The notes under the pieces: generated by a model
Told to the model about the DNA's origin: nothing
What the model saw: only the letters and a program-made list of their open reading frames with translations
The model's database searches: none
Source: Sulfurimicrobium lacus
GTDB lineage: Bacteria > Pseudomonadota > Gammaproteobacteria > Burkholderiales > Sulfuricellaceae
DNA length: 64,000 bases
Reading direction: 5' to 3'
Assembly (NCBI RefSeq): GCF_011764585.1
Contig: NZ_AP022853.1
Span: forward strand, 3,319,501 to 3,383,500
In this document: in pieces, positions 1 through 64,000 of the stretch
Layout of the letters: every line of letters begins with the position of its first letter
Numbering within the stretch: position 1 is the stretch's first letter
Made by a program: the position numbers and the translations under genes

Positions 1-1147
1 CATAAATAATGGCTTCTTCCTTCGGCACGGTTGGGTCGTAAATCAACACACTCGGGCTCAAAGCCTGCTTGGCATTGATCGAAACAACCATGCCCACGGC
101 CTCATTGGAAAGCTGGACGATACTGCCGGGCGGGTAAACCCCCATGCATTTGATAAAAAGCTTCAGCAATTTGCTGTCATACAATTCGCGCTCGCGGGAA
201 TACATAAGGGCCAAGGCTTCGTGGGGCGTCAGAGAATCGTTGGGATTGGTGCGGTTGCAATAATTATCATAAGCATTGACGATGGCGACAATTCGGGCCA
301 GGCGCGAAATTTTTCCGCCTTGCAAGCCTTGGGGATAACCTTTGCCGTTCATGGTTTCGTGATGCTGGACGATGATGTCGATGGCTCTTGGCGCAAGCCC
401 CAATTGCTTCGCTATCTCTTCCCCCATATGGCAATGGAGACGATACAGCGCCCGTTCAGCATGATTCAACGGCTCCGTCTTTAACAGGACCTTATCGGGT
501 ATGCGGCTTTTTCCCACATCGTGAAACAGAGCCCCCATTCCCAGAAGGCTGACTTCTTCTGGCGGCAAGCCGGCTTCACGACCCAACATCATCGCTAGTA
601 CTGCGACGTTTAGGGAATGGTAGTACACATCCTCCCCGGCAATTTTGTCATTCATCAGATGCACGGCGATATTGCGGTCAGCCAGAAGGGATTCGACCAT
701 TTCCTTGATCAGAACATCGGCGGCCTGGATAGACTCCTCGGGACGTGCCATCAGGTTGCGCATGAGATTCTTGACGCTACTGATAACTCCGACAAATTTC
801 TTCTCGCAGCGCTGGATCGCCTCGCGCTCCTTGCTGACGCGAGCGATGCGGCGCTTTTTATCGGCCAGGGCTAACTGGTCCACCTCAAGCATGGGAGATG
901 ATTCGGCCATCGGAACGGGGGACTCTTTGGGAGGAAGCGGCGCCACGTCGCTTTTTTCCGGTACATAGATCACATCCCTCAGCCCTAGTGACAACAGGGT
1001 GTCGAGTTGCTTCTGGTCGCGAATTTTAAAACTGTTGAAAGAAAATGGATGATCCAGCCATTTCAGCTCAAGATGTACGTACATGCCAGGCCGCAAACGG
1101 TCAACGGCAACGCGTAATGGTTCAGAGGGATCGGCCGTTTTTTTCAT
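1..1147 (-). CDS. HD-GYP cyclic-di-GMP phosphodiesterase, C-terminus cut by window edge
   Basis: Minus-strand frame beginning at the ATG at 1147 and running off the window start, 382 codons visible. Residues 10-60 resemble the DUF3391 domain that often precedes HD-GYP (RLRPGMYV, LKWLDHPF). The HD-GYP core follows at about 170-345: YYHSLNVA at 176-183, the HD pair at 209-210 in LFHDVGK, HHE at 262-264 and GYP at 270-272. All metal-binding signature residues I can check are present, so a working phosphodiesterase that degrades c-di-GMP in the cytoplasm is expected. No membrane segment is visible. It is transcribed away from mscL. The extreme C-terminus lies outside the window. Confidence 0.9.
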   Translation of the reverse strand, partial: MKKTADPSEPLRVAVDRLRPGMYVHLELKWLDHPFSFNSFKIRDQKQLDTLLSLGLRDVIYVPEKSDVAPLPPKESPVPMAESSPMLEVDQLALADKKRRIARVSKEREAIQRCEKKFVGVISSVKNLMRNLMARPEESIQAADVLIKEMVESLLADRNIAVHLMNDKIAGEDVYYHSLNVAVLAMMLGREAGLPPEEVSLLGMGALFHDVGKSRIPDKVLLKTEPLNHAERALYRLHCHMGEEIAKQLGLAPRAIDIIVQHHETMNGKGYPQGLQGGKISRLARIVAIVNAYDNYCNRTNPNDSLTPHEALALMYSRERELYDSKLLKLFIKCMGVYPPGSIVQLSNEAVGMVVSINAKQALSPSVLIYDPTVPKEEAIIY

Positions 1148-1270
1148 GATTTATTGTCAAAGTTGCCCAAATTGTAGCGATTTGCCGAGAGGTTTGCGCA
1201 TACGAGCGAAGGAATCCTTGCAGATTAAGGTAAAATAAGTGGCCAGCCAACTTTAACAAGGAGTACTTCA

Positions 1271-1720
1271 ATGTTAAAAGAATTCAAGGAATTCGCCATG
1301 CGCGGCAATGTGGTGGACATGGCGGTGGGCATTATCATCGGCGCCGCCTTCGGCGCCATCGTCAAATCGCTGGTGTCGGACATCATGATGCCACCGATCG
1401 GGATGATTCTCGGCAATGTCGATTTCTCCAACCTGTTTCTGGTACTGAAGGATGGTAGCGCCACCGGGCCGTACCTTTCCCTGGCTGAAGCGCAAAAAGT
1501 CGGCGCGGTCACCATCAACTATGGTTTGTTCCTCAACGCCGTAATCAGCTTCATTATTGTGGCGTTTGCGGTATTTATCCTGATTCGCAACATCAACCGG
1601 CTGAGAAAAGAGGAACCTGCCGCGGAACCCAACACCAAGGACTGCCCTCACTGTTTTTCAACTATCCCTTTAAAAGCATCTCGTTGCCCCCATTGTACTT
1701 CGGAGTTAGGGAGCCCTTAA
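1271..1720 (+). CDS. mscL: Large-conductance mechanosensitive channel MscL with C-terminal zinc-ribbon tail
   Basis: 149 aa. The start ATG has AAGGAG seven bases upstream (1258-1263). Residues 1-110 are a typical MscL: N-terminal [18 protein letters not shown]1 at about 14-45 and TM2 at about 85-107. The protein forms a pentameric inner-membrane channel that opens under osmotic downshock. Instead of ending after the usual cytoplasmic helix it carries four cysteines, C125, C128, C139 and C142, in a CPHC-x10-CPHC arrangement that looks like a zinc ribbon. From memory similar tails occur in other betaproteobacterial MscLs; that the tail binds zinc is inference. Confidence 0.96.
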
Positions 1721-1772
1721 AGCGGACTGAAATGCACTTGAACATATACCAGATACAGAGTCGACTCAGCCA

Positions 1773-2969
1773 ATGAACACGGTCGCATTTCCTTCGTCGA
1801 ATCTCGATCCCGCTTCCGGGACATATACGATACCCGCGCTGCGCGTTCTGTCGGAGATCGCTACCAGCCTGTCCACGGAAAACAACCTCGAAGCCCTATT
1901 GGAACGGTTTCTCGGCACCATGGTCAAGCTTGCTGGCGCAGATGCCGGTGCAGTGCGAGTTCTGACGGCAGACGGCTCCCATTTACGTTTGGTGGGCTCA
2001 ATCGGTTTGCCGGTAGAAATCGTCGAACAGGAACAATTCGTGGAACTTGAATGCGGTCTGTGCGGCGAGGCCACACGCAAGCACTCGCATCGCCACAGCA
2101 CCAATGTTCATTTCTGCTCCGAACGTAATTCTCACAGCTATTTCGGTTCGCGCTGCCAGCACATCATCGCAGTGCCACTGCGTTTTCAGGGCAAGGTACA
2201 AGGCGTTTACAATTTGTTCATGGCCAGTGACACACCTGTGCCGGAAGATGTCGCGCTGCTGTTCGATTCCATAAGCGAACATCTTGGCATGGCGCTTGAG
2301 AACGCACGACTGACTCGTGAAAACATGCGTATCACACTCATGAATGAGCGCCAGATGCTTGCCAATGAATTGCACGATTCACTCGCGCAAACGCTGGCTT
2401 ACATGAAAATGCGCCTGGCACTGCTACGCGATTCGATGGAACACGCTGACACGGCCAACTCGGCGAAGTATCTTGAAGATGTAAGTGAGGGGCTGGATAC
2501 CGCTTACTCCGGCTTGCGTGAACTTCTTACCCACTTCCGCAACCGGATGGATCCTCGCGGGCTACTTCCGGCGCTTCAGGATATCGTTAACGGATTTTTC
2601 AAAAAAACCGGGATTTTCATTAATTTTTCCAACTTGGCGCCCGATCTGAATCTCACGCCGGATCAGGAGGTTCAGGTATTCCACATCGTCCAGGAAGCCC
2701 TGCATAACATTAACAAGCATTCCAAAGCGCAGGATGTCAGCCTGACGCTTGGACTGGATGGCAACAACCAGTACTGGGTCTGCATTGAAGACGATGGTAT
2801 CGGCATTTCCCCCAAGCGCACGCCCGATAAAGATATGCACTTCGGACTCAGCATCATGCGGGAGCGGGCTCAGCGCCTGAACGGCAATGTAGTCGTCGAG
2901 AAGCTACCCGAACGCGGGACGCGCGTTTTGCTTACCTTCCCTGCTCCGAAGAAGGAGGGAGGGATATGA
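1773..2969 (+). CDS. NarX-type soluble sensor histidine kinase with GAF domain and four-cysteine insert
   Basis: 398 aa, no membrane segment, so a cytoplasmic sensor. Residues 25-180 form a GAF-like domain. HisKA_3 has the phospho-accepting H201 in NELHDSLAQ, and the HATPase follows with the N-box near 309-315, DDGIGI at 340-345 and HFGLSIMRERA at about 356. This is the NarX/NarQ/DegS class of kinase. The GAF domain contains C94, C97, C115 and C128 in a His-rich stretch (95-130), a plausible iron-sulfur, zinc or redox site. It overlaps the response regulator downstream by 4 bases, so they are translationally coupled partners. The signal could be redox state, NO or nitrate; the sequence does not decide. 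cysG just downstream hints at nitrite or sulfite metabolism. Confidence 0.88.
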   Translation: MNTVAFPSSNLDPASGTYTIPALRVLSEIATSLSTENNLEALLERFLGTMVKLAGADAGAVRVLTADGSHLRLVGSIGLPVEIVEQEQFVELECGLCGEATRKHSHRHSTNVHFCSERNSHSYFGSRCQHIIAVPLRFQGKVQGVYNLFMASDTPVPEDVALLFDSISEHLGMALENARLTRENMRITLMNERQMLANELHDSLAQTLAYMKMRLALLRDSMEHADTANSAKYLEDVSEGLDTAYSGLRELLTHFRNRMDPRGLLPALQDIVNGFFKKTGIFINFSNLAPDLNLTPDQEVQVFHIVQEALHNINKHSKAQDVSLTLGLDGNNQYWVCIEDDGIGISPKRTPDKDMHFGLSIMRERAQRLNGNVVVEKLPERGTRVLLTFPAPKKEGGI

Positions 2970-3634
2970 GCATACGTGTTTTGCTAGTGGACGATCACAC
3001 GCTTTTCCGCAAGGGGCTGGCTGAACTGCTGGAACGCAACGCGCAGATCAGTGTCGCCGGGGTAACGGGAAGCGCTGATGAGGCGCGCCAGTTGCTTGAT
3101 GAACTCAAGCCTGATGTCATGGTAACCGATCTGCACATGCAGCCTATCGATGGGCTCTCACTGCTGCGCCAACTCCAGTTGGAGGGCAACAGCATACCCA
3201 CACTGGTACTAACGGTAAGCAATGCCGAGGAAGATCTAGCCAACGTCCTTCGTGCTGGTGCGCGCGGCTATTTGCTCAAGGACATGGAGCCGGACGATGT
3301 GGCTGATGCTATCGTGCGTGCCGCCCGCGGCGAAACAGTAGTCGCGCCTTCCATGACTATGAAACTTGTCGGATTGCTGCAGAACAACCAGCCCGCCGCG
3401 CAGCAACCGGCCTCCATGCTTGATCTTCTGACCCAGCGCGAACGCGAAATCCTCTCCCACCTTGCACTTGGAGAGAGCAACAAGGTAATCGCCCGCCAAT
3501 TGGATATCAGCCACGACACCGTCAAACTTCACGTGCGGCACATACTTTCCAAACTAAGCTTGACTTCACGTGTCGAAGCCGCAATCTTTGCCGTCGAACA
3601 CAAGCTTTCGAACGCACCAGTCAACTCTAACTAA
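2966..3634 (+). CDS. NarL/FixJ-family response regulator
   Basis: 222 aa. N-terminal receiver with acidic pocket D9-D10 and phospho-acceptor D55 (VTDLHM), then a linker and a C-terminal LuxR-type helix-turn-helix (LTQREREILSHLALGESNKVIA, with DTVKLHVRHIL as recognition region). Its ATGA start overlaps the kinase stop at 2966-2969, which marks it as the cognate partner of the NarX-like kinase. Expected to bind DNA as a phosphorylated dimer. Targets are not visible in the window; I found no NarL heptamer pair upstream of cysG that I would defend. Confidence 0.93.
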   Translation: MSIRVLLVDDHTLFRKGLAELLERNAQISVAGVTGSADEARQLLDELKPDVMVTDLHMQPIDGLSLLRQLQLEGNSIPTLVLTVSNAEEDLANVLRAGARGYLLKDMEPDDVADAIVRAARGETVVAPSMTMKLVGLLQNNQPAAQQPASMLDLLTQREREILSHLALGESNKVIARQLDISHDTVKLHVRHILSKLSLTSRVEAAIFAVEHKLSNAPVNSN

Positions 3635-3675
3635 ACGCAGCACCTTCCCGATTATTTTCACGGATTATTCAAGTC

Positions 3676-5100
3676 ATGGAATTTTTGCCAATTTTTTTTG
3701 ACATCAAAGGCCAGCCTTGCTGCGTCATTGGTGGAGGTGATGTAGCCGCGCGCAAAGTCGCGATGTTGTTGCACTCTGGGGGAAAGGTTACGGTGGTTGC
3801 TCCGCAACTCTGCGCGACCTTAAAAGGAGATGCAGATAAAGGTATTATTACCTATGTTCAGGAAACTTTTTCCCCTGAGCATTTGAATCAAGCTGTAATC
3901 GCTATCGCTGCAACCAATGATCGGGCAGTTAACAAGCGTGTATCCGAAGTCGCAAAAGCACATCACATTCCAGTCAATGTCGTGGATGACCCGGAGTTTT
4001 GCTCCTTCATCATGCCTTCAGTCATCGATCGATCACCTGTAATTGTCGCTGTATCCACGGGTGGCGCATCTCCGGTTTTGGCCAGGTTGCTGCGCGCCCG
4101 CCTGGAAACCTTGGTACCAGCTTCATATGGACGTCTGGCTTCGCTAGCTGAAAAATTCCGAGGGAAAGTAAAACAACATTTTTCTGAATCAGGACAAAGG
4201 CGAATTTTCTGGGAAAAAGTTTTCCAAGGACCGATTGCCGAAATGATCTTTGCAGGGCAAGAGGAACAAGCGAAGGGGGCGCTGGAAAAAGCCATCACAG
4301 AGTCTGCAGACACGCCACCTCAAGGTGAGGTTTACCTGGTTGGAGGTGGCCCTGGAAATCCGGATTTACTCACTTTCCGCGCTCTGCGTCTGATGCAGCA
4401 AGCAGACGTTATCGTTTACGACAATCTGGTAACACCGCAGGTTCTTGAGTTAACCAGACGTGACGCCGACCGCATATTTGTTGGCAAGCAGCGTGCAAAC
4501 CATGCCATGCGCCAGGAAGAAATCAACGAACTGCTAGTCAAGCTAGCCAAGGAAGGCAAGAGGGTGCTTCGTCTCAAAGGCGGAGATCCCTTCATTTTCG
4601 GCCGCGGCGGCGAAGAAATCGAAACACTATCTGCCAACCAAGTTCCATTTCAGGTCGTACCCGGGATAACCGCTGCATCTGGAGTGGCATCGTATGCCGG
4701 AATCCCCCTGACTCACCGCGACTATGCACAGGCTTGCGTATTCGTAACCGGCCACCTGAAAGACGGTACTATGGACTTGGATTGGGATATGCTGGCACGC
4801 CCCAATCAGACTGTTGTTATTTATATGGGCCTGTTGGGCTTGCCTGTCTTATGTCAGCAATTAATCACACACGGTTTAACACCATCCACCCCGGCCGCCA
4901 TAGTTCAGCAAGGCACAACACCCAGTCAACGCGTCGTTACTGGCACGCTTGAATCATTGCCACGACTTGCCACTGATGCGCGTCTAAAGCCTCCCACATT
5001 AATCATTGTTGGTAAAGTAGTGAGCTTACAAAGCAAACTGGCATGGTTCAAGCCGGACCAGGGATCGGAAGGCAATTTTGCGCTGACACGCAATAATTAG
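3676..5100 (+). CDS. cysG: Siroheme synthase CysG (fused dehydrogenase/ferrochelatase and uroporphyrinogen-III methyltransferase)
   Basis: 474 aa, the usual length of the trifunctional enzyme. Residues 1-210 are the precorrin-2 dehydrogenase/sirohydrochlorin ferrochelatase half, with the NAD-binding VIGGGDVAARK near 18-27. From about residue 217 comes the SAM-dependent methyltransferase (EVYLVGGGPGNPDLLT; RLKGGDPFIFGRGGEE near 299-314). It converts uroporphyrinogen III to siroheme, the cofactor of assimilatory nitrite and sulfite reductases. It lies 41 bases after the NarL-like gene on the same strand and may be cotranscribed. It ends at a perfect terminator shared with convergent pilQ. Confidence 0.97.
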   Translation: MEFLPIFFDIKGQPCCVIGGGDVAARKVAMLLHSGGKVTVVAPQLCATLKGDADKGIITYVQETFSPEHLNQAVIAIAATNDRAVNKRVSEVAKAHHIPVNVVDDPEFCSFIMPSVIDRSPVIVAVSTGGASPVLARLLRARLETLVPASYGRLASLAEKFRGKVKQHFSESGQRRIFWEKVFQGPIAEMIFAGQEEQAKGALEKAITESADTPPQGEVYLVGGGPGNPDLLTFRALRLMQQADVIVYDNLVTPQVLELTRRDADRIFVGKQRANHAMRQEEINELLVKLAKEGKRVLRLKGGDPFIFGRGGEEIETLSANQVPFQVVPGITAASGVASYAGIPLTHRDYAQACVFVTGHLKDGTMDLDWDMLARPNQTVVIYMGLLGLPVLCQQLITHGLTPSTPAAIVQQGTTPSQRVVTGTLESLPRLATDARLKPPTLIIVGKVVSLQSKLAWFKPDQGSEGNFALTRNN

Positions 5101-5105
5101 TCGTG

Positions 5106-5148
5106 AAAATAGACAGAGGGGATGCACGGCATCCCCTCTGTCTATTTT
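5106..5148. terminator. Perfect bidirectional Rho-independent terminator between cysG and pilQ
   Basis: A 20-bp perfect inverted repeat (5106-5125 and 5129-5148) with a three-base loop. The arms start with AAAATAGACAG and end with CTGTCTATTTT, so each strand has a run of T after the GC-rich core (GGGGATGC/GCATCCCC). It sits between the convergent cysG and pilQ stops and should terminate both transcripts. Confidence 0.93.
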
Positions 5149-5183
5149 ATCAGATGATATGTTTTAAGTATGATTACCCGATC

Positions 5184-7397
5184 CTACTGAACATTCAAAC
5201 TTTCCTTGAGAATTCTCGGGGTTATAAAAATCATCAATTCATTTTTTTCGTCTGAACGAGTCGTCTTTTTAAACAAGTTTCCAAATACCGGTATGTCCCC
5301 TAAAAGCGGAACCTTATCGACCCCTTTCTTGGTATCCTGAATAAATATTCCACCAAGCACAGCCGTATCACCGTTATTCACCAAAATCTGTGTCTTTACT
5401 CGATTAATATCAAGAGCCCTATTACCCGCAGTATCTGGCGTTTGTGGATCGTCCTTGGTTATTTCGACATCCAGCAATATTGAATCATTATTGAGAACCT
5501 GTGGATTAACCAACAAGCAGAGCAATGCATCCTTATAAGTTGTGGTCGGAGGCGAATTAGCAGTGCCAGGAGTTATGACAGGGAACTGAATGCCCTTAAC
5601 AATCGCCGCTGGACGCTGGTTGGAAGTCATGACCCGCGGATTGGATAGAACCGTACCTTTGTTATCCGACTCCATGGCTGAGAGTTCAAGGTTAATCAGA
5701 TTCCCTCCACTAAGATTCATTAATGTTAGAGCAAGGGTCGCTGGACTAGCTCCTGAAATTGGAGAAAGCCCGACAGGAAGATCTACATTATTGACATTCA
5801 AACCCAATGGTTGCGGCAGAGAGGAGTAACTTTTGTTGCCAATTGACCCCTTAAAGCTGGTTCCCAGCCGTACACCAAGTTCTTTGCTAAATCCATCAGT
5901 AGCAGAAACGATGCGCGCCTCAATCATTACCTGTTTAGCAGGCACGTCGATGACCGCTAGCAAACGCCTTATTTCCTCATGTTTGCTAGGAATATCATTG
6001 ACAATTAACATATTTGTCTTTTGATCAAAGGTAACCGTTCCACGTTTCGACAATATTTTCTGTGGTCCAGCAGCAGCGCTTCCCGTAGCAGTGGAGGCCG
6101 TTGCTTTAACGCCAGCAGCAGCCGGCGCACAGCTAGCGTCATCCCCTTTATCGGAAGTAGTCCCCGCCTGGCCTAGAAGCATTTTATTGGCAGTATCCGC
6201 GCGGAGGTAATTCAGCGAATAATATTCTGTCTGCAGCGGCTCAAGCTCGGATACTTGCTGCCTAGCCTCTAACTCCGCCTTTTCCTTAACGGCGAGTTCA
6301 TCTCGGGGCGCAATCCAAATGACATTTCCGTTCTTCCGTTTATCCAATCCCTTTGCATTCAATATAATGTCCAGTGCTTGGTCCCATGGAACGTCCTTCA
6401 ATCGCAAGGTCAGTGACCCAGACACTGAATCACTGGTAATGATGTTCAGGTTTGTGAAATCAGCGATTACTTGAAGAACTGTACGCACTTCGACATTCTG
6501 GAAATTTAGAGACAGTTTTTCGCCTGCATAGCCCTGTTTCCCGCTTGCGACCATCTTATTTGGATCTTCAACAACTTTCTTAACATCAACGATGAATTGG
6601 CGGTCGGCTTGGTAAGCGGAGTACTCCCAAAGCCCCTGCGGCTCAATCACCATACGCGTATTTTTCCCCTGGCTAGACGTGGCGAGCGCTTTAACCGGTG
6701 TACCGAAATCGAGCACATCGAGCCTGCGTTCGAGATTAGTCGGCAGCTTGGCATCAATAAATTCCACAACCAGATTTTTGCCCACCTTGCGTATATCGAT
6801 TCCAGTCGTCGAATCAGACAGCCCAACGACGATACGCCCCTCTCCATTGCTGCCGCGTCGAAAATCGATATCGTTCAAGCTGTGAATCTGTTGCCCGACT
6901 GGCGTGCTAACGCCCGCTTCGGCAAATCGCGTCGTTACGTTCGCATTTGATACGACAGTCGGTGAGTTCTGCAACGTGACGTACAAGTCCTTGCCATCCA
7001 TGCGTGTTTCATAACCAACCGGTTTGGCAAGATTCATTACCAAGCGAGTGCGTGTCCCTGCCTGGACTATATTCACCGTGCGCAACGTACCCTGCCCAAC
7101 TTCCATCAAATTCTTGCCAAGTGAATTGGCCGTTCCCGGAAAATCTAGTGCGATGCGTGGTGGGTTATTCGTCGTAAAACCGACGGGAGGCGTAGCCAGC
7201 GCCTGCTTCAAACTGACCTTGACCTCAATTTTACCGTTCGGAAGCGTGGTGTAAGTCACGCTTTCGATATTATTCTGATCGGTCACGGGCGCACTCGCCC
7301 CGCCGTCCGCCGCAACCGAGATGGTAGCCGCACCTGTTAACAGTACGGCGCACGCCATACGGAACATCGTTTTCATTATCAAATTCGATCTAATCAT
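5184..7397 (-). CDS. pilQ: Type IV pilus secretin PilQ
   Basis: 737 aa. N-terminal signal peptide (hydrophobic MACAVLLTGAATISVA, cleavage about residue 29), two AMIN-like peptidoglycan-binding regions (about 45-115 and 170-270), the secretin/TonB short N-terminal domain near 300-370 (VEVRTVLQVIADFTNLN), an N1-type domain, and the secretin barrel from about 490 to the end (LIFITPRI-like motif near the C-terminus). It forms the outer-membrane pore through which the pilus is extruded. The start at 7397 has GAGGG four bases upstream and lies 8 bases after the pilP stop; an internal ATG at 7376 is the alternative. It is the last gene of pilMNOPQ; aroK and aroB, which often follow, are absent. Confidence 0.97.
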   Translation of the reverse strand: MIRSNLIMKTMFRMACAVLLTGAATISVAADGGASAPVTDQNNIESVTYTTLPNGKIEVKVSLKQALATPPVGFTTNNPPRIALDFPGTANSLGKNLMEVGQGTLRTVNIVQAGTRTRLVMNLAKPVGYETRMDGKDLYVTLQNSPTVVSNANVTTRFAEAGVSTPVGQQIHSLNDIDFRRGSNGEGRIVVGLSDSTTGIDIRKVGKNLVVEFIDAKLPTNLERRLDVLDFGTPVKALATSSQGKNTRMVIEPQGLWEYSAYQADRQFIVDVKKVVEDPNKMVASGKQGYAGEKLSLNFQNVEVRTVLQVIADFTNLNIITSDSVSGSLTLRLKDVPWDQALDIILNAKGLDKRKNGNVIWIAPRDELAVKEKAELEARQQVSELEPLQTEYYSLNYLRADTANKMLLGQAGTTSDKGDDASCAPAAAGVKATASTATGSAAAGPQKILSKRGTVTFDQKTNMLIVNDIPSKHEEIRRLLAVIDVPAKQVMIEARIVSATDGFSKELGVRLGTSFKGSIGNKSYSSLPQPLGLNVNNVDLPVGLSPISGASPATLALTLMNLSGGNLINLELSAMESDNKGTVLSNPRVMTSNQRPAAIVKGIQFPVITPGTANSPPTTTYKDALLCLLVNPQVLNNDSILLDVEITKDDPQTPDTAGNRALDINRVKTQILVNNGDTAVLGGIFIQDTKKGVDKVPLLGDIPVFGNLFKKTTRSDEKNELMIFITPRILKESLNVQ

Positions 7398-7405
7398 GGC
7401 GCCCT

Positions 7406-7936
7406 CTATTTCTTCTGTTGACCCGCATTCGATTCATCAATCAGCGTTAAGCTGCTTGGCTTTTCACTCCATTCGCCCGCGCTATCCTCGATTATTTCGG
7501 TCAGCTTGATCTCTTGTTCACTAATACTTGTTATAACGCCAAAATTGACACCCATGTGGTTCCCGACTTTCACCCGGCTTAAACTGTTGTCAGGCGCTTT
7601 GATCAAGGCATATATCACATGGTTTTGTTCCAGCGTGCCAACCATCTTTAATTTTTCCAGTTCAAAGGATTCAAGTGGCTCCTTGCGGCGATTCAGGTCC
7701 GGCTGAAAGCCTCCTCCCCCACTTGCAGCTGGCTTTAGTTTGCGTGGAGCGAATGGATCAGGCAAATTGAACGCTTCGTAGGGAAAGGGTTCATAAGGTT
7801 TTACTTCCGGCAAGGGCTCCACCTTTCCCCTCATCCCCTGGCCTGCGTCGCGCACGAACTGGTCCAGGTCATCATGCTGGCCACCTCCACATCCGGTCAT
7901 GCCCAGTGTCATAACAGCAATTATCAACCATCTCAT
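7406..7936 (-). CDS. pilP: Type IV pilus assembly lipoprotein PilP
   Basis: 176 aa. Short signal peptide with lipobox LGMTG|C, lipidated Cys16. Disordered acidic/proline-rich linker to about residue 70 and a compact beta domain at about 85-160 (GTLEQNHVIYALIKAPDN, VKVGNHMG), as in PilP. It is an inner-membrane-anchored periplasmic lipoprotein that joins PilN/PilO to the N0 domain of PilQ. The start overlaps the pilO stop by 4 bases, so translation is coupled. Confidence 0.95.
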   Translation of the reverse strand: MRWLIIAVMTLGMTGCGGGQHDDLDQFVRDAGQGMRGKVEPLPEVKPYEPFPYEAFNLPDPFAPRKLKPAASGGGGFQPDLNRRKEPLESFELEKLKMVGTLEQNHVIYALIKAPDNSLSRVKVGNHMGVNFGVITSISEQEIKLTEIIEDSAGEWSEKPSSLTLIDESNAGQQKK

Positions 7937-8580
7937 GGCTTCGCCCCCCCTGCGCCATTTTTCTTGCCATCCGCAGCCGGTTTTTTCTGGGCAGAGACTT
8001 CGGCTTCATCCAAATAGCGGTAGGTTTTCACAACACCGTCCATAGTCAACCTATTGTCTTTGGAAGCCTCGATTTTTATGTCGTTCAGAGTCACTATGCG
8101 CGGCAATTGGGAAATATCGCTGGCAAAGTGTCCGAAATCGTGGTAAGTCCCAGTAACCCTTATCGTCACCGGCAATGATGCATAAAACTCAGTCTTTGTT
8201 TCACTTGGAGCCGGCTTAAACAACTCGAATTCCAGCCCACGGCCCAATCCCGCCTGATTAATATCAACCAGAAGAGCGTCCATTTCTGACTTGTTTGGAA
8301 GTTGTTTAAGTAGCGCGCCAAAAGACTGGTCTATCTCTTTCAGTTGCTGACGGTAGGTATCCAAATTGATAGCTTGTTTTTTCTTGGCGAGGAATGTGTC
8401 GCGCAACGTAGCTTCTTCCTGCCGTGCGGAGTCGAGTTGTGCCCACTGCTCATTCCAGTCGAACCAGTATGCCGCAAAGACTACCACTATCAGCAGCAGC
8501 AATAGCACAGCCACCTTTGGCAGGACTGGCCAACCACCGATATCCTTAAGATTCAGTGTTTTCAAATCTTCAAGGTTCAT
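7933..8580 (-). CDS. pilO: Type IV pilus inner-membrane alignment protein PilO
   Basis: 215 aa. Cytoplasmic N-terminus, one membrane helix (about 22-44, VAVLLLLLIVVVFAAYW), then a coiled-coil stretch (about 55-90) and a periplasmic ferredoxin-like domain. It heterodimerises with PilN in the inner-membrane platform of the type IV pilus. The C-terminus is extended by a Lys/Ala/Gly-rich tail (about 195-215). It overlaps pilN and pilP by 4 bases at either end. Confidence 0.95.
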   Translation of the reverse strand: MNLEDLKTLNLKDIGGWPVLPKVAVLLLLLIVVVFAAYWFDWNEQWAQLDSARQEEATLRDTFLAKKKQAINLDTYRQQLKEIDQSFGALLKQLPNKSEMDALLVDINQAGLGRGLEFELFKPAPSETKTEFYASLPVTIRVTGTYHDFGHFASDISQLPRIVTLNDIKIEASKDNRLTMDGVVKTYRYLDEAEVSAQKKPAADGKKNGAGGAKP

Positions 8581-9197
8581 GCCTTCTCATCCTTGGAATT
8601 GGAAGACTGCGAGATTTTTTTCTCGGCTGGATTGCCTTTAGCATCAGGAGCTTTGGGAGAAACCAGTTTGACATCTAGAGCGAACTCGCTCACCCGCAAA
8701 TTGTTCAGGACAACCGCCTTGGTTTCAATTAGAACTGGCGACTCCAGCCAAGGTGATTCGTCCAAGTTGCGCATCAAGGAAGCCACTCTCGCATTGGATT
8801 GTGCATACCCTACCAATTTGACGTTGTTGCCTTTCCGATCTATGGATTTCAAATAGACACCGTCCGGCAACTGGCGTACAAGCTGGTCAAGCAAATGGAC
8901 AACCAATGAGCGATCTGCCTGCAAGGACTCCACCACCTTTTTACGTTCCAGAAGTGCCTGGGTCTTTTCCTTGAGGCTATTAATTTCCTCTATCTGCTTG
9001 TCAAGCTTGGTTATTTCCGCTTTTAAAAAGCTGTTTCGCCCACTTTGATTATCGATTTTAGCGGCAATCACAGTGTGCCCGGCAATAGCAATTACGGCTC
9101 CAAAAACCAAGACCAAGCCAGCTAGAATTAAAAACTGTTGCTGCCTGGCCGCCCTTTTTTGCTCGCGGTGCGGCAGAAGATTGATGCGGACTGTCAT
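8577..9197 (-). CDS. pilN: Type IV pilus inner-membrane alignment protein PilN
   Basis: 206 aa from the ATG at 9197 (MTVRINLLPHRE). This start overlaps the pilM stop as ATGA, has GGAGG about 8 bases upstream and gives the conserved INLLPHRE motif at the N-terminus; an in-frame upstream extension to 9227 is rejected. The cytoplasmic INLLP peptide binds PilM. A membrane helix (about 22-42) is followed by a coiled coil and a periplasmic domain that pairs with PilO. Confidence 0.95.
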   Translation of the reverse strand: MTVRINLLPHREQKRAARQQQFLILAGLVLVFGAVIAIAGHTVIAAKIDNQSGRNSFLKAEITKLDKQIEEINSLKEKTQALLERKKVVESLQADRSLVVHLLDQLVRQLPDGVYLKSIDRKGNNVKLVGYAQSNARVASLMRNLDESPWLESPVLIETKAVVLNNLRVSEFALDVKLVSPKAPDAKGNPAEKKISQSSNSKDEKA

Positions 9198-10267
9198 GTA
9201 TCGAACCTCCGCAGAGCCAAGCCGCATGCGATCATTAACGCCGGGGCGTCAGCGGTCAGCTGCTTGGGTTTGACGCGAGAAGACAAAGCCATGTTGGCAA
9301 AAGGATTGGCTATCATGGTACTAACCTGAGTCCGGCTAGCTACCACTTCGTCAAGCCCTTGAATCATGGCACAACCGCCCGCGAGAAGTATAAGGTCAAC
9401 CCGATTAAACTGGGTGGAGGAAAAGAAAAACTGTAATGCGCGCGCCACTTCCAGCGCCAGGGTGTCCATGAACGGCTGCAATGTTTCCGGCTCGTAATTA
9501 TCCGGCAACCCCCCCTGACGTTTAGCTATCTCGGCTTCTTCTACTGAAAGGCTATAACGGCGCTGGATTTCCTGCGTCAGTTGATTTCCGCCGAAATTCT
9601 GCTCTCGCAAATACACCGACTGATTGTTATGCAGCACGTTGATGTGGGTCATGGCTGCACCAATATCCACGATTGCCACAGTCTGATCCCGCCCGCCACC
9701 CGGCAACTGGCGTGCTATCAAGTCATATGATGCCTGAGTGGCATAGGATTCGATATCCATCACCATCGGCTTGAGCCCCGCCGCTTCAGCTGCGGCGACA
9801 CGATCGTCGACCTTTTCCTTGCGCGATGCAGCTATCAGCACCTCAACCTCATCTGGGTTGTTCGATGCAGGGCCGACGATCTGGAAATCCAGATTTACCT
9901 CGTCCAAGGCAAAAGGAATATATTGGTTTGCTTCCGCCTCAACCTGCAGCTCAAGTTCTTGATCCCGTAATCCAGCTTGAACTACAATTTTTTTGGTGAT
10001 GACCGCCGCTGAAGGAAGAGCGAGGGCAACGTTTTTGATGCGCCCCCCCATCTGCTTCCACGCAAGCTTGAGAGTTTCGCCCACAGCCTCGAGGTTGACG
10101 ACATTGCCGTCCACCACCGCATCTTTTGGCAGCGCCTCGATCGCATAACGTTCTACGCGGTAAAGGTCCTTCCCGGCCTCTGCAAGCTCCACCATTTTTA
10201 CTGAAGAAGAACTGATGTCCACACCTATTAAAGGCGGCGACTTGGCTTCCAGAAAATCGAATCGCAA
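9194..10267 (-). CDS. pilM: Type IV pilus assembly ATPase-fold protein PilM
   Basis: 357 aa. Actin-like (FtsA/MreB-fold) cytoplasmic protein with phosphate-binding motifs GVDISSSSVK near the N-terminus, VDIGAAMTHINV near 200 and LLAGGCAMIQGL near 295. It binds the PilN N-terminus and links the machinery to the cytoplasmic motor. The frame opens with TTG at 10267, with a GGGG stretch about 9 bases upstream; no ATG gives the conserved N-terminus, so TTG is the likely start. First gene of pilMNOPQ, divergent from mrcA across 175 bases. Confidence 0.94.
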   Translation of the reverse strand: MRFDFLEAKSPPLIGVDISSSSVKMVELAEAGKDLYRVERYAIEALPKDAVVDGNVVNLEAVGETLKLAWKQMGGRIKNVALALPSAAVITKKIVVQAGLRDQELELQVEAEANQYIPFALDEVNLDFQIVGPASNNPDEVEVLIAASRKEKVDDRVAAAEAAGLKPMVMDIESYATQASYDLIARQLPGGGRDQTVAIVDIGAAMTHINVLHNNQSVYLREQNFGGNQLTQEIQRRYSLSVEEAEIAKRQGGLPDNYEPETLQPFMDTLALEVARALQFFFSSTQFNRVDLILLAGGCAMIQGLDEVVASRTQVSTMIANPFANMALSSRVKPKQLTADAPALMIACGLALRRFDT

Positions 10268-10442
10268 GTAAATTTCCCCTTCCGCACGGCCTGGTTAGAA
10301 GCAATACGTATAATTTACATTAAATGCTATCAGCAACTATACACCCTGTAAACTAATTTTATGCAAGTTTTCTTTTGCTCGAATTTACCGTCTATAATCT
10401 TGAACACTTATTACACCACAACCTTTCCAGAAAATCTCAATT
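10268..10442. promoter_or_regulatory. Divergent pilM/mrcA promoter region
   Basis: 175 bases, distinctly AT-rich, between the divergent pilM and mrcA starts. A perfect TATAAT lies at 10393-10398 on the plus strand, about 45 bases before the mrcA ATG, but the -35 at normal distance is poor. On the minus strand TATA-like sequence around 10307-10315 could serve pilM. No operator-like palindrome stands out. Confidence 0.4.
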
Positions 10443-12770
10443 ATGACTCTCCGTTGGTGGCACTACACCTCCCTTGTAGTGTTGGCAGGCGGCCTCATCG
10501 TAACCGCGCTGATCGCGCTGGTGGTTACATTGATTTACCCACAACTGCCTTCACTCGACATCCTGACAGACTACCGGCCCAAAATACCGCTTCGCATCTA
10601 CACATCGGATGGCGCGTTGATCGGTGAATTCGGGGAAGAGAGACGCGCCGTAGTCAAAATCAAGGATGTCCCCCCCATCATGCGCCAGGCCATACTTGCG
10701 GCGGAAGATGACCGATTTTACCAGCATGGCGGGGTTGATTATGTTGGCGTTGCCCGTGCAGCCCTAGCCAACCTGACGGCGGGTGGCGCTCGCGAAGGCG
10801 CAAGCACCATCACCATGCAGGTCGCGCGTAATTTTTTTCTTTCCAGCGAAAAGACGCTTACACGCAAAATTAGCGAAGCCATGCTGGCGATGAAAATTGA
10901 GCACAGTCTTTCCAAGGATCAAATTCTCGAGCTTTACATCAACCAAATTTACCTTGGCCAACGCGCTTATGGTTTTGCCTCCGCGTCCCAACTATATTTC
11001 GGCAAACCGCTTGCCCAAATTAATATAGCCGAGGCCGCCATGCTTGCCGGCCTGCCTAAGGCGCCATCACGCTACAACCCCGTGGTCAATCCAAAACGCG
11101 CAAAATTACGCCAGCAATACGTATTGCGGCGCATGCACGAGCTTCACTATATAAAGGATAGCGAGTTCCAGGCCGCATTACAGCAACCACTTCACGTCCA
11201 CCATGACTCGCAGGTAGCCGAAGTAAACGCTGACTACGTTGCCGAGCTGGTACGCCAAAGCTTATTCGAGCGTTATCAGGATCAGATCTACAGCAGCGGT
11301 ATCAAGGTTTATACCACTTTGCGCAGGGCTGACCAGGAAGCCGCAAATTTTGCCCTGCGCCAGGGCGTGCTGGATTATGACCGTCGCCACGGCTACCGCG
11401 GGGCGGAGGGTTTTATCGATTTACAGCACAGCGGCTCGCTCCCCGATGACGCATTGGAAAGTGCACTGGACGATGTGGACCAAGTCGATGGACTGATTCC
11501 CGCAGTCGTGCTTGAAGCCAGCCCGAAAAAAATCTCGGCCTATAGCAAGAATGGTGAAACCGTGGAAATTAGCGGAGAAGGCCTGCAGTTTGCCCAAAAA
11601 TTTCTCGCTCCCAATTCTGTGGCGAAAACGCACCTGCGCCGCGGCTCCCTGATCCGAATCATGTCGCGCGACAAAGGTGGCTGGAAAATCTCCCAACTAC
11701 CTCAAGCTGAGGCAGCTTTTGTTTCGGCAGACCCCCACGACGGAGCCATTCGTGCGATGGTGGGAGGGTTCGATTTCAATCACAGCAAGTTCAACCATGT
11801 TACCCAAGCCTGGCGGCAACCCGGTTCGAGCTTCAAGCCTTTTATTTACTCAGCCGCACTGGAAAAAGGTTTTACGCCCGCCACCATCATTAACGACGCG
11901 CCGCTATCTTTGCCCGGCGCCAATGCTGGCGAAGCTTGGGAACCCAAGAATTACGACGGGAAGACCGAGGGCCCGATGCGTCTGCGCACCGCGCTCACCA
12001 AATCCAAAAATCTGGTTTCTGTTCGCATTTTGCAGTCCATCACGCCAGAATATGCCCAGGATTACATCACCAGATTCGGGTTTAGCGCAGACCGGCATCC
12101 AGCTTACCTGACCATGGCACTGGGTGCAGGCTCCGTTACGCCGATGCAGATGGTTGCAGGTTATTCAATATTCGCTAACGGCGGTTACCGCGTGCAACCA
12201 TACTTTATTGACCGCATTGTGGACGGGCGGGGAGCCCTGCTGGCACAGGCAAAACCTGTGCGTGCGGGGGTATCGGCAGAACGGACCATTGACGCGCGGA
12301 ATGCATTTATCATGACCACTCTGATGCAGGACGTGGTGCGTCACGGCACAGCCATCAAGGCGATGCAACTGGGCCGACATGACCTGGCCGGAAAAACCGG
12401 CACCACCAATGACCAGGTTGACGCCTGGTTCTGCGGCTTCAACGCAAACCTAGTGGCGGTATCCTGGATCGGCTACGACCGGCCGCGCTCGCTGGGTGCG
12501 GGTGAAACTGGCGGACAAGCCGCACTGCCAATATGGATGAGCTACATGGGCAAGGCCCTTAAAAATGTCCCGGAAAGCCAATACGCAATTCCTGATGGCG
12601 TCAGCGTAATCAACATCAACCCGGAAAATGGCTTGCGCGTTAGCGATGGGGGCATTCCAGAATACTTCTACCAGGAATTTCCGCCTGCAACCCAGAACCA
12701 GTGGACAGATGATGTCATTGGGCTTCCAGGGGCAAAAAGTCCCGACGAAATCAAGGATCAACTCTTCTAG
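10443..12770 (+). CDS. mrcA: Penicillin-binding protein 1A (bifunctional transglycosylase/transpeptidase)
   Basis: 775 aa, class A PBP. Membrane anchor at about 10-32, glycosyltransferase domain about 50-230 with the catalytic EDDRFYQH at 88-95, an OB-like inserted region, and a transpeptidase domain with SSFK near 461-464, SKN near 521-523 and KTG near 651. It polymerises and cross-links peptidoglycan in the periplasm. Its position divergent to pilMNOPQ is the classical arrangement in beta- and gammaproteobacteria. Confidence 0.96.
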   Translation: MTLRWWHYTSLVVLAGGLIVTALIALVVTLIYPQLPSLDILTDYRPKIPLRIYTSDGALIGEFGEERRAVVKIKDVPPIMRQAILAAEDDRFYQHGGVDYVGVARAALANLTAGGAREGASTITMQVARNFFLSSEKTLTRKISEAMLAMKIEHSLSKDQILELYINQIYLGQRAYGFASASQLYFGKPLAQINIAEAAMLAGLPKAPSRYNPVVNPKRAKLRQQYVLRRMHELHYIKDSEFQAALQQPLHVHHDSQVAEVNADYVAELVRQSLFERYQDQIYSSGIKVYTTLRRADQEAANFALRQGVLDYDRRHGYRGAEGFIDLQHSGSLPDDALESALDDVDQVDGLIPAVVLEASPKKISAYSKNGETVEISGEGLQFAQKFLAPNSVAKTHLRRGSLIRIMSRDKGGWKISQLPQAEAAFVSADPHDGAIRAMVGGFDFNHSKFNHVTQAWRQPGSSFKPFIYSAALEKGFTPATIINDAPLSLPGANAGEAWEPKNYDGKTEGPMRLRTALTKSKNLVSVRILQSITPEYAQDYITRFGFSADRHPAYLTMALGAGSVTPMQMVAGYSIFANGGYRVQPYFIDRIVDGRGALLAQAKPVRAGVSAERTIDARNAFIMTTLMQDVVRHGTAIKAMQLGRHDLAGKTGTTNDQVDAWFCGFNANLVAVSWIGYDRPRSLGAGETGGQAALPIWMSYMGKALKNVPESQYAIPDGVSVININPENGLRVSDGGIPEYFYQEFPPATQNQWTDDVIGLPGAKSPDEIKDQLF

Positions 12771-12782
12771 GAGCAGATATTC

Positions 12783-13394
12783 TTGACGCGTCACATGACA
12801 AAAGATTCCTCCCCTCAGCGGCGCCAGATGCGCGAACTGATCGCCCAATCTGCTGCACGTCTGATCGCCGAGGATGGTATACAGGATTATGCTGCCGCCA
12901 AACGCAAAGCCGCCCGTCAAATCGGGGTACCGGACAGCCACAGCCTGCCCAGCAATGCCGAAGTGGAAACGGCTCTGCGAGCCTATCAGGAGCTATACCA
13001 GAAGGACGAGCAACCGGCGCGCTTGAAATCCCTGCGTCAGGAAGCCCTGACAGCCATGCAACTACTGGAACGCTTCAACCCCCACCTCACAGGGTCCGTG
13101 TTAAGCGGAACAGCCACGCGCCACTCCGACATCAACCTGCAATTGTTCACGGACAACGTGAAGGAAGTCGAACTGTTTCTACTCAATAGCGGAATGCCTT
13201 ATGAGACCGGAGAAAAACGCTTCCGCATCAACGATGAAATGCTTCCCGTGCCAACGTTTACCCTTCAGGGCGAAACAGCCGAAATCAGGCTGGCAGTTTT
13301 TGGCACCGACGACCTACGAAAAAATGCTGCCGCGGGAAAATCGCCGGACCGCGCCAAAATCAGACAAGTGGAAGCCATCCTGGCAATCGCCTGA
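12783..13394 (+). CDS. Uncharacterised protein with nucleotidyltransferase-like motif
   Basis: 203 aa. I do not recognise a named family. Residues about 1-95 are helical and charged (QRRQMRELIAQSAARLIAEDGI). Around residues 100-120 there is TGSVLSGTATRHSDINLQLF, which resembles the GS-x(n)-G-x(n)-SDxDL signature of the minimal nucleotidyltransferase fold, but with Asn where the second metal-binding Asp should be. The start is probably the TTG at 12783, because AGGAG (12769-12773) overlaps the mrcA stop and lies 9 bases upstream of it; an ATG at 12795 is the alternative. Probably cotranscribed with mrcA. Function unknown. Confidence 0.8.
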   Translation: MTRHMTKDSSPQRRQMRELIAQSAARLIAEDGIQDYAAAKRKAARQIGVPDSHSLPSNAEVETALRAYQELYQKDEQPARLKSLRQEALTAMQLLERFNPHLTGSVLSGTATRHSDINLQLFTDNVKEVELFLLNSGMPYETGEKRFRINDEMLPVPTFTLQGETAEIRLAVFGTDDLRKNAAAGKSPDRAKIRQVEAILAIA

Positions 13395-13523
13395 AGCCAC
13401 CTTGCTCCAAACTGGCCTCATTCTTGAGAATCAGGCAAAATTGCGGTCGCACCGCGAGTCGTAAAAATATCGGCACCAACTCGCCCTTCTGGCTGGACCT
13501 TGGAATGAGAACATAGATCACGG

Positions 13524-14273
13524 ATGGAGCACCCCGCGCTAGAAACCGAAGCTGCCACCGACGGCAGCAACTACATGATTCACTCCAGGTTGGAAATCCT
13601 CTATATCCTGCGGGCGATCCAGAACAAAAACGAGCTCGTCACCGCCTATTTCAACCATGGCAAGGATTTCATTCTGACGTCCATTATCGATGTGGATGGT
13701 GATGCGGGGTCACTGACACTCGACTTCGGCGCCGATGAAATCATCAACCAGCGTGCGCTGGCGAGCGACAAGATCATCCTGGTAACAGCGATGGACCGTG
13801 TCAAGGTACAGTTCGTAGTCGATGGCATGAAGCCAGTTGAACATCTCGGCCGCCCTGCATTCAAGGCGGGCATTCCCCGCGAACTGTTAAAGCTGCAAAG
13901 GCGTGAGTACTATCGCCTCTCCACTCCGGTGATCAACCCGATCAAATGCGTCATGACCATGGCTGGCGGCGCCAAGATAGAAGCGGCTATCGCCGACATC
14001 AGCCTGGGGGGAATTGCCATTACCGATGGCCAACATGTGATCGCGTTTGAAATTGGCGACAAATTTTCCGCTTGCCGCATCGTACTGCCGGAAATCGGTA
14101 CCGTCACGACGGAGATCGAGATCCGCAACGTTCATGAAGTCACGATGAAGAACGGTTCAAAGGCCCTGCGCGCCGGGTGCATGTTCATTGGCCTGCCTTC
14201 CGGACAGCAGGCCATGATTCAGCGCTACATCATCAAACTGGACCGCGAGCGCCACGCGAAACTGGCCCAGTAA
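13524..14273 (+). CDS. YcgR-like PilZ-domain c-di-GMP effector (flagellar brake type)
   Basis: 249 aa. An N-terminal YcgR-N/PilZN-like beta domain (about 20-115) precedes a PilZ domain (about 122-245) with the c-di-GMP-binding RREYYR at 126-131 and DISLGG at 158-163, both intact. Such proteins slow the flagellar motor or act on other motility machinery when c-di-GMP is high. It fits a window that contains three c-di-GMP turnover proteins, three chemoreceptors and type IV pilus genes. The stop at 14271-14273 abuts the stop of convergent hemB. The N-terminal 18 residues are poorly conserved-looking, so M18 could be the true start. Confidence 0.88.
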   Translation: MEHPALETEAATDGSNYMIHSRLEILYILRAIQNKNELVTAYFNHGKDFILTSIIDVDGDAGSLTLDFGADEIINQRALASDKIILVTAMDRVKVQFVVDGMKPVEHLGRPAFKAGIPRELLKLQRREYYRLSTPVINPIKCVMTMAGGAKIEAAIADISLGGIAITDGQHVIAFEIGDKFSACRIVLPEIGTVTTEIEIRNVHEVTMKNGSKALRAGCMFIGLPSGQQAMIQRYIIKLDRERHAKLAQ

Positions 14274-16560
<2,287 letters not shown>

Positions 16561-16567
16561 GGAGCGA

Positions 16568-17596
16568 TCAGCGCCCCGCTGCGGAGCGGTACCCCTGATA
16601 AGGGCTGGATTCGACCAAGTATCCTGGCGCGACGGCTTCCAGCGCGCTCGGCGTGATGTCGAAAACCGTGGGGAACGCCGCGCTGCACACCGATTCGACC
16701 TGCAGGGAGAAATAATTGTCGCGCGTCATGATTTTCTTGCCCGGCAGACATTCAAAAAACCAGGCCTGAAGATAAGAGAGGCGGGGGGACAGGCCAATTA
16801 TCTTGCGCTTGCGGCCAATCATGGCACCCACCAGTTCCACCAGTTCGCGCAAGGTATAGGCTTTCGGGCCGCACAAATCGTAACTCTGGCCGAAGGTGGC
16901 TGAATTGTTGAGGCTGGAGACGTACGCCTGAGCCACATCGTCCACGAACACCGGCTGGAACCTGGCATCCGGGCTGGCCAGCGGCAATACCGGCGCCATT
17001 TTGAGCAGGCCGGCAAACTTGTTGAGGAAGGAATCCTCGTGGCCAAAAATCACCGAGGGCCGGAAGGTAGTCACATCAAGGCCATAGCCATCGATGAACC
17101 TTGATCCATCGGGATGCGCGCTTTCATCCTCGCCGGGCAGCATGCCAGCGGCGAGCACGATGGCTTCCCCCAGCCCCTTGGAGCGCAGATAGGCGCTCGG
17201 CGCACCGGGATCGGCCTTCAACGCGCTCATGTGCAACAGGCGTTTCACGCCGCTTGCGGCGCAGGCGTGCACGATCTTGCGCGGCAGCTCGACGTGCACC
17301 TCATGAAAATCACCGCGGCCCGCCAAGGGCTTGTCTGCCCGGCCGGTCTTCTGCTCGTTGAGGATACCGACCAGATTGATCACCGCATCCATGCCGGCGA
17401 AATGACGTTCGAGCTCGGCCGGATCGAAAATATTGGCCTCCAACACTTCCACACCGGGTAGCACCGCCACCTTCTTGGCATGCTCGTGCGTACGCGTCAG
17501 AACCCGCACCGCATGGCCGGCCATAGCCAGCTTATTGACGAGATGAATACCGACAAAACCGCTGCCCCCCAGTACACACACTTTTTTAATATTCAT
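16568..17596 (-). CDS. NAD(P)-binding SDR-family protein, complex I NDUFA9-like
   Basis: 342 aa. Extended atypical short-chain dehydrogenase: N-terminal GGSGFVGIHLVNKLAMAGH nucleotide-binding loop, VINLVGILNE after the fourth strand, and SVIFGHEDSFLNKFAGLL typical of the NDUFA9/NAD-dependent epimerase-like subfamily. The classical YxxxK is replaced by YLRSKGLGE, keeping Tyr and Lys. Members of the subfamily are linked to quinone or respiratory complex roles in mitochondria; the bacterial function is not established. It sits between slt and cca in one operon. Confidence 0.85.
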   Translation of the reverse strand: MNIKKVCVLGGSGFVGIHLVNKLAMAGHAVRVLTRTHEHAKKVAVLPGVEVLEANIFDPAELERHFAGMDAVINLVGILNEQKTGRADKPLAGRGDFHEVHVELPRKIVHACAASGVKRLLHMSALKADPGAPSAYLRSKGLGEAIVLAAGMLPGEDESAHPDGSRFIDGYGLDVTTFRPSVIFGHEDSFLNKFAGLLKMAPVLPLASPDARFQPVFVDDVAQAYVSSLNNSATFGQSYDLCGPKAYTLRELVELVGAMIGRKRKIIGLSPRLSYLQAWFFECLPGKKIMTRDNYFSLQVESVCSAAFPTVFDITPSALEAVAPGYLVESSPYQGYRSAAGR

Positions 17597-17661
17597 TTTG
17601 CGCCTTAAAAAAACCGCTGCTCGGTAAACAGGACAATTTTAGCCGGAATATCGGCTGCTCG

Positions 17662-19620
17662 TCACGGATCGCAGGAGGGGCTGCGTTCATCCCGGCTCTG
17701 GCACTCTTTTTCGCCAGCTCTGCCCGAGATGGTTCCCAGTCTTTGTTTGAGCGTAACCAGTTGCTGTCCGAAACGGTTAGCGTAGTAGCTGGCGTTGCTC
17801 ATGACCTTCTGCACATAGTTTCGGGTTTCGGTAAAGGGAATGGACTCGGCGTAAATCGCTCCTTCCAGCGCATGCTCATCCTTCCAGCGTTTGGCCCGCG
17901 ACGGCCCTGCGTTGTATGAGGCGGTGGCAAGCACCGGCTGGCCGTCGTTGGTATCGAGCACGTACTTCAGGTAATAGGTGCCGAAGGAAATATTGGTATC
18001 GAGCTGACCGATGAGGTTCTGCCGAAAATGCTTGAGGCCAAGCCGCTTGGCGATCCACTGCGCGGTTGCCGGCATCAGCTGCATCAGCCCCGACGCACCG
18101 ACGCTGGAACGAGCCTGCTGCACAAAACGGCTTTCCTGACGGATCAGACCATAGACCCAGGCCTCGTCGAGATCGCGCTCACGGGCATAGACCTGCATCA
18201 CGTCGCGGTGCGGCGCAGGATAGCGCAGGCCAAAATCGTGCAATTCGCGCGTCTTGTCGGCCGTATTGATGGCGCGATCGAGCCAGTTATTACGCCGCGC
18301 GATTTCTGCGGCAGCCAGCAACTGCTTGTCGTCGAAGCTGCGTGTCGCCCAGATCCACTCGCGGTTGGCATCGGTGCGCAGATTGAGTTGATACAGTGCC
18401 AAAGCACGCTGGATGCTGGGCATGGCATTGACTGCACTTATTTCGTCAGCGCCGGGTTGGTAGGTGGAAACAGGATTGCTGACCACGGCGCCAAGCTCCT
18501 CGGTCGCCAGCTGGCCATAGAAATTATGCTCGCGCGACAAGTTTGCCAGAATGCCGTTGGCAGGGCCGAGCTTGCCTCGCGACTTGAGCGCCCGCGCTTT
18601 CCAATAGCGCCATGCACCCTGGTTCTGCAGGGCCTCGGGCATGGCAGCGATGCTCTCCAGAACCTCGTGCCAATCCTGCACGCGCAGGGCGGCGCGGACC
18701 CGCCAAGTCATCTGCAATTCGTTGAGGGGCGTAGCGCCAGCCTCGTGGAACCAATTCAAGGCCACAGGATCATGCTTGCGTGCAGCATGAAAAGCCATCT
18801 GTCCCCATACATAGCCCTGTTCTTCGCCATTGAACCTGGCGTGCAAGCGCTCCCAGTAAGGCTGTGCGGCAGCCGGCGAACTGCGCGCCAGACGGTAAAC
18901 GGCGAACATGGCTAGTTCGCGGCCCGGGCGGCTTTGCGTGTCGATGGAACCCGAATCGAGGAATTGCTGCGGGTTGTCGGCCACCTTTTCCATGTTTCGC
19001 AGACTGTCCCTTTGCGCCTCGGGCAGGTAGCCCAGGATCAGCTGGCGCGCCACGCCGATGTTGCCCATTTCCAGCGCCAGCCGGATGCGCGCCCACGCAT
19101 CCTCGACACCAAACTTCCCGGCTGCGAACAAGGCATCGAACAGCGGCTTGCAGGACGACGGCAGTTCACCGCCACTCAGCCATTTCCGCCGAGCGTCCTG
19201 TGCAATTGAATCGTCGCCGCCCTGCAATCTTGCCTGCAGGGCAAAACAGGCGAGTTCGACATCATCATTGCTCGCCAGCGCCGCATATTCCGCCTGAAAT
19301 GTTGCCCAATTCTGCTGCCGCCCGAGGATCCTCAGCCAGTCGGCGCGCAGGCGGTCGGAGAGAGGAGAATCGGCGTTGCTCGCGATAAAGCTGCGCACCT
19401 CCTCTTCGCTGGCATCCTTGAGCCGCATCTGGATCTGGTAATAGGCCAGGTAAGGCGCCAGCACGTCGCCGTTCAAGCGTTTCGCAATCGCATTCAGTCG
19501 TGCGGCATCGCCAGTGCGAAACGCGTCCCGTGCAGCCAGAAAGTCGTCGTCGCGATTAGCCGCACCTGCTTGCGACAGCGACAACAGGGCAAAAACCAGA
19601 ACGATCAGTTTAAACATCAC
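17662..19620 (-). CDS. slt: Soluble lytic murein transglycosylase
   Basis: 652 aa. Signal peptide (about 1-21, ending SQAGAA), a long superhelical alpha-solenoid of about 450 residues, and a C-terminal goose-lysozyme-like SLT domain with the catalytic Glu in LIRQESRFVQQARSSVGA, followed by GLMQLMPATA and ASYNAGPSR. It cleaves peptidoglycan glycan strands to anhydromuropeptides in the periplasm. Thirty bases separate it from queD upstream, so they are likely cotranscribed. Confidence 0.95.
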   Translation of the reverse strand: MMFKLIVLVFALLSLSQAGAANRDDDFLAARDAFRTGDAARLNAIAKRLNGDVLAPYLAYYQIQMRLKDASEEEVRSFIASNADSPLSDRLRADWLRILGRQQNWATFQAEYAALASNDDVELACFALQARLQGGDDSIAQDARRKWLSGGELPSSCKPLFDALFAAGKFGVEDAWARIRLALEMGNIGVARQLILGYLPEAQRDSLRNMEKVADNPQQFLDSGSIDTQSRPGRELAMFAVYRLARSSPAAAQPYWERLHARFNGEEQGYVWGQMAFHAARKHDPVALNWFHEAGATPLNELQMTWRVRAALRVQDWHEVLESIAAMPEALQNQGAWRYWKARALKSRGKLGPANGILANLSREHNFYGQLATEELGAVVSNPVSTYQPGADEISAVNAMPSIQRALALYQLNLRTDANREWIWATRSFDDKQLLAAAEIARRNNWLDRAINTADKTRELHDFGLRYPAPHRDVMQVYARERDLDEAWVYGLIRQESRFVQQARSSVGASGLMQLMPATAQWIAKRLGLKHFRQNLIGQLDTNISFGTYYLKYVLDTNDGQPVLATASYNAGPSRAKRWKDEHALEGAIYAESIPFTETRNYVQKVMSNASYYANRFGQQLVTLKQRLGTISGRAGEKECQSRDERSPSCDP

Positions 19621-19650
19621 ACTACTCGGGAAGGAACATAAGCACGTGCG

Positions 19651-20091
19651 CTAGCGCACGGCATCAGCCCAGTTATTGGGCGTTTCGTAGAGACGCACGC
19701 GCTCCAAGCGCAGCTGGTTTCCATAGGTGTCGACATAAGCCTTGTCAAGCACACGGAAGGCTTCTGCCGCAAGGTTTTCCGCAGTTGGAACGACATCCAG
19801 CACCACCGTCTTGTGTCCGGGCAGCGTGGCCAGGAATGCCACCACGGCCGCATCCCCCCGGTACGCCAGGAACGCATGATCCCAGTGGTTGACCAGCATT
19901 TCATTGGCAATGGTTTTGACAGCGGAAAAGTCCATCACCATGCCTTGTTCGGAGACACCCTCAACGTCGATAATCTGACCGGAAAGCGTTATTTCAAGCG
20001 CATAGCGATGGCCGTGCAGATGCCGGCACTGGCTGTCATGATTGGGAATGCGGTGGCCGGCGTCGAACTCCAGCCTGCGGGTAATCAGCAT
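19651..20091 (-). CDS. queD: 6-carboxy-5,6,7,8-tetrahydropterin synthase
   Basis: 146 aa. Zinc-binding histidines are in FDAGHRI and the HLHGH motif, with the catalytic Cys just before (SQCRHLHGHRY), and DHAFL at about 71-75 completes the catalytic set. It makes 6-carboxytetrahydropterin from dihydroneopterin triphosphate in queuosine/7-deazaguanine synthesis. Partner genes queC, queE and queF are not in the window. The gene is divergent to the radical SAM gene at 20174. Confidence 0.94.
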   Translation of the reverse strand: MLITRRLEFDAGHRIPNHDSQCRHLHGHRYALEITLSGQIIDVEGVSEQGMVMDFSAVKTIANEMLVNHWDHAFLAYRGDAAVVAFLATLPGHKTVVLDVVPTAENLAAEAFRVLDKAYVDTYGNQLRLERVRLYETPNNWADAVR

Positions 20092-20173
20092 GTCGAAAAA
20101 GCGCTCGAAAAATGAGCCCGAATTATATCATTCATCCTTGCCCGAGGCGGCGTTCAGTGGTTCAATCAAGCGC

Positions 20174-21034
20174 ATGAGCAGCAAAAAACCCCAACTTACG
20201 GCCACGGACCACAGCCGCGATAGCGCCGGACTCCGTTACGTGTATCCGGTCGTGTCGCGCCGCGCCGGCGGCGTGTCGGTCGGCATCAATCTCAACACCA
20301 ACAACGCCTGCAACTGGCGCTGCATTTATTGCCAGGTGCCGAACCTGCAACGCGGCAGCGCCCCGCCGGTCGATCTTCACTTGCTGGAAAGGGAATTACG
20401 CGGTTTTCTGAATGAATTGCTGCATGGCTCTTTCATGCACGACAACGTTCCACCGGAAGCCCGGCGCCTGAACGACATCGCCCTGTCAGGCAACGGCGAG
20501 CCCACCAGTGCCGCGGAATTCGAACAGAGCATCGAAGTGATCGGACGCGTCATGGACGAATTCCGCCTGAACGGCACGATCAAGTTGGTGCTTATCACCA
20601 ATGGCAGCCTGATTCATCGCCCGTCAGTACGCAACGGCATAAGAAAAATAGCGCAGCTGAATGGGGAAATCTGGTTCAAGCTGGATAGTGCGACTGCACA
20701 AGGTCGAATGCTCATCAACCACAGCCGCCAGACGACGGAAACCGTACTCAAGAATTTGCGCGTCGCCGCCAGTCTTTGTCCAACCTGGATTCAGACTGCG
20801 ACGTTTGCCCTGGATGGCCAGCCTGCGCCTGCGGATGAACGCCGGGCTTACCTGGAATTCCTGGCGCGCTGCCAGGCCGAAAGAATCCCCCTACAGGGAG
20901 TGCTGTTATATGGTTTGGCGCGCACTTCGCTGCAACCGGAAGCGCCGCGCCTGAGCAAGGCACCCAGCGCCTGGCTCGAGGCGCTCGCAATCGACATCAA
21001 GCAGCTGGGGCTAGCAGTAAAACTCAGTATTTAG
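20174..21034 (+). CDS. Radical SAM protein, wyosine-synthase-like group
   Basis: 286 aa from the ATG at 20174, chosen because the conserved-looking sequence begins there and the upstream in-frame extension overlaps queD. The radical SAM cluster motif is C46-x3-C50-x2-C53 (NACNWRCIYCQ), followed by GNGEPT and ITNGSL motifs typical of the family. The layout resembles the COG0731-type proteins. It should bind a 4Fe-4S cluster and SAM, but the substrate is unknown. Adjacent to queD, though not the QueE enzyme, which is shorter and has a different motif context. Confidence 0.85.
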   Translation: MSSKKPQLTATDHSRDSAGLRYVYPVVSRRAGGVSVGINLNTNNACNWRCIYCQVPNLQRGSAPPVDLHLLERELRGFLNELLHGSFMHDNVPPEARRLNDIALSGNGEPTSAAEFEQSIEVIGRVMDEFRLNGTIKLVLITNGSLIHRPSVRNGIRKIAQLNGEIWFKLDSATAQGRMLINHSRQTTETVLKNLRVAASLCPTWIQTATFALDGQPAPADERRAYLEFLARCQAERIPLQGVLLYGLARTSLQPEAPRLSKAPSAWLEALAIDIKQLGLAVKLSI

Positions 21035-21342
21035 TGCACGTTGCTGCCGGTTTCCTTGTGAGCGCTGCGCACGGCCTTCTTCATGCTCTTGTAAAGGTCG
21101 GCGTGGGCCCGCTTCATGTACTCCACGATCTCGAAATCCTCACGCTTCACTTTGGAGAGATCGACTTGCTCCATATGCACCAGGCGCAGCAATTCCCGCA
21201 CCGGCTTGGGCATGTCGCGCCCGCTTTCATAGCGCGAACCGCCGCTCTGGGTCACACCGATCTTGGTCCAGAACTCCTGCTGGTTCATGCCGAGTTTGCG
21301 GCGAATTTCACGCGGGTTAGTAATTTTCTCGAAAAGTTTCAT
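21031..21342 (-). CDS. Small helix-turn-helix (XRE-like) DNA-binding protein
   Basis: 103 aa. An N-terminal HTH of the Cro/C1 type covers about 10-62 (REIRRKLGMNQQEFWTKIGVTQSGGSRYESGRDMP), then a basic, helical tail rich in Lys and His (MKRAHADLYKSMKKAV). A chromosomal regulator rather than a phage repressor, judging from the core neighbourhood. It converges on the radical SAM gene and the two stops overlap by 4 bases. Target unknown. Confidence 0.83.
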   Translation of the reverse strand: MKLFEKITNPREIRRKLGMNQQEFWTKIGVTQSGGSRYESGRDMPKPVRELLRLVHMEQVDLSKVKREDFEIVEYMKRAHADLYKSMKKAVRSAHKETGSNVH

Positions 21343-21556
21343 GGTTCAGCACCTCAAGCAAATGATTTAAATGAATTGTTCGGCCGACGCCTGACAAATG
21401 ACAGGAAAATAATAACACAGAATAATGGTTTTCCCTATAGACAGGATAAATTTTTTTGTGGTACGGGGCGAGCATAATGCCAATGGATTAGCAACAATAC
21501 GCTCTCGTTTTCTCACTGTAAATAAGCTAAAATTCCCAATTTTTGCAGAGCACGCA

Positions 21557-22807
21557 ATGGCACTGATCGTACAGAAATACGGGGGCACTTCGGTCGGCAA
21601 CCCCGAACGGATAAAGAATGTCGCCCGGCGCGTGGCGCGCTTCCGCGGCCTCGGTCACCAGGTCGTGGTGGTGGTATCGGCCATGAGCGGCGAAACCAAC
21701 CGCCTGCTGGCGCTGGCCAAGGAAATCCAGAGCACGCCCGACCCGCGCGAACTTGATGTCATGGTCTCCACCGGAGAACAGGTAACCATCGCCCTGCTCG
21801 CCATGGCGCTCAAGGATCTGGGCCTCAAGGCCAAAAGCTATACCGGCGCACAGGTGCGAATCGTCACCGACGACGCGCACACCAAGGCACGCATCGTTTC
21901 GATTGACGACAACAAAATCCATGCCGATCTCGATGCAGGCCACGTGGTCGTGGTCGCGGGCTTTCAGGGCGTGGACGAAGACGGCAACATCACCACCCTC
22001 GGCCGCGGCGGCTCGGACACCACCGGCGTTGCGCTGGCGGCCGCGCTCAAGGCCGACGAGTGCCAGATCTATACCGATGTGGACGGCGTCTATACCACCG
22101 ATCCGCGCATCGTGCCGGAGGCACGCCGCCTGGACACCATCACCTTCGAGGAAATGCTGGAACTGGCCAGCCTCGGTTCAAAGGTGCTGCAGATCCGCTC
22201 GGTGGAATTCGCCGGCAAATACAAGGTAAAACTGCGCGTGCTCTCCAGCTTCGAAGAAGGCGGCGATGGCACGCTGATTACATTTGAGGACGACGATAAA
22301 ATGGAAAAAGCGATTATTTCGGGCATCGCGTTCAATCGCGATGAAGCAAAAATCACCGTGCTAGGCGTACCCGACCGCCCGGGAATTGCTTACCAGATTC
22401 TGGGGCCGGTGGCGGAAGCCAACATCGACGTGGACATGATCATCCAGAACGTCGGCGCTGACGGCACCACCGATTTCACCTTCACGGTGCACCGTAACGA
22501 GTACGCAAAGGCCATCGCCATCCTGAAAGGGGTTCAGGCCCATATCGGCGCCCGTGAAGTAGTCGGCGACGAAAAAATCGCCAAGGTATCGGTAGTAGGC
22601 GTCGGCATGCGTTCCCACGTCGGCATCGCCAGCGCCATGTTCCGCACCCTGGCGGAAGAGGGCATCAACATCCAGATGATCTCCACCTCGGAAATCAAGA
22701 TCTCCGTAGTGATCGACGAAAAATATCTGGAACTTGCCGTGCGCGTCCTGCACAAGGCATTCAACCTGGATGAAAGCAGCACACCGCTGCTGACCACAAG
22801 CAAGTAA
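21557..22807 (+). CDS. lysC: Aspartate kinase
   Basis: 416 aa from the ATG at 21557, which gives the family N-terminus [15 protein letters not shown]; an upstream in-frame extension is rejected. Amino-acid kinase domain about 1-245 ([23 protein letters not shown]) and two C-terminal ACT domains about 265-405 ([43 protein letters not shown]). It phosphorylates aspartate as the first step to lysine, methionine and threonine and is expected to be feedback-inhibited through the ACT domains. Followed by a clear terminator. Confidence 0.97.
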
Positions 22808-22815
22808 CACCGAAT

Positions 22816-22841
22816 GAAGGGGCTTACCGCCCCTTCTTTTT
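22816..22841 (+). terminator. Rho-independent terminator after lysC
   Basis: GAAGGGGC (22816-22823), loop TTACC, GCCCCTTC (22829-22836), then TTTTT. It lies 8 bases after the lysC stop and separates it from accA. Confidence 0.92.
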
Positions 22842-22890
22842 CGCCTGTCAGCTCTGTATCATGCATTTCACCTTTAGGTAACGTCCGCCC

Positions 22891-23830
<940 letters not shown>

Positions 23831-23859
<29 letters not shown>

Positions 23860-25186
23860 CCCAGCTGCCCACGTCGCACAATTCCTAGATAAACGGATTC
23901 AACCCGGCCAACACCTTATGCTGGCATTAAGCGGCGGGGTGGACTCCGTTGTTCTGCTCGACATCCTGGCCGGCCTGCGCGAGCAGCTGCAGTTCCATCT
24001 TTCCGCCACGCACGTCAACCATCAGCTCAGTCCCCATGCGAGCGACTGGGCGGATTTCTGCGTCGCGTGCTGCCAGGACTATGGCGTTCAGCTTGAAATC
24101 GCCAGCGTCACGATCACCCCTGCCGGCGACAGCCTGGAAGCAGCGGCACGCGACGCACGGCATGCGGCGCTGGCGCGCTCCACTGCAGACTTCATCGTTC
24201 TGGCGCATCACCTCGATGACCAGGTCGAAACTCTGTTATTGCAAATGCTGCGCGGCAGTGGCGTGGCGGGCGCAAGCGCCATGGCAGAAGAAAACCGGCG
24301 TCTGCTGCGCCCGTTGCTGGAACTTCCGCGCACTGCGCTGGAACACTATGCGCGCCGGCACGATTTGGCCTGGGTGGAAGACGAAAGCAACCTGGACACG
24401 CGTTTCGACCGAAATTTCCTGCGCCACCGCCTGCTGCCCATCGTCGAGGAACGCTTCCCCGCCTACCGCGAAACGCTCTATCGCGCCAGTCGCAACTTCG
24501 CCGAAAGCGCACATCTGCAGGATGAACTGGCGCGACTGGACGGTGCAAAAGCTATCGACGCCCCAAAGCTGTCCGTCACCGCCCTGGCACATCTGCCCCC
24601 TTCCCGCGCCAGAAATCTGCTGCGCTATTACCTGAAGCAGCACGGCATCGCTGCACCCAGCGCCATCCGCCTGGAAGAGACGCTGCACCAGTTGCTTAAC
24701 GCCAAACGCGATGCCCAGATCAAAATCCCGTTCGGCGCATTCGAACTACGGCGTTCTCAGGATCGCGCCTGGGTCACCCCGGTGTTCCCCCCACCACCAC
24801 TCTCCTTGTGCTACCCGTGGCAAGGAGAGAACGAAGTCCAGCTCCCGGAATTAGGCGGACTCCTGACGTTCTGGCCGACGCACGGACAAGGCATCAGCCT
24901 CACCCGCCTGCAACAAGAGCGCGTCACGATCCGCGTCCGGCAAGGCGGGGAAAGGTTACGGCCGGACAGCACACGCCCGAGCCGCAGCCTGAAAAACCTG
25001 TTTCAGGAAACCGGCATGCCGCCCTGGTCGCGCCAAGCGCTGCCTTTGCTATACAGCGGCGAAAACCTGGCTGCGGTGGTGGGGATCGGCATAGATTGCA
25101 GGTTCCAGGCACAGCCAGGCGAACCGGGCGTAATGCTGGAATGGAATACAACCGGCAACCTTGATTACAACCGGACATCCCGATAA
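23831..25186 (+). CDS. tilS: tRNA(Ile)-lysidine synthetase
   Basis: 451 aa. PP-loop ATP pyrophosphatase motif [13 protein letters not shown] near 32-44, then [17 protein letters not shown] and [13 protein letters not shown], plus the C-terminal substrate-binding domains ([12 protein letters not shown]). It converts C34 of tRNA-Ile(CAU) to lysidine. The start at 23831 lies inside accA; an ATG at 23843 is also possible. accA-tilS pairing is common in betaproteobacteria. Confidence 0.95.
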
Positions 25187-25232
25187 CATCAGCCAAAACG
25201 GCCACACCACATAACAAGATCAGGAGAACAAA

Positions 25233-26249
25233 ATGAAACTAGGCACAATGCTGTTGATGGTTCTGGCCCTGAGCGCAAGCAGTATGGTTCAGGCCGCCGA
25301 TGAAATCGTGATCAAGTTCAGCCATGTGGTGGCGCCCGACACACCCAAGGGACGCGCGGCGGAAAAATTCAAGCAACTGGTCGAAGAACGCACCAAGGGC
25401 AAGGTAAAAGTCGAGGTATACCCCAACAGCCAGCTCTACAAGGACCGCGAAGAAATGGAAGCGCTCCAGCTCGGCGCCGTGCAGATGCTGGCCCCTTCGC
25501 TGTCGAAATTCCGTCCCATGGGCGCCCCCGAGTTCGAACTTTTCGACCTGCCCTATATTTTCCCGAATTATGAAACCGTACACCGCGTGATGGACGGCGA
25601 TGTCGGCAAGCACATGTTTGCAAAGCTCGAAACCAAGGGCCTCCACGGGCTGGCCTTCTGGGATAACGGCTTCAAACAGATGAGCGCCAACAAGCCGCTG
25701 CATACCGTCGCCGATTTCAAAGGGCTGAAAATGCGCATTCAGTCCTCCAAGGTACTCGATGCCCAGATGAAAGCCCTGGGTGCAAACCCGCAGGTCATGG
25801 CCTTCTCCGAAGTCTACACCGCACTGCAACAGGGCGTGGTGGACGGCACGGAGAACCCCCCCGACAACCTTTACACCCAGAAAATGCACGAAGTGCAGAA
25901 GCATCTGACCGTATCCGACCATGGCTTCCTGGGCTACGCCGTGATCGTCAACAAGAAATTCTGGGAAGGACTCCCGGCTGACATTCGCGCCACGCTCGAA
26001 CAGGCCATGAAGGAAGCCACTGCTTTTGAGCGCAGCATCGCCAAGGCCGAAAACGACGAAGCCCTGAACAAGGTTCGCGCCGCCAAGACCACCGAAGTCT
26101 ACATTCTCCCCAATGAGGAGCGCGCAAAATGGCGTGCCGCGCTGCTGCCGGTGCACAAGGAATTTGAAAGCTCCATCGGCAAGGACCTGATCCAGATGTC
26201 GTATGCGATCGCCGCCCAGGTGCAGAAAGAAAAAGTCGCCGCCAAATAG
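25233..26249 (+). CDS. dctP: TRAP transporter solute-binding protein (DctP family)
   Basis: 338 aa. Signal peptide (MLLMVLALSASSMVQA, cleavage about residue 21) and a DctP-type periplasmic binding fold: IKFSHVVAPDTPKG, KLVEERTKGKVKVEVYPNSQLYKDREEMEALQLG, and VDGTENPPDN near 205 in the ligand pocket; the conserved Arg that binds carboxylates is in KMRIQSS. It probably binds a C4-dicarboxylate or related organic acid; the exact substrate cannot be read. AGGAGA precedes the start. A strong hairpin (26255-26275) separates it from dctQ. Confidence 0.93.
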   Translation: MKLGTMLLMVLALSASSMVQAADEIVIKFSHVVAPDTPKGRAAEKFKQLVEERTKGKVKVEVYPNSQLYKDREEMEALQLGAVQMLAPSLSKFRPMGAPEFELFDLPYIFPNYETVHRVMDGDVGKHMFAKLETKGLHGLAFWDNGFKQMSANKPLHTVADFKGLKMRIQSSKVLDAQMKALGANPQVMAFSEVYTALQQGVVDGTENPPDNLYTQKMHEVQKHLTVSDHGFLGYAVIVNKKFWEGLPADIRATLEQAMKEATAFERSIAKAENDEALNKVRAAKTTEVYILPNEERAKWRAALLPVHKEFESSIGKDLIQMSYAIAAQVQKEKVAAK

Positions 26250-26254
26250 GCGCT

Positions 26255-26275
26255 CCCCGGGCCTCAGGCCCGGGG
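26255..26275 (+). terminator. GC-rich hairpin between dctP and dctQ
   Basis: CCCCGGGCC (26255-26263), loop TCA, GGCCCGGGG (26267-26275), with no T-run. Located just after the dctP stop. It probably protects the dctP message from 3' decay or partly attenuates dctQM, so that binding protein exceeds permease. Confidence 0.6.
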
Positions 26276-26287
26276 GCATCCTCAACC

Positions 26288-26815
26288 ATGTTCAACCGCT
26301 TCCTCAACCACCTTGAAGAATGGCTGATCAGCTCCTTCATGGCTGCCGCCACTCTGGTGGCCTTTGCCGCGGTGGTGATGAGATACACCACTGGCGGCGG
26401 CATCAGCTGGGCGCAGGAACTCACCATCTACCTATTTATCTGGATGGCGAAATTCGGCGCCGCCTACGGGGTGCGAACCGGAATCCATATCGGCGTGGAT
26501 TTCGTGGTCAATGCTGCGAACCCGCCGATCAGGCGCATTCTGATCATCACCGCCATGTCGCTGGGCGTGACGTTCACCGGGGTAATCGCTTTTTTCGGCG
26601 CGCGCTGGGTCATCTTCATCTACGGCACGGGCCAGGTATCGCCCGACCTCGAATGGCCAATGTGGATCATTTACCTGGCAATCCCTCTCGGCTCAGGCCT
26701 GATGTGCTACCGCTTTATTCAGGCCATGATTCTCTTCCTGAAAACCGGCCTTCTCCATAGTCATACCCAAGGCATGGCAGGAGCTGCCCAGGAAGAGAAG
26801 GAAGCGTTGCCATGA
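26288..26815 (+). CDS. dctQ: TRAP transporter small permease (DctQ family)
   Basis: 175 aa, four predicted membrane segments (about 15-38, 48-70, 88-110, 128-152), with the small-subunit signature GGGISWAQELTIYLFIWMAKFGAAYGVR around 37-64. Couples with DctM in a sodium- or proton-driven uptake system. The 3' end overlaps dctM by 4 bases (ATGA). Confidence 0.92.
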   Translation: MFNRFLNHLEEWLISSFMAAATLVAFAAVVMRYTTGGGISWAQELTIYLFIWMAKFGAAYGVRTGIHIGVDFVVNAANPPIRRILIITAMSLGVTFTGVIAFFGARWVIFIYGTGQVSPDLEWPMWIIYLAIPLGSGLMCYRFIQAMILFLKTGLLHSHTQGMAGAAQEEKEALP

Positions 26816-28101
26816 CCTTCCTTCTAATCATCTCCATCCTGCTATTGCTGCTCATCACCAGCACGCCGATTTCGATCGCGCTGGGCATGACCGTGCTGGT
26901 GTTCCTGCTGGGCTTTTCCTCTTTCTCGTTCGATACCGTCAACATCATTTCCCAGCGCCTGTTCACCGGCCTGGAAAGCTTTGCCATCATGGCGGTACCG
27001 TTCTTCGTCCTGTCCGGCCAATTCTTGATCGACGGAAAAATCGCCTCACGCATTATCCGTTTCGCTAACAACCTGGTGGGATGGATGCCGGGCGGCATGG
27101 CGATGGCGTCGGTGCTGGCGTGCGCATTCTTCGCCACCATCTCCGGCTCCAGTCCGGCCACCGTCATGGCGATCGGCTCGGTAATGCTGCCCGCCATGGT
27201 GAAAGCCGGTTATCCGAAACGCTTCGGTGTGGGCGTGATCACCACCTCCGGGTCGCTGGGCATCCTGATACCGCCTTCCATCGTGATGATCATTTATGCC
27301 GTCGCCACCTCGGAGAGCGCCGGGAAGCTGTTTATCGCCGGCATCGTCCCCGGCGCCCTACTCGCCATCATCATGATGGGACTGGTGTTCATCCAGGCCA
27401 AGCGGCATGGCTTCCCGACCCAGCCCAAGCCGACGGCAAAGGAATTCTGGGACTCACTCAAGGACGCGTGGGGCGGATTGTTCCTCGTGGTGATCATCAT
27501 CGGCGGCATCTACGGCGGCATTTTCACCCCCACCGAAGCGGCGGCGGTCGCCGCGGTTTATGCGTTCCTTGCCGCCATGTTCTTTTATGGCGACCTGAAG
27601 TGGAAAGACGTTCCCAAGGTTCTGCTGAAGGCAGCCAACACCAGCGCGATGCTGCTTTACATCATCACCAACGCCATTCTGTTCTCGTTCCTGCTCACCT
27701 CCGAACAGATCCCGCAGGCGATGTCTTCCTGGGTACTGGCACAAAACCTGGAGCCGTGGATGTTCCTGCTGGTGGTGAACCTCGCCCTGCTCGCCGCGGG
27801 GCAGTTCATGGAACCCAGTTCCATCGTCCTGATCCTGGCACCACTGTTTCTGCCCATCGCGAAATCATTGGGCATCGACCCCATCCACCTCGGCATCATC
27901 ATGGTGGTCAACATGGAAATCGGCATGATTCACCCGCCGGTCGGCCTGAACCTGTTTGTTGCCAGCCATCTGGCCAAAATGGGTCTGACTGAGGTTTCAC
28001 TCGCCACCCTGCCATGGGTTGGTTTCATGTTGCTCTACCTGATCCTGATCACCTACGTGCCGGCCATTTCCCTCTGGCTGCCGAACCTGCTCTACCGCTA
28101 A
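26812..28101 (+). CDS. dctM: TRAP transporter large permease (DctM family)
   Basis: 429 aa, about 12 membrane segments. DctM landmarks: FSGLESF-like LFTGLESFAIMAVPFFVLSG near 50, SGSSPATVMAIGSVMLPAM, GSLGILIPPSIVMIIYA and EPSSIVLILAPLFLPIA. It forms the transport channel of the TRAP system with DctQ. Last gene of dctPQM; no convincing terminator follows before the Pho-box at 28128. Confidence 0.95.
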   Translation: MTFLLIISILLLLLITSTPISIALGMTVLVFLLGFSSFSFDTVNIISQRLFTGLESFAIMAVPFFVLSGQFLIDGKIASRIIRFANNLVGWMPGGMAMASVLACAFFATISGSSPATVMAIGSVMLPAMVKAGYPKRFGVGVITTSGSLGILIPPSIVMIIYAVATSESAGKLFIAGIVPGALLAIIMMGLVFIQAKRHGFPTQPKPTAKEFWDSLKDAWGGLFLVVIIIGGIYGGIFTPTEAAAVAAVYAFLAAMFFYGDLKWKDVPKVLLKAANTSAMLLYIITNAILFSFLLTSEQIPQAMSSWVLAQNLEPWMFLLVVNLALLAAGQFMEPSSIVLILAPLFLPIAKSLGIDPIHLGIIMVVNMEIGMIHPPVGLNLFVASHLAKMGLTEVSLATLPWVGFMLLYLILITYVPAISLWLPNLLYR

Positions 28102-28127
28102 TACCGCACCTAGCACGCCGCGGGGAA

Positions 28128-28161
28128 ATGTCACATTTCTGTCACATTCGTCCGCTAACCT
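28128..28161 (+). promoter_or_regulatory. Pho box and -10 element upstream of the EAL-CBS-GGDEF gene
   Basis: Two 7-mers TGTCACA (28129-28135 and 28140-28146) separated by TTTC, which is the 11-base repeat spacing bound by PhoB. Against the E. coli consensus CTGTCATAWAWCTGTCAYN the 19 bases at 28128-28146 match at 15 positions (hand alignment). A TAACCT -10-like element lies at 28156-28161, nine bases after the second half-site, where PhoB-activated promoters place it. The gene start at 28194 is 32 bases further on. Confidence 0.75.
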
Positions 28162-28193
28162 GTGCGACCTGTTCTTCCAACGATGAGACCTTT

Positions 28194-30023
28194 ATGGACC
28201 TGGCCGAGCCTCGGCTTCTGCAAATCGGCCCGCGCAATGGGCACGAGCAACCACCCGCATCGGAAAGTGAAAATCTGCAAAGACTCGACGAGATTCTCGC
28301 CAAACGCCAATTGACGCCTTTTTTCCAGCCCATCCTCAACCTTGCCAGCGGCCAGATATTCGGCTACGAAGGCCTGATCCGCGGCCCTTCCGACAGCCCG
28401 TTGCACTCCCCCGCCAATCTGTTCAAGGCCGCCGAGATGGGCAACCGCCTGGCGGACCTGGAGCGGCTGTGCCGCCTGGTCACCCTCGAGAATTTCGTCA
28501 AGCAGCAGTTGCCGGGACGACTGTTCCTTAACGTCAGTCCCGAATGCCTGCTGCAGTCGGATTTTCGCCAGGGGGAAACGCTGCGCCTGATTCACCAACT
28601 CGATCTGAATCCGTCCCGGGTAGTGATTGAACTCACGGAAAACAAGCCGATCTACGATTACAACCTGCTGCGCGAAGCCGTCCACCACTACCGCTCCATG
28701 GGGTTTGAAATTGCCATGGACGACCTCGGCGCCGGATTCTCCAGCCTGCGCCTGTGGTCGGAACTGCGCCCGGAATTCGTCAAGATCGACATGCACTTCG
28801 TGCAGGGCATCAACCAGGATCCGGTCAAGCTCCAGTTCGTGCGCTCCATTCAGGTCATCGCGGAAAGCCTCGGCACACACGTGATTGCCGAAGGCATAGA
28901 AACGCAGGCTGAGCTCAATGTCGTCCACGATCTCGGCATCGCCTTCGGGCAGGGATACCATATCGCCCGCCCCAGGGCGATTCCGCCGCTGTCTGCGCCT
29001 GCCGAAGTAGTGGACAGTCTGAAGCACAACCATATCGCGGTTTATCCACAAAACAACCCGCTGCACAAAGCCGTCACCGCACGCAAACTGCTGCGCACGG
29101 TTCCCACCGTTACGGACACCACGACGGCCGAGGCGGTTTACCAGATATTCACCCGCGATCCGGAGTTGCATGTCCTGCCGGTTGTAAAGGACGGACGGCC
29201 GCTCGGCCTGATCAGCCGCTTTTCCCTGCTCGACCGCTTCGCCCAGCCGTACCAGCGCGAGCTTTATGGCAGAAAGTCCTGCACCCGCTTCATGGACAAC
29301 CATCCGCTGATGGTTGAGCAGTCCCTCAGCCTGCAGGAACTCAGCCGCATGGTGGCCGAGGGCGAGCGCCGCCACCTTGCGGATGGCTTCATCATCACCG
29401 AGGCGGGGCAATTCCTCGGGGTAGGCAGCAGCCAGGACCTGATCCGCGAAATCACCGAACTGCAACTGCAGTCGGCCCGCTATGCCAACCCCCTGACCAT
29501 GCTGCCGGGCAACGTGCCGATCAACGAACACATCGAACGCCTGCTGCAGAGCGGCAGCGCCTTCGTGGTGTGCTATTGCGACCTCGACAATTTCAAGCCC
29601 TTCAACGACCGCTACGGCTATCGCAAGGGTGACGACATGATCCAGCTGGTGGCCGGAATACTGCGCGAGACCAGCGATCCGGAACGGGATTTCGTCGGCC
29701 ATATCGGCGGCGACGATTTCGTGACGATCTTCCAGAGCGACGACTGGGAATGGCGCTGCCAACAGGCGTTGCGCCGTTTCGACGCGGCGGTCCAGGATCT
29801 GTTCGACAGTGCGGACAAAACGAGCGGCGGCTTTCATGCGCAAAGCCGGCAGGGCGAGGCGCTGTTTTTCCCGCTCACCAGCCTGTCCATCGGCGCGGTC
29901 CCTGTCATCCGCGGCGCTTACCGCTCGCACCACGACATCGCGGCAGCGGCGGCCGAAGCCAAAAAGCAGGCCAAGCTGGGGGCGGGCAACACCCTTTTCA
30001 TCGAGCGCCGCAACGTTTCATAG
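28194..30023 (+). CDS. EAL-CBS-CBS-GGDEF cyclic-di-GMP protein, probably in the Pho regulon
   Basis: 609 aa from the ATG at 28194; upstream in-frame ATGs lie in dctM or in the Pho box and are rejected. EAL domain about 38-265: EGL at 59-61, ELTE at 146-149, DD at 176-177, K197 and E233 retain the catalytic set for c-di-GMP hydrolysis. Two CBS motifs follow (about 295-345 and 365-420), a nucleotide-sensing module. The C-terminal GGDEF domain (about 440-600) has GGDDF at 505-509, so the catalytic Glu is Asp, which may weaken or abolish cyclase activity. No membrane segment. It precedes pstS and has its own Pho box, so phosphate limitation may control c-di-GMP through it. Confidence 0.92.
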   Translation: MDLAEPRLLQIGPRNGHEQPPASESENLQRLDEILAKRQLTPFFQPILNLASGQIFGYEGLIRGPSDSPLHSPANLFKAAEMGNRLADLERLCRLVTLENFVKQQLPGRLFLNVSPECLLQSDFRQGETLRLIHQLDLNPSRVVIELTENKPIYDYNLLREAVHHYRSMGFEIAMDDLGAGFSSLRLWSELRPEFVKIDMHFVQGINQDPVKLQFVRSIQVIAESLGTHVIAEGIETQAELNVVHDLGIAFGQGYHIARPRAIPPLSAPAEVVDSLKHNHIAVYPQNNPLHKAVTARKLLRTVPTVTDTTTAEAVYQIFTRDPELHVLPVVKDGRPLGLISRFSLLDRFAQPYQRELYGRKSCTRFMDNHPLMVEQSLSLQELSRMVAEGERRHLADGFIITEAGQFLGVGSSQDLIREITELQLQSARYANPLTMLPGNVPINEHIERLLQSGSAFVVCYCDLDNFKPFNDRYGYRKGDDMIQLVAGILRETSDPERDFVGHIGGDDFVTIFQSDDWEWRCQQALRRFDAAVQDLFDSADKTSGGFHAQSRQGEALFFPLTSLSIGAVPVIRGAYRSHHDIAAAAAEAKKQAKLGAGNTLFIERRNVS

Positions 30024-30047
30024 CGGGCCGCGCGGAACGTGAATCCG

Positions 30048-30081
30048 AATTCATAATTCTGTAACATTGACTGACTAAACT
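30048..30081 (+). promoter_or_regulatory. Pho box and -10 element upstream of pstS
   Basis: The 19 bases at 30048-30066 match the PhoB consensus at 14 positions by hand alignment, with half-sites ATTCATA (30049-30055) and TGTAACA (30060-30066), 11 bases apart. TAAACT at 30076-30081 lies nine bases after the second half-site, the same distance as at 28128. The pstS ATG follows at 30126 with AGGAG before it. Confidence 0.8.
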
Positions 30082-30125
30082 TTATCTCCGCTATACACCC
30101 ACTTCATTCCACAGGAGAGTTCTAG

Positions 30126-31163
30126 ATGAAACTGCAATTTGGTCGTACCCTGATCGCCGCTGCAGCACTGGCTTTCAACACCGGAGCTTTTGCCGCCGAC
30201 ATTACTGGCGCCGGCGCAACCTTCCCGTACCCGATTTACGCCAAATGGGCCGACGCCTACAAGAAAGAAACGGGTATCGGCATGAATTACCAGTCCATCG
30301 GCTCCGGTGGCGGCATCAAGCAGATCAAGGCCAAGACCGTCGATTTCGGCGCGTCCGACATGCCCCTCAAATTTGAAGACCTGGAAAAAGACGGCCTGAC
30401 CCAGTTCCCCACCGTGATGGGCGGCGACATTCCCGTCTACAACCTGCCCGAAGTCAAGACCGGCGAACTTAAATTCACCGGCGAAGTGCTGGCCGACATC
30501 TTCCTCGGCAAGATCACCAAGTGGAACGATCCGAAACTGGTCGCGCTCAACAAAGGCGTCGCCCTTCCCGACCAAGCCATCACCGTGGTACATCGCTCGG
30601 ACGGTTCCGGTACCACCTTCATCTGGACCAACTATCTCTCCAAGGTGAGCGACGAGTGGAAAACCAAGGTTGGTGAAGGCACTTCCGTGCAATGGCCGAC
30701 CGGCACCGGCGGCAAGGGCAACGAAGGCGTAGCCAATTTCGTGAAGCAGATCAAAGGTTCCATCGGCTATGTCGAATATGCCTACGCCCTGCAAAACAAG
30801 ATGGCATCCGGCATGATCAAGAACCTGGACGGCAACTTCGTCAAGCCTAGCGACGTCACCTTCAAGGCCGCTGCCGCCAATGCCCACTGGGACAAAGCGC
30901 CTGGTTTCTATCAAGTGCTGACGCAACAGCCCGGCAAGGAAAGCTGGCCCATCACCGGCGCCACCTTCATCCTGATGCACAAGGCGCAGGACAATCCGGA
31001 ACAAGCCAAGAACGTCCTGAAATTCTTCGAATGGGCCTACACCAAGGGCGACAACATGGCGCTGGAACTGGACTACGTCCCGATGCCGGACAACGTCGTG
31101 AAGCTGATCGCGGGTTCCTGGAAAACCAACATCAAGGGTGCCAACGGCAAGGCCGTGTACTAA
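30126..31163 (+). CDS. pstS: Phosphate ABC transporter periplasmic binding protein PstS
   Basis: 345 aa. Signal peptide about 1-23 (cleavage after GAFA), then ITGAGATFPYPIYAKWADAY, YQSIGSGGGIKQIKAKTVDFGASDMPL and HRSDGSGTTFIWTNYLS, the phosphate-binding loops of PstS. It captures inorganic phosphate in the periplasm. AGGAG precedes the ATG. Preceded by a Pho box and followed by two hairpins before pstC, which should give an excess of PstS over the permease. Confidence 0.97.
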   Translation: MKLQFGRTLIAAAALAFNTGAFAADITGAGATFPYPIYAKWADAYKKETGIGMNYQSIGSGGGIKQIKAKTVDFGASDMPLKFEDLEKDGLTQFPTVMGGDIPVYNLPEVKTGELKFTGEVLADIFLGKITKWNDPKLVALNKGVALPDQAITVVHRSDGSGTTFIWTNYLSKVSDEWKTKVGEGTSVQWPTGTGGKGNEGVANFVKQIKGSIGYVEYAYALQNKMASGMIKNLDGNFVKPSDVTFKAAAANAHWDKAPGFYQVLTQQPGKESWPITGATFILMHKAQDNPEQAKNVLKFFEWAYTKGDNMALELDYVPMPDNVVKLIAGSWKTNIKGANGKAVY

Positions 31164-31183
31164 ACCCAGGCATCAGCGAGAAA

Positions 31184-31214
31184 AAAGGCCGGGCATGTCG
31201 TATGCCCGGCCTTT
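31184..31214 (+). terminator. Hairpin 1 in the pstS-pstC gap (attenuator)
   Basis: AAAGGCCGGGCAT (31184-31196), five-base loop, ATGCCCGGCCTTT (31202-31214): a perfect 13-bp stem ending in TTT. Probably a partial terminator and 3' stabiliser for the pstS message. Confidence 0.8.
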
Positions 31215-31227
31215 CACCGGTATGACC

Positions 31228-31274
31228 CTGAACGATTTTCAGCCCTTTCAGCAACATGGCTGAAAATCGTTCAG
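31228..31274 (+). repeat. Hairpin 2 in the pstS-pstC gap
   Basis: A perfect 17-bp inverted repeat: CTGAACGATTTTCAGCC at 31228-31244 and its complement at 31258-31274, with a 13-base loop and no T-run. Together with the hairpin just upstream it makes a tandem structure that should reduce pstCAB expression relative to pstS, or block 3' exonucleases. Confidence 0.75.
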
Positions 31275-31406
31275 TGCCATTTACGGACCAACAATAGCAT
31301 GAATACAACAAATTGCCAGGCAACCGCTAGTGCCGGGGTGCAAACTGGTTATAATCATCGGTTTACAAATCAACCTGCACTTTCTTCAGCCCTACGAAGC
31401 CAAACG

Positions 31407-32369
31407 ATGTCAAAAATACACTCCGCAGCGACACTGAAAAGACAACATCTGTTTGACCAGATTTTCCGTAACACTACGTGGTTATTTGCTTTTCTCGTCT
31501 TCGCGCTGCTTGCCGCCATCATCGGCTCCCTGATTATCGGCAGCATGCCGGCGATCAAGGCATTCGGCTTCAGCTTCCTGTTCAGCTCCGACTGGAACCC
31601 CGTCACCGAAAAATTCGGCGCACTGGTGCCGATCATCGGCACCCTGGTAACCTCGGCCATCGCCCTGTCGATCGGCATCCCAGTCAGCTTCGGCATCGCC
31701 CTGTTCCTCACCGAAATGTCCCCGCCCTGGCTGCGCCGCCCCTTGGGCACGGCGATCGAACTGCTGGCCGGCATTCCCAGCATCATTTACGGTATGTGGG
31801 GTCTGTTCGTGTTCGCCCCGCTGTTCGCCAAGCACGTGCAGCCCGGACTGCAGAGCGCCTTCGGCAGCCTGCCGGGCATCAGCCTGCTGTTCGAAGGCGC
31901 ACCGATGGGCATCGGCATACTGACTGCCGGCATCATCCTGGCCATCATGGTGATTCCCTTCATCGCCGCCGTGATGCGCGACGTGTTCGAGATCGTGCCG
32001 CCCATGCTCAAGGAATCGGCCTACGGCCTCGGCGCCACCACCTGGGAAGTGGTGTGGAACGTGGTTCTCCCCTACACCAAGATCGGCGTGGTCGGCGGCA
32101 TCATGCTCGGCCTCGGCCGCGCGCTGGGCGAAACCATGGCGGTCACTTTCGTCATCGGCAACGCGCACCAGTTGCACGCATCCCTGTTCATGCCCGGCAA
32201 CAGCATCGCCTCGGCGCTGGCCAATGAATTCACCGAAGCCGAGGGCGAACTCTATACCTCGGCGCTGATCGAGCTCGGCCTGATCCTGTTCTTCATCACC
32301 TTCGTCGTGCTGGCTTCCGCCAAGATCCTGCTGATTCAGCTCAAGAAACGCGAAGGCAAGGCTACTTAG
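31407..32369 (+). CDS. pstC: Phosphate ABC transporter permease PstC
   Basis: 320 aa from the ATG at 31407 ([14 protein letters not shown]); the frame is open upstream to 31299 but that part crosses non-conserved leader sequence. Six membrane segments, PstC signatures [13 protein letters not shown] and [17 protein letters not shown], and the permease EAA loop ([21 protein letters not shown]). It forms the inner-membrane channel with PstA. The TAG stop at 32367-32369 lies inside the first arm of the palindromic element that follows. Confidence 0.95.
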
Positions 32370-32636
32370 GGCTCGTTAATGGATAACTTGGACATACGTT
32401 GCTGTGTATTCGGGATGGACGCAAGGCGCGAGACGCGGGCAATGGTTATTCCATTGCCAAGTCTCGCAACGCCGCAGACGCCCGAATACACAGCAACCCT
32501 TCGGGCTGGGGCTATTTTGGCCGCATGCCCGCGTTGCGAGCCGCTTGTTGTGAATGACACAACCGCACGTCTCGCGCCTTGGCCTGCGCCCAAAATAGCC
32601 CCAGCGTATGTCCAAGTTATTCATTAACGAGCCCTA
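32367..32636. repeat. Palindromic cloverleaf-like element A in the pstC-pstA gap
   Basis: About 270 bases enclosed by a 32-nt inverted repeat (32367-32398 and 32605-32636, one mismatch). Inside are two further long hairpin arms. Arm I has a perfect 17-bp basal stem (32398-32414 with 32481-32497), an inner stem GCGAGAC/GTCTCGC (32428-32434, 32461-32467) and an apical stem GGCAATGG/CCATTGCC (32438-32445, 32451-32458). Arm II has a perfect 16-bp stem (32505-32520 with 32590-32605) and an apical GTTGTG/CACAAC. CCCTTCGGG at 32497-32505, a possible UUCG-type mini-hairpin, sits between the arms. The left end contains the pstC stop codon. Same plan as the element at 50375-50650. No coding sequence; likely transcribed with pst. 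Confidence 0.85.
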
Positions 32637-32639
32637 ACC

Positions 32640-33485
32640 ATGATCCCCATTTACACCCGGCGCCGCATCGTCAACGCCTTCAACCTTACCGCCTCCATGC
32701 TGGCCATGGCTTTCGGCCTGTTCTGGCTGACCTGGATTCTGTTTACCCTGTTCCAGAAAGGTCTGGGTGGCATCGGCATTGCCATTTTTACCCAGATGAC
32801 ACCGCCGCCGGGCAGCGCCGGCGGCCTGCTCAACGCCATCGCCGGCAGCGTGGTGATGGCCACACTCGCCACCCTGATCGGCACCCCGATCGGCATCATG
32901 GCCGGCACCTACCTGGCCGAGTTTGGTCAGCGCGGCTGGCTTGCCCCCACCACCCGGTTCATCAACGACATCCTGCTGTCCGCGCCGTCGATCGTGATCG
33001 GCCTCTTTATCTATGCCGTTTATGTCGCCAATGTCGGTCATTTTTCGGGCTGGGCCGGCACGCTGGCGCTGTCGCTCATCGTCATTCCGGTGGTGGTGCG
33101 CACCACCGAGGACATGTTGCGCCTGATACCGGACAGCCTGCGCGAGGCCGCCGCCGCTTTGGGCGCCCCGCAATGGAAAGTCGTAACGCTGGTAACCTGG
33201 CGCGCTTCCAAGGCCGGCATGGTGACAGGCGTATTGCTGGCGATTGCGCGCATCAGCGGCGAAACCGCTCCACTGCTGTTCACCGCACTCAACAATCAAT
33301 TCTGGAGCGCGGACATGAACCGCCCCATGTCCAACTTGCCCGTGGTTATTTTCCAGTTCGCCATGAGCCCCTATGAAGACTGGCAAAAACTGGCCTGGGC
33401 CGGGGCGCTACTGATCACGCTGGGCGTTCTGGGACTCAACATCGCGGCACGCGTCCTGTTCCGCAAAAAATCGTCGTTCAATTGA
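32640..33485 (+). CDS. pstA: Phosphate ABC transporter permease PstA
   Basis: 281 aa, six membrane segments, with PstA signatures [25 protein letters not shown] near 60-85 and the EAA loop [24 protein letters not shown]. Forms the channel with PstC. The ATG is 3 bases after the cloverleaf element, and no good ribosome-binding site is visible outside it, so the element's last arm may influence pstA translation. Confidence 0.95.
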
Positions 33486-33493
33486 AAACTGAG

Positions 33494-34273
33494 ATGAGCA
33501 TGAACCATCCGCACTCGACAGCTCCCAAAATTACCGTCCGCGACCTGAACTTCTACTACGGCAAATATCACGCACTGAAGTCCATCAACATGGACATCCC
33601 GGAGAAGAAGGTCACCGCCTTCATCGGCCCGTCCGGCTGCGGAAAATCCACCCTGCTGCGCACCTTCAACCGCATGTACCAGCTCTACCCAGGACAGGAA
33701 GCCAGGGGGGAGATCATGATGGATGGTGCGAACATTCTCGACAAGAAGCAGGATCTCAACATCCTGCGCGCCAAGATGGGCATGGTATTCCAGAAGCCGA
33801 CCCCCTTTCCGATGTCGATTTTCGACAATGTCGCATTCGGCGTAAAACTCTATGAGAGTCTTAGCCGCCGAGACATGGCAGAGCGGGTGGAATGGGCTTT
33901 GCGCAAGGCGGCGCTGTGGGACGAGGTAAAGGACAAGCTGAATCAGAGCGGCACCAGCCTGTCCGGCGGCCAGCAGCAGCGCCTGTGCATCGCCCGCGGC
34001 ATCGCGGTGAAACCGGAAGTCGTACTGCTCGACGAACCGGCTTCGGCGCTCGACCCGATTTCCACCTCGCGCATCGAAGAACTGATCTTCGAGCTCAAGG
34101 AGGATTACACCATCGCCATCGTCACGCACAACATGCAACAGGCCGCCCGCGTTTCCGACTACACCGCCTACATGTACCTGGGCGAGCTGATCGAGTTCAG
34201 CGACACCGACACCATCTTCACCACGCCCAAACAGAAGGCCACTGAAGATTACATTACTGGAAAGTTTGGTTAA
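33494..34273 (+). CDS. pstB: Phosphate ABC transporter ATP-binding protein PstB
   Basis: 259 aa from the ATG at 33494. A TTG at 33482 overlapping the pstA stop and an ATG at 33500 are alternatives. Walker [14 protein letters not shown]-loop, ABC signature [14 protein letters not shown], Walker [15 protein letters not shown]-loop VTHNMQQ. It powers phosphate import. phoU, which usually follows pstB, is absent here; instead a short ORF repeats its C-terminal codons. Confidence 0.96.
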
Positions 34274-34305
34274 TCCTTCCAGTTATGTAACGGTGAAAGG
34301 CTCAC

Positions 34306-34374
34306 GTGAGCATCGCGAACGTTAAGCCACGCAGTGGCGGCCGCAGCCACTACATTACCGGCAAGTTTGGCTAA
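34306..34374 (+). other. 22-codon ORF ending in a copy of the PstB C-terminus
   Basis: GTG at 34306, with GAAAGG five bases upstream, opens a 22-codon frame ending Y-I-T-G-K-F-G-stop. The last 24 bases (34351-34374) match the last 24 of pstB (34250-34273) at 21 positions, all three differences synonymous. A weaker third copy, AAGTTCGGCTA, follows near 34386. The GTG lies in a perfect 12-base palindrome GCTCACGTGAGC (34300-34311), and GCCAC-GCA-GTGGC (34326-34338) can form a small hairpin. It is either the eroded tail of a duplicated pstB or a small peptide gene; I cannot tell which. Confidence 0.4.
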
Positions 34375-34419
34375 ACATCACTGAGAAGTTCGGCTACCCG
34401 CACCAACCTTTCCGCCTCG

Positions 34420-34460
34420 AACGCCCGCTCCAATAATCTCTGGAGCGGGCGTTTTGTTTT
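34420..34460 (+). terminator. Rho-independent terminator of the pst operon
   Basis: AACGCCCGCTCCA (34420-34432), loop, TGGAGCGGGCGTT (34441-34453), followed by TTGTTTTT. Strong GC-rich stem with a T-tract, ending the pst transcript before the receptor gene. Confidence 0.92.
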
Positions 34461-34468
34461 TGCGCGGA

Positions 34469-34502
34469 CGGTAACAATACCGTCACACGCCGATGGCAGA
34501 AT
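34469..34502 (+). promoter_or_regulatory. Possible Pho box upstream of the chemoreceptor gene
   Basis: The 19 bases at 34469-34487 match the PhoB consensus at 13 positions, with half-sites GGTAACA and CGTCACA 11 bases apart. CAGAAT at 34497-34502 sits nine bases after, the same geometry as at the other two sites. The same stretch can also be read as a poor sigma-28 promoter (TAAC, 13 bases, GCCGATGG, two bases shorter than the usual spacer), so assignment is uncertain. Confidence 0.45.
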
Positions 34503-34523
34503 CGCCACCTCTCACATCACGTT

Positions 34524-36170
34524 ATGTATTACCAAATGATCAGAAAACCAGGTATCAAAGCCAGCCTGTTTGCCGGCGCCATCTTCAGCGCAGTGATCCT
34601 GTTTCTGCTGGCGACGGAAAATCTGCTGGTGCTGCAAAAGAGCAATTCAGCCATGACCGCCGTATACGAGCAATCCGTTGTACCGTCATCCCTGCTGCTC
34701 GATATGGAGCGCAAGCTGACCGCAACGCGCTTCAATATGGCAGCCGTCATGTTCGACAAAGTCACGTTCGACCAGGCGGCCAGGCAACTGGCCGAGCTCA
34801 AATCCAGTCTGCCGGCGCTCTGGAACGAGTTCAAGACGCGCAAGGGCAGCGGCATGTCCGCGGAAGAAGCGAGCCTGATGGCAAGCGTTGACGCGCAAAT
34901 GAAATCGCTCGATTCGTTCTACAAATTCCTTGAAGCATCCCATCAGGCAAACGACAAAACCATGGTGCGCTCTGTCCTCGACGACGACTGGCCTCCGCTC
35001 GAAAGCGGCATCCTGAACCCGGTCAGCAAGCTGATTGCCCTGCAAAATGAAAAAATTCAGGCTGAACATGCCGCAAGCGTGGCCACTGCGGAGAAGATGC
35101 GTTTGATCGTCATTCTGACGCTGATTGTCGGCGCGATTGTCGCCATCGCATCCACCACCGTCACCACCCTGCAGGTCCGCAGCATGGACATGGGCATGAA
35201 ATACTTGCAACAAGCCTTGGCGCGAGTCGCGTCCGGCGACCTGCAGACGCGTGTGGCTTTTGCCCACAACAATGAATTCGGCGAGATGGCCCGCCATCTG
35301 GAAAGCACGCTGGAGAGCCTGCGCAACATGGTTGCGGGCATGAAGCAGGCGGCCCGCACCGTCAGCGAGGAAGCCGTCCTGCTGGCGGATACCGTTACCC
35401 ACGTCGAACAGAGTTCGCGCAGTCAGTCGCTTGCTGCCGCCGAAACGGCCGCTGCGGTGCAACAAATCGCCGTGAGCATCGAACAGGTCACCCAGAATGC
35501 GCGCGAATCGCTGTCCATTTCGAATGAAGGCAGCGCCCTGTGCGAAAACGGCAAGCAAGTCGCCACCCAGGCGGCAAACGAGATGGCGGGGATATCCCAA
35601 GCCGTAACCGAGTCATCGCGCCTGATTGCCGCACTCAACAATCGCTCGAGCGAAATCAGCAAGATCACCCTGGTGATCAAGGATATCGCGGAACAAACCA
35701 ATCTGCTGGCTCTCAACGCAGCCATCGAAGCGGCGCGCGCCGGCGAACAGGGGCGCGGGTTTGCGGTGGTGGCCGACGAAGTCAGGAAACTGGCAGAGCG
35801 CACCACCAAAGCCACGGCGGAAATCAACCTCATGGTCGGCGACATTCAGGCCGACACGCGAGAGTCCATGACGGTGATGGAAAAAAGCAGAATCAAGGTA
35901 AAAGAAGGTGTGTCGCTGGCCAATCAGGCAACACATTCGCTATCGGCAATCGATTCCGGCGCCAAGCGCACAGCGCAAAGCATCAGCGAAATCGCCAGCG
36001 CAACCAACGAACAGCACAGCGCCAGCCAAGATATCGCGCGTAACGTGGAAAGGATTTCCACCATGGCCGAAGACAATTCGCACTCGATCAGCAATTTGTC
36101 GGGCGCCGTCCACAAGCTCAAGGAACTGGCGCGCAACTTCGAGCTGACGGTGGCGCAGTTCCAGGCCTGA
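34524..36170 (+). CDS. Methyl-accepting chemotaxis protein with four-helix-bundle-type sensor domain
   Basis: 548 aa. TM1 about 13-35, periplasmic helical sensor region about 36-188 of the 4HB_MCP type, TM2 about 189-212, HAMP about 213-265, and the cytoplasmic signalling domain with the conserved tip [28 protein letters not shown] (written here in part) near 391. No C-terminal CheR/CheB-tethering pentapeptide. Related over its sensor domain to the receptor at 53215. Its position after the pst operon and the Pho-like site upstream suggest a link to phosphate limitation; the ligand is unknown. Confidence 0.93.
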
Positions 36171-36177
36171 GCGATCG

Positions 36178-37536
36178 CTAGCGGGCGGCGGATTCGCGCA
36201 CTACGGAAGCAAGCGTCTCGGCCCATTGACGCACATCCGCTTCCGACTGGCCCTCGACCATCACCCGCAACAGGGGTTCGGTGCCGGAAGGCCGCAACAG
36301 CACGCGCCCCGTACCATCCAAAGCGCGCTCCGCTTGTGAAACCGCTGTCTGTACCGCAGCACTGGCGCGGAAATCGAAACCTTTGGCGATCGGCACATTG
36401 ATCAGAATCTGCGGATAGAGCACCAACTCCTGTATGAACTCGGACAGGCTCTTGCCGCTCAGTTTAAGTGCTTCCAGGACCTGGAGGGCAGAGATGATGC
36501 CGTCCCCTGTTGTATGCCGGTCAAGGCACAGGATGTGTCCGGAATTTTCGCCGCCCAGGTACCAGCCTCGCTCCTGGATAAGTTCGAGCACATAGCGATC
36601 GCCCACTTTGGCGCGCGCAAAGGGGATGCCCAGCTTTGCCAGTGCGTGCTCCATGGCCAGGTTGGTCATCAGCGTGCCCACTACCCCGCCTTTGAGAAAG
36701 CCTTGCTCCTGGCGAAATTTGGCAATCGCGTAAATTAACTGGTCGCCGTCAAAAAGCTGGCCGGAAGCATCCACCATCATCACCCGGTCACCGTCGCCAT
36801 CCAGCGCGATGCCGATATCGGCGCCATATTGCTGAACCGCCGCTACCAAGGCGTCCGGCTTGGTCGAGCCACAATCCCGGTTGATATTCAGGCCGTCCGG
36901 CTGGTTTCCAACCGCAATCACCTCTGCGCCCAGCTCATGGAACACTGGGGGAGCGACGTGATAAGTTGCACCATTGGCGCAATCCACCACGATCTTCATG
37001 CCGCGCAAATCGAGTTCGTTGGGAAAGGAACTCTTGCAGAATTCGATATAGCGCCCGGCGGCATCGTTAACCCGCCTGGCTTTACCCAATTGGGCCGAAG
37101 GCATGGTGCACAGCGGTTTTTCAAGCTCATCCTCGATAGCCTGCTCGGTTGCGTCCGACAGTTTGTTGCCGCTGGCGGAGAAAAATTTGATGCCGTTATC
37201 TTCAAAGGGATTATGCGACGCTGAAATCACAACCCCGGCCTGAGCACGCAGGGCACGGGTAAGGTAAGCCACCCCGGGTGTCGGCATCGGACCGAGCAGC
37301 AGCACGTCCACGCCGGCGGCGGACAACCCGGCCTCCAGAGCCGATTCCAGCATGTAACCGGAGATCCGCGTGTCCTTGCCGATCAGCACGCTGGGGCGCT
37401 CCCCCTTGCCGCTGCTACCCTGCGCCGCCAGCACGCGCCCCGCCGCGTTGCCCAGCCGCATCACGAAGTCCGGCGTAATCGGAGCCTCGCCCACTTTGCC
37501 GCGCACACCATCGGTACCGAAATATTTTCTGTTCAT
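36178..37536 (-). CDS. glmM: Phosphoglucosamine mutase
   Basis: 452 aa, normal length. Active-site phosphoserine loop [17 protein letters not shown] near 100, metal-binding DGDGDR (about 243-248), sugar loop GGENSGH and phosphate-binding [14 protein letters not shown] near the C-terminus. It interconverts glucosamine-6- and glucosamine-1-phosphate for UDP-GlcNAc synthesis. It overlaps folP by 4 bases and is last in rlmE-ftsH-folP-glmM, the same order as in E. coli. Confidence 0.97.
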
Positions 37537-38357
37537 CTTGCCCCCTCGACTGCAGTGACGATCTGCAGTGCTTGTCTGGTTTCTTTCACATCGTGTACGC
37601 GCAAAATTTTAGCGCCCTTCATGGCAGAAATCACTGCCGCGACAACGCTTGGCACCATTCTTTCCCCTGCGTCCAGGCCGGTCAGTGCGCCCAGCATGGA
37701 TTTGCGCGACAGGCCGGCCAGCAGCGGCACCCCAAGTGACTGGAACGCATCGAGCTGGCGCAACAAGGCCAGGTTGTGCTCCAGCGCCTTGCCAAAACCG
37801 AAACCGGGGTCGATCACGATGCGTTCGCGGGCGATGCCGGCCTGTTCCGCTGCCTCGATGCGGGCGGCAAGAAACGCCTTCACTTCCGTCACCACATTCT
37901 GATACATAGGATCGTGCTGCATGGTGCGCGGCTCGCCCTGCATGTGCATCAGGCACACCCCCACCCCGGAATCCGCCACCGCTTGCAACGCACCCGGACT
38001 TTGCAGCGCATTGACATCGTTGATCATGTCCGCCCCGGCCTGTATCGCGGCGCGCATCACTTCGGGCTTCAAGGTATCGACCGAAAGCGGCAAGCCGCAA
38101 TGCGCCAGGCCCTCGAGTACCGGCACAATGCGCTCCAGTTCCTCTGCCGCGCAAACCGATTGCGCGCCTGGGCGGGTCGATTCGCCGCCGATATCGAGCA
38201 TGTCGGCACCGTGCTCGATGAGTCGCAGCGCATGGGCAATGGCTTGTTCGGTGCTATGGAACTTGCCGCCATCCGAAAAGGAATCGGGCGTGACGTTGAC
38301 GATGCCCATGACAAGAGGGCGATCCAGCGAAAGATTGAAGCGTCCGCAACGAAGCAT
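37533..38357 (-). CDS. folP: Dihydropteroate synthase
   Basis: 274 aa from the ATG at 38357 ([31 protein letters not shown]). The frame continues upstream to 38405, but that part runs through a repeat hairpin and is not family-like. [36 protein letters not shown]-like and the C-terminal RVHDV motifs are intact. It joins p-aminobenzoate to the pterin in folate synthesis. No clear ribosome-binding site precedes the chosen start. Confidence 0.95.
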
Positions 38358-38368
38358 ATTGGAGAGGC

Positions 38369-38412
38369 GTGAGAAGTGAGGGGCAAGGAGAGGCACTCCC
38401 CTCACCCCTCAC
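38369..38412. repeat. GTGAGGG-type inverted repeat between folP and ftsH
   Basis: GTGAGAAGTGAGGGG (38369-38383) faces CCCCTCACCCCTCAC (38398-38412), an inverted repeat with two mismatches and a 14-base spacer. It uses the same GTGAGG word as the larger repeat between carA and carB. It lies inside an operon, 6 bases from the ftsH stop. Confidence 0.6.
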
Positions 38413-38417
38413 CGATA

Positions 38418-40310
<1,893 letters not shown>

Positions 40311-40381
40311 GCTTGCTCCTTAGCAACCAGCATCTATAAATTAATTGAATTTTAAACTCATTGGTCCGCGTACGGGGTGAT

Positions 40382-41026
40382 TTATTTGCTGCCGGACTGC
40401 AGCCCCTTGCCCAGCATGTACACCTCGGTGCTTCGGTCGCGCGACGCCTTCGGCTTGCGCACCACCACCTGCGCAAAATGCGTGCGCATCTCGCGCACAT
40501 ATTCGTCGAAACCCTCGCCCTGGAAAGCTTTGACCACGAAGACGCCGCCGGGTTTCAGGTGTTGTGCGGCAAATTCCAGCGCCAGCTCGGCCAGATGCAT
40601 GCTGCGCGCCTGGTCTGACACGCCGATGCCACTGATGTTGGGTGCGATATCGGAAATAACAAGGTCCACGTCCCGCCCGTGCAGCGCCTCCTCGAGCTGG
40701 GCCAGCGCGGTGTCTTCACGGAAATCGCCCTGAATGAAAACGGCACCGTGCACCGGATCCATGGGCAGAATATCGAAGGCGACCAGCATGCCGCCACGCG
40801 AAGGATCGCCGGCGCCGATTTTTTTCGCAGCTACCTGGGTCCATCCACCGGGGGCAGCCCCCAGGTCCACCACCGTCATACCGGGCTTGAGCAGATGATC
40901 GCGTTCGTCCAGCTCCATCAGCTTGTAGGCCGCGCGGGAACGGTAACCCTCTCTCTTCGCCAGTTGCACATAGGGATCGTTGACGTGCTCGCGCATCCAG
41001 CCTTTGCTGGTTCGGGTTCGTTTCAT
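40382..41026 (-). CDS. rlmE: 23S rRNA 2'-O-ribose U2552 methyltransferase RlmE (FtsJ/RrmJ)
   Basis: 214 aa. N-terminal [30 protein letters not shown] with the catalytic Lys, SAM-binding [13 protein letters not shown], then [12 protein letters not shown] and [13 protein letters not shown] supply the K-D-K-E catalytic tetrad. Methylates U2552 in the large ribosomal subunit. Upstream of ftsH in the same direction, divergent from yhbY. Confidence 0.96.
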
Positions 41027-41069
41027 GGGCTTTCTAGGTTAAACTGTCGCATTTTTTGGACCATCAAGT

Positions 41070-41369
41070 ATGTTGAATCTCACCCCCGGCCAACGCCGTT
41101 TTCTGCGCGCCCAGGCCCATTCGCTCAGCCCCGTGGTTCTCATCGGCGATGCCGGACTGACGCCTGGCGTCATGAAAGAAATAGAGCACAGCCTGAACAT
41201 CCACGAGCTGCTCAAGATCAAAGTGGCTGGCGGCGACCGCGAACAGCGGGAAAGCATGCTGGCGGAAATCTGCGCCACGCTGGAAGCCGCACCGGTACAG
41301 CATATCGGCAAAACCCTGGTGATTTACAAGCCGGCACAAAAACCCCGGATCGTATTGCCGAAAGATTAG
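41070..41369 (+). CDS. yhbY: YhbY-type CRM-domain RNA-binding protein
   Basis: 99 aa, a single CRM domain: LTPGQRRFLRAQAHSLSPVVLIGDAGLT with the GDAG (GxxG-like) loop, then VMKEIEHSLNIHELLKIKV. Associates with pre-50S ribosomal subunits in E. coli. The neighbours greA, rlmE and ftsH are the canonical ones. The stop overlaps the convergent membrane-protein gene by 4 bases. Confidence 0.95.
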   Translation: MLNLTPGQRRFLRAQAHSLSPVVLIGDAGLTPGVMKEIEHSLNIHELLKIKVAGGDREQRESMLAEICATLEAAPVQHIGKTLVIYKPAQKPRIVLPKD

Positions 41370-41821
41370 CCTTTTCGCGGTGCCAGGACCAGCACCAGTC
41401 CGAGTACGCTCTGCACCAGATAAACGATGCTGGAAATGCCGTGCCAGCGCGCGAAGCGATCGCGGAACATGCTTTCCATCACGCCCTTGGGCAGCGCCTG
41501 CTCCTTGAGCCCCTCCATAATCGGCTGAATGCCGAAATGCCCGGCAACGGCCAGCAGCAGCATCACCAATGCGGCCCAGAAGAATCCCTGCTTCAGCGCG
41601 GTGCTGCCGTAGCTCGCCAGACGGTGGATCAGCAGGTAAAAGCCGCATGCCATGCCGATGTAGGCGACGAGCGTGAACATCTTGCCCGCCAGCATTCCCG
41701 CCATGGTTTTATCCGCAAGCGCAGAAAAGAGCACCGGGGCGGAAAGGTAGCCGATGGCCCAGAGCGCTCCCACCCACAGAGTGACGGCTACCAGTGCAAA
41801 CTTATCGGCGAAGCGGTTCAT
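41366..41821 (-). CDS. Small integral membrane protein, DUF4149-like
   Basis: 151 aa with four hydrophobic segments (about 7-27, 45-67, 80-100, 127-147). LWVGALWAIGYLSAPVLF at the N-terminus and the FARWHGISSIVYLVQ motif near 125 resemble the DUF4149 family common beside greA in betaproteobacteria. No known function. The ATG overlaps the greA stop (TGATG), so translation is coupled. Confidence 0.85.
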   Translation of the reverse strand: MNRFADKFALVAVTLWVGALWAIGYLSAPVLFSALADKTMAGMLAGKMFTLVAYIGMACGFYLLIHRLASYGSTALKQGFFWAALVMLLLAVAGHFGIQPIMEGLKEQALPKGVMESMFRDRFARWHGISSIVYLVQSVLGLVLVLAPRKG

Positions 41822-42297
41822 CAGATGTACTTCACGTCCAGAATTTCATATTCGCGAATGCCGCCCGGCGCCTGGACTTCCGCCACGTCGCCGGCCGATT
41901 TGCCGATCAGGGCGCGCGCGATCGGCGAACCGATGGAAATCTTGCCCTGCTTGATATCGGCTTCGTCATCGCCGACGATCTGGTAAGTCACCTCGTCGCC
42001 ACTTTCCAGGTCTTCGAGATCCACAGTGGACGCGAACACGCAACGACCTTCCGCGTCGAGCAGCTTGGGATCGATAATCTGCGCGTTGGATAGCTTGCCT
42101 TCGACCTCGGCGATACGCCCTTCGACGAAGCTCTGGCGCTCCTTGGCCGCATCGTATTCGGCGTTTTCCGAAAGATCCCCGTGGGAACGGGCTTCAGCGA
42201 TCGCGGCAATGACGCTCGGCCGCTCCACGTTTTTCAGGTTCTGCAATTCTGCGCGCAACAACTCGGCACCCAGGACAGTCAGGGGAACTTTGCTCAT
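41821..42297 (-). CDS. greA: Transcription elongation factor GreA
   Basis: 158 aa. N-terminal coiled coil with the acidic tip ([24 protein letters not shown]) that reaches into the RNA polymerase secondary channel to trigger cleavage of backtracked RNA, and a C-terminal FKBP-like domain ([24 protein letters not shown]). Follows carB on the same strand, the usual order. Confidence 0.97.
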
Positions 42298-42373
42298 TAC
42301 TCTATTTCCTTGAAATCAAATAACAATGCGGATCGGGTCACCCCAATCCGCATAATTCATAGCTGGCGCCAAC

Positions 42374-45300
42374 TCAATTCAGGCGTTTATGCAATTCCTG
42401 CAGGCCATAAACCTGCAATTCTTTCATGTACTGCATGCCGACACAGGCTGCGCGCGCACCGGACATGGTGGTGTAGTAGGTAATCCGCTGCTGCAGTGTG
42501 GCATGGCGAATGGCATAGGAGTCCTGCACCGCCCGCTTGTCTTCCACAGTGTTGATGATCAGGCTGATCTCGCCGTTCTTGATCAGGTCGACGATGTGCG
42601 GACGCCCTTCATGCACCTTGTTCACCGCCGTAACCGGAATACCGGCTGCCTGGATCGCGGCCGCCGTGCCGCGCGTGGCAAACAGGCCGAAGCCCAGGTT
42701 GACCAGGTTGCGGGCGATGTCCACTACCTTTTCCTTGTCGCCACTCTTGACGCTGATCAGCGCCTTACCGCCGGACGGCAACTTGACGCTCGCCGCCATC
42801 TGGGACTTGAGGAAAGCTTCGGCGAAGGTGCTGCCGACGCCCATCACCTCGCCGGTGGATTTCATTTCCGGGCCGAGAATCGGGTCCACGCCGGGGAACT
42901 TGATGAAGGGGAATACCGCTTCCTTCACCGAATAGTAGGGCGGGATCACTTCGCGGGTGATGCCCTGCTGCTTGAGCGTCTGGCCCACCATGCAACGCGC
43001 AGCGATTTTCGCCAGCGGCAGGCCGGTAGCCTTGGAAACGAACGGCACGGTACGCGAGGCGCGCGGGTTCACTTCCAGCACGAAAACCGTCTCGCCCTGA
43101 ATGGCGAACTGGACGTTCATCAGCCCCACCACGTTGAGGCCCTTGGCCATCGCCACGGTCTGGCGGCGTAACTCGTCCTGCAAGGCCTGGCTCAGGTTGT
43201 AGGGCGGCAGAGAACAGGCGGAATCGCCGGAATGCACCCCAGCCTCTTCGATGTGTTCCATGATGCCGCCGATCAGCACGTCGGTGCCGTCGCAGATGGC
43301 ATCGACGTCCACTTCGGTGGCGTCGTTGAGGAAGCGGTCGAGCAGCACTGGCGAATCGTTCGAAACTTTCACCGCCTCGCGCATGTAGCGCTCCAGGTCG
43401 GACTGCTCATGCACGATTTCCATCGCCCGCCCGCCCAGCACGTAGGAGGGGCGCACCACCAGCGGGTAGCCGATTTCCACTGCAGCGGCAAGTGCCTGCG
43501 CTTCGGTACGCGCGGTACGGTTGGGCGGCTGCCTGAGCTTGAGATCGTGCAGCAACTTCTGGAAGCGCTCGCGATCTTCCGCTGCGTCGATCATGTCCGG
43601 CGTGGTGCCGACAATGGCCACGCCGTTGGCTTCCAGGTCGCGTGCCAGCTTGAGCGGCGTCTGGCCGCCATACTGCACGATCACGCCGTAGGGCTGCTCG
43701 ACATGGACGATCTCCAGCACGTCTTCCAGCGTCAGCGGCTCGAAGTACAGACGGTCGGAAGTATCGTAGTCGGTGGACACGGTTTCCGGGTTGCAATTGA
43801 CCATGATGGTCTCGTAACCGTCCTCGCGCATCGCCAGCGCGGCATGCACGCAGCAATAATCGAACTCGATGCCCTGACCGATGCGGTTCGGCCCGCCGCC
43901 CAGCACCATGATTTTCTTCTTGTCGGTGGGCGCGGCCTCGCACTCTTCCTCGTAGCTCGAGTACATATAGGCGGTGTGGGTGGCGAATTCGGCGGCACAG
44001 GTGTCCACGCGCTTGTACACCGGACGCACGCCCAGAGCCTGGCGCGTTTTGCGCACTTCATGCTGGGTCACGCCGAGCAGCGTGGCCAGACGACTGTCGG
44101 AAAAGCCGCTGCGTTTGAAGCGGCGTATTTCGTCGCGGCTCAAATCAGCCAGCTTGCGGCCGGACAGCGATTGCTCCTGCTTGATCAGGTCTTCCATTTG
44201 CGCCAGGAACCACGGGTCGACATGCGTCAACTTGTGGATCTGCTCCTGGCTCATGCCGCAGCGCATGGCGTCGGCGATGTACCAGATGCGTTCCGGGCCG
44301 GGTTCGCTCAGTTCGGTTTCCAGCGTGCCCATGTCGGTGGTTTTTTCATCCAGCCCGTCGTTGCCGGTTTCCAGCCCGCGCAAGGCTTTCTGCAGCGATT
44401 CCTGGAAGGTGCGGCCGATCGCCATCACCTCGCCCACCGATTTCATCTGGGTGGTCAGCCGGCTGTTGGCCTGGGGAAATTTTTCGAAGGCGAAACGCGG
44501 GATCTTGGTCACCACGTAATCGATGCTGGGCTCGAAAGATGCCGGCGTGGCGCCGCCGGTGATGTCGTTCTGCAATTCATCCAGGGTATAGCCGACCGCC
44601 AGTTTCGCCGCGATCTTGGCGATCGGGAAGCCGGTGGCCTTGGATGCCAGCGCCGAGGAACGCGACACGCGCGGATTCATCTCGATCAGCACCATGCGCC
44701 CGTCCTTGGGGTTGATGCCGAACTGCACGTTGGAGCCGCCGGTTTCCACGCCGATTTCGCGCAACACTGCCAGGGAGGCATTGCGCATGATCTGGTATTC
44801 GCGGTCGGTCAGGGTCTGAGCCGGCGCGACGGTGATGGAATCGCCGGTGTGCACGCCCATGGCATCGAAATTCTCGATCGAGCAGATGATGATGCAGTTG
44901 TCCTTGGTATCCCGCACCACCTCCATCTCGTATTCTTTCCAGCCGATCAGCGATTCCTCGATCAGCAGTTCGCGCGTCGGCGAAGCTTCCAGGCCGCGTT
45001 CGCAAATGGCGACGAACTCTTCCTTGTTGTAGGCGATGCCGCCACCGGAACCGCCCATGGTGAAGGAAGGGCGGATGATGGTGGGATAGCCGACCATGGC
45101 CTGCACCTGGAAAGCTTCTTCCATGCTGTGCGCAATCGCAGCACGCGGACAGGCGAGGCCGATTTTTTCCATCGCCTTCTTGAATTTTTCCCGGTCCTCG
45201 GCCTTGTCGATGGCCTCCTTGGTGGCACCGATCATGTGCACGCCGTACTTTTCCAGCACGCCATGCTTGGCCAGGTCGAGCGCGCAATTGAGCGCGGTCT

Positions 45301-45577
45301 GTCCACCCATGGTGGGCAGCAGTGCGTCGGGGCGCTCTTTCTCGATGATTTTTTCCACCACCTGCCAGGTAATCGGCTCGATGTAGGTCGCATCGGCCAT
45401 TTCCGGGTCGGTCATGATGGTGGCCGGATTGGAGTTGACCAGGATGACGCGGAAGCCCTCTTCGCGCAAAGCCTTGCACGCCTGGGCGCCGGAATAGTCG
45501 AATTCACAAGCCTGACCGATGACGATCGGGCCCGCGCCGATGATGAGGATGCTATGGATGTCGGTACGTTTTGGCAT
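42374..45577 (-). CDS. carB: Carbamoyl-phosphate synthase large subunit
   Basis: 1067 aa, full length. Two homologous ATP-grasp halves: the first with [17 protein letters not shown], the second with [15 protein letters not shown] near 560, and a C-terminal allosteric methylglyoxal-synthase-like domain. It makes carbamoyl phosphate for arginine and pyrimidine synthesis. carA is just upstream across a GTGAGGA repeat block. The repeats immediately precede the ATG, where only a weak AAAGAA could serve as ribosome-binding site. Confidence 0.97.
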
Positions 45578-45584
45578 TTCTTTG

Positions 45585-45653
45585 GTGAGGGGTGAGGAGT
45601 GAGGAGTGAGGCGAAAGTCCGCGCCCTACTCCTCACTCCTCACCCCTCACTCC

Positions 45654-45657
<4 letters not shown>
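45585..45657. repeat. GTGAGGA heptad repeats forming an inverted repeat between carA and carB
   Basis: About 73 bases filling the carA-carB gap. Left part: consecutive seven-base words of the type GTGAGGG/GTGAGGA; right part: the complementary CTCCTCA/CCCCTCA words. Positions 45585-45604 pair perfectly with 45631-45650. The carA TGA stop is inside the right part. The transcript should fold into a long stem between the two cistrons. The heptad length matches the short repeats that expand by slippage; similar words occur at 38369-38412. Confidence 0.8.
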
Positions 45658-46784
<1,127 letters not shown>

Positions 46785-46834
46785 AAGAACTCTCCGAATC
46801 CGAACCCGGGCGGCTGGATCGCCCCCCGGACATG

Positions 46835-46865
46835 AAAAGCGGGACAGGTTTGTCGCCCATCCCGC
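46835..46865 (-). terminator. Terminator-like hairpin in the carAB leader (possible attenuator)
   Basis: On the carA message strand a 10-bp stem (46865-46856 with 46848-46839, GCGGGATGGG/CCTGTCCCGC, two G-U pairs) has a 7-base loop CGACAAA and is followed directly by TTTT (46838-46835). It lies 11 to 41 bases after the predicted start site and about 50 bases before the carA ATG, so it could stop transcription before carAB. Confidence 0.6.
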
Positions 46866-46882
46866 CCCATTAATTTTGCGAA

Positions 46883-46911
46883 ATTATACTGTAATCTTGG
46901 GCTTATATCAA
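46883..46911 (-). promoter_or_regulatory. Sigma-70 promoter of carAB
   Basis: Minus-strand TTGATA (46911-46906), 17-base spacer, perfect TATAAT (46888-46883). Predicted transcription start near 46876, giving a leader of about 92 bases before the carA ATG. Confidence 0.85.
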
Positions 46912-46940
46912 CGACCCCGGCGCAGCGCGCCGTGATCGTT

Positions 46941-46986
46941 CCCCTCACCCCTGCCCTCTCCCACCCTGCGGGAGAGGGGGACGAGG
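46941..46986. repeat. REP-like GC-rich palindrome between carA and dapB
   Basis: CCCTCTCCC (46954-46962) pairs with GGGAGAGGG (46970-46978), flanked by CCCCTCACCCC and GACGAGG. This is the look of the dispersed palindromes commonly found between genes in proteobacterial genomes. It is downstream of dapB and may also terminate its transcript. One copy in the window. Confidence 0.6.
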
Positions 46987-47007
46987 CATCGCTGGCGCGA
47001 ATCTTTT

Positions 47008-48197
<1,190 letters not shown>

Positions 48198-48207
48198 GTA
48201 CGGGCTT

Positions 48208-48237
48208 TTGTTGTTCGTAAGAGACTTATATTATGAT
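48208..48237 (+). promoter_or_regulatory. Candidate fur promoter
   Basis: TTGTTG (48208-48213), 18-base spacer, TATGAT (48232-48237), about 30 bases before the fur ATG. No convincing Fur box overlaps it. Confidence 0.45.
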
Positions 48238-48266
48238 AGCCCAATTTGACGCTTCGAGCACACAGC

Positions 48267-48692
48267 ATGAGTCAGCCCAATGATCTGAAAAACGTCGGCC
48301 TCAAGGCGACCCTGCCACGCCTGAGGATTCTCAACCTGTTCGAGACCAGCGAAGTGCGCCACCTCGCGGCGGAAGACGTGTACCGCATTCTGCTTGCCGA
48401 GGGGGTGGACGTGGGGCTGGCGACGGTTTACCGCGTGTTGACCCAGTTCGAGGCGGCCGGCCTGCTGGTGCGCCACCACTTCGAAAGCGGCAAGGCGATA
48501 TTCGAGCTCAACCAGGGGCGCCACCACGACCATCTGGTGTGCCTGCAGTGCGGCATGGTAGAAGAATTCTACGACGCGGAAATCGAACGGCGCCAGGAGC
48601 AGATCGCCAAGGAACGGGGCTTCCGCATCCAGGAACACTCGCTTTATCTTTACGCCGACTGCCTCAAGACCGATTGCCCGCACAAAACTTGA
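48267..48692 (+). CDS. fur: Ferric uptake regulator Fur
   Basis: 141 aa from the ATG at 48267 ([19 protein letters not shown]); an in-frame start at 48246 is unlikely. N-terminal winged helix with the [17 protein letters not shown] recognition region, HHDHLVC-x2-C metal motif, and a second C-x4-C pair at the C-terminus (DCLKTDCPH). Iron-responsive repressor of iron acquisition and other genes. Confidence 0.97.
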
Positions 48693-48696
48693 ATTA

Positions 48697-48728
48697 GGGC
48701 GTGTTAACACACCCTTTAGGACACGCCC
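48697..48728. terminator. Possible bidirectional terminator between fur and recN
   Basis: GGGCGTGT (48697-48704) pairs with ACACGCCC (48721-48728). The inner GTTAAC and AACACACCC can form a shorter alternative stem. It lies between the convergent fur and recN stops and overlaps the recN TAA. The T-tract is weak, so a modest call. Confidence 0.45.
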
Positions 48729-50374
48729 AGCATCTCTGCCGCATGACGGCGCGTCGTCGAGGTAATTTCGACACCGCCCAGCATGCGCGCAATTTCTTCG
48801 ATGCGCTGTTCGTGTTCCAGCAGCGAAATCTGACTTAACACCTGACCGTCCCTGACGCACTTGGCCACCTGCCAGTGCTGGTCGCCCAGCGCCGCCACCT
48901 GGGGCAGGTGGGTAATGCACAGCACCTGGCGCTCGGCACCCAGCCCGCGCAGCATTTTTCCCACCACTTCGGCCACGCCGCCGCCGATGCCCACGTCCAC
49001 CTCGTCGAATATCAGTGTCGGCACCGCCGCCACCTTGCTGGTCATGACCTGGATCGCCAGGCTGATACGCGACAGTTCGCCGCCGGAAGCCACCTTGGCG
49101 AGGGGTTTTGCCGCCAGACTGGAGTGGGCGCTCACAAGGAGCTCGACCCGCTCCAGACCGTGGGCATCGCCCTCCTCCAGAACATGCAGCGCCACCTCGA
49201 AGCATCCGCCCGCCATGGCCAGTTGCTGCATCGCCTCACTCACCCGCGCGCTTAGCTCTTGGGCGGCGCGCCGCCTTTCCTCGCTCAGGATGGCAGCCTT
49301 GGCCAGATAGACCTCACGAGCCGCGTCCTCCTGCTGCCGCAGCTCTGCAGCGGAGCCCATGTGCTGCAGCCCCGCGAGGCGCTCTTCACGCTCCTGCAAC
49401 AAAGCCGGCAAGGCTTCCGGCATCACCCGGTACTTGCGCGCCATGCCGTGCAGCGCCTCGATGCGCTGCTCGACTTCGCGCAGCCGCTCGGGGTCCAGAT
49501 CCAGACGTTGCGCATAATGCCGCAGGCTGTAGGCGGCCTCCTGCATCTGCGCGGCCGACGAATCGAGAATAGCCAGCGGCTCGCCCAAGGCGGCATCGTA
49601 CTCCAGCACCTTGTTGAGCCGCCCGATCAGGCCGTTGAGTTGCGACAGCAGCGCCAGATCGCCGTCGGCGAGCAGCTCGACGCCGAACTGGGCGCTTTCC
49701 AGCAGGCTGGCGGCATGCGCAAGCCGGGCATGCTCCGCTTGCAGTTCCGGCCATTCCTCCGGGCCAAGATCGAGCCCCTGCAGTTCGCGCACCTGCCATT
49801 CCAGCTGTTCCAGTTCCGCCAGCGCCGCCACCGAGTCTTTTTCCCAAGCCACGCGACGCTCGCGCAAACCCTGCCAGCCACGGTAGTCCAGGGCCACTTC
49901 GCGCGCCAGCGCGACCTGCCCGGCGTAAGCGTCCAGCAGGTCGCGCTGCAGCGCGGGCTTAAGCAGGGATTGATGGGCGTGCTGGCCGTGGATGTCCACC
50001 AGGTATTCGCCTGCTTCACGCATCTGTTGCAGGGTTACGCCATTGCCGTTGACGAAGGCGCGCGAACGGCCCGTGGCATCGATGCTGCGGCGCATCAGGC
50101 ACACCCCGGGGTCGCCGGCGAGATCGTTTTCATCCAGCCAGGACTGCAACTGGGGCAGCTTGCCGATATCGAATTCCGCCGCCAGCTCGGCGCGCTCGCA
50201 GCCGGCGCGCACCACACCGGCATCGCCCCGCTCGCCCAGCACCAGGGCCAGCGCGTCGATCAGGATGGATTTCCCGGCGCCGGTTTCGCCGGTCAGCACG
50301 GTAAATCCGGAACTGAATTCCAGCTCCAGCCGGTCAACGATGACGAAATCGCGGATGCTGAGAGAAAGGAGCAT
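48716..50374 (-). CDS. recN: DNA repair protein RecN
   Basis: 552 aa from the ATG at 50374 (MLLSLSIRDFVIVDRLEL); upstream in-frame codons belong to the palindromic element. SMC-like ATPase: Walker A LTGETGAGKSILIDAL near 30, long central coiled coil (about 160-360), signature ASGGELSRISLAIQ and Walker B LIFDEVDVGIGG. Acts in double-strand-break repair. Its likely ribosome-binding site AGAGG, about 8 bases upstream, is the end of the cloverleaf element's outer arm. Confidence 0.96.
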   Translation of the reverse strand: MLLSLSIRDFVIVDRLELEFSSGFTVLTGETGAGKSILIDALALVLGERGDAGVVRAGCERAELAAEFDIGKLPQLQSWLDENDLAGDPGVCLMRRSIDATGRSRAFVNGNGVTLQQMREAGEYLVDIHGQHAHQSLLKPALQRDLLDAYAGQVALAREVALDYRGWQGLRERRVAWEKDSVAALAELEQLEWQVRELQGLDLGPEEWPELQAEHARLAHAASLLESAQFGVELLADGDLALLSQLNGLIGRLNKVLEYDAALGEPLAILDSSAAQMQEAAYSLRHYAQRLDLDPERLREVEQRIEALHGMARKYRVMPEALPALLQEREERLAGLQHMGSAAELRQQEDAAREVYLAKAAILSEERRRAAQELSARVSEAMQQLAMAGGCFEVALHVLEEGDAHGLERVELLVSAHSSLAAKPLAKVASGGELSRISLAIQVMTSKVAAVPTLIFDEVDVGIGGGVAEVVGKMLRGLGAERQVLCITHLPQVAALGDQHWQVAKCVRDGQVLSQISLLEHEQRIEEIARMLGGVEITSTTRRHAAEMLGVS

Positions 50375-50650
50375 TAGGGAACCTCTGATTAAGTCAAACG
50401 CTGTCGCGACGGGGTATTGCGGGATGCCAGGCAAGGAAAGAGGCGCGCCGTGCAGTCATTCTGCACAAGTGACTCTTGACGCCGCATGGCGCCCGCAATA
50501 CCCCGTCCCTTCGGGTTACATCGAAAACAGGCTTGCCCCGCGTTGCGCTCCTTGGCGTCGTAGGCTCGGCTACGACCTGCGTCGCGCGCCTTGCTCAAGC
50601 CTGTTTTCGATGTAACGCGATCCGCGTTTGACTTAATCAGAGGTTCCTTA
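50375..50650. repeat. Palindromic cloverleaf-like element B in the nadK-recN gap
   Basis: About 276 bases enclosed by an inverted repeat (50375-50401 with 50624-50650, one mismatch; 24 bp perfect at 50378-50401/50624-50647). Arm I: perfect 16-bp stem (50408-50423 with 50492-50507), apical GTGCAG/CTGCAC with loop TCATT (50450-50466). CCCTTCGGG at 50507-50515 sits at the junction. Arm II: perfect 20-bp stem (50516-50535 with 50596-50615), apical GTCGTAG/CTACGAC (50557-50563, 50570-50576). Same plan and length as the element at 32367-32636, but the stem sequences differ. The nadK stop codon (50648-50650) is inside the right arm and the left arm touches the recN start. Confidence 0.85.
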
Positions 50651-51520
50651 AAGCTTCTCGCCCCAGCGCAGCTTCTGGCGCAAAGTATTGTAATAACTGT
50701 GGCCGAGCGGATGGAGCAGGCGGATGTTGTTTTCCGAACGGCGCACCACCACCCAGTCGTTCTGCTGCAAGTCGATGTGGCTCTGGCCGTCGAAGTTGAC
50801 GCTGGCATCCACCGCGTGCAGCAGCAGAACTTCCATCACGCTGTGGCTGTTGACGGCAATCGGGCGGTTGCTCAAGGTATGGGGACAAATCGGCACCAGC
50901 ACCATCGCCTCCAGCGTGGGGTGCAGAATCGGCCCGCCGGCGGACAGCGCGTAGGCCGTCGAGCCGGTGGGCGTGGCCACCACCAGGCCGTCCGAACGCT
51001 GGCTGTAAACGAACTGGCCGTCGATGAACACTTCGAGTTCGATCAGGCGTCCCGAGGTACCCTTGCTCACCACCACGTCGTTGAACGCATAGGCCTGGTA
51101 AACCGGCTGCCCCTGCCGGCGCACCACGGCATTGAGCAGGAAGCGCTCCTCGGCGGCAAATTCTCCTTCGAGGATTTCATCCATGGTCTCCAGCATGTCC
51201 TCGATGGAAACATCGGTGAGAAAACCCAGGCGCCCCTGGTTCACGCCTACCAGCGGCACGTCGTATTCGATCAGCTCGCGAGCGATGTTGAGCATGGTGC
51301 CGTCGCCGCCCATGACCACCACCAGGTCCGCGCGCGCGCCGATCTCTTTCATGCTCACTGCGGCATAGGGCACGTTGCCGATGCGCTCGGCGGTCTGCTG
51401 CGAAAGCAGCACCTCGAGCTTGCGCTGCTGCAGAAAATGCGCCAGCCGCAGCAGCGGTTCGCTCAGTTCGGCACTGTTGTATTTGCCGATCAGGGCAACG
51501 GTCTGGAACGGGGTTTTCAT
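50648..51520 (-). CDS. nadK: NAD kinase
   Basis: 290 aa. GGDGTMLNIARE motif near 65 (GGDGT loop), then the NExxx-type AFNDVVVSKGTSGRLIEL and DGLVVATPTGSTAYALSAGGP. Phosphorylates NAD to NADP. Its TAA stop lies within the outer arm of the palindromic element that separates it from recN. Divergent from hrcA. Confidence 0.97.
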   Translation of the reverse strand: MKTPFQTVALIGKYNSAELSEPLLRLAHFLQQRKLEVLLSQQTAERIGNVPYAAVSMKEIGARADLVVVMGGDGTMLNIARELIEYDVPLVGVNQGRLGFLTDVSIEDMLETMDEILEGEFAAEERFLLNAVVRRQGQPVYQAYAFNDVVVSKGTSGRLIELEVFIDGQFVYSQRSDGLVVATPTGSTAYALSAGGPILHPTLEAMVLVPICPHTLSNRPIAVNSHSVMEVLLLHAVDASVNFDGQSHIDLQQNDWVVVRRSENNIRLLHPLGHSYYNTLRQKLRWGEKL

Positions 51521-51580
51521 GCCGCGAATTATAACCGCAAGTTATTGCCCCAAAGATATTCAAATAAGTAAAATGGACCG

Positions 51581-52597
51581 ATGCTGAACGAACGCGCACA
51601 ACTTCTTCTCAAGACCCTGGTCGAACGCTATATCGCCGAAGGCCAGCCGGTGGGCTCGCGCACCCTGTCCAAACACTCCGGCCTCGATCTCTCCGCCGCT
51701 ACCATTCGCAACGCGATGGCGGACCTGGAGGAGATGGGCTTCATCGTCAGCCCGCACACCTCAGCCGGCCGAATCCCTACGCCGCGCGGCTATCGTTTCT
51801 TCGTCGACACCCTGCTCACCGTGCGTCCGCTCGACCAGGTTCAGGTGCACCAGCTGGAAAACCAGCTCCACCCCGCCGACCCGCAGCGGCTGATCGCCTC
51901 CGCATCGAAGCTGCTGTCGGACCTGACCCTGTTCGCCGGCATCGTGATGACGCCGAAGCGCCGCTCGCCCGCCTTCCGCCACCTGGAGTTCCTGCCGCTG
52001 TCGGAAAAGCGCATCCTGCTCATCATCGTCACTGCCGACGAAAACGTGCAGAACCGCATACTCCTGACCGACAAGGCCTATAGCCCTGCGGAACTCACGC
52101 GCGCCGCGAATTTCTTCAACCAGCACTACGCCGGCTGCACGCTGGAGGAAGCGCGCACGCGCATGCAGGACGAGCTGAAACGCCTGCACCAGGACATGAC
52201 GTCGCTCATGTCCGCGGCGCTCGAAGCCAGCAGCCAGGCACTGGAACCAAGCGAAGGTTACGTTCTCTCGGGCGAGAAAAATCTTCTTCACGTGGACGAC
52301 CTATCGTCCAACATGTCGAGCTTGCGCCGGCTGTTCGACGCCTTCGAGCAGAAGACCACCCTGATCCAGCTGCTCGACGTCAGCCAGGGCGCCCATGGCG
52401 TGCAGATATTCATCGGCGGCGAATCAGGCCACGCCCCGCTCGACGAGTGCAGCGTGGTCACCGCGCCTTATGAGGTCGACGGCCAGGTAGTCGGCACGGT
52501 GGGCGTGATCGGCCCGACGCGCATGGCTTACGAGCGCGTGATCCCGATCGTAGATGTGACCGCCAAGCTGCTGGGCAGCGCCCTGTCCTACCACTAG
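51581..52597 (+). CDS. hrcA: Heat-inducible transcription repressor HrcA
   Basis: 338 aa. N-terminal winged helix ([43 protein letters not shown]), inserted dimerising domain and GAF-like core. Represses chaperone genes by binding CIRCE elements, usually with GroEL as thermosensor. No CIRCE was seen in front of hrcA, grpE or dnaK in this window, so its targets (probably groESL) lie elsewhere. Confidence 0.97.
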
Positions 52598-52668
52598 ATA
52601 AACACCGGCGAAGGCGGTATGCTTTCCCGCGCGCAATTCCCAACTACAACAAAATGGAGACGCTACTC

Positions 52669-53127
52669 ATGAAATCCCGCACCACCGTAAAATCCTTCCT
52701 GCTCGCTCTCGGCACTGCCGCCACTCTGCTCAGCGGCGCAGCATTTGCCACCGATACCCCAGCATCCCTCACCGGCGCCACTTTAGTCGATGCGACCAAA
52801 GCCAAGTCCCTGATGGACGGCGGAGCAGCCATGATCGACGCACGCGTTGCCAACGAATACGCTGAAGCGCACATCAAAGGCGCCAAAAACATCCCTTATA
52901 AGGAAAAAAGCGCCAAGGCTGCCGATTTCGACGCCACGCAAGACAGTTTTGATGTCGCTAAACTACCCACGGACAAGAACGCCGGAGTGATTTTCCAATG
53001 CAATGGAGCTGAATGCTGGAAGAGTTACAAGGCCGCAGCGACCGCCATCAAGGCCGGTCACAAGAAAGTGTACTGGTTCCGCGGCGGCTTCCCGGAATGG
53101 AAAGCCAAAGGCTACCCAGTCGAGTAA
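52669..53127 (+). CDS. Exported rhodanese-domain protein
   Basis: 152 aa from the ATG at 52669, which has GGAGA upstream; an ATG at 52654 is inside that site. Signal peptide of about 27 residues (SFLLALGTAATLLSGAAFA). Single rhodanese domain with MIDARVANEYAEAHIKGAKNIP and the putative catalytic Cys in FQCNGAECWKSYKAA near 110-120, a loop typical of periplasmic rhodaneses. May transfer sulfane sulfur or act in redox sensing; substrate unknown. It stands alone between hrcA and a chemoreceptor. Confidence 0.88.
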   Translation: MKSRTTVKSFLLALGTAATLLSGAAFATDTPASLTGATLVDATKAKSLMDGGAAMIDARVANEYAEAHIKGAKNIPYKEKSAKAADFDATQDSFDVAKLPTDKNAGVIFQCNGAECWKSYKAAATAIKAGHKKVYWFRGGFPEWKAKGYPVE

Positions 53128-53214
53128 TCGCTTCATTCGATTGTTCCAAAACTGGCGGCCCGAGGGTCGCCGGCATGATTTGTCTCACATCAACCCACAT
53201 TCCGACGGGTGTCC

Positions 53215-54843
53215 ATGTTCAATTTTCAAAACCTGAGGGCAAAAGCCCTGCTCGTCAACATACTTGCCGTATTCGTTGCCATGATATTAACCGCAGTGGG
53301 TGTGTACAGCCTGAATCAAGGCTCGAAAGCACTGGAATCGGTTTACGTGAATCATGTCGAACCGTCCTCGGCACTCCAGGCCATAGACCAGAACCTTAAA
53401 GAGATCCGCTTTCGCATGGCCGGCGTAGTGCTGGACCAGATGCCTGCCATCGGATCAAAAATACACCTCAAGGATGCGCGCAGCGAGATCACCAGGAACT
53501 GGGACCTGTTCAAGGAAAAAACCCAGGGCAATGCGCTGAATGCAGAAGAAAAGGAGCTGATCGAAAAGATCGATGCCAAGCTACCCACCCTGCCGGCTTT
53601 TTTTGACAAACTCGACAAAGCCTATGAGCAGGACGACAAGAAACTCATTTCCGGACTACTGGAAGATGAATGGCCGGCAGTTCAAATGGGTGTTCTAAAA
53701 CCAATAGCGGCCTTGCTGCCGGAACAACAGACGGCGATCAAGCAGGCCTATGAAACCAGCTCCGCCAACAACAAAAAACTGATTTATACCGAACTTGGCG
53801 TCTTTGCTGTCACGCTGGTAGTAATGACGATCTTCGGCTTCGTTTTTGTCCGCCAGATGAACCGAGGCATTCACTCGTTGCGCGAGGCACTGGCACAAGT
53901 CGCAAAGGGCGACCTCAATGTGCAAGTCTCTCTCGAAGATCAAAATGAATTCGGCGCCATGTCGCAGGACCTGGAAAACGCGCTGTCCCAGTTGCGCGGC
54001 ATTGTCAGCGGGGTCAAAAACGAGGCCGGCTTGGCTGCACGCGCATCGGCCCACCTTTCGGAACAGGTCGCCCAGGTGGTTTCGCGCGGTCAGGCGCGCA
54101 ATGACCGCATGATGCAGGTCAGCAGCGCCGCCGAAGAAATGAACAGCGCTATCGCGTCGATCGCTGACGCCGCCCGAGCCGCCTCGGACGCAGTGCGTCA
54201 GAACGAGACTTTCGCCCAGGAAGGCAACGCCAGCATGGCGAAAAACATGATCGCGGCTGAGCAGGCTGTTCAATCTGTCAACACCTCGGTCGGGACCGTC
54301 ACGCAACTGAGCGAGTCGATCCAGAAAATCGGCGACATCACCAAAGTGATCAAGGAAATTGCCGACCAGACCAACCTGCTCGCCCTCAATGCGGCAATCG
54401 AGGCTGCGCGCGCTGGCGAACAAGGGCGCGGCTTCGCGGTGGTGGCTGACGAGGTGAGAAAGCTTGCCGAACGTACCGGCTCCAGCACGGCTGAAATTTC
54501 CGGCGTGATCGATGCCATCCGCAACGAAACCGATGCCGCGGTGCAATCCATGGGCGAGGTCAAGCAAGCCGTGGCCGACGGCGCAGACTACAATCACCAG
54601 ACCAGCGAGGCGCTGCAGCAAATCACGCGCGCAGCCAACCAGGTTTCTGAACGGGTCAACCACATCGTCGGCAGTACACAAGAGCAGGCCCGTGCGACGG
54701 AGGAAGTGGCCGGCAACCTGGAGCAGATTTCCGCCATGAGCCAGGAAAATTCTGTTTCCGTTCAGGCCATGGGTGACGCAGCGCAAGACGTTGCGCATAT
54801 CGCTGCCGAACTGCAGCACCTGGTCGAACAAATCCGGGTGTAA
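53215..54843 (+). CDS. Methyl-accepting chemotaxis protein, paralogue of the receptor at 34524
   Basis: 542 aa from the ATG at 53215; an in-frame GTG six bases earlier is possible. TM1 about 10-32, four-helix-bundle-type periplasmic region about 33-190 ([34 protein letters not shown] align with the other receptor), TM2 about 190-213, HAMP, then the signalling domain with [20 protein letters not shown]. No C-terminal pentapeptide. The aligned sensor domain suggests a related ligand. hemH follows 52 bases later. Confidence 0.93.
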
Positions 54844-54895
54844 GCCGGGTTCGGGCTTGCACGATCAACGTAGGAAACACTTTTCCGGACAAAGC

Positions 54896-55987
54896 ATGCC
54901 TTTTCTGCCCGAACCCACATACCAGCACGGCGCGCCCGCAAAAACCGGCGTCCTGCTGATCAACCTCGGTACCCCGGACGCCCCCACAAAAACCGCGCTG
55001 CGCCGCTATCTGAAAGAGTTCCTCAGCGACCCGCGCGTGGTGGAAATTCCCCGCCTGGTGTGGTGGCCGATTCTCAACGGCATCATCCTCAACACCCGCC
55101 CGGCGAAATCGGCGCAGAAATACGCCCAGATATGGAGCGCCGAGGGCTCGCCCCTGGCGGCCCACACCCGCAAGCAGGCGAAGATGCTGCAGGGCTACCT
55201 CGGCGAGCGCACCCGTTCGCCCCTGGTGGTGGAATACGCCATGCGCTATGGCAACCCATCGGTCGCATCGGCTTTGGCAAGCCTCAAGGAACAGGGCTGC
55301 GACCGCATACTCGCCTTTCCGCTCTACCCGCAGTACGCCGCCAGCAGCACAGCAACCGCGCTGGACGCCGTATTTCAGACCTTGCAGCAAAGCCGCAACA
55401 TGCCTGAACTGCGCACGGTGCGGCACTACCACGACGATCCCGGCTATATCGGCGCACTGGCCAGCAGCGTGCGCGACCACTGGATGCAGAACGGACGGGC
55501 GGACAAGCTGGTGATGAGTTTTCACGGCGTACCTAAGAGATCCCTGCTGCTGGGCGACCCCTACCACTGCGAATGCCAGAAAACCGGCCGGCTGCTGGCC
55601 GATGCGTTGGGGTTGGCGCAGGATCAATACCTGATCACCTTCCAGTCGCGCTTCGGCCGCGCCGAGTGGCTCCAGCCCTATACCGCCCAGACCTTGAAGG
55701 ATCTTGGCAAGAAAGGCTGCAAACGGGTGGATGTCATCTGCCCCGGATTTTCATCCGATTGCCTGGAAACCCTCGAAGAAATCGCCATGGAGTGCAAGGC
55801 GGATTTCCTCAACGCCGGGGGGCAGGAATACCACTACATTCCCTGCCTCAACGAACGCGACGACTGGATGCGCGCGCTCAGCGAACTGGTCCTGAAACAT
55901 CTGCAGGGCTGGCTCGAAAATGCTGTCAGTCCCGACAGCGTGCAGCAAAGCCGGGATCGCGCGCTGGCCATGGGCGCCAAGACCTAG
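54896..55987 (+). CDS. hemH: Ferrochelatase
   Basis: 363 aa from the ATG at 54896 ([12 protein letters not shown]); the frame is open further upstream into the receptor gene but that part is not family-like. [35 protein letters not shown] with the active-site His, and the conserved Glu in the [17 protein letters not shown] region. Inserts ferrous iron into protoporphyrin IX at the inner membrane. In many betaproteobacteria it is followed directly by grpE; here six kilobases of sensory genes intervene. Confidence 0.97.
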
Positions 55988-56092
55988 CACCGCCGAGGGG
56001 CGACAACGGGCGCTCCGAGTAGCATCAAGTTACTGCCGGAAATACCGCTAATACCTCAATAGCGGCAAATATCCGCCGCAACGAGGTGCATC

Positions 56093-57157
56093 ATGAAAAT
56101 TGCCAGCTCCGACATACTGTTATCCAGCCAACACAGCGCAATCGACAAACACAGCATAAGCGAATCGCTGCGCGCCTGGACCGGTTCCCAGCGCCCCGAT
56201 TTCGAGGGGCGCAACACCAACACGTCGCGCCCGCAGGCGGACCATGTCGCCCTGTCCAGCGAGGGCAAAGCGGCGCAAAAGTCAGACCCCGTGGCGGACA
56301 TGCAGGACGCCGTCGACAACGACCCGCGCATGCAACTACTCATGCGCATGATAGAAGCGCTGACCGGCAAGAAGATAAAAATCCTGTCCATGAAGGACCT
56401 GCAGCCGGCGCAGACGCCCCCGCCGGAGCAAGTACAGGACCCAAATCAGGCCGCCAAGGAACAACCCGCCCAGGCCAGCGCCGGCTTCGGCGTCGAATAC
56501 GAGCGTCACGAAACGCATTACGAGGCCGAACAAACCAGCTTCTCGGCGCAAGGCGTGGTCAAGACGGCCGACGGCAGGGAAATCACATTCAGCCTGCAAT
56601 TGAACATGAGCCGCGAGTATCTGGAGCAAAGCGATGTCAGCGTGCGCCTGGGCGATGCGGCGCGGCAGGCGAAAGACCCGCTAGTGATCAATTTCAGCGG
56701 CAACGCGGCGCAACTGACATCCGCCAAATTCAGCTTCGACCTGGACGCCGACGGCAAGACCGAGCAGATTTCGTTCGTCGCCCCGGGCAGCGGCTTCCTC
56801 GCCCTGGACAAGAACCAGGACGGCAAGATCAACAACGGCAGCGAACTGTTCGGGCCGGCCAGCGGCAACGGATTCACCGATCTGGCGGCATACGACAAGG
56901 ACGGCAATCGCTGGATCGACGAAAATGATGCGGTATTCAACCAGCTCAAGGTCTGGAGCAAGGACGCACAGGGCAACGACCAATTGGCTTCGCTGAAAGA
57001 CGCCGGGGTAGGTGCAATCTATCTCGGCAATGCCGCCACGGAGTTCAGCATCAAGGACGCGAGCAACCGCCTGGACGGCAAGATTCGCTCCAGCGGCGTC
57101 TATTTGAGCGAAGACGGCGTCGCCGGCACGGTGCAGCAGGTCGACTTGGCCGCTTGA
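56093..57157 (+). CDS. Uncharacterised protein with EF-hand-like calcium motifs
   Basis: 354 aa, no signal peptide or membrane helix. Residues about 1-130 are polar and low in conservation, with a proline/glutamine-rich stretch at 103-128. Residues 130-215 look beta-rich. The C-terminal part carries three Asp-rich loops: DLDADGKTE (216-224), DKNQDGKINNGSE (239-251) and DKDGNRWIDEND (268-279), with NGSELFG and GFTDLAAYDKDG as in hemolysin-type and dockerin-like calcium proteins. Probably Ca2+-binding. GAGG precedes the ATG. I do not recognise the family; a surface or motility-related role is only a guess. Confidence 0.75.
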   Translation: MKIASSDILLSSQHSAIDKHSISESLRAWTGSQRPDFEGRNTNTSRPQADHVALSSEGKAAQKSDPVADMQDAVDNDPRMQLLMRMIEALTGKKIKILSMKDLQPAQTPPPEQVQDPNQAAKEQPAQASAGFGVEYERHETHYEAEQTSFSAQGVVKTADGREITFSLQLNMSREYLEQSDVSVRLGDAARQAKDPLVINFSGNAAQLTSAKFSFDLDADGKTEQISFVAPGSGFLALDKNQDGKINNGSELFGPASGNGFTDLAAYDKDGNRWIDENDAVFNQLKVWSKDAQGNDQLASLKDAGVGAIYLGNAATEFSIKDASNRLDGKIRSSGVYLSEDGVAGTVQQVDLAA

Positions 57158-57254
57158 TGCCTTTGCCTCCTTTCGCTATCCCCGGCTGTCGGGTATAGTT
57201 GCCGCTACCGATTTTCACGTAACTACGCTGGCTGCCAGACAAAGGATCCTCTAA

Positions 57255-58901
57255 ATGTCCCGCTCAATTTTTCAAAGAATGCTAGACCTGAAAATATGGG
57301 TGCGCCAGGTTGGCGCGATCTGGCTGATGCTGATCTTCGCCTGGAGCGCCATGATTTACTGGGCTTCGGTCGAGCACCATCGCACCGCGATTCAGCAGAC
57401 CATCGATTTCTCCAACAGCATCCACCAGATGACCCTGTCCGGCCTCACCGGCATGATGATCACCGGCACCGTCGCGCAGCGCGCCGTGTACCTGGACCAG
57501 ATCCGCCAATCCGACAACGTGCGCGACCTGCAGGTCATCCGCGGTGACGCCCTGATCAAGCAGTTCGGCGCGGGACTTGCGGGAGAGTCCAACGCCGACC
57601 TAGTAGAACGCGGGGTCCTGCAAAGCGGCAAGGCCTATTACCAGGTCGTAAAAGAACAATACAAGGGGAAAAGCGTTGAAAATATGCGCGCCGTGATTCC
57701 CGTCATTGCGTCGAAAAACTACCTCGGCAAAGACTGCCTGATGTGCCATATCGTGCCTGAGGGCACGGTTCTCGGCGCCGTGAGCATGAAAATCTCCCTC
57801 GACAAGGCCAACCAGGCGGTGTGGGACTTCACCTGGAAACTCTTCGCCGTAGCCGTCGTGTTCAGCGTCCCTTTGCTGCTGTTCATCTATCTGTTCACCA
57901 GACGCGTCATCACCAAACCCCTCAAGGAAATGAGTGATGGTCTGCACGACATCGCCGCGGGTGAAGGCGACCTTACGCGGCGCCTGAGCGTAAAAAGCCA
58001 GGATGAAATCGGCCAGACCGCGACGCTGTTCAATCAGGTGATGGAAAAATTCAGTCACCTGGTGCGCCAAGTCAGCGAATCTGCGAACCAGGTTTCTGTT
58101 GCCGCCAAACAACTCGCCCAAGGCGCCCAGCAGGTAGCGGACAGTTCCAGCCAGCAACGCGACAAATCGGTCGCCACTGCCGCAGCGGTCGAAGAAATGA
58201 CCGGGAGCATTGCCGCTGTAGCGCAAAGCACGGAACAGATGCAGCAAATGTCCCAGCAGAGCCTGGAGCGCTCCCACCAGGGCAACGAAAGCATTTCCAT
58301 GCTGGTAGGCGAGATTGACCAGGTGGAGTCGGCGGTGAAGGAAATCGCCAGCGCGGTGAACGAATTCACGCGCAGCACCACTTCCATCAACACCATGACC
58401 AAACAGGTCAAGGACATCGCCGAGCAAACCAACCTGCTTGCCTTGAACGCCGCCATCGAAGCCGCCCGTGCCGGCGAACAGGGGCGCGGATTTGCGGTGG
58501 TCGCGGACGAAGTCCGGAAACTCGCCGAAAAATCTTCCCAGTCCGCGAGCCAGATCGATACGGTCACCCAAGCCCTCGGCCAGCAGTCCGTGGCGGTGGA
58601 TAAAGCCATCGAAAGGGGCCTGTCACACCTGCTCTCCAGTCAGGACTCCATGGAAACCGTGGCGATGGTGCTTTCAGAAGCCAATGCCTCCGTCAATCAG
58701 GTAGGCGAAAAAGTGAGCGATGTCGCCGACATTGCCGAGCGCCAGCGGGCCACCAGCACCGAGGTTTCTTCCAACGTCGAGGCGATTGCCGCCATGGCCG
58801 AGGAGAACAGTCAGGCAGTCGGCCAGACCGCCAACGCCGCGCGCCACCTGGAGCAGCTGGCCGAAACGCTGCAAGACACAGTCAGCCGTTTCAAAGTCTA
58901 A
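57255..58901 (+). CDS. Chemotaxis receptor with periplasmic heme-c (CxxCH) sensor domain
   Basis: 548 aa; AAGGA lies 9 bases before the ATG. TM1 about 20-38, a periplasmic domain of about 155 residues, TM2 about 194-214, HAMP about 213-265 and a full signalling domain (tip near 395, [20 protein letters not shown]). In the periplasmic part C161-L-M-C164-H165 is a c-type heme attachment motif in a context ([24 protein letters not shown]) like the Tll0287/DUF3365 class of heme sensors. Such receptors can sense redox state, NO, O2 or CO. The kinase gene begins 19 bases downstream. Confidence 0.92.
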
Positions 58902-58920
58902 GGCCTCGTCCGCCATTCAT

Positions 58921-60006
58921 ATGCTGGACGCTGTAACGCACGAAGACGAATTGCGCATCGAGACCATCGCGGCCAATGTTCCCGCCCTGGTTTTCCAGCT
59001 GCAGCGGCACGCCGACGGCAGCTTGTGCTGCCTGTTCACCAGCAAGGCCGTGCGCGCCGTATGCGACGAACGGGCAGACCCCGAGGATGCCGGCTGGATA
59101 CCCTGCATCAGCAACCTGCACCCCGATGACCGGGATTCCTTTTTTTCGGCCATGGCCCTTTCCGCACAGCAATTGACGCACTGGAACTGGGAAGGGCGCA
59201 TCATCGTCCCCCCCCATGACGAAAAATGGATCAACCTGCGGGCCGTACCCTGCGCCATGCCGGATGGCTCCATTGTGTGGGACGGCATCATTCTCAACAT
59301 CACCTTGTCCAAGCAGCGCGAAGACGAAAGCGTCCATGCCTGGTTTGCGCTGGAGAAGCTCTCCGACCACATCCAGCGCGCACGCGAAGAAGAGCGCAGC
59401 AAGATTTCGCGCGAGATTCATGACGAACTGGGCGGCATCCTCAGCACGCTGAAAATGGATCTTGGCTGGCTGGACAAACGCATGGATGATCCGCTCTTGC
59501 TGGAGCGCACGCAGGCCATGGCACAACTGATCAGGGAAGCACTGCAAACCGCGCGGCGCATTTCCGCTGATTTGCGCCCCGGCGCCCTGGATAACCTGGG
59601 CCTGGTTGCGGCGATGGAGGAGCATGCCGCAACGCTGCTGGGGCGCCAGGGCATTTCCTACAGCTTCACCCCACCCGAACAGGAAGTGGAGCTGGACGAT
59701 CTGCGCGCCACCGCCATATTCCGCATTTTCCAGGAATCGCTCACCAATATCGTGCGCCACGCAAAGGCCGAAACGGCAGATATTCAGTTTAGTGTGACCG
59801 CGGAAGAACTGGCCATTTCCATCCGTGACGATGGCTGCGGAATCATTCCGGAGCGGTCCCAACGCTTCCAATCCTACGGCATCCTCGGCATGCAGGAACG
59901 CGCCAAACAACTGGGCGGTGAAGTAATCGTCAGCGGTACCCCCGGGCATGGCACCACCGTTCGCCTGAAACTCCCTCTTGCTGCGCCGGAGCTAATAACA
60001 AGATGA
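58921..60006 (+). CDS. PAS-containing sensor histidine kinase, NarX/DegS class
   Basis: 361 aa from the ATG at 58921; upstream in-frame codons lie in the receptor gene. Residues 10-130 form a PAS-like domain. The HisKA_3 helix has H167 in ISREIHDELGGILSTLKMDLGWL, and the HATPase follows (IFQESLTNIVRHAKA, DDGCGI, GILGMQERAKQLGG). Cytoplasmic, with no membrane segment. It overlaps the response regulator by 4 bases, so the two form a pair. C36, C37, C48, C62 and C111 make the PAS domain Cys-rich, which may be incidental. Confidence 0.9.
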   Translation: MLDAVTHEDELRIETIAANVPALVFQLQRHADGSLCCLFTSKAVRAVCDERADPEDAGWIPCISNLHPDDRDSFFSAMALSAQQLTHWNWEGRIIVPPHDEKWINLRAVPCAMPDGSIVWDGIILNITLSKQREDESVHAWFALEKLSDHIQRAREEERSKISREIHDELGGILSTLKMDLGWLDKRMDDPLLLERTQAMAQLIREALQTARRISADLRPGALDNLGLVAAMEEHAATLLGRQGISYSFTPPEQEVELDDLRATAIFRIFQESLTNIVRHAKAETADIQFSVTAEELAISIRDDGCGIIPERSQRFQSYGILGMQERAKQLGGEVIVSGTPGHGTTVRLKLPLAAPELITR

Positions 60007-60632
60007 TCAAACTTCTGATCGCCGACGATCACAATATTTTCCGCGACGGCCTGAAGCGCATCCTCGCCGACACCCCGGATATCCAGGTCAGCGCCGAAAC
60101 GGGCAATGGCAGCGAGGCGCTCGAACTGATGCGCAAGGAAGATTGGGATGCAGTTCTGCTGGACATCAACCTGCCGGGCAAATCCGGACTTGACGTGCTG
60201 AAACAGATCAAGAAGGAAAAACCCCATTTGCCGGTGCTCATGCTCAGCATGTATCCCGAGGAACAGTACGCGGTCAGAACCATCAAGCTCGGCGCGGCTG
60301 GGTATCTCTCCAAGGATGCCGATGCCGACGAACTCATCATCGCGATCCGCAAGGCTGCGGCTGGCGGGAGATATGCCAGCAACACCCTGGCTGACCACCT
60401 GCTGCAATCCCTCTACGGCAGTGGTCAGCAACTGCATTCGACTTTATCGGATCGCGAATACCTGGTGTACCGCCATATCGTGGCTGGCAAATCCCTTACC
60501 GAAATCGCCCAGACCCTCGCTCTCAGCATCAAAACCATCAGCACCTACCGTACCCGCCTGCTGGAAAAAATGGGCATGAGCAATAACGCGGATTTAATTC
60601 GCTACGCGCTCGAACATCAGCTTTTCGACTAG
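60003..60632 (+). CDS. NarL/FixJ-family response regulator
   Basis: 209 aa. Receiver with D8-D9 and phospho-acceptor D54 (LLDINLPG), K104-type region, and a C-terminal LuxR HTH (LSDREYLVYRHIVAGKSLTEIAQTLALSIKTISTYRTRLLEKM). Cognate partner of the overlapping kinase. It could control the GGDEF-EAL gene 132 bases downstream, but no operator is evident. Confidence 0.93.
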   Translation: MIKLLIADDHNIFRDGLKRILADTPDIQVSAETGNGSEALELMRKEDWDAVLLDINLPGKSGLDVLKQIKKEKPHLPVLMLSMYPEEQYAVRTIKLGAAGYLSKDADADELIIAIRKAAAGGRYASNTLADHLLQSLYGSGQQLHSTLSDREYLVYRHIVAGKSLTEIAQTLALSIKTISTYRTRLLEKMGMSNNADLIRYALEHQLFD

Positions 60633-60764
60633 TTTTTGCCGGAATAGTCTTACGGACTGACGTCCATCTCCTACAATTAATTCGGATTGCTCCGGCAGCC
60701 AATCTGCCGAAAAACCCCTATTCTTATGGTCGGGATATTGTTGTCCGGTCACCAAAGAATCTGA

Positions 60765-62201
60765 ATGCCTTTTCAAAACGCAGTCAATGCTGTGATGTTC
60801 GACTCGCTGGAACCAATGCCAGTCTTGAGCCGCCCCGGCCCACCCGAATTCCACGACAGCCTGACCGGGCTGTCCAACTACACGCTATTCAAGAATCAGC
60901 TGGAACTCTGCCTGTCGCGCGCAGAGGACACAGCACACAGCCTTGCCATCCTGGTCGTCGGGCTCGACCGTTTCAAACAGGTCAACGACACTTACGGCTA
61001 CGCGGCCGGAGACATGGTGCTGCTCTCGGCGACCCGGCGCTTGGGCGAACTTGACATCGGCAACTGCCCCTTGGCGCGCCTGGGCGGAGACACGTTTGCG
61101 CTCGCGATAGAAAACCCCAAGGATCGCCAGGATGCCGCAGACGTGGCCGAACGCATCATGCGCTGCCTGTCCGAGCCGTTCGCCGTCGAGAATGAGGAAA
61201 TTTTTCTCAGCGCCAGCATCGGCATCAGCCTGTATCCGCGGCAAGGCGAAAAAATTTGCGCCCTCATCGCCAACGCCAAGACCGCCATGGACCAGATCAA
61301 GGATCACGGGCGCGACAATTATGCGTTTTACGACCCGGACCTGCACCAGAACCGCCGTTCGTCGCGCCACTCGACGCTGGAGCGCGCCCTGCATCACGCT
61401 CTGGATGACAATCAGCTGGTACTGCTCTACCAGCCGCAGATCGACCTGGAAAGCGGGCAAATACGCGGCGTAGAAGCGCTGCTGCGCTGGCACCACCCGG
61501 AACTGGGCACGATTTCTCCTACGGAGTTTATCCCCCTGGCGGAAGAAACCGGCCTGATTCATGCCATCAGCGACTGGGTGCTGCGCACCGCCTGCGCACA
61601 GAACAGCGCCTGGCACCGCCAGGGCCACACCACGATGCGCATGGCTGTCAACCTTTCGGCACAACAGTTCAGCAAGCCCGGCCTCGACCAACTGGTGCAT
61701 GAAGTGCTGCTGGACACCGGCCTGGCGCCGCGCTGGCTCGAACTGGAACTGACCGAAACCATCGCCCTGCGGGACATCGATGCCGCCATATCCACCCTGA
61801 AGGCCCTCAAGTCCATGGGCGTCAGGATCGCCATCGACGATTTCGGCACCGGCTATTCGTCCCTCAGCTACCTCAAGCACTTCCCCGTCCACAGCATCAA
61901 GATCGACCGCTCTTTCATCAACGGCATCACCACCAATTCCAGCGATGCCGCCATCACCCGCGCCGTGATCGCCATGGCGCAAAACCTTGGCGTCCGGGTA
62001 GTGGCCGAGGGTGTGGAAAGCGAAAAACAGCTCATTTTTCTGCGCACTTATCAGTGCCACGAAGTGCAGGGCTATTACTTCTTCCGCCCCCTGCCCGAGA
62101 AAAGCATCACCCAGTTGCTGCAACGCCAGTCCGAAAAACATGCTGATTCACCGGCCTGGCGCAATCCGGTTCCGGTGATTTCAGTTGCGAGCAACTTGTA
62201 A
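60765..62201 (+). CDS. EAL-domain c-di-GMP phosphodiesterase with degenerate GGDEF domain
   Basis: 478 aa, no membrane segment. The GGDEF domain (about 32-190) reads GGDTF at 107-111, and the metal-binding first Asp of the usual DxDxF motif is Gly (VVGLDRFK, 64-71), so it should not make c-di-GMP; it may bind GTP as a regulatory domain. The EAL domain (about 205-455) has intact VEALLRW (EAL 237-239), NLSA, ELTET (328-332), DD (358-359), K379 and E415-E418, so it should hydrolyse c-di-GMP. It follows a two-component system and a chemoreceptor, which could feed its signal. Confidence 0.9.
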   Translation: MPFQNAVNAVMFDSLEPMPVLSRPGPPEFHDSLTGLSNYTLFKNQLELCLSRAEDTAHSLAILVVGLDRFKQVNDTYGYAAGDMVLLSATRRLGELDIGNCPLARLGGDTFALAIENPKDRQDAADVAERIMRCLSEPFAVENEEIFLSASIGISLYPRQGEKICALIANAKTAMDQIKDHGRDNYAFYDPDLHQNRRSSRHSTLERALHHALDDNQLVLLYQPQIDLESGQIRGVEALLRWHHPELGTISPTEFIPLAEETGLIHAISDWVLRTACAQNSAWHRQGHTTMRMAVNLSAQQFSKPGLDQLVHEVLLDTGLAPRWLELELTETIALRDIDAAISTLKALKSMGVRIAIDDFGTGYSSLSYLKHFPVHSIKIDRSFINGITTNSSDAAITRAVIAMAQNLGVRVVAEGVESEKQLIFLRTYQCHEVQGYYFFRPLPEKSITQLLQRQSEKHADSPAWRNPVPVISVASNL

Positions 62202-62248
62202 GAAGCAGCCGCCTCGACGACGAAGACAACAAATAGATTACCCATGCG

Positions 62249-62276
62249 CTTGAAATGGGGAAAAGCACTCCCATAT
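62249..62276 (+). promoter_or_regulatory. Sigma-32 heat-shock promoter of grpE
   Basis: CTTGAAA (62249-62255), 13-base spacer, TCCCATAT (62269-62276), against the sigma-32 consensus CTTGAAA and CCCCATNT. The -35 is perfect and the -10 lacks one C. The grpE ATG is 28 bases downstream. Confidence 0.85.
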
Positions 62277-62304
62277 CGCTCCCAGTTCACAAAGGAGCCC
62301 GTTG

Positions 62305-62853
62305 ATGCAAGACGATCAAAAAACCCCGGACACGGAAGCACAGGCCGAAGCGGCGCAAGCCCCGGCAGCAGATGAAAACGTGGAAATCATGCCGAGTATG
62401 GAAGAACTCCTGAAACAGGCCGAACTGGCCGCACAGGAGCATCACGATGCCTGGCTGCGCGCCAAGGCCGATGCGGAGAACATCCGCAAACGCGCCCAGG
62501 CTGACGTCGCCAGCGCCCACAAATACGCCGTGGAAAACTTCTCCAACGAGCTGCTCGCGGTTGCGGACAGCCTGGAAGCCGCCTTGAGTGTGGAAACCGC
62601 CACGGTCGAAAACTTCAAGAGCGGCGTCGAGCTCACGCTCAAGCAACTGCTGTCGGCTTTCGAAAAAGCCAGCATCGTCGAACTCAACCCGCTGAACGAA
62701 AAATTCGACCCCCACAAGCACCAGGCCATCAGCATGGTCGAAGCAGAGGCGCCCGCCAACACCGTGATCACGGTGCTGCAGAAAGGCTACCAGTTGCACG
62801 ACCGCATCCTGCGTCCGGCCCTGGTGATGGTTGCCAAAGCACGCGAAGCCTGA
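62305..62853 (+). CDS. grpE: Nucleotide exchange factor GrpE
   Basis: 182 aa from the ATG at 62305 ([13 protein letters not shown]); a TTG three bases earlier is in frame but unlikely. Acidic disordered N-terminus, long helix ([27 protein letters not shown]) for dimerisation and the beta domain ([40 protein letters not shown]) that contacts DnaK. Catalyses ADP release from DnaK. A sigma-32 promoter lies upstream. Confidence 0.96.
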
Positions 62854-62866
62854 ATCGGATAAACCG

Positions 62867-62894
62867 CTTGAAAGCCGCGCGTACAACCCCACTT
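62867..62894 (+). promoter_or_regulatory. Second sigma-32 promoter, in front of dnaK
   Basis: CTTGAAA (62867-62873), 13-base spacer, CCCCACTT (62887-62894), in the 98-base gap between grpE and dnaK. The -35 is perfect and the -10 differs from consensus at one position. dnaK would thus be transcribed both from the grpE promoter and from its own. No CIRCE inverted repeat is present here. Confidence 0.8.
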
Positions 62895-62951
62895 TAGCAG
62901 CAAGGGTTTTTAACTCCGCTAATTTATGAATTTGAATACTAAGGAATAATC

Positions 62952-64000
<1,049 letters not shown>

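Follow-up and report, generated by a model that had tools for sequence, protein, structure and literature searches.

Two elements of a common plan

The window, i.e. the whole 64,000-nucleotide stretch of DNA that was analysed, contains two elements, A and B, at 32367-32636 and 50375-50650, where the first-pass annotation had placed them (Table 1). A is flanked by two co-directional permease genes, and B also lies between two co-directional genes. The upstream gene uses the TAG at the left end of A as its stop codon, and the TTA at the right end of B provides the NAD-kinase gene with its stop codon (TAA). With a length of approximately 270 bp and terminal repeats of approximately 30 nt, the elements are too short to contain a transposase gene.

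Table 1. Positions of elements A and B and of their parts in the window
Feature	Position	Strand	Remarks
Element A, 270 bp	32367..32636	+	between pstC-like and pstA-like genes
Left terminal inverted repeat of A	32366..32397	+	starts TTAGGGCTCGTTAATGGATAACTTGGACATAC; inverted-repeat search
Arm I of A	32398..32497	+	hairpin module on + strand; model R1, 105.2 bits
Linker of A	32498..32504	.	inside CCCTTCGGG
Arm II of A	32505..32605	-	hairpin module on - strand; model R1, 50.8 bits
Right terminal inverted repeat of A	32606..32637	+	inverted-repeat search
Element B, 276 bp	50375..50650	+	between NAD-kinase gene and recN-like gene, both on - strand
Left terminal inverted repeat of B	50375..50401	+	contains GGAACCTCTGATTAAGTC
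Arm I of B	50408..50507	+	model R1 match on L023, 45.7 bits
Linker of B	50508..50514	.	inside CCCTTCGGG
Arm II of B	50515..50616	-	model R1, 44.7 bits
Right terminal inverted repeat of B	50624..50650	+	inverted-repeat search

The cloverleaf-like fold that A and B had been said to share in spite of unrelated stem sequences was recovered by an independent inverted-repeat search and by DNA folding. The inverted repeats are 36 nt (94% identity) for the outer stem, 17 nt (100%) for arm I and 25 nt (92%) for arm II in A, and 35 nt (91%), 16 nt (100%) and 25 nt (96%), respectively, in B. Folded as DNA, A and B yielded -104.7 kcal/mol (z -16.3) and -103.4 kcal/mol (z -13.3), values equalled by none of 200 shuffles in either case. 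As described previously, the central sequence between the arms is CCCTTCGGG in both elements, and the five-base apical loops end in ATT (TTATT and TCATT). Perfect pairing of the long stems holds for arm I of both elements but not for the outer stem of A, which contains a G-T mismatch at GGATAA/TTATTC. The short common patches are also present; they are, however, not scattered but form the core of one hairpin module, which occurs twice per element, once per strand. The arms carry this single module in mutually inverted orientation; its core (TGCAAGGCGCG...GCAACGCCGCAG) is conserved and its basal stems are free in sequence, the core being common to arms that have unrelated stems. All 63 adjacent arm pairs in our sample show the same inverted arrangement.

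Copies and distribution

Many copies had been predicted, and the host genome contains six full copies of A, 14 relatives of B and three further families of such elements, one of which has a single detected arm. In copy L036, the interior of arm I is inverted between intact stems. With the covariance-model search of related genomes that had been proposed, the module was detected in each of the 22 genomes searched within the host's family (its own included) and in 66 of the 274 genomes sampled from the class. G056 and G045 have 64 and 33 arm matches, respectively. Records titled Omnitrophota, Acidobacteriota or Planctomycetota score 31 to 50 bits against the model of the whole arm (L077, L085, L099, L107, L109, L119 and L136); these records are metagenome bins that were selected by the core motif itself. 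The arm-model scans of individual loci covered 70 and 75 hand-chosen loci.

Whole B elements were not found on plasmids, where A has two partial matches. Of the 21 stretches returned by a scan of viral sequences, 19 have sufficient flanking sequence, and just 3 of these show pairing at the expected offsets; the scan is not taken as evidence of carriage by phages. The proposed Rfam screen gave no credible match: there was none at the gathering threshold in the window, and a relaxed threshold around A and B yielded four sub-threshold matches (E 0.12 to 4.6), none credible. No published name for this group of elements was recognised in a literature search.

Insertion sites and terminal repeats

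Of the 13 genomes searched for the pst junction, 12 gave a match; each of these matches runs across the junction and differs from the query in length by no more than 12 bases, indicating that no 270-base insert is present at the pst site in these genomes. The empty site was read directly in G004 (ACTTAAACCATG versus ACTTAG[element]CTAACCATG in the host) and also in G006. A and B have the features by which MITEs are recognized, namely dispersed copies, terminal inverted repeats and the lack of a transposase gene, together with, for A, element-free sites in relatives at the pst junction. The flanks of the window copies contain no clean target duplication (TTAG/CTAA in A and TTAG/TTAA in B). Some other copies are flanked by 4-bp repeats (CTAA in L049 and L036, CTAG in L032) or by the 5-bp repeat CTAAG (L155 and L162). 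A tally of gene contexts (10 tandem, 7 divergent and 3 convergent; n = 20) was discarded, because it scores B as divergent though its neighbours are co-directional.

Judged by sequence, three types of ends (B, C and the Comamonadaceae type) match those of IS5-family insertion sequences (ISs) without arms. B-type ends match an IS of 1170 bp with an open 318-aa transposase in a genus mate of the host (G005); the transposase matches the IS5_4 model at 323.7 bits (cut-off 140), and TTAG is present on both sides of the IS. The sequence GGAACCTCTGATTAAGTC in the left end of B and the IS end GGAACCCCTGAACAAGTC are identical at 15 of 18 positions; for copy L032 the agreement is 17 of 18. ISs in G014 also have ends similar to the B type. 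The end matches from BLAST on plasmids are weak taken alone, and other rows of the same results (H9 and H22) are not at IS ends. For the C-type ends, the alignment covers 20 nt of a 30-nt query, all identical (E 0.1), and falls precisely on the end of ISs of 832 bp that are annotated as IS5 on a Polaromonas plasmid and a Variovorax plasmid; the Comamonadaceae-type end is 95.5% identical over 22 nt (E 0.9) to the end of an 881-bp Undibacterium IS. The transposases of the Polaromonas and Undibacterium ISs match IS5_3.

In seven IS5-family loci, four of which have matching ends, no arm was found inside an IS, the one match (E 0.12) lying outside. No IS with A-type ends was found by pattern in eight genomes or by blastn on plasmids, some single ends being located at contig edges. 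D-type ends were compared by a motif check only, in the IS loci examined for B-type ends. As regards transposases, the host (G000) has two PF01609 matches with other ends, no PF13340 match and no relative of the G005 transposase, and none of these three types was found in G056 and G045. The PF13340 proteins of G028 (nine), G055 (two) and G007 (one) were rejected as partners, as they have no strong terminal repeats and none is element-like. H15, on a Shewanella plasmid, adjoins an IS5-family gene, but the finder saw no paired ends, and it was rejected as a partner IS.

Covariation and mismatches in the stems

Strong covariation of the stems, as had been expected, was found in 24 arms (alignment A2): there are 210 both-sided cells versus 62.9 after shuffling, and each of the 16 basal pairs varies on both of its sides. 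The 24 rows (core, 56 nt) were taken by hand from 35 arms in which 13 or more of the 16 basal pairs are of the Watson-Crick type; the proportion of paired cells (96.5%) is therefore partly a product of construction. The unselected test consists of the 104 core-motif stretches in loci L059-L175 that have 45 bases on each side: 63 have 12 or more Watson-Crick pairs out of 16 in their flanks at the expected offsets and 41 fall below this level, as compared with 0 at control offsets and 3.6% with shuffled partners. Between all pairs of copies, both-sided differences number 115 in A (14.8 expected under independence) and 201 in B (29.5 expected).

The basal stems of 172 arms (the distinct arms among 223 matches in which 12 or more of the 16 pairs are formed) contain 2553 Watson-Crick pairs, 67 G-T, 53 A-C and 79 other mismatches. 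Counted by arm class in 163 distinct arms of 211 (at least 12 of 16 pairs, same-place matches removed), G-T and A-C number 13 and 14, 13 and 18, and, in arms without a detected partner, 37 and 21. Within families, where the count was limited to pairs that are Watson-Crick in the consensus, they number 6 and 7 in six copies of A and 14 and 18 in 11 copies of B; this count replaced one made on the reference fold (19 and 6 in A, 65 and 23 in B), which was biased by the G-U pairs of that fold. Covariation with G-U tolerance, as looked for in Rfam-type families, is thus not seen in the basal stems, and a G-T excess is present in core helix 3 only (35 G-T versus 2 A-C in 56 arms). Read on each arm's own strand, the G-T:A-C ratio in helix 3 is 24:3 for arm I, 10:1 for arm II and 23:3 for unassigned arms, in a count for which 86 of the 211 arms were unusable and whose filter favoured G-T. 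The counts are 1 and 6 in core helix 2 and 6 and 12 in the apical stem.

Origin and maintenance of the elements

The presence of multiple copies, the IS5-type ends of three end types and the element-free pst sites in relatives support the earlier proposal of a mobile element. The accompanying view that pairing preserved under changing sequence marks selection on structure, possibly as RNA, fared less well. That covariation by itself is such a mark is not supported here, given the similar basal counts of G-T and A-C (67 versus 53) and the inverted arm interior of L036. Because selection on RNA would tolerate G-U but not A-C, these counts speak against RNA, and the fact that G-T is hardly preferred over A-C suggests that pairing is kept at the DNA level. 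According to the available text of two reports, template switching between the arms of inverted repeats leaves homogenised arms and inverted spacers as its footprints (PMC8604942, PMC8794818). The homogenised arms and the L036 inversion resemble these footprints, and pairing could therefore be kept by a mutational mechanism.

We conclude, with a probability of about 0.7, that A and B are members of a superfamily of IS5-mobilised MITEs, in which the complementarity of the arms is kept at the DNA level. The IS5-like terminal repeats suggest that the elements would be cut at their ends by an IS5-type transposase supplied in trans and inserted at short targets that contain TA; in both window copies, one end overlaps a stop codon. 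Between the ends, one hairpin arm would be present twice in opposite orientations, its core conserved and its basal stem drifting freely in sequence but remaining complementary, most likely because one side of the stem may be repaired or replicated on the template of the other (template switching). The core would be under purifying selection and may have a function. Several findings fit this conclusion less well: a matching transposase is lacking in the host, our searches revealed no IS with A-type ends, and the window copies are not flanked by clean target duplications. Also less in keeping with it are the few both-sided changes between nearest-neighbour copies (2 to 9 in A and 0 to 3 in B, with 0 for 4 of 11 B copies), the excess of one-sided (441) over both-sided (201) differences in B, the lean towards G-T in arms without a detected partner (37 versus 21) and the G-T preference of core helix 3, and pure homogenisation would not account for the persistence of asymmetric internal loops.

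Some of these points have been weighed under other explanations. attC sites, REP hairpins and the ends of IS200/IS605 elements act as folded single-stranded DNA, and the arms bear a likeness, though as far as we can judge a likeness only, to the integron attC site. The arms could accordingly be sites recognised in folded single-stranded form by a recombinase, nuclease or replication factor, atop IS5-type ends. The shared core of arms with unrelated stems and the uniform inverted arrangement would fit such sites, as would the G-T excess in helix 3: since the arms lie on opposite strands, one transcript cannot explain this excess on each arm's strand, and it leaves room for folded-strand recognition. 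We nevertheless regard this explanation as unlikely, because the trend is reversed in the neighbouring helix 2 and in the apical stem, the excess partly reflects sequence-conserved G columns and the shared ancestry of the rows, and no enzyme has been tied to the arms. An extension of it, to which we assign an equally low probability, is that the arm is a portable single-stranded DNA hairpin signal, carried as a twin cassette on IS5-type MITEs because a hairpin-recognising enzyme of the host or of a mobile element raises their copying or survival, and repeatedly fitted with unlike terminal repeats.

Alternatively, the elements may be passive debris, with stems made perfect purely by mutation through template switching and a core retained only through common descent. 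The similar G-T and A-C counts in the stems, the spacer inversion in L036 and the lack of a detected partner transposase in several hosts would agree with this, but the matches of Omnitrophota, Acidobacteriota and Planctomycetota records to the whole arm model and the asymmetric internal loops, which have not been erased, make it improbable. Least probable of all is a structured RNA (an mRNA processing, stability or attenuation element, or a small RNA) whose pairing would be maintained by selection at the RNA level. The very stable fold and the position of both A and B between co-directional genes favour an RNA, and, according to the available text of a review, transcripts of MITEs fold into stable stem-loops (PMC10969869); against it stand the lack of a clear G-U preference in the basal stems and of an Rfam match.

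Significance and comparison with known systems

The elements constitute a large natural data set on long DNA hairpins in which pairing persists as the sequence drifts, present in about a quarter of the genomes sampled from the class. They make it possible to test whether RNA function is needed for strong covariation to arise, which is a caution for covariation-based RNA discovery, and also what keeps a hairpin core conserved when the transposon ends around it are unlike. In addition, boundaries are now defined for repeats located between ordinary genes, which lie at stop codons in both window copies.

Correia/NEMIS, ERIC and RUP elements have terminal inverted repeats and strong hairpins, and A and B resemble them, as well as QMITE-type MITEs, in both features. 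To our knowledge, none of these has a cross-genus conserved multi-arm plan with free stem sequence. REP/BIME repeats are imperfect hairpins in inverted pairs that are spread by RAYT transposases; A and B also contain inverted pairs of imperfect hairpins but differ in having 100-nt arms inside IS5-like terminal repeats. QMITE2 is described, in the available text of a review, as a bacterial MITE with terminal inverted repeats and strong hairpins (PMC10969869). Hairpins maintained by template switching share homogenised arms and an inverted spacer with our elements, and the available text of the reports describes them in RNA genes and yeast coding genes, not in the upkeep of mobile elements (PMC8794818, PMC8604942). 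IS5-family-derived MITEs resemble A and B in being short, non-coding and multicopy, with IS5-matching ends (three types), TA-containing targets and element-free sites in relatives. The hairpin module was not found in the IS5-family ISs tested, and A and B differ from IS5-family-derived MITEs in carrying two inverted, conserved and covarying copies of it under several unlike end types.

Elements A and B and their copies in the host genome

The first-pass annotation had described two cloverleaf-like elements sharing one fold but differing in stem sequence, a description borne out both by reading the sequence and by the inverted repeats found. Folded as single-stranded DNA, element A scores 16 standard deviations better than dinucleotide shuffles, and element B 13. 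The stop codon of the first (pstC-like) gene at element A is the TAG end of the element, and that of the NAD-kinase gene is the TTA end of element B.

Positions of the two elements and of other repeats
Feature	Record	Position	Description
Element A	window	32367-32636	270 bp; arm I (+), arm II (-); flanked by two BPD_transp_1 permease genes, pstC-like and pstA-like (names inferred)
Element B	window	50375-50650	276 bp; arm I (+), arm II (-); flanked by an NAD-kinase gene and a recN-like gene (RecF/RecN/SMC N-terminal domain)
Inverted repeat	window	31222-31280	23 nt, 91%; immediately upstream of the pstC-like gene
Inverted repeat	window	5106-5148	20 nt, perfect, 3-nt loop; perhaps a transcription terminator
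Dense repeat	window	45585-45657	GTGAGGGGTGAGGAG and inverted copy
B copies with additional insert (L034, L035, L036)	G000:C1 (host contig)	1067845, 2438426, 1743916	~50 bp, hairpin-rich (GCGAGCGGCTTTGCCGCCGCTC)
Arm I-like stretch	NZ_CP017294.1 (Pseudomonas aeruginosa plasmid record)	8708-8763	56 nt; 86% identical to a segment of element A arm I

The host genome, searched as one contig of 3,826,324 bases with the window at 3319501-3383500, contains six full copies of element A (87-100% identity) and 11 of element B (88-100%). Three further relatives of B each contain an insert: one is 80% identical, and in the other two the insert lies in arm II. The additional inserts of the three tabulated B copies lie at nearly the same position in arm II each time. 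Families C (two copies, L007 and L008) and D (three copies, L012-L014) follow the plan of A and B, with ends and stems that differ from theirs. Family E consists of ten elements of ~250 bp (L221, L226, L305-L312) with ends CCTAGAAACCTC...GAGGTTTCTAGG, each with one detected arm whose core is the same as in the other families. Hairpins of ~45 to 70 bp at L043, L049, L257, L277, L313 and L314 comprise the two terminal repeats alone, with no arm, and are probably deletion products or minimal elements.

The hairpin module and its distribution

Comparison of element A with its reverse complement gives a 68% match across the full length, indicating that a single module occurs twice, as arm I and, inverted, as arm II. 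Twenty-four arms of exactly 100 nt each gave a gapless MAFFT alignment, in which 96.5% of cells are paired, versus 70.9% when shuffled and 33-42% when slid; this value arises partly by construction, because the rows were picked from 35 arms already having at least 13 of the 16 basal pairs. Independent of row choice are the findings that all 16 basal pairs vary on both sides and that six of the seven pairs of core helix 2 are invariant. Conserved among the arms is the core TGCAAGGCGCG...hairpin...GCAACGCCGCAG, which contains asymmetric internal loops. A test free of structural selection, on 104 stretches from genome records taken among the matches listed with the core motif as the sole criterion, agrees. 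In 63 of them, 12 or more of the 16 positions form Watson-Crick pairs at the offsets expected; this threshold is reached by none when control offsets are used and by 3.6% when partners are shuffled. The remaining 41 are a mixture that includes chance matches and arms in a different register.

The covariance model of the arm (R1) detected 48 arms in the host genome (worst E 2.7e-4). At E <= 0.01, it matched 40 of 61 relatives, namely all 22 genomes of the same family (own included) and 18 of the 39 that belong to other families in the order; at E <= 1e-5, it matched 66 of 274 genomes in a class-wide sample (own included). A core-motif scan of genome records yielded at least 117 stretches. Among the matches listed, the whole arm model scored 31-50 bits in records titled Omnitrophota, Acidobacteriota and Planctomycetota, although these are metagenome bins.

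Maintenance of pairing

The first-pass annotation took preserved pairing with changed sequence as a mark of selection on structure. Selection for pairing in RNA should tolerate G-U but not A-C. The 2,752 basal-stem pairs of 172 distinct arms include 67 G-T and 53 A-C. By class of arm, the G-T/A-C counts are 13/14 for arm I, 13/18 for arm II and 37/21 for arms lacking a detected partner, which lean to G-T. Within families, among pairs that are Watson-Crick in the consensus, the counts are 6/7 in A (6 copies) and 14/18 in B (11 copies). Both-sided differences over all copy pairs, which are non-independent, number 115 in A and 201 in B, versus 14.8 and 29.5 under independence; when each copy is compared with its nearest neighbour, there are 2 to 9 of them in A and 0 to 3 in B, and in B most differences are one-sided. 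In one copy, the interior of arm I is inverted with the stems on both sides intact. Passages of two reports (PMC8604942, PMC8794818) describe arm homogenisation and spacer inversion as traces that template switching leaves between inverted repeats. On these grounds, our view is that pairing of the basal stems is maintained at the DNA level, most probably, though not demonstrably, by template switching. Selection on RNA or structure does not follow from their covariation.

For part of the core, such selection may hold. In core helix 3, which adjoins the CAA loop, 56 arms have 35 G-T versus 2 A-C pairs. Counted on the own strand of each arm, the ratios are 24 to 3 (arm I), 10 to 1 (arm II) and, for unassigned arms, 23 to 3, an excess weakened by the shared ancestry of the rows and by the filter of the per-strand count. 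Core helix 2 (1 to 6) and the apical stem (6 to 12) show no such excess. Because the arms lie on opposite strands, one transcript cannot explain the excess in both; a folded single DNA strand can, as can a directional sequence motif with a conserved G. We regard the helix 3 pattern as the main lead of this analysis, albeit a long shot: the reading of the arms as sites recognised as folded single-stranded DNA has a probability of about 0.12, revised slightly downward once helix 2 had been rechecked.

Mobility and probable relationship to IS5-family elements

The pst junction was matched in 12 of 13 genomes searched, and all 12 matches span it without the 270-base insert; read directly, it is ACTTAAACCATG in G004, and that of G006 also has no element. 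A genus mate (G005) carries a 1170-bp IS with ends matching the B type and TTAG on either side, whose open transposase (318 aa) matches NCBIfam IS5_4 at 323.7 bits; its ends agree with the window copy of B at 15 of 18 positions and with copy L032 at 17 of 18. ISs in G014 also have ends similar to B-type ends. C-type ends match, with 20 nt identical (E 0.1), the ends of 832-bp ISs, annotated as IS5, on plasmids of Polaromonas JS666 and Variovorax SRS16. For a composite Comamonadaceae end, the match is to an IS of 881 bp from Undibacterium KW1 (95.5% over 22 nt, E 0.9). These matches are weak, but their exact coincidence with the paired ends of an IS5-family element makes them credible; two others from the same plasmid listings (H9 and H22) fall outside IS ends and were rejected.

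No arms were found inside seven IS5-family loci, four of them with matching ends. Several findings speak against the IS5 link: a search for an IS with A-type ends found none, neither window copy has clean target duplications, and a matching transposase was found neither in the host genome nor in G056 (64 arm hits) or G045 (33 arm hits). In another genome (G028), with 11 arm hits, strong terminal repeats are lacking at all nine PF13340 (DUF4096) matches (L365, L368-L375). The missing host transposase may have been lost, be present intermittently, or be of another type than those sought.

The observation of the first-pass annotation as such stands. No published name for these elements was found in open-access papers, and one may already be in use. 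Twin-hairpin MITEs are a real, large superfamily in which three or more of the end types resemble those of IS5.
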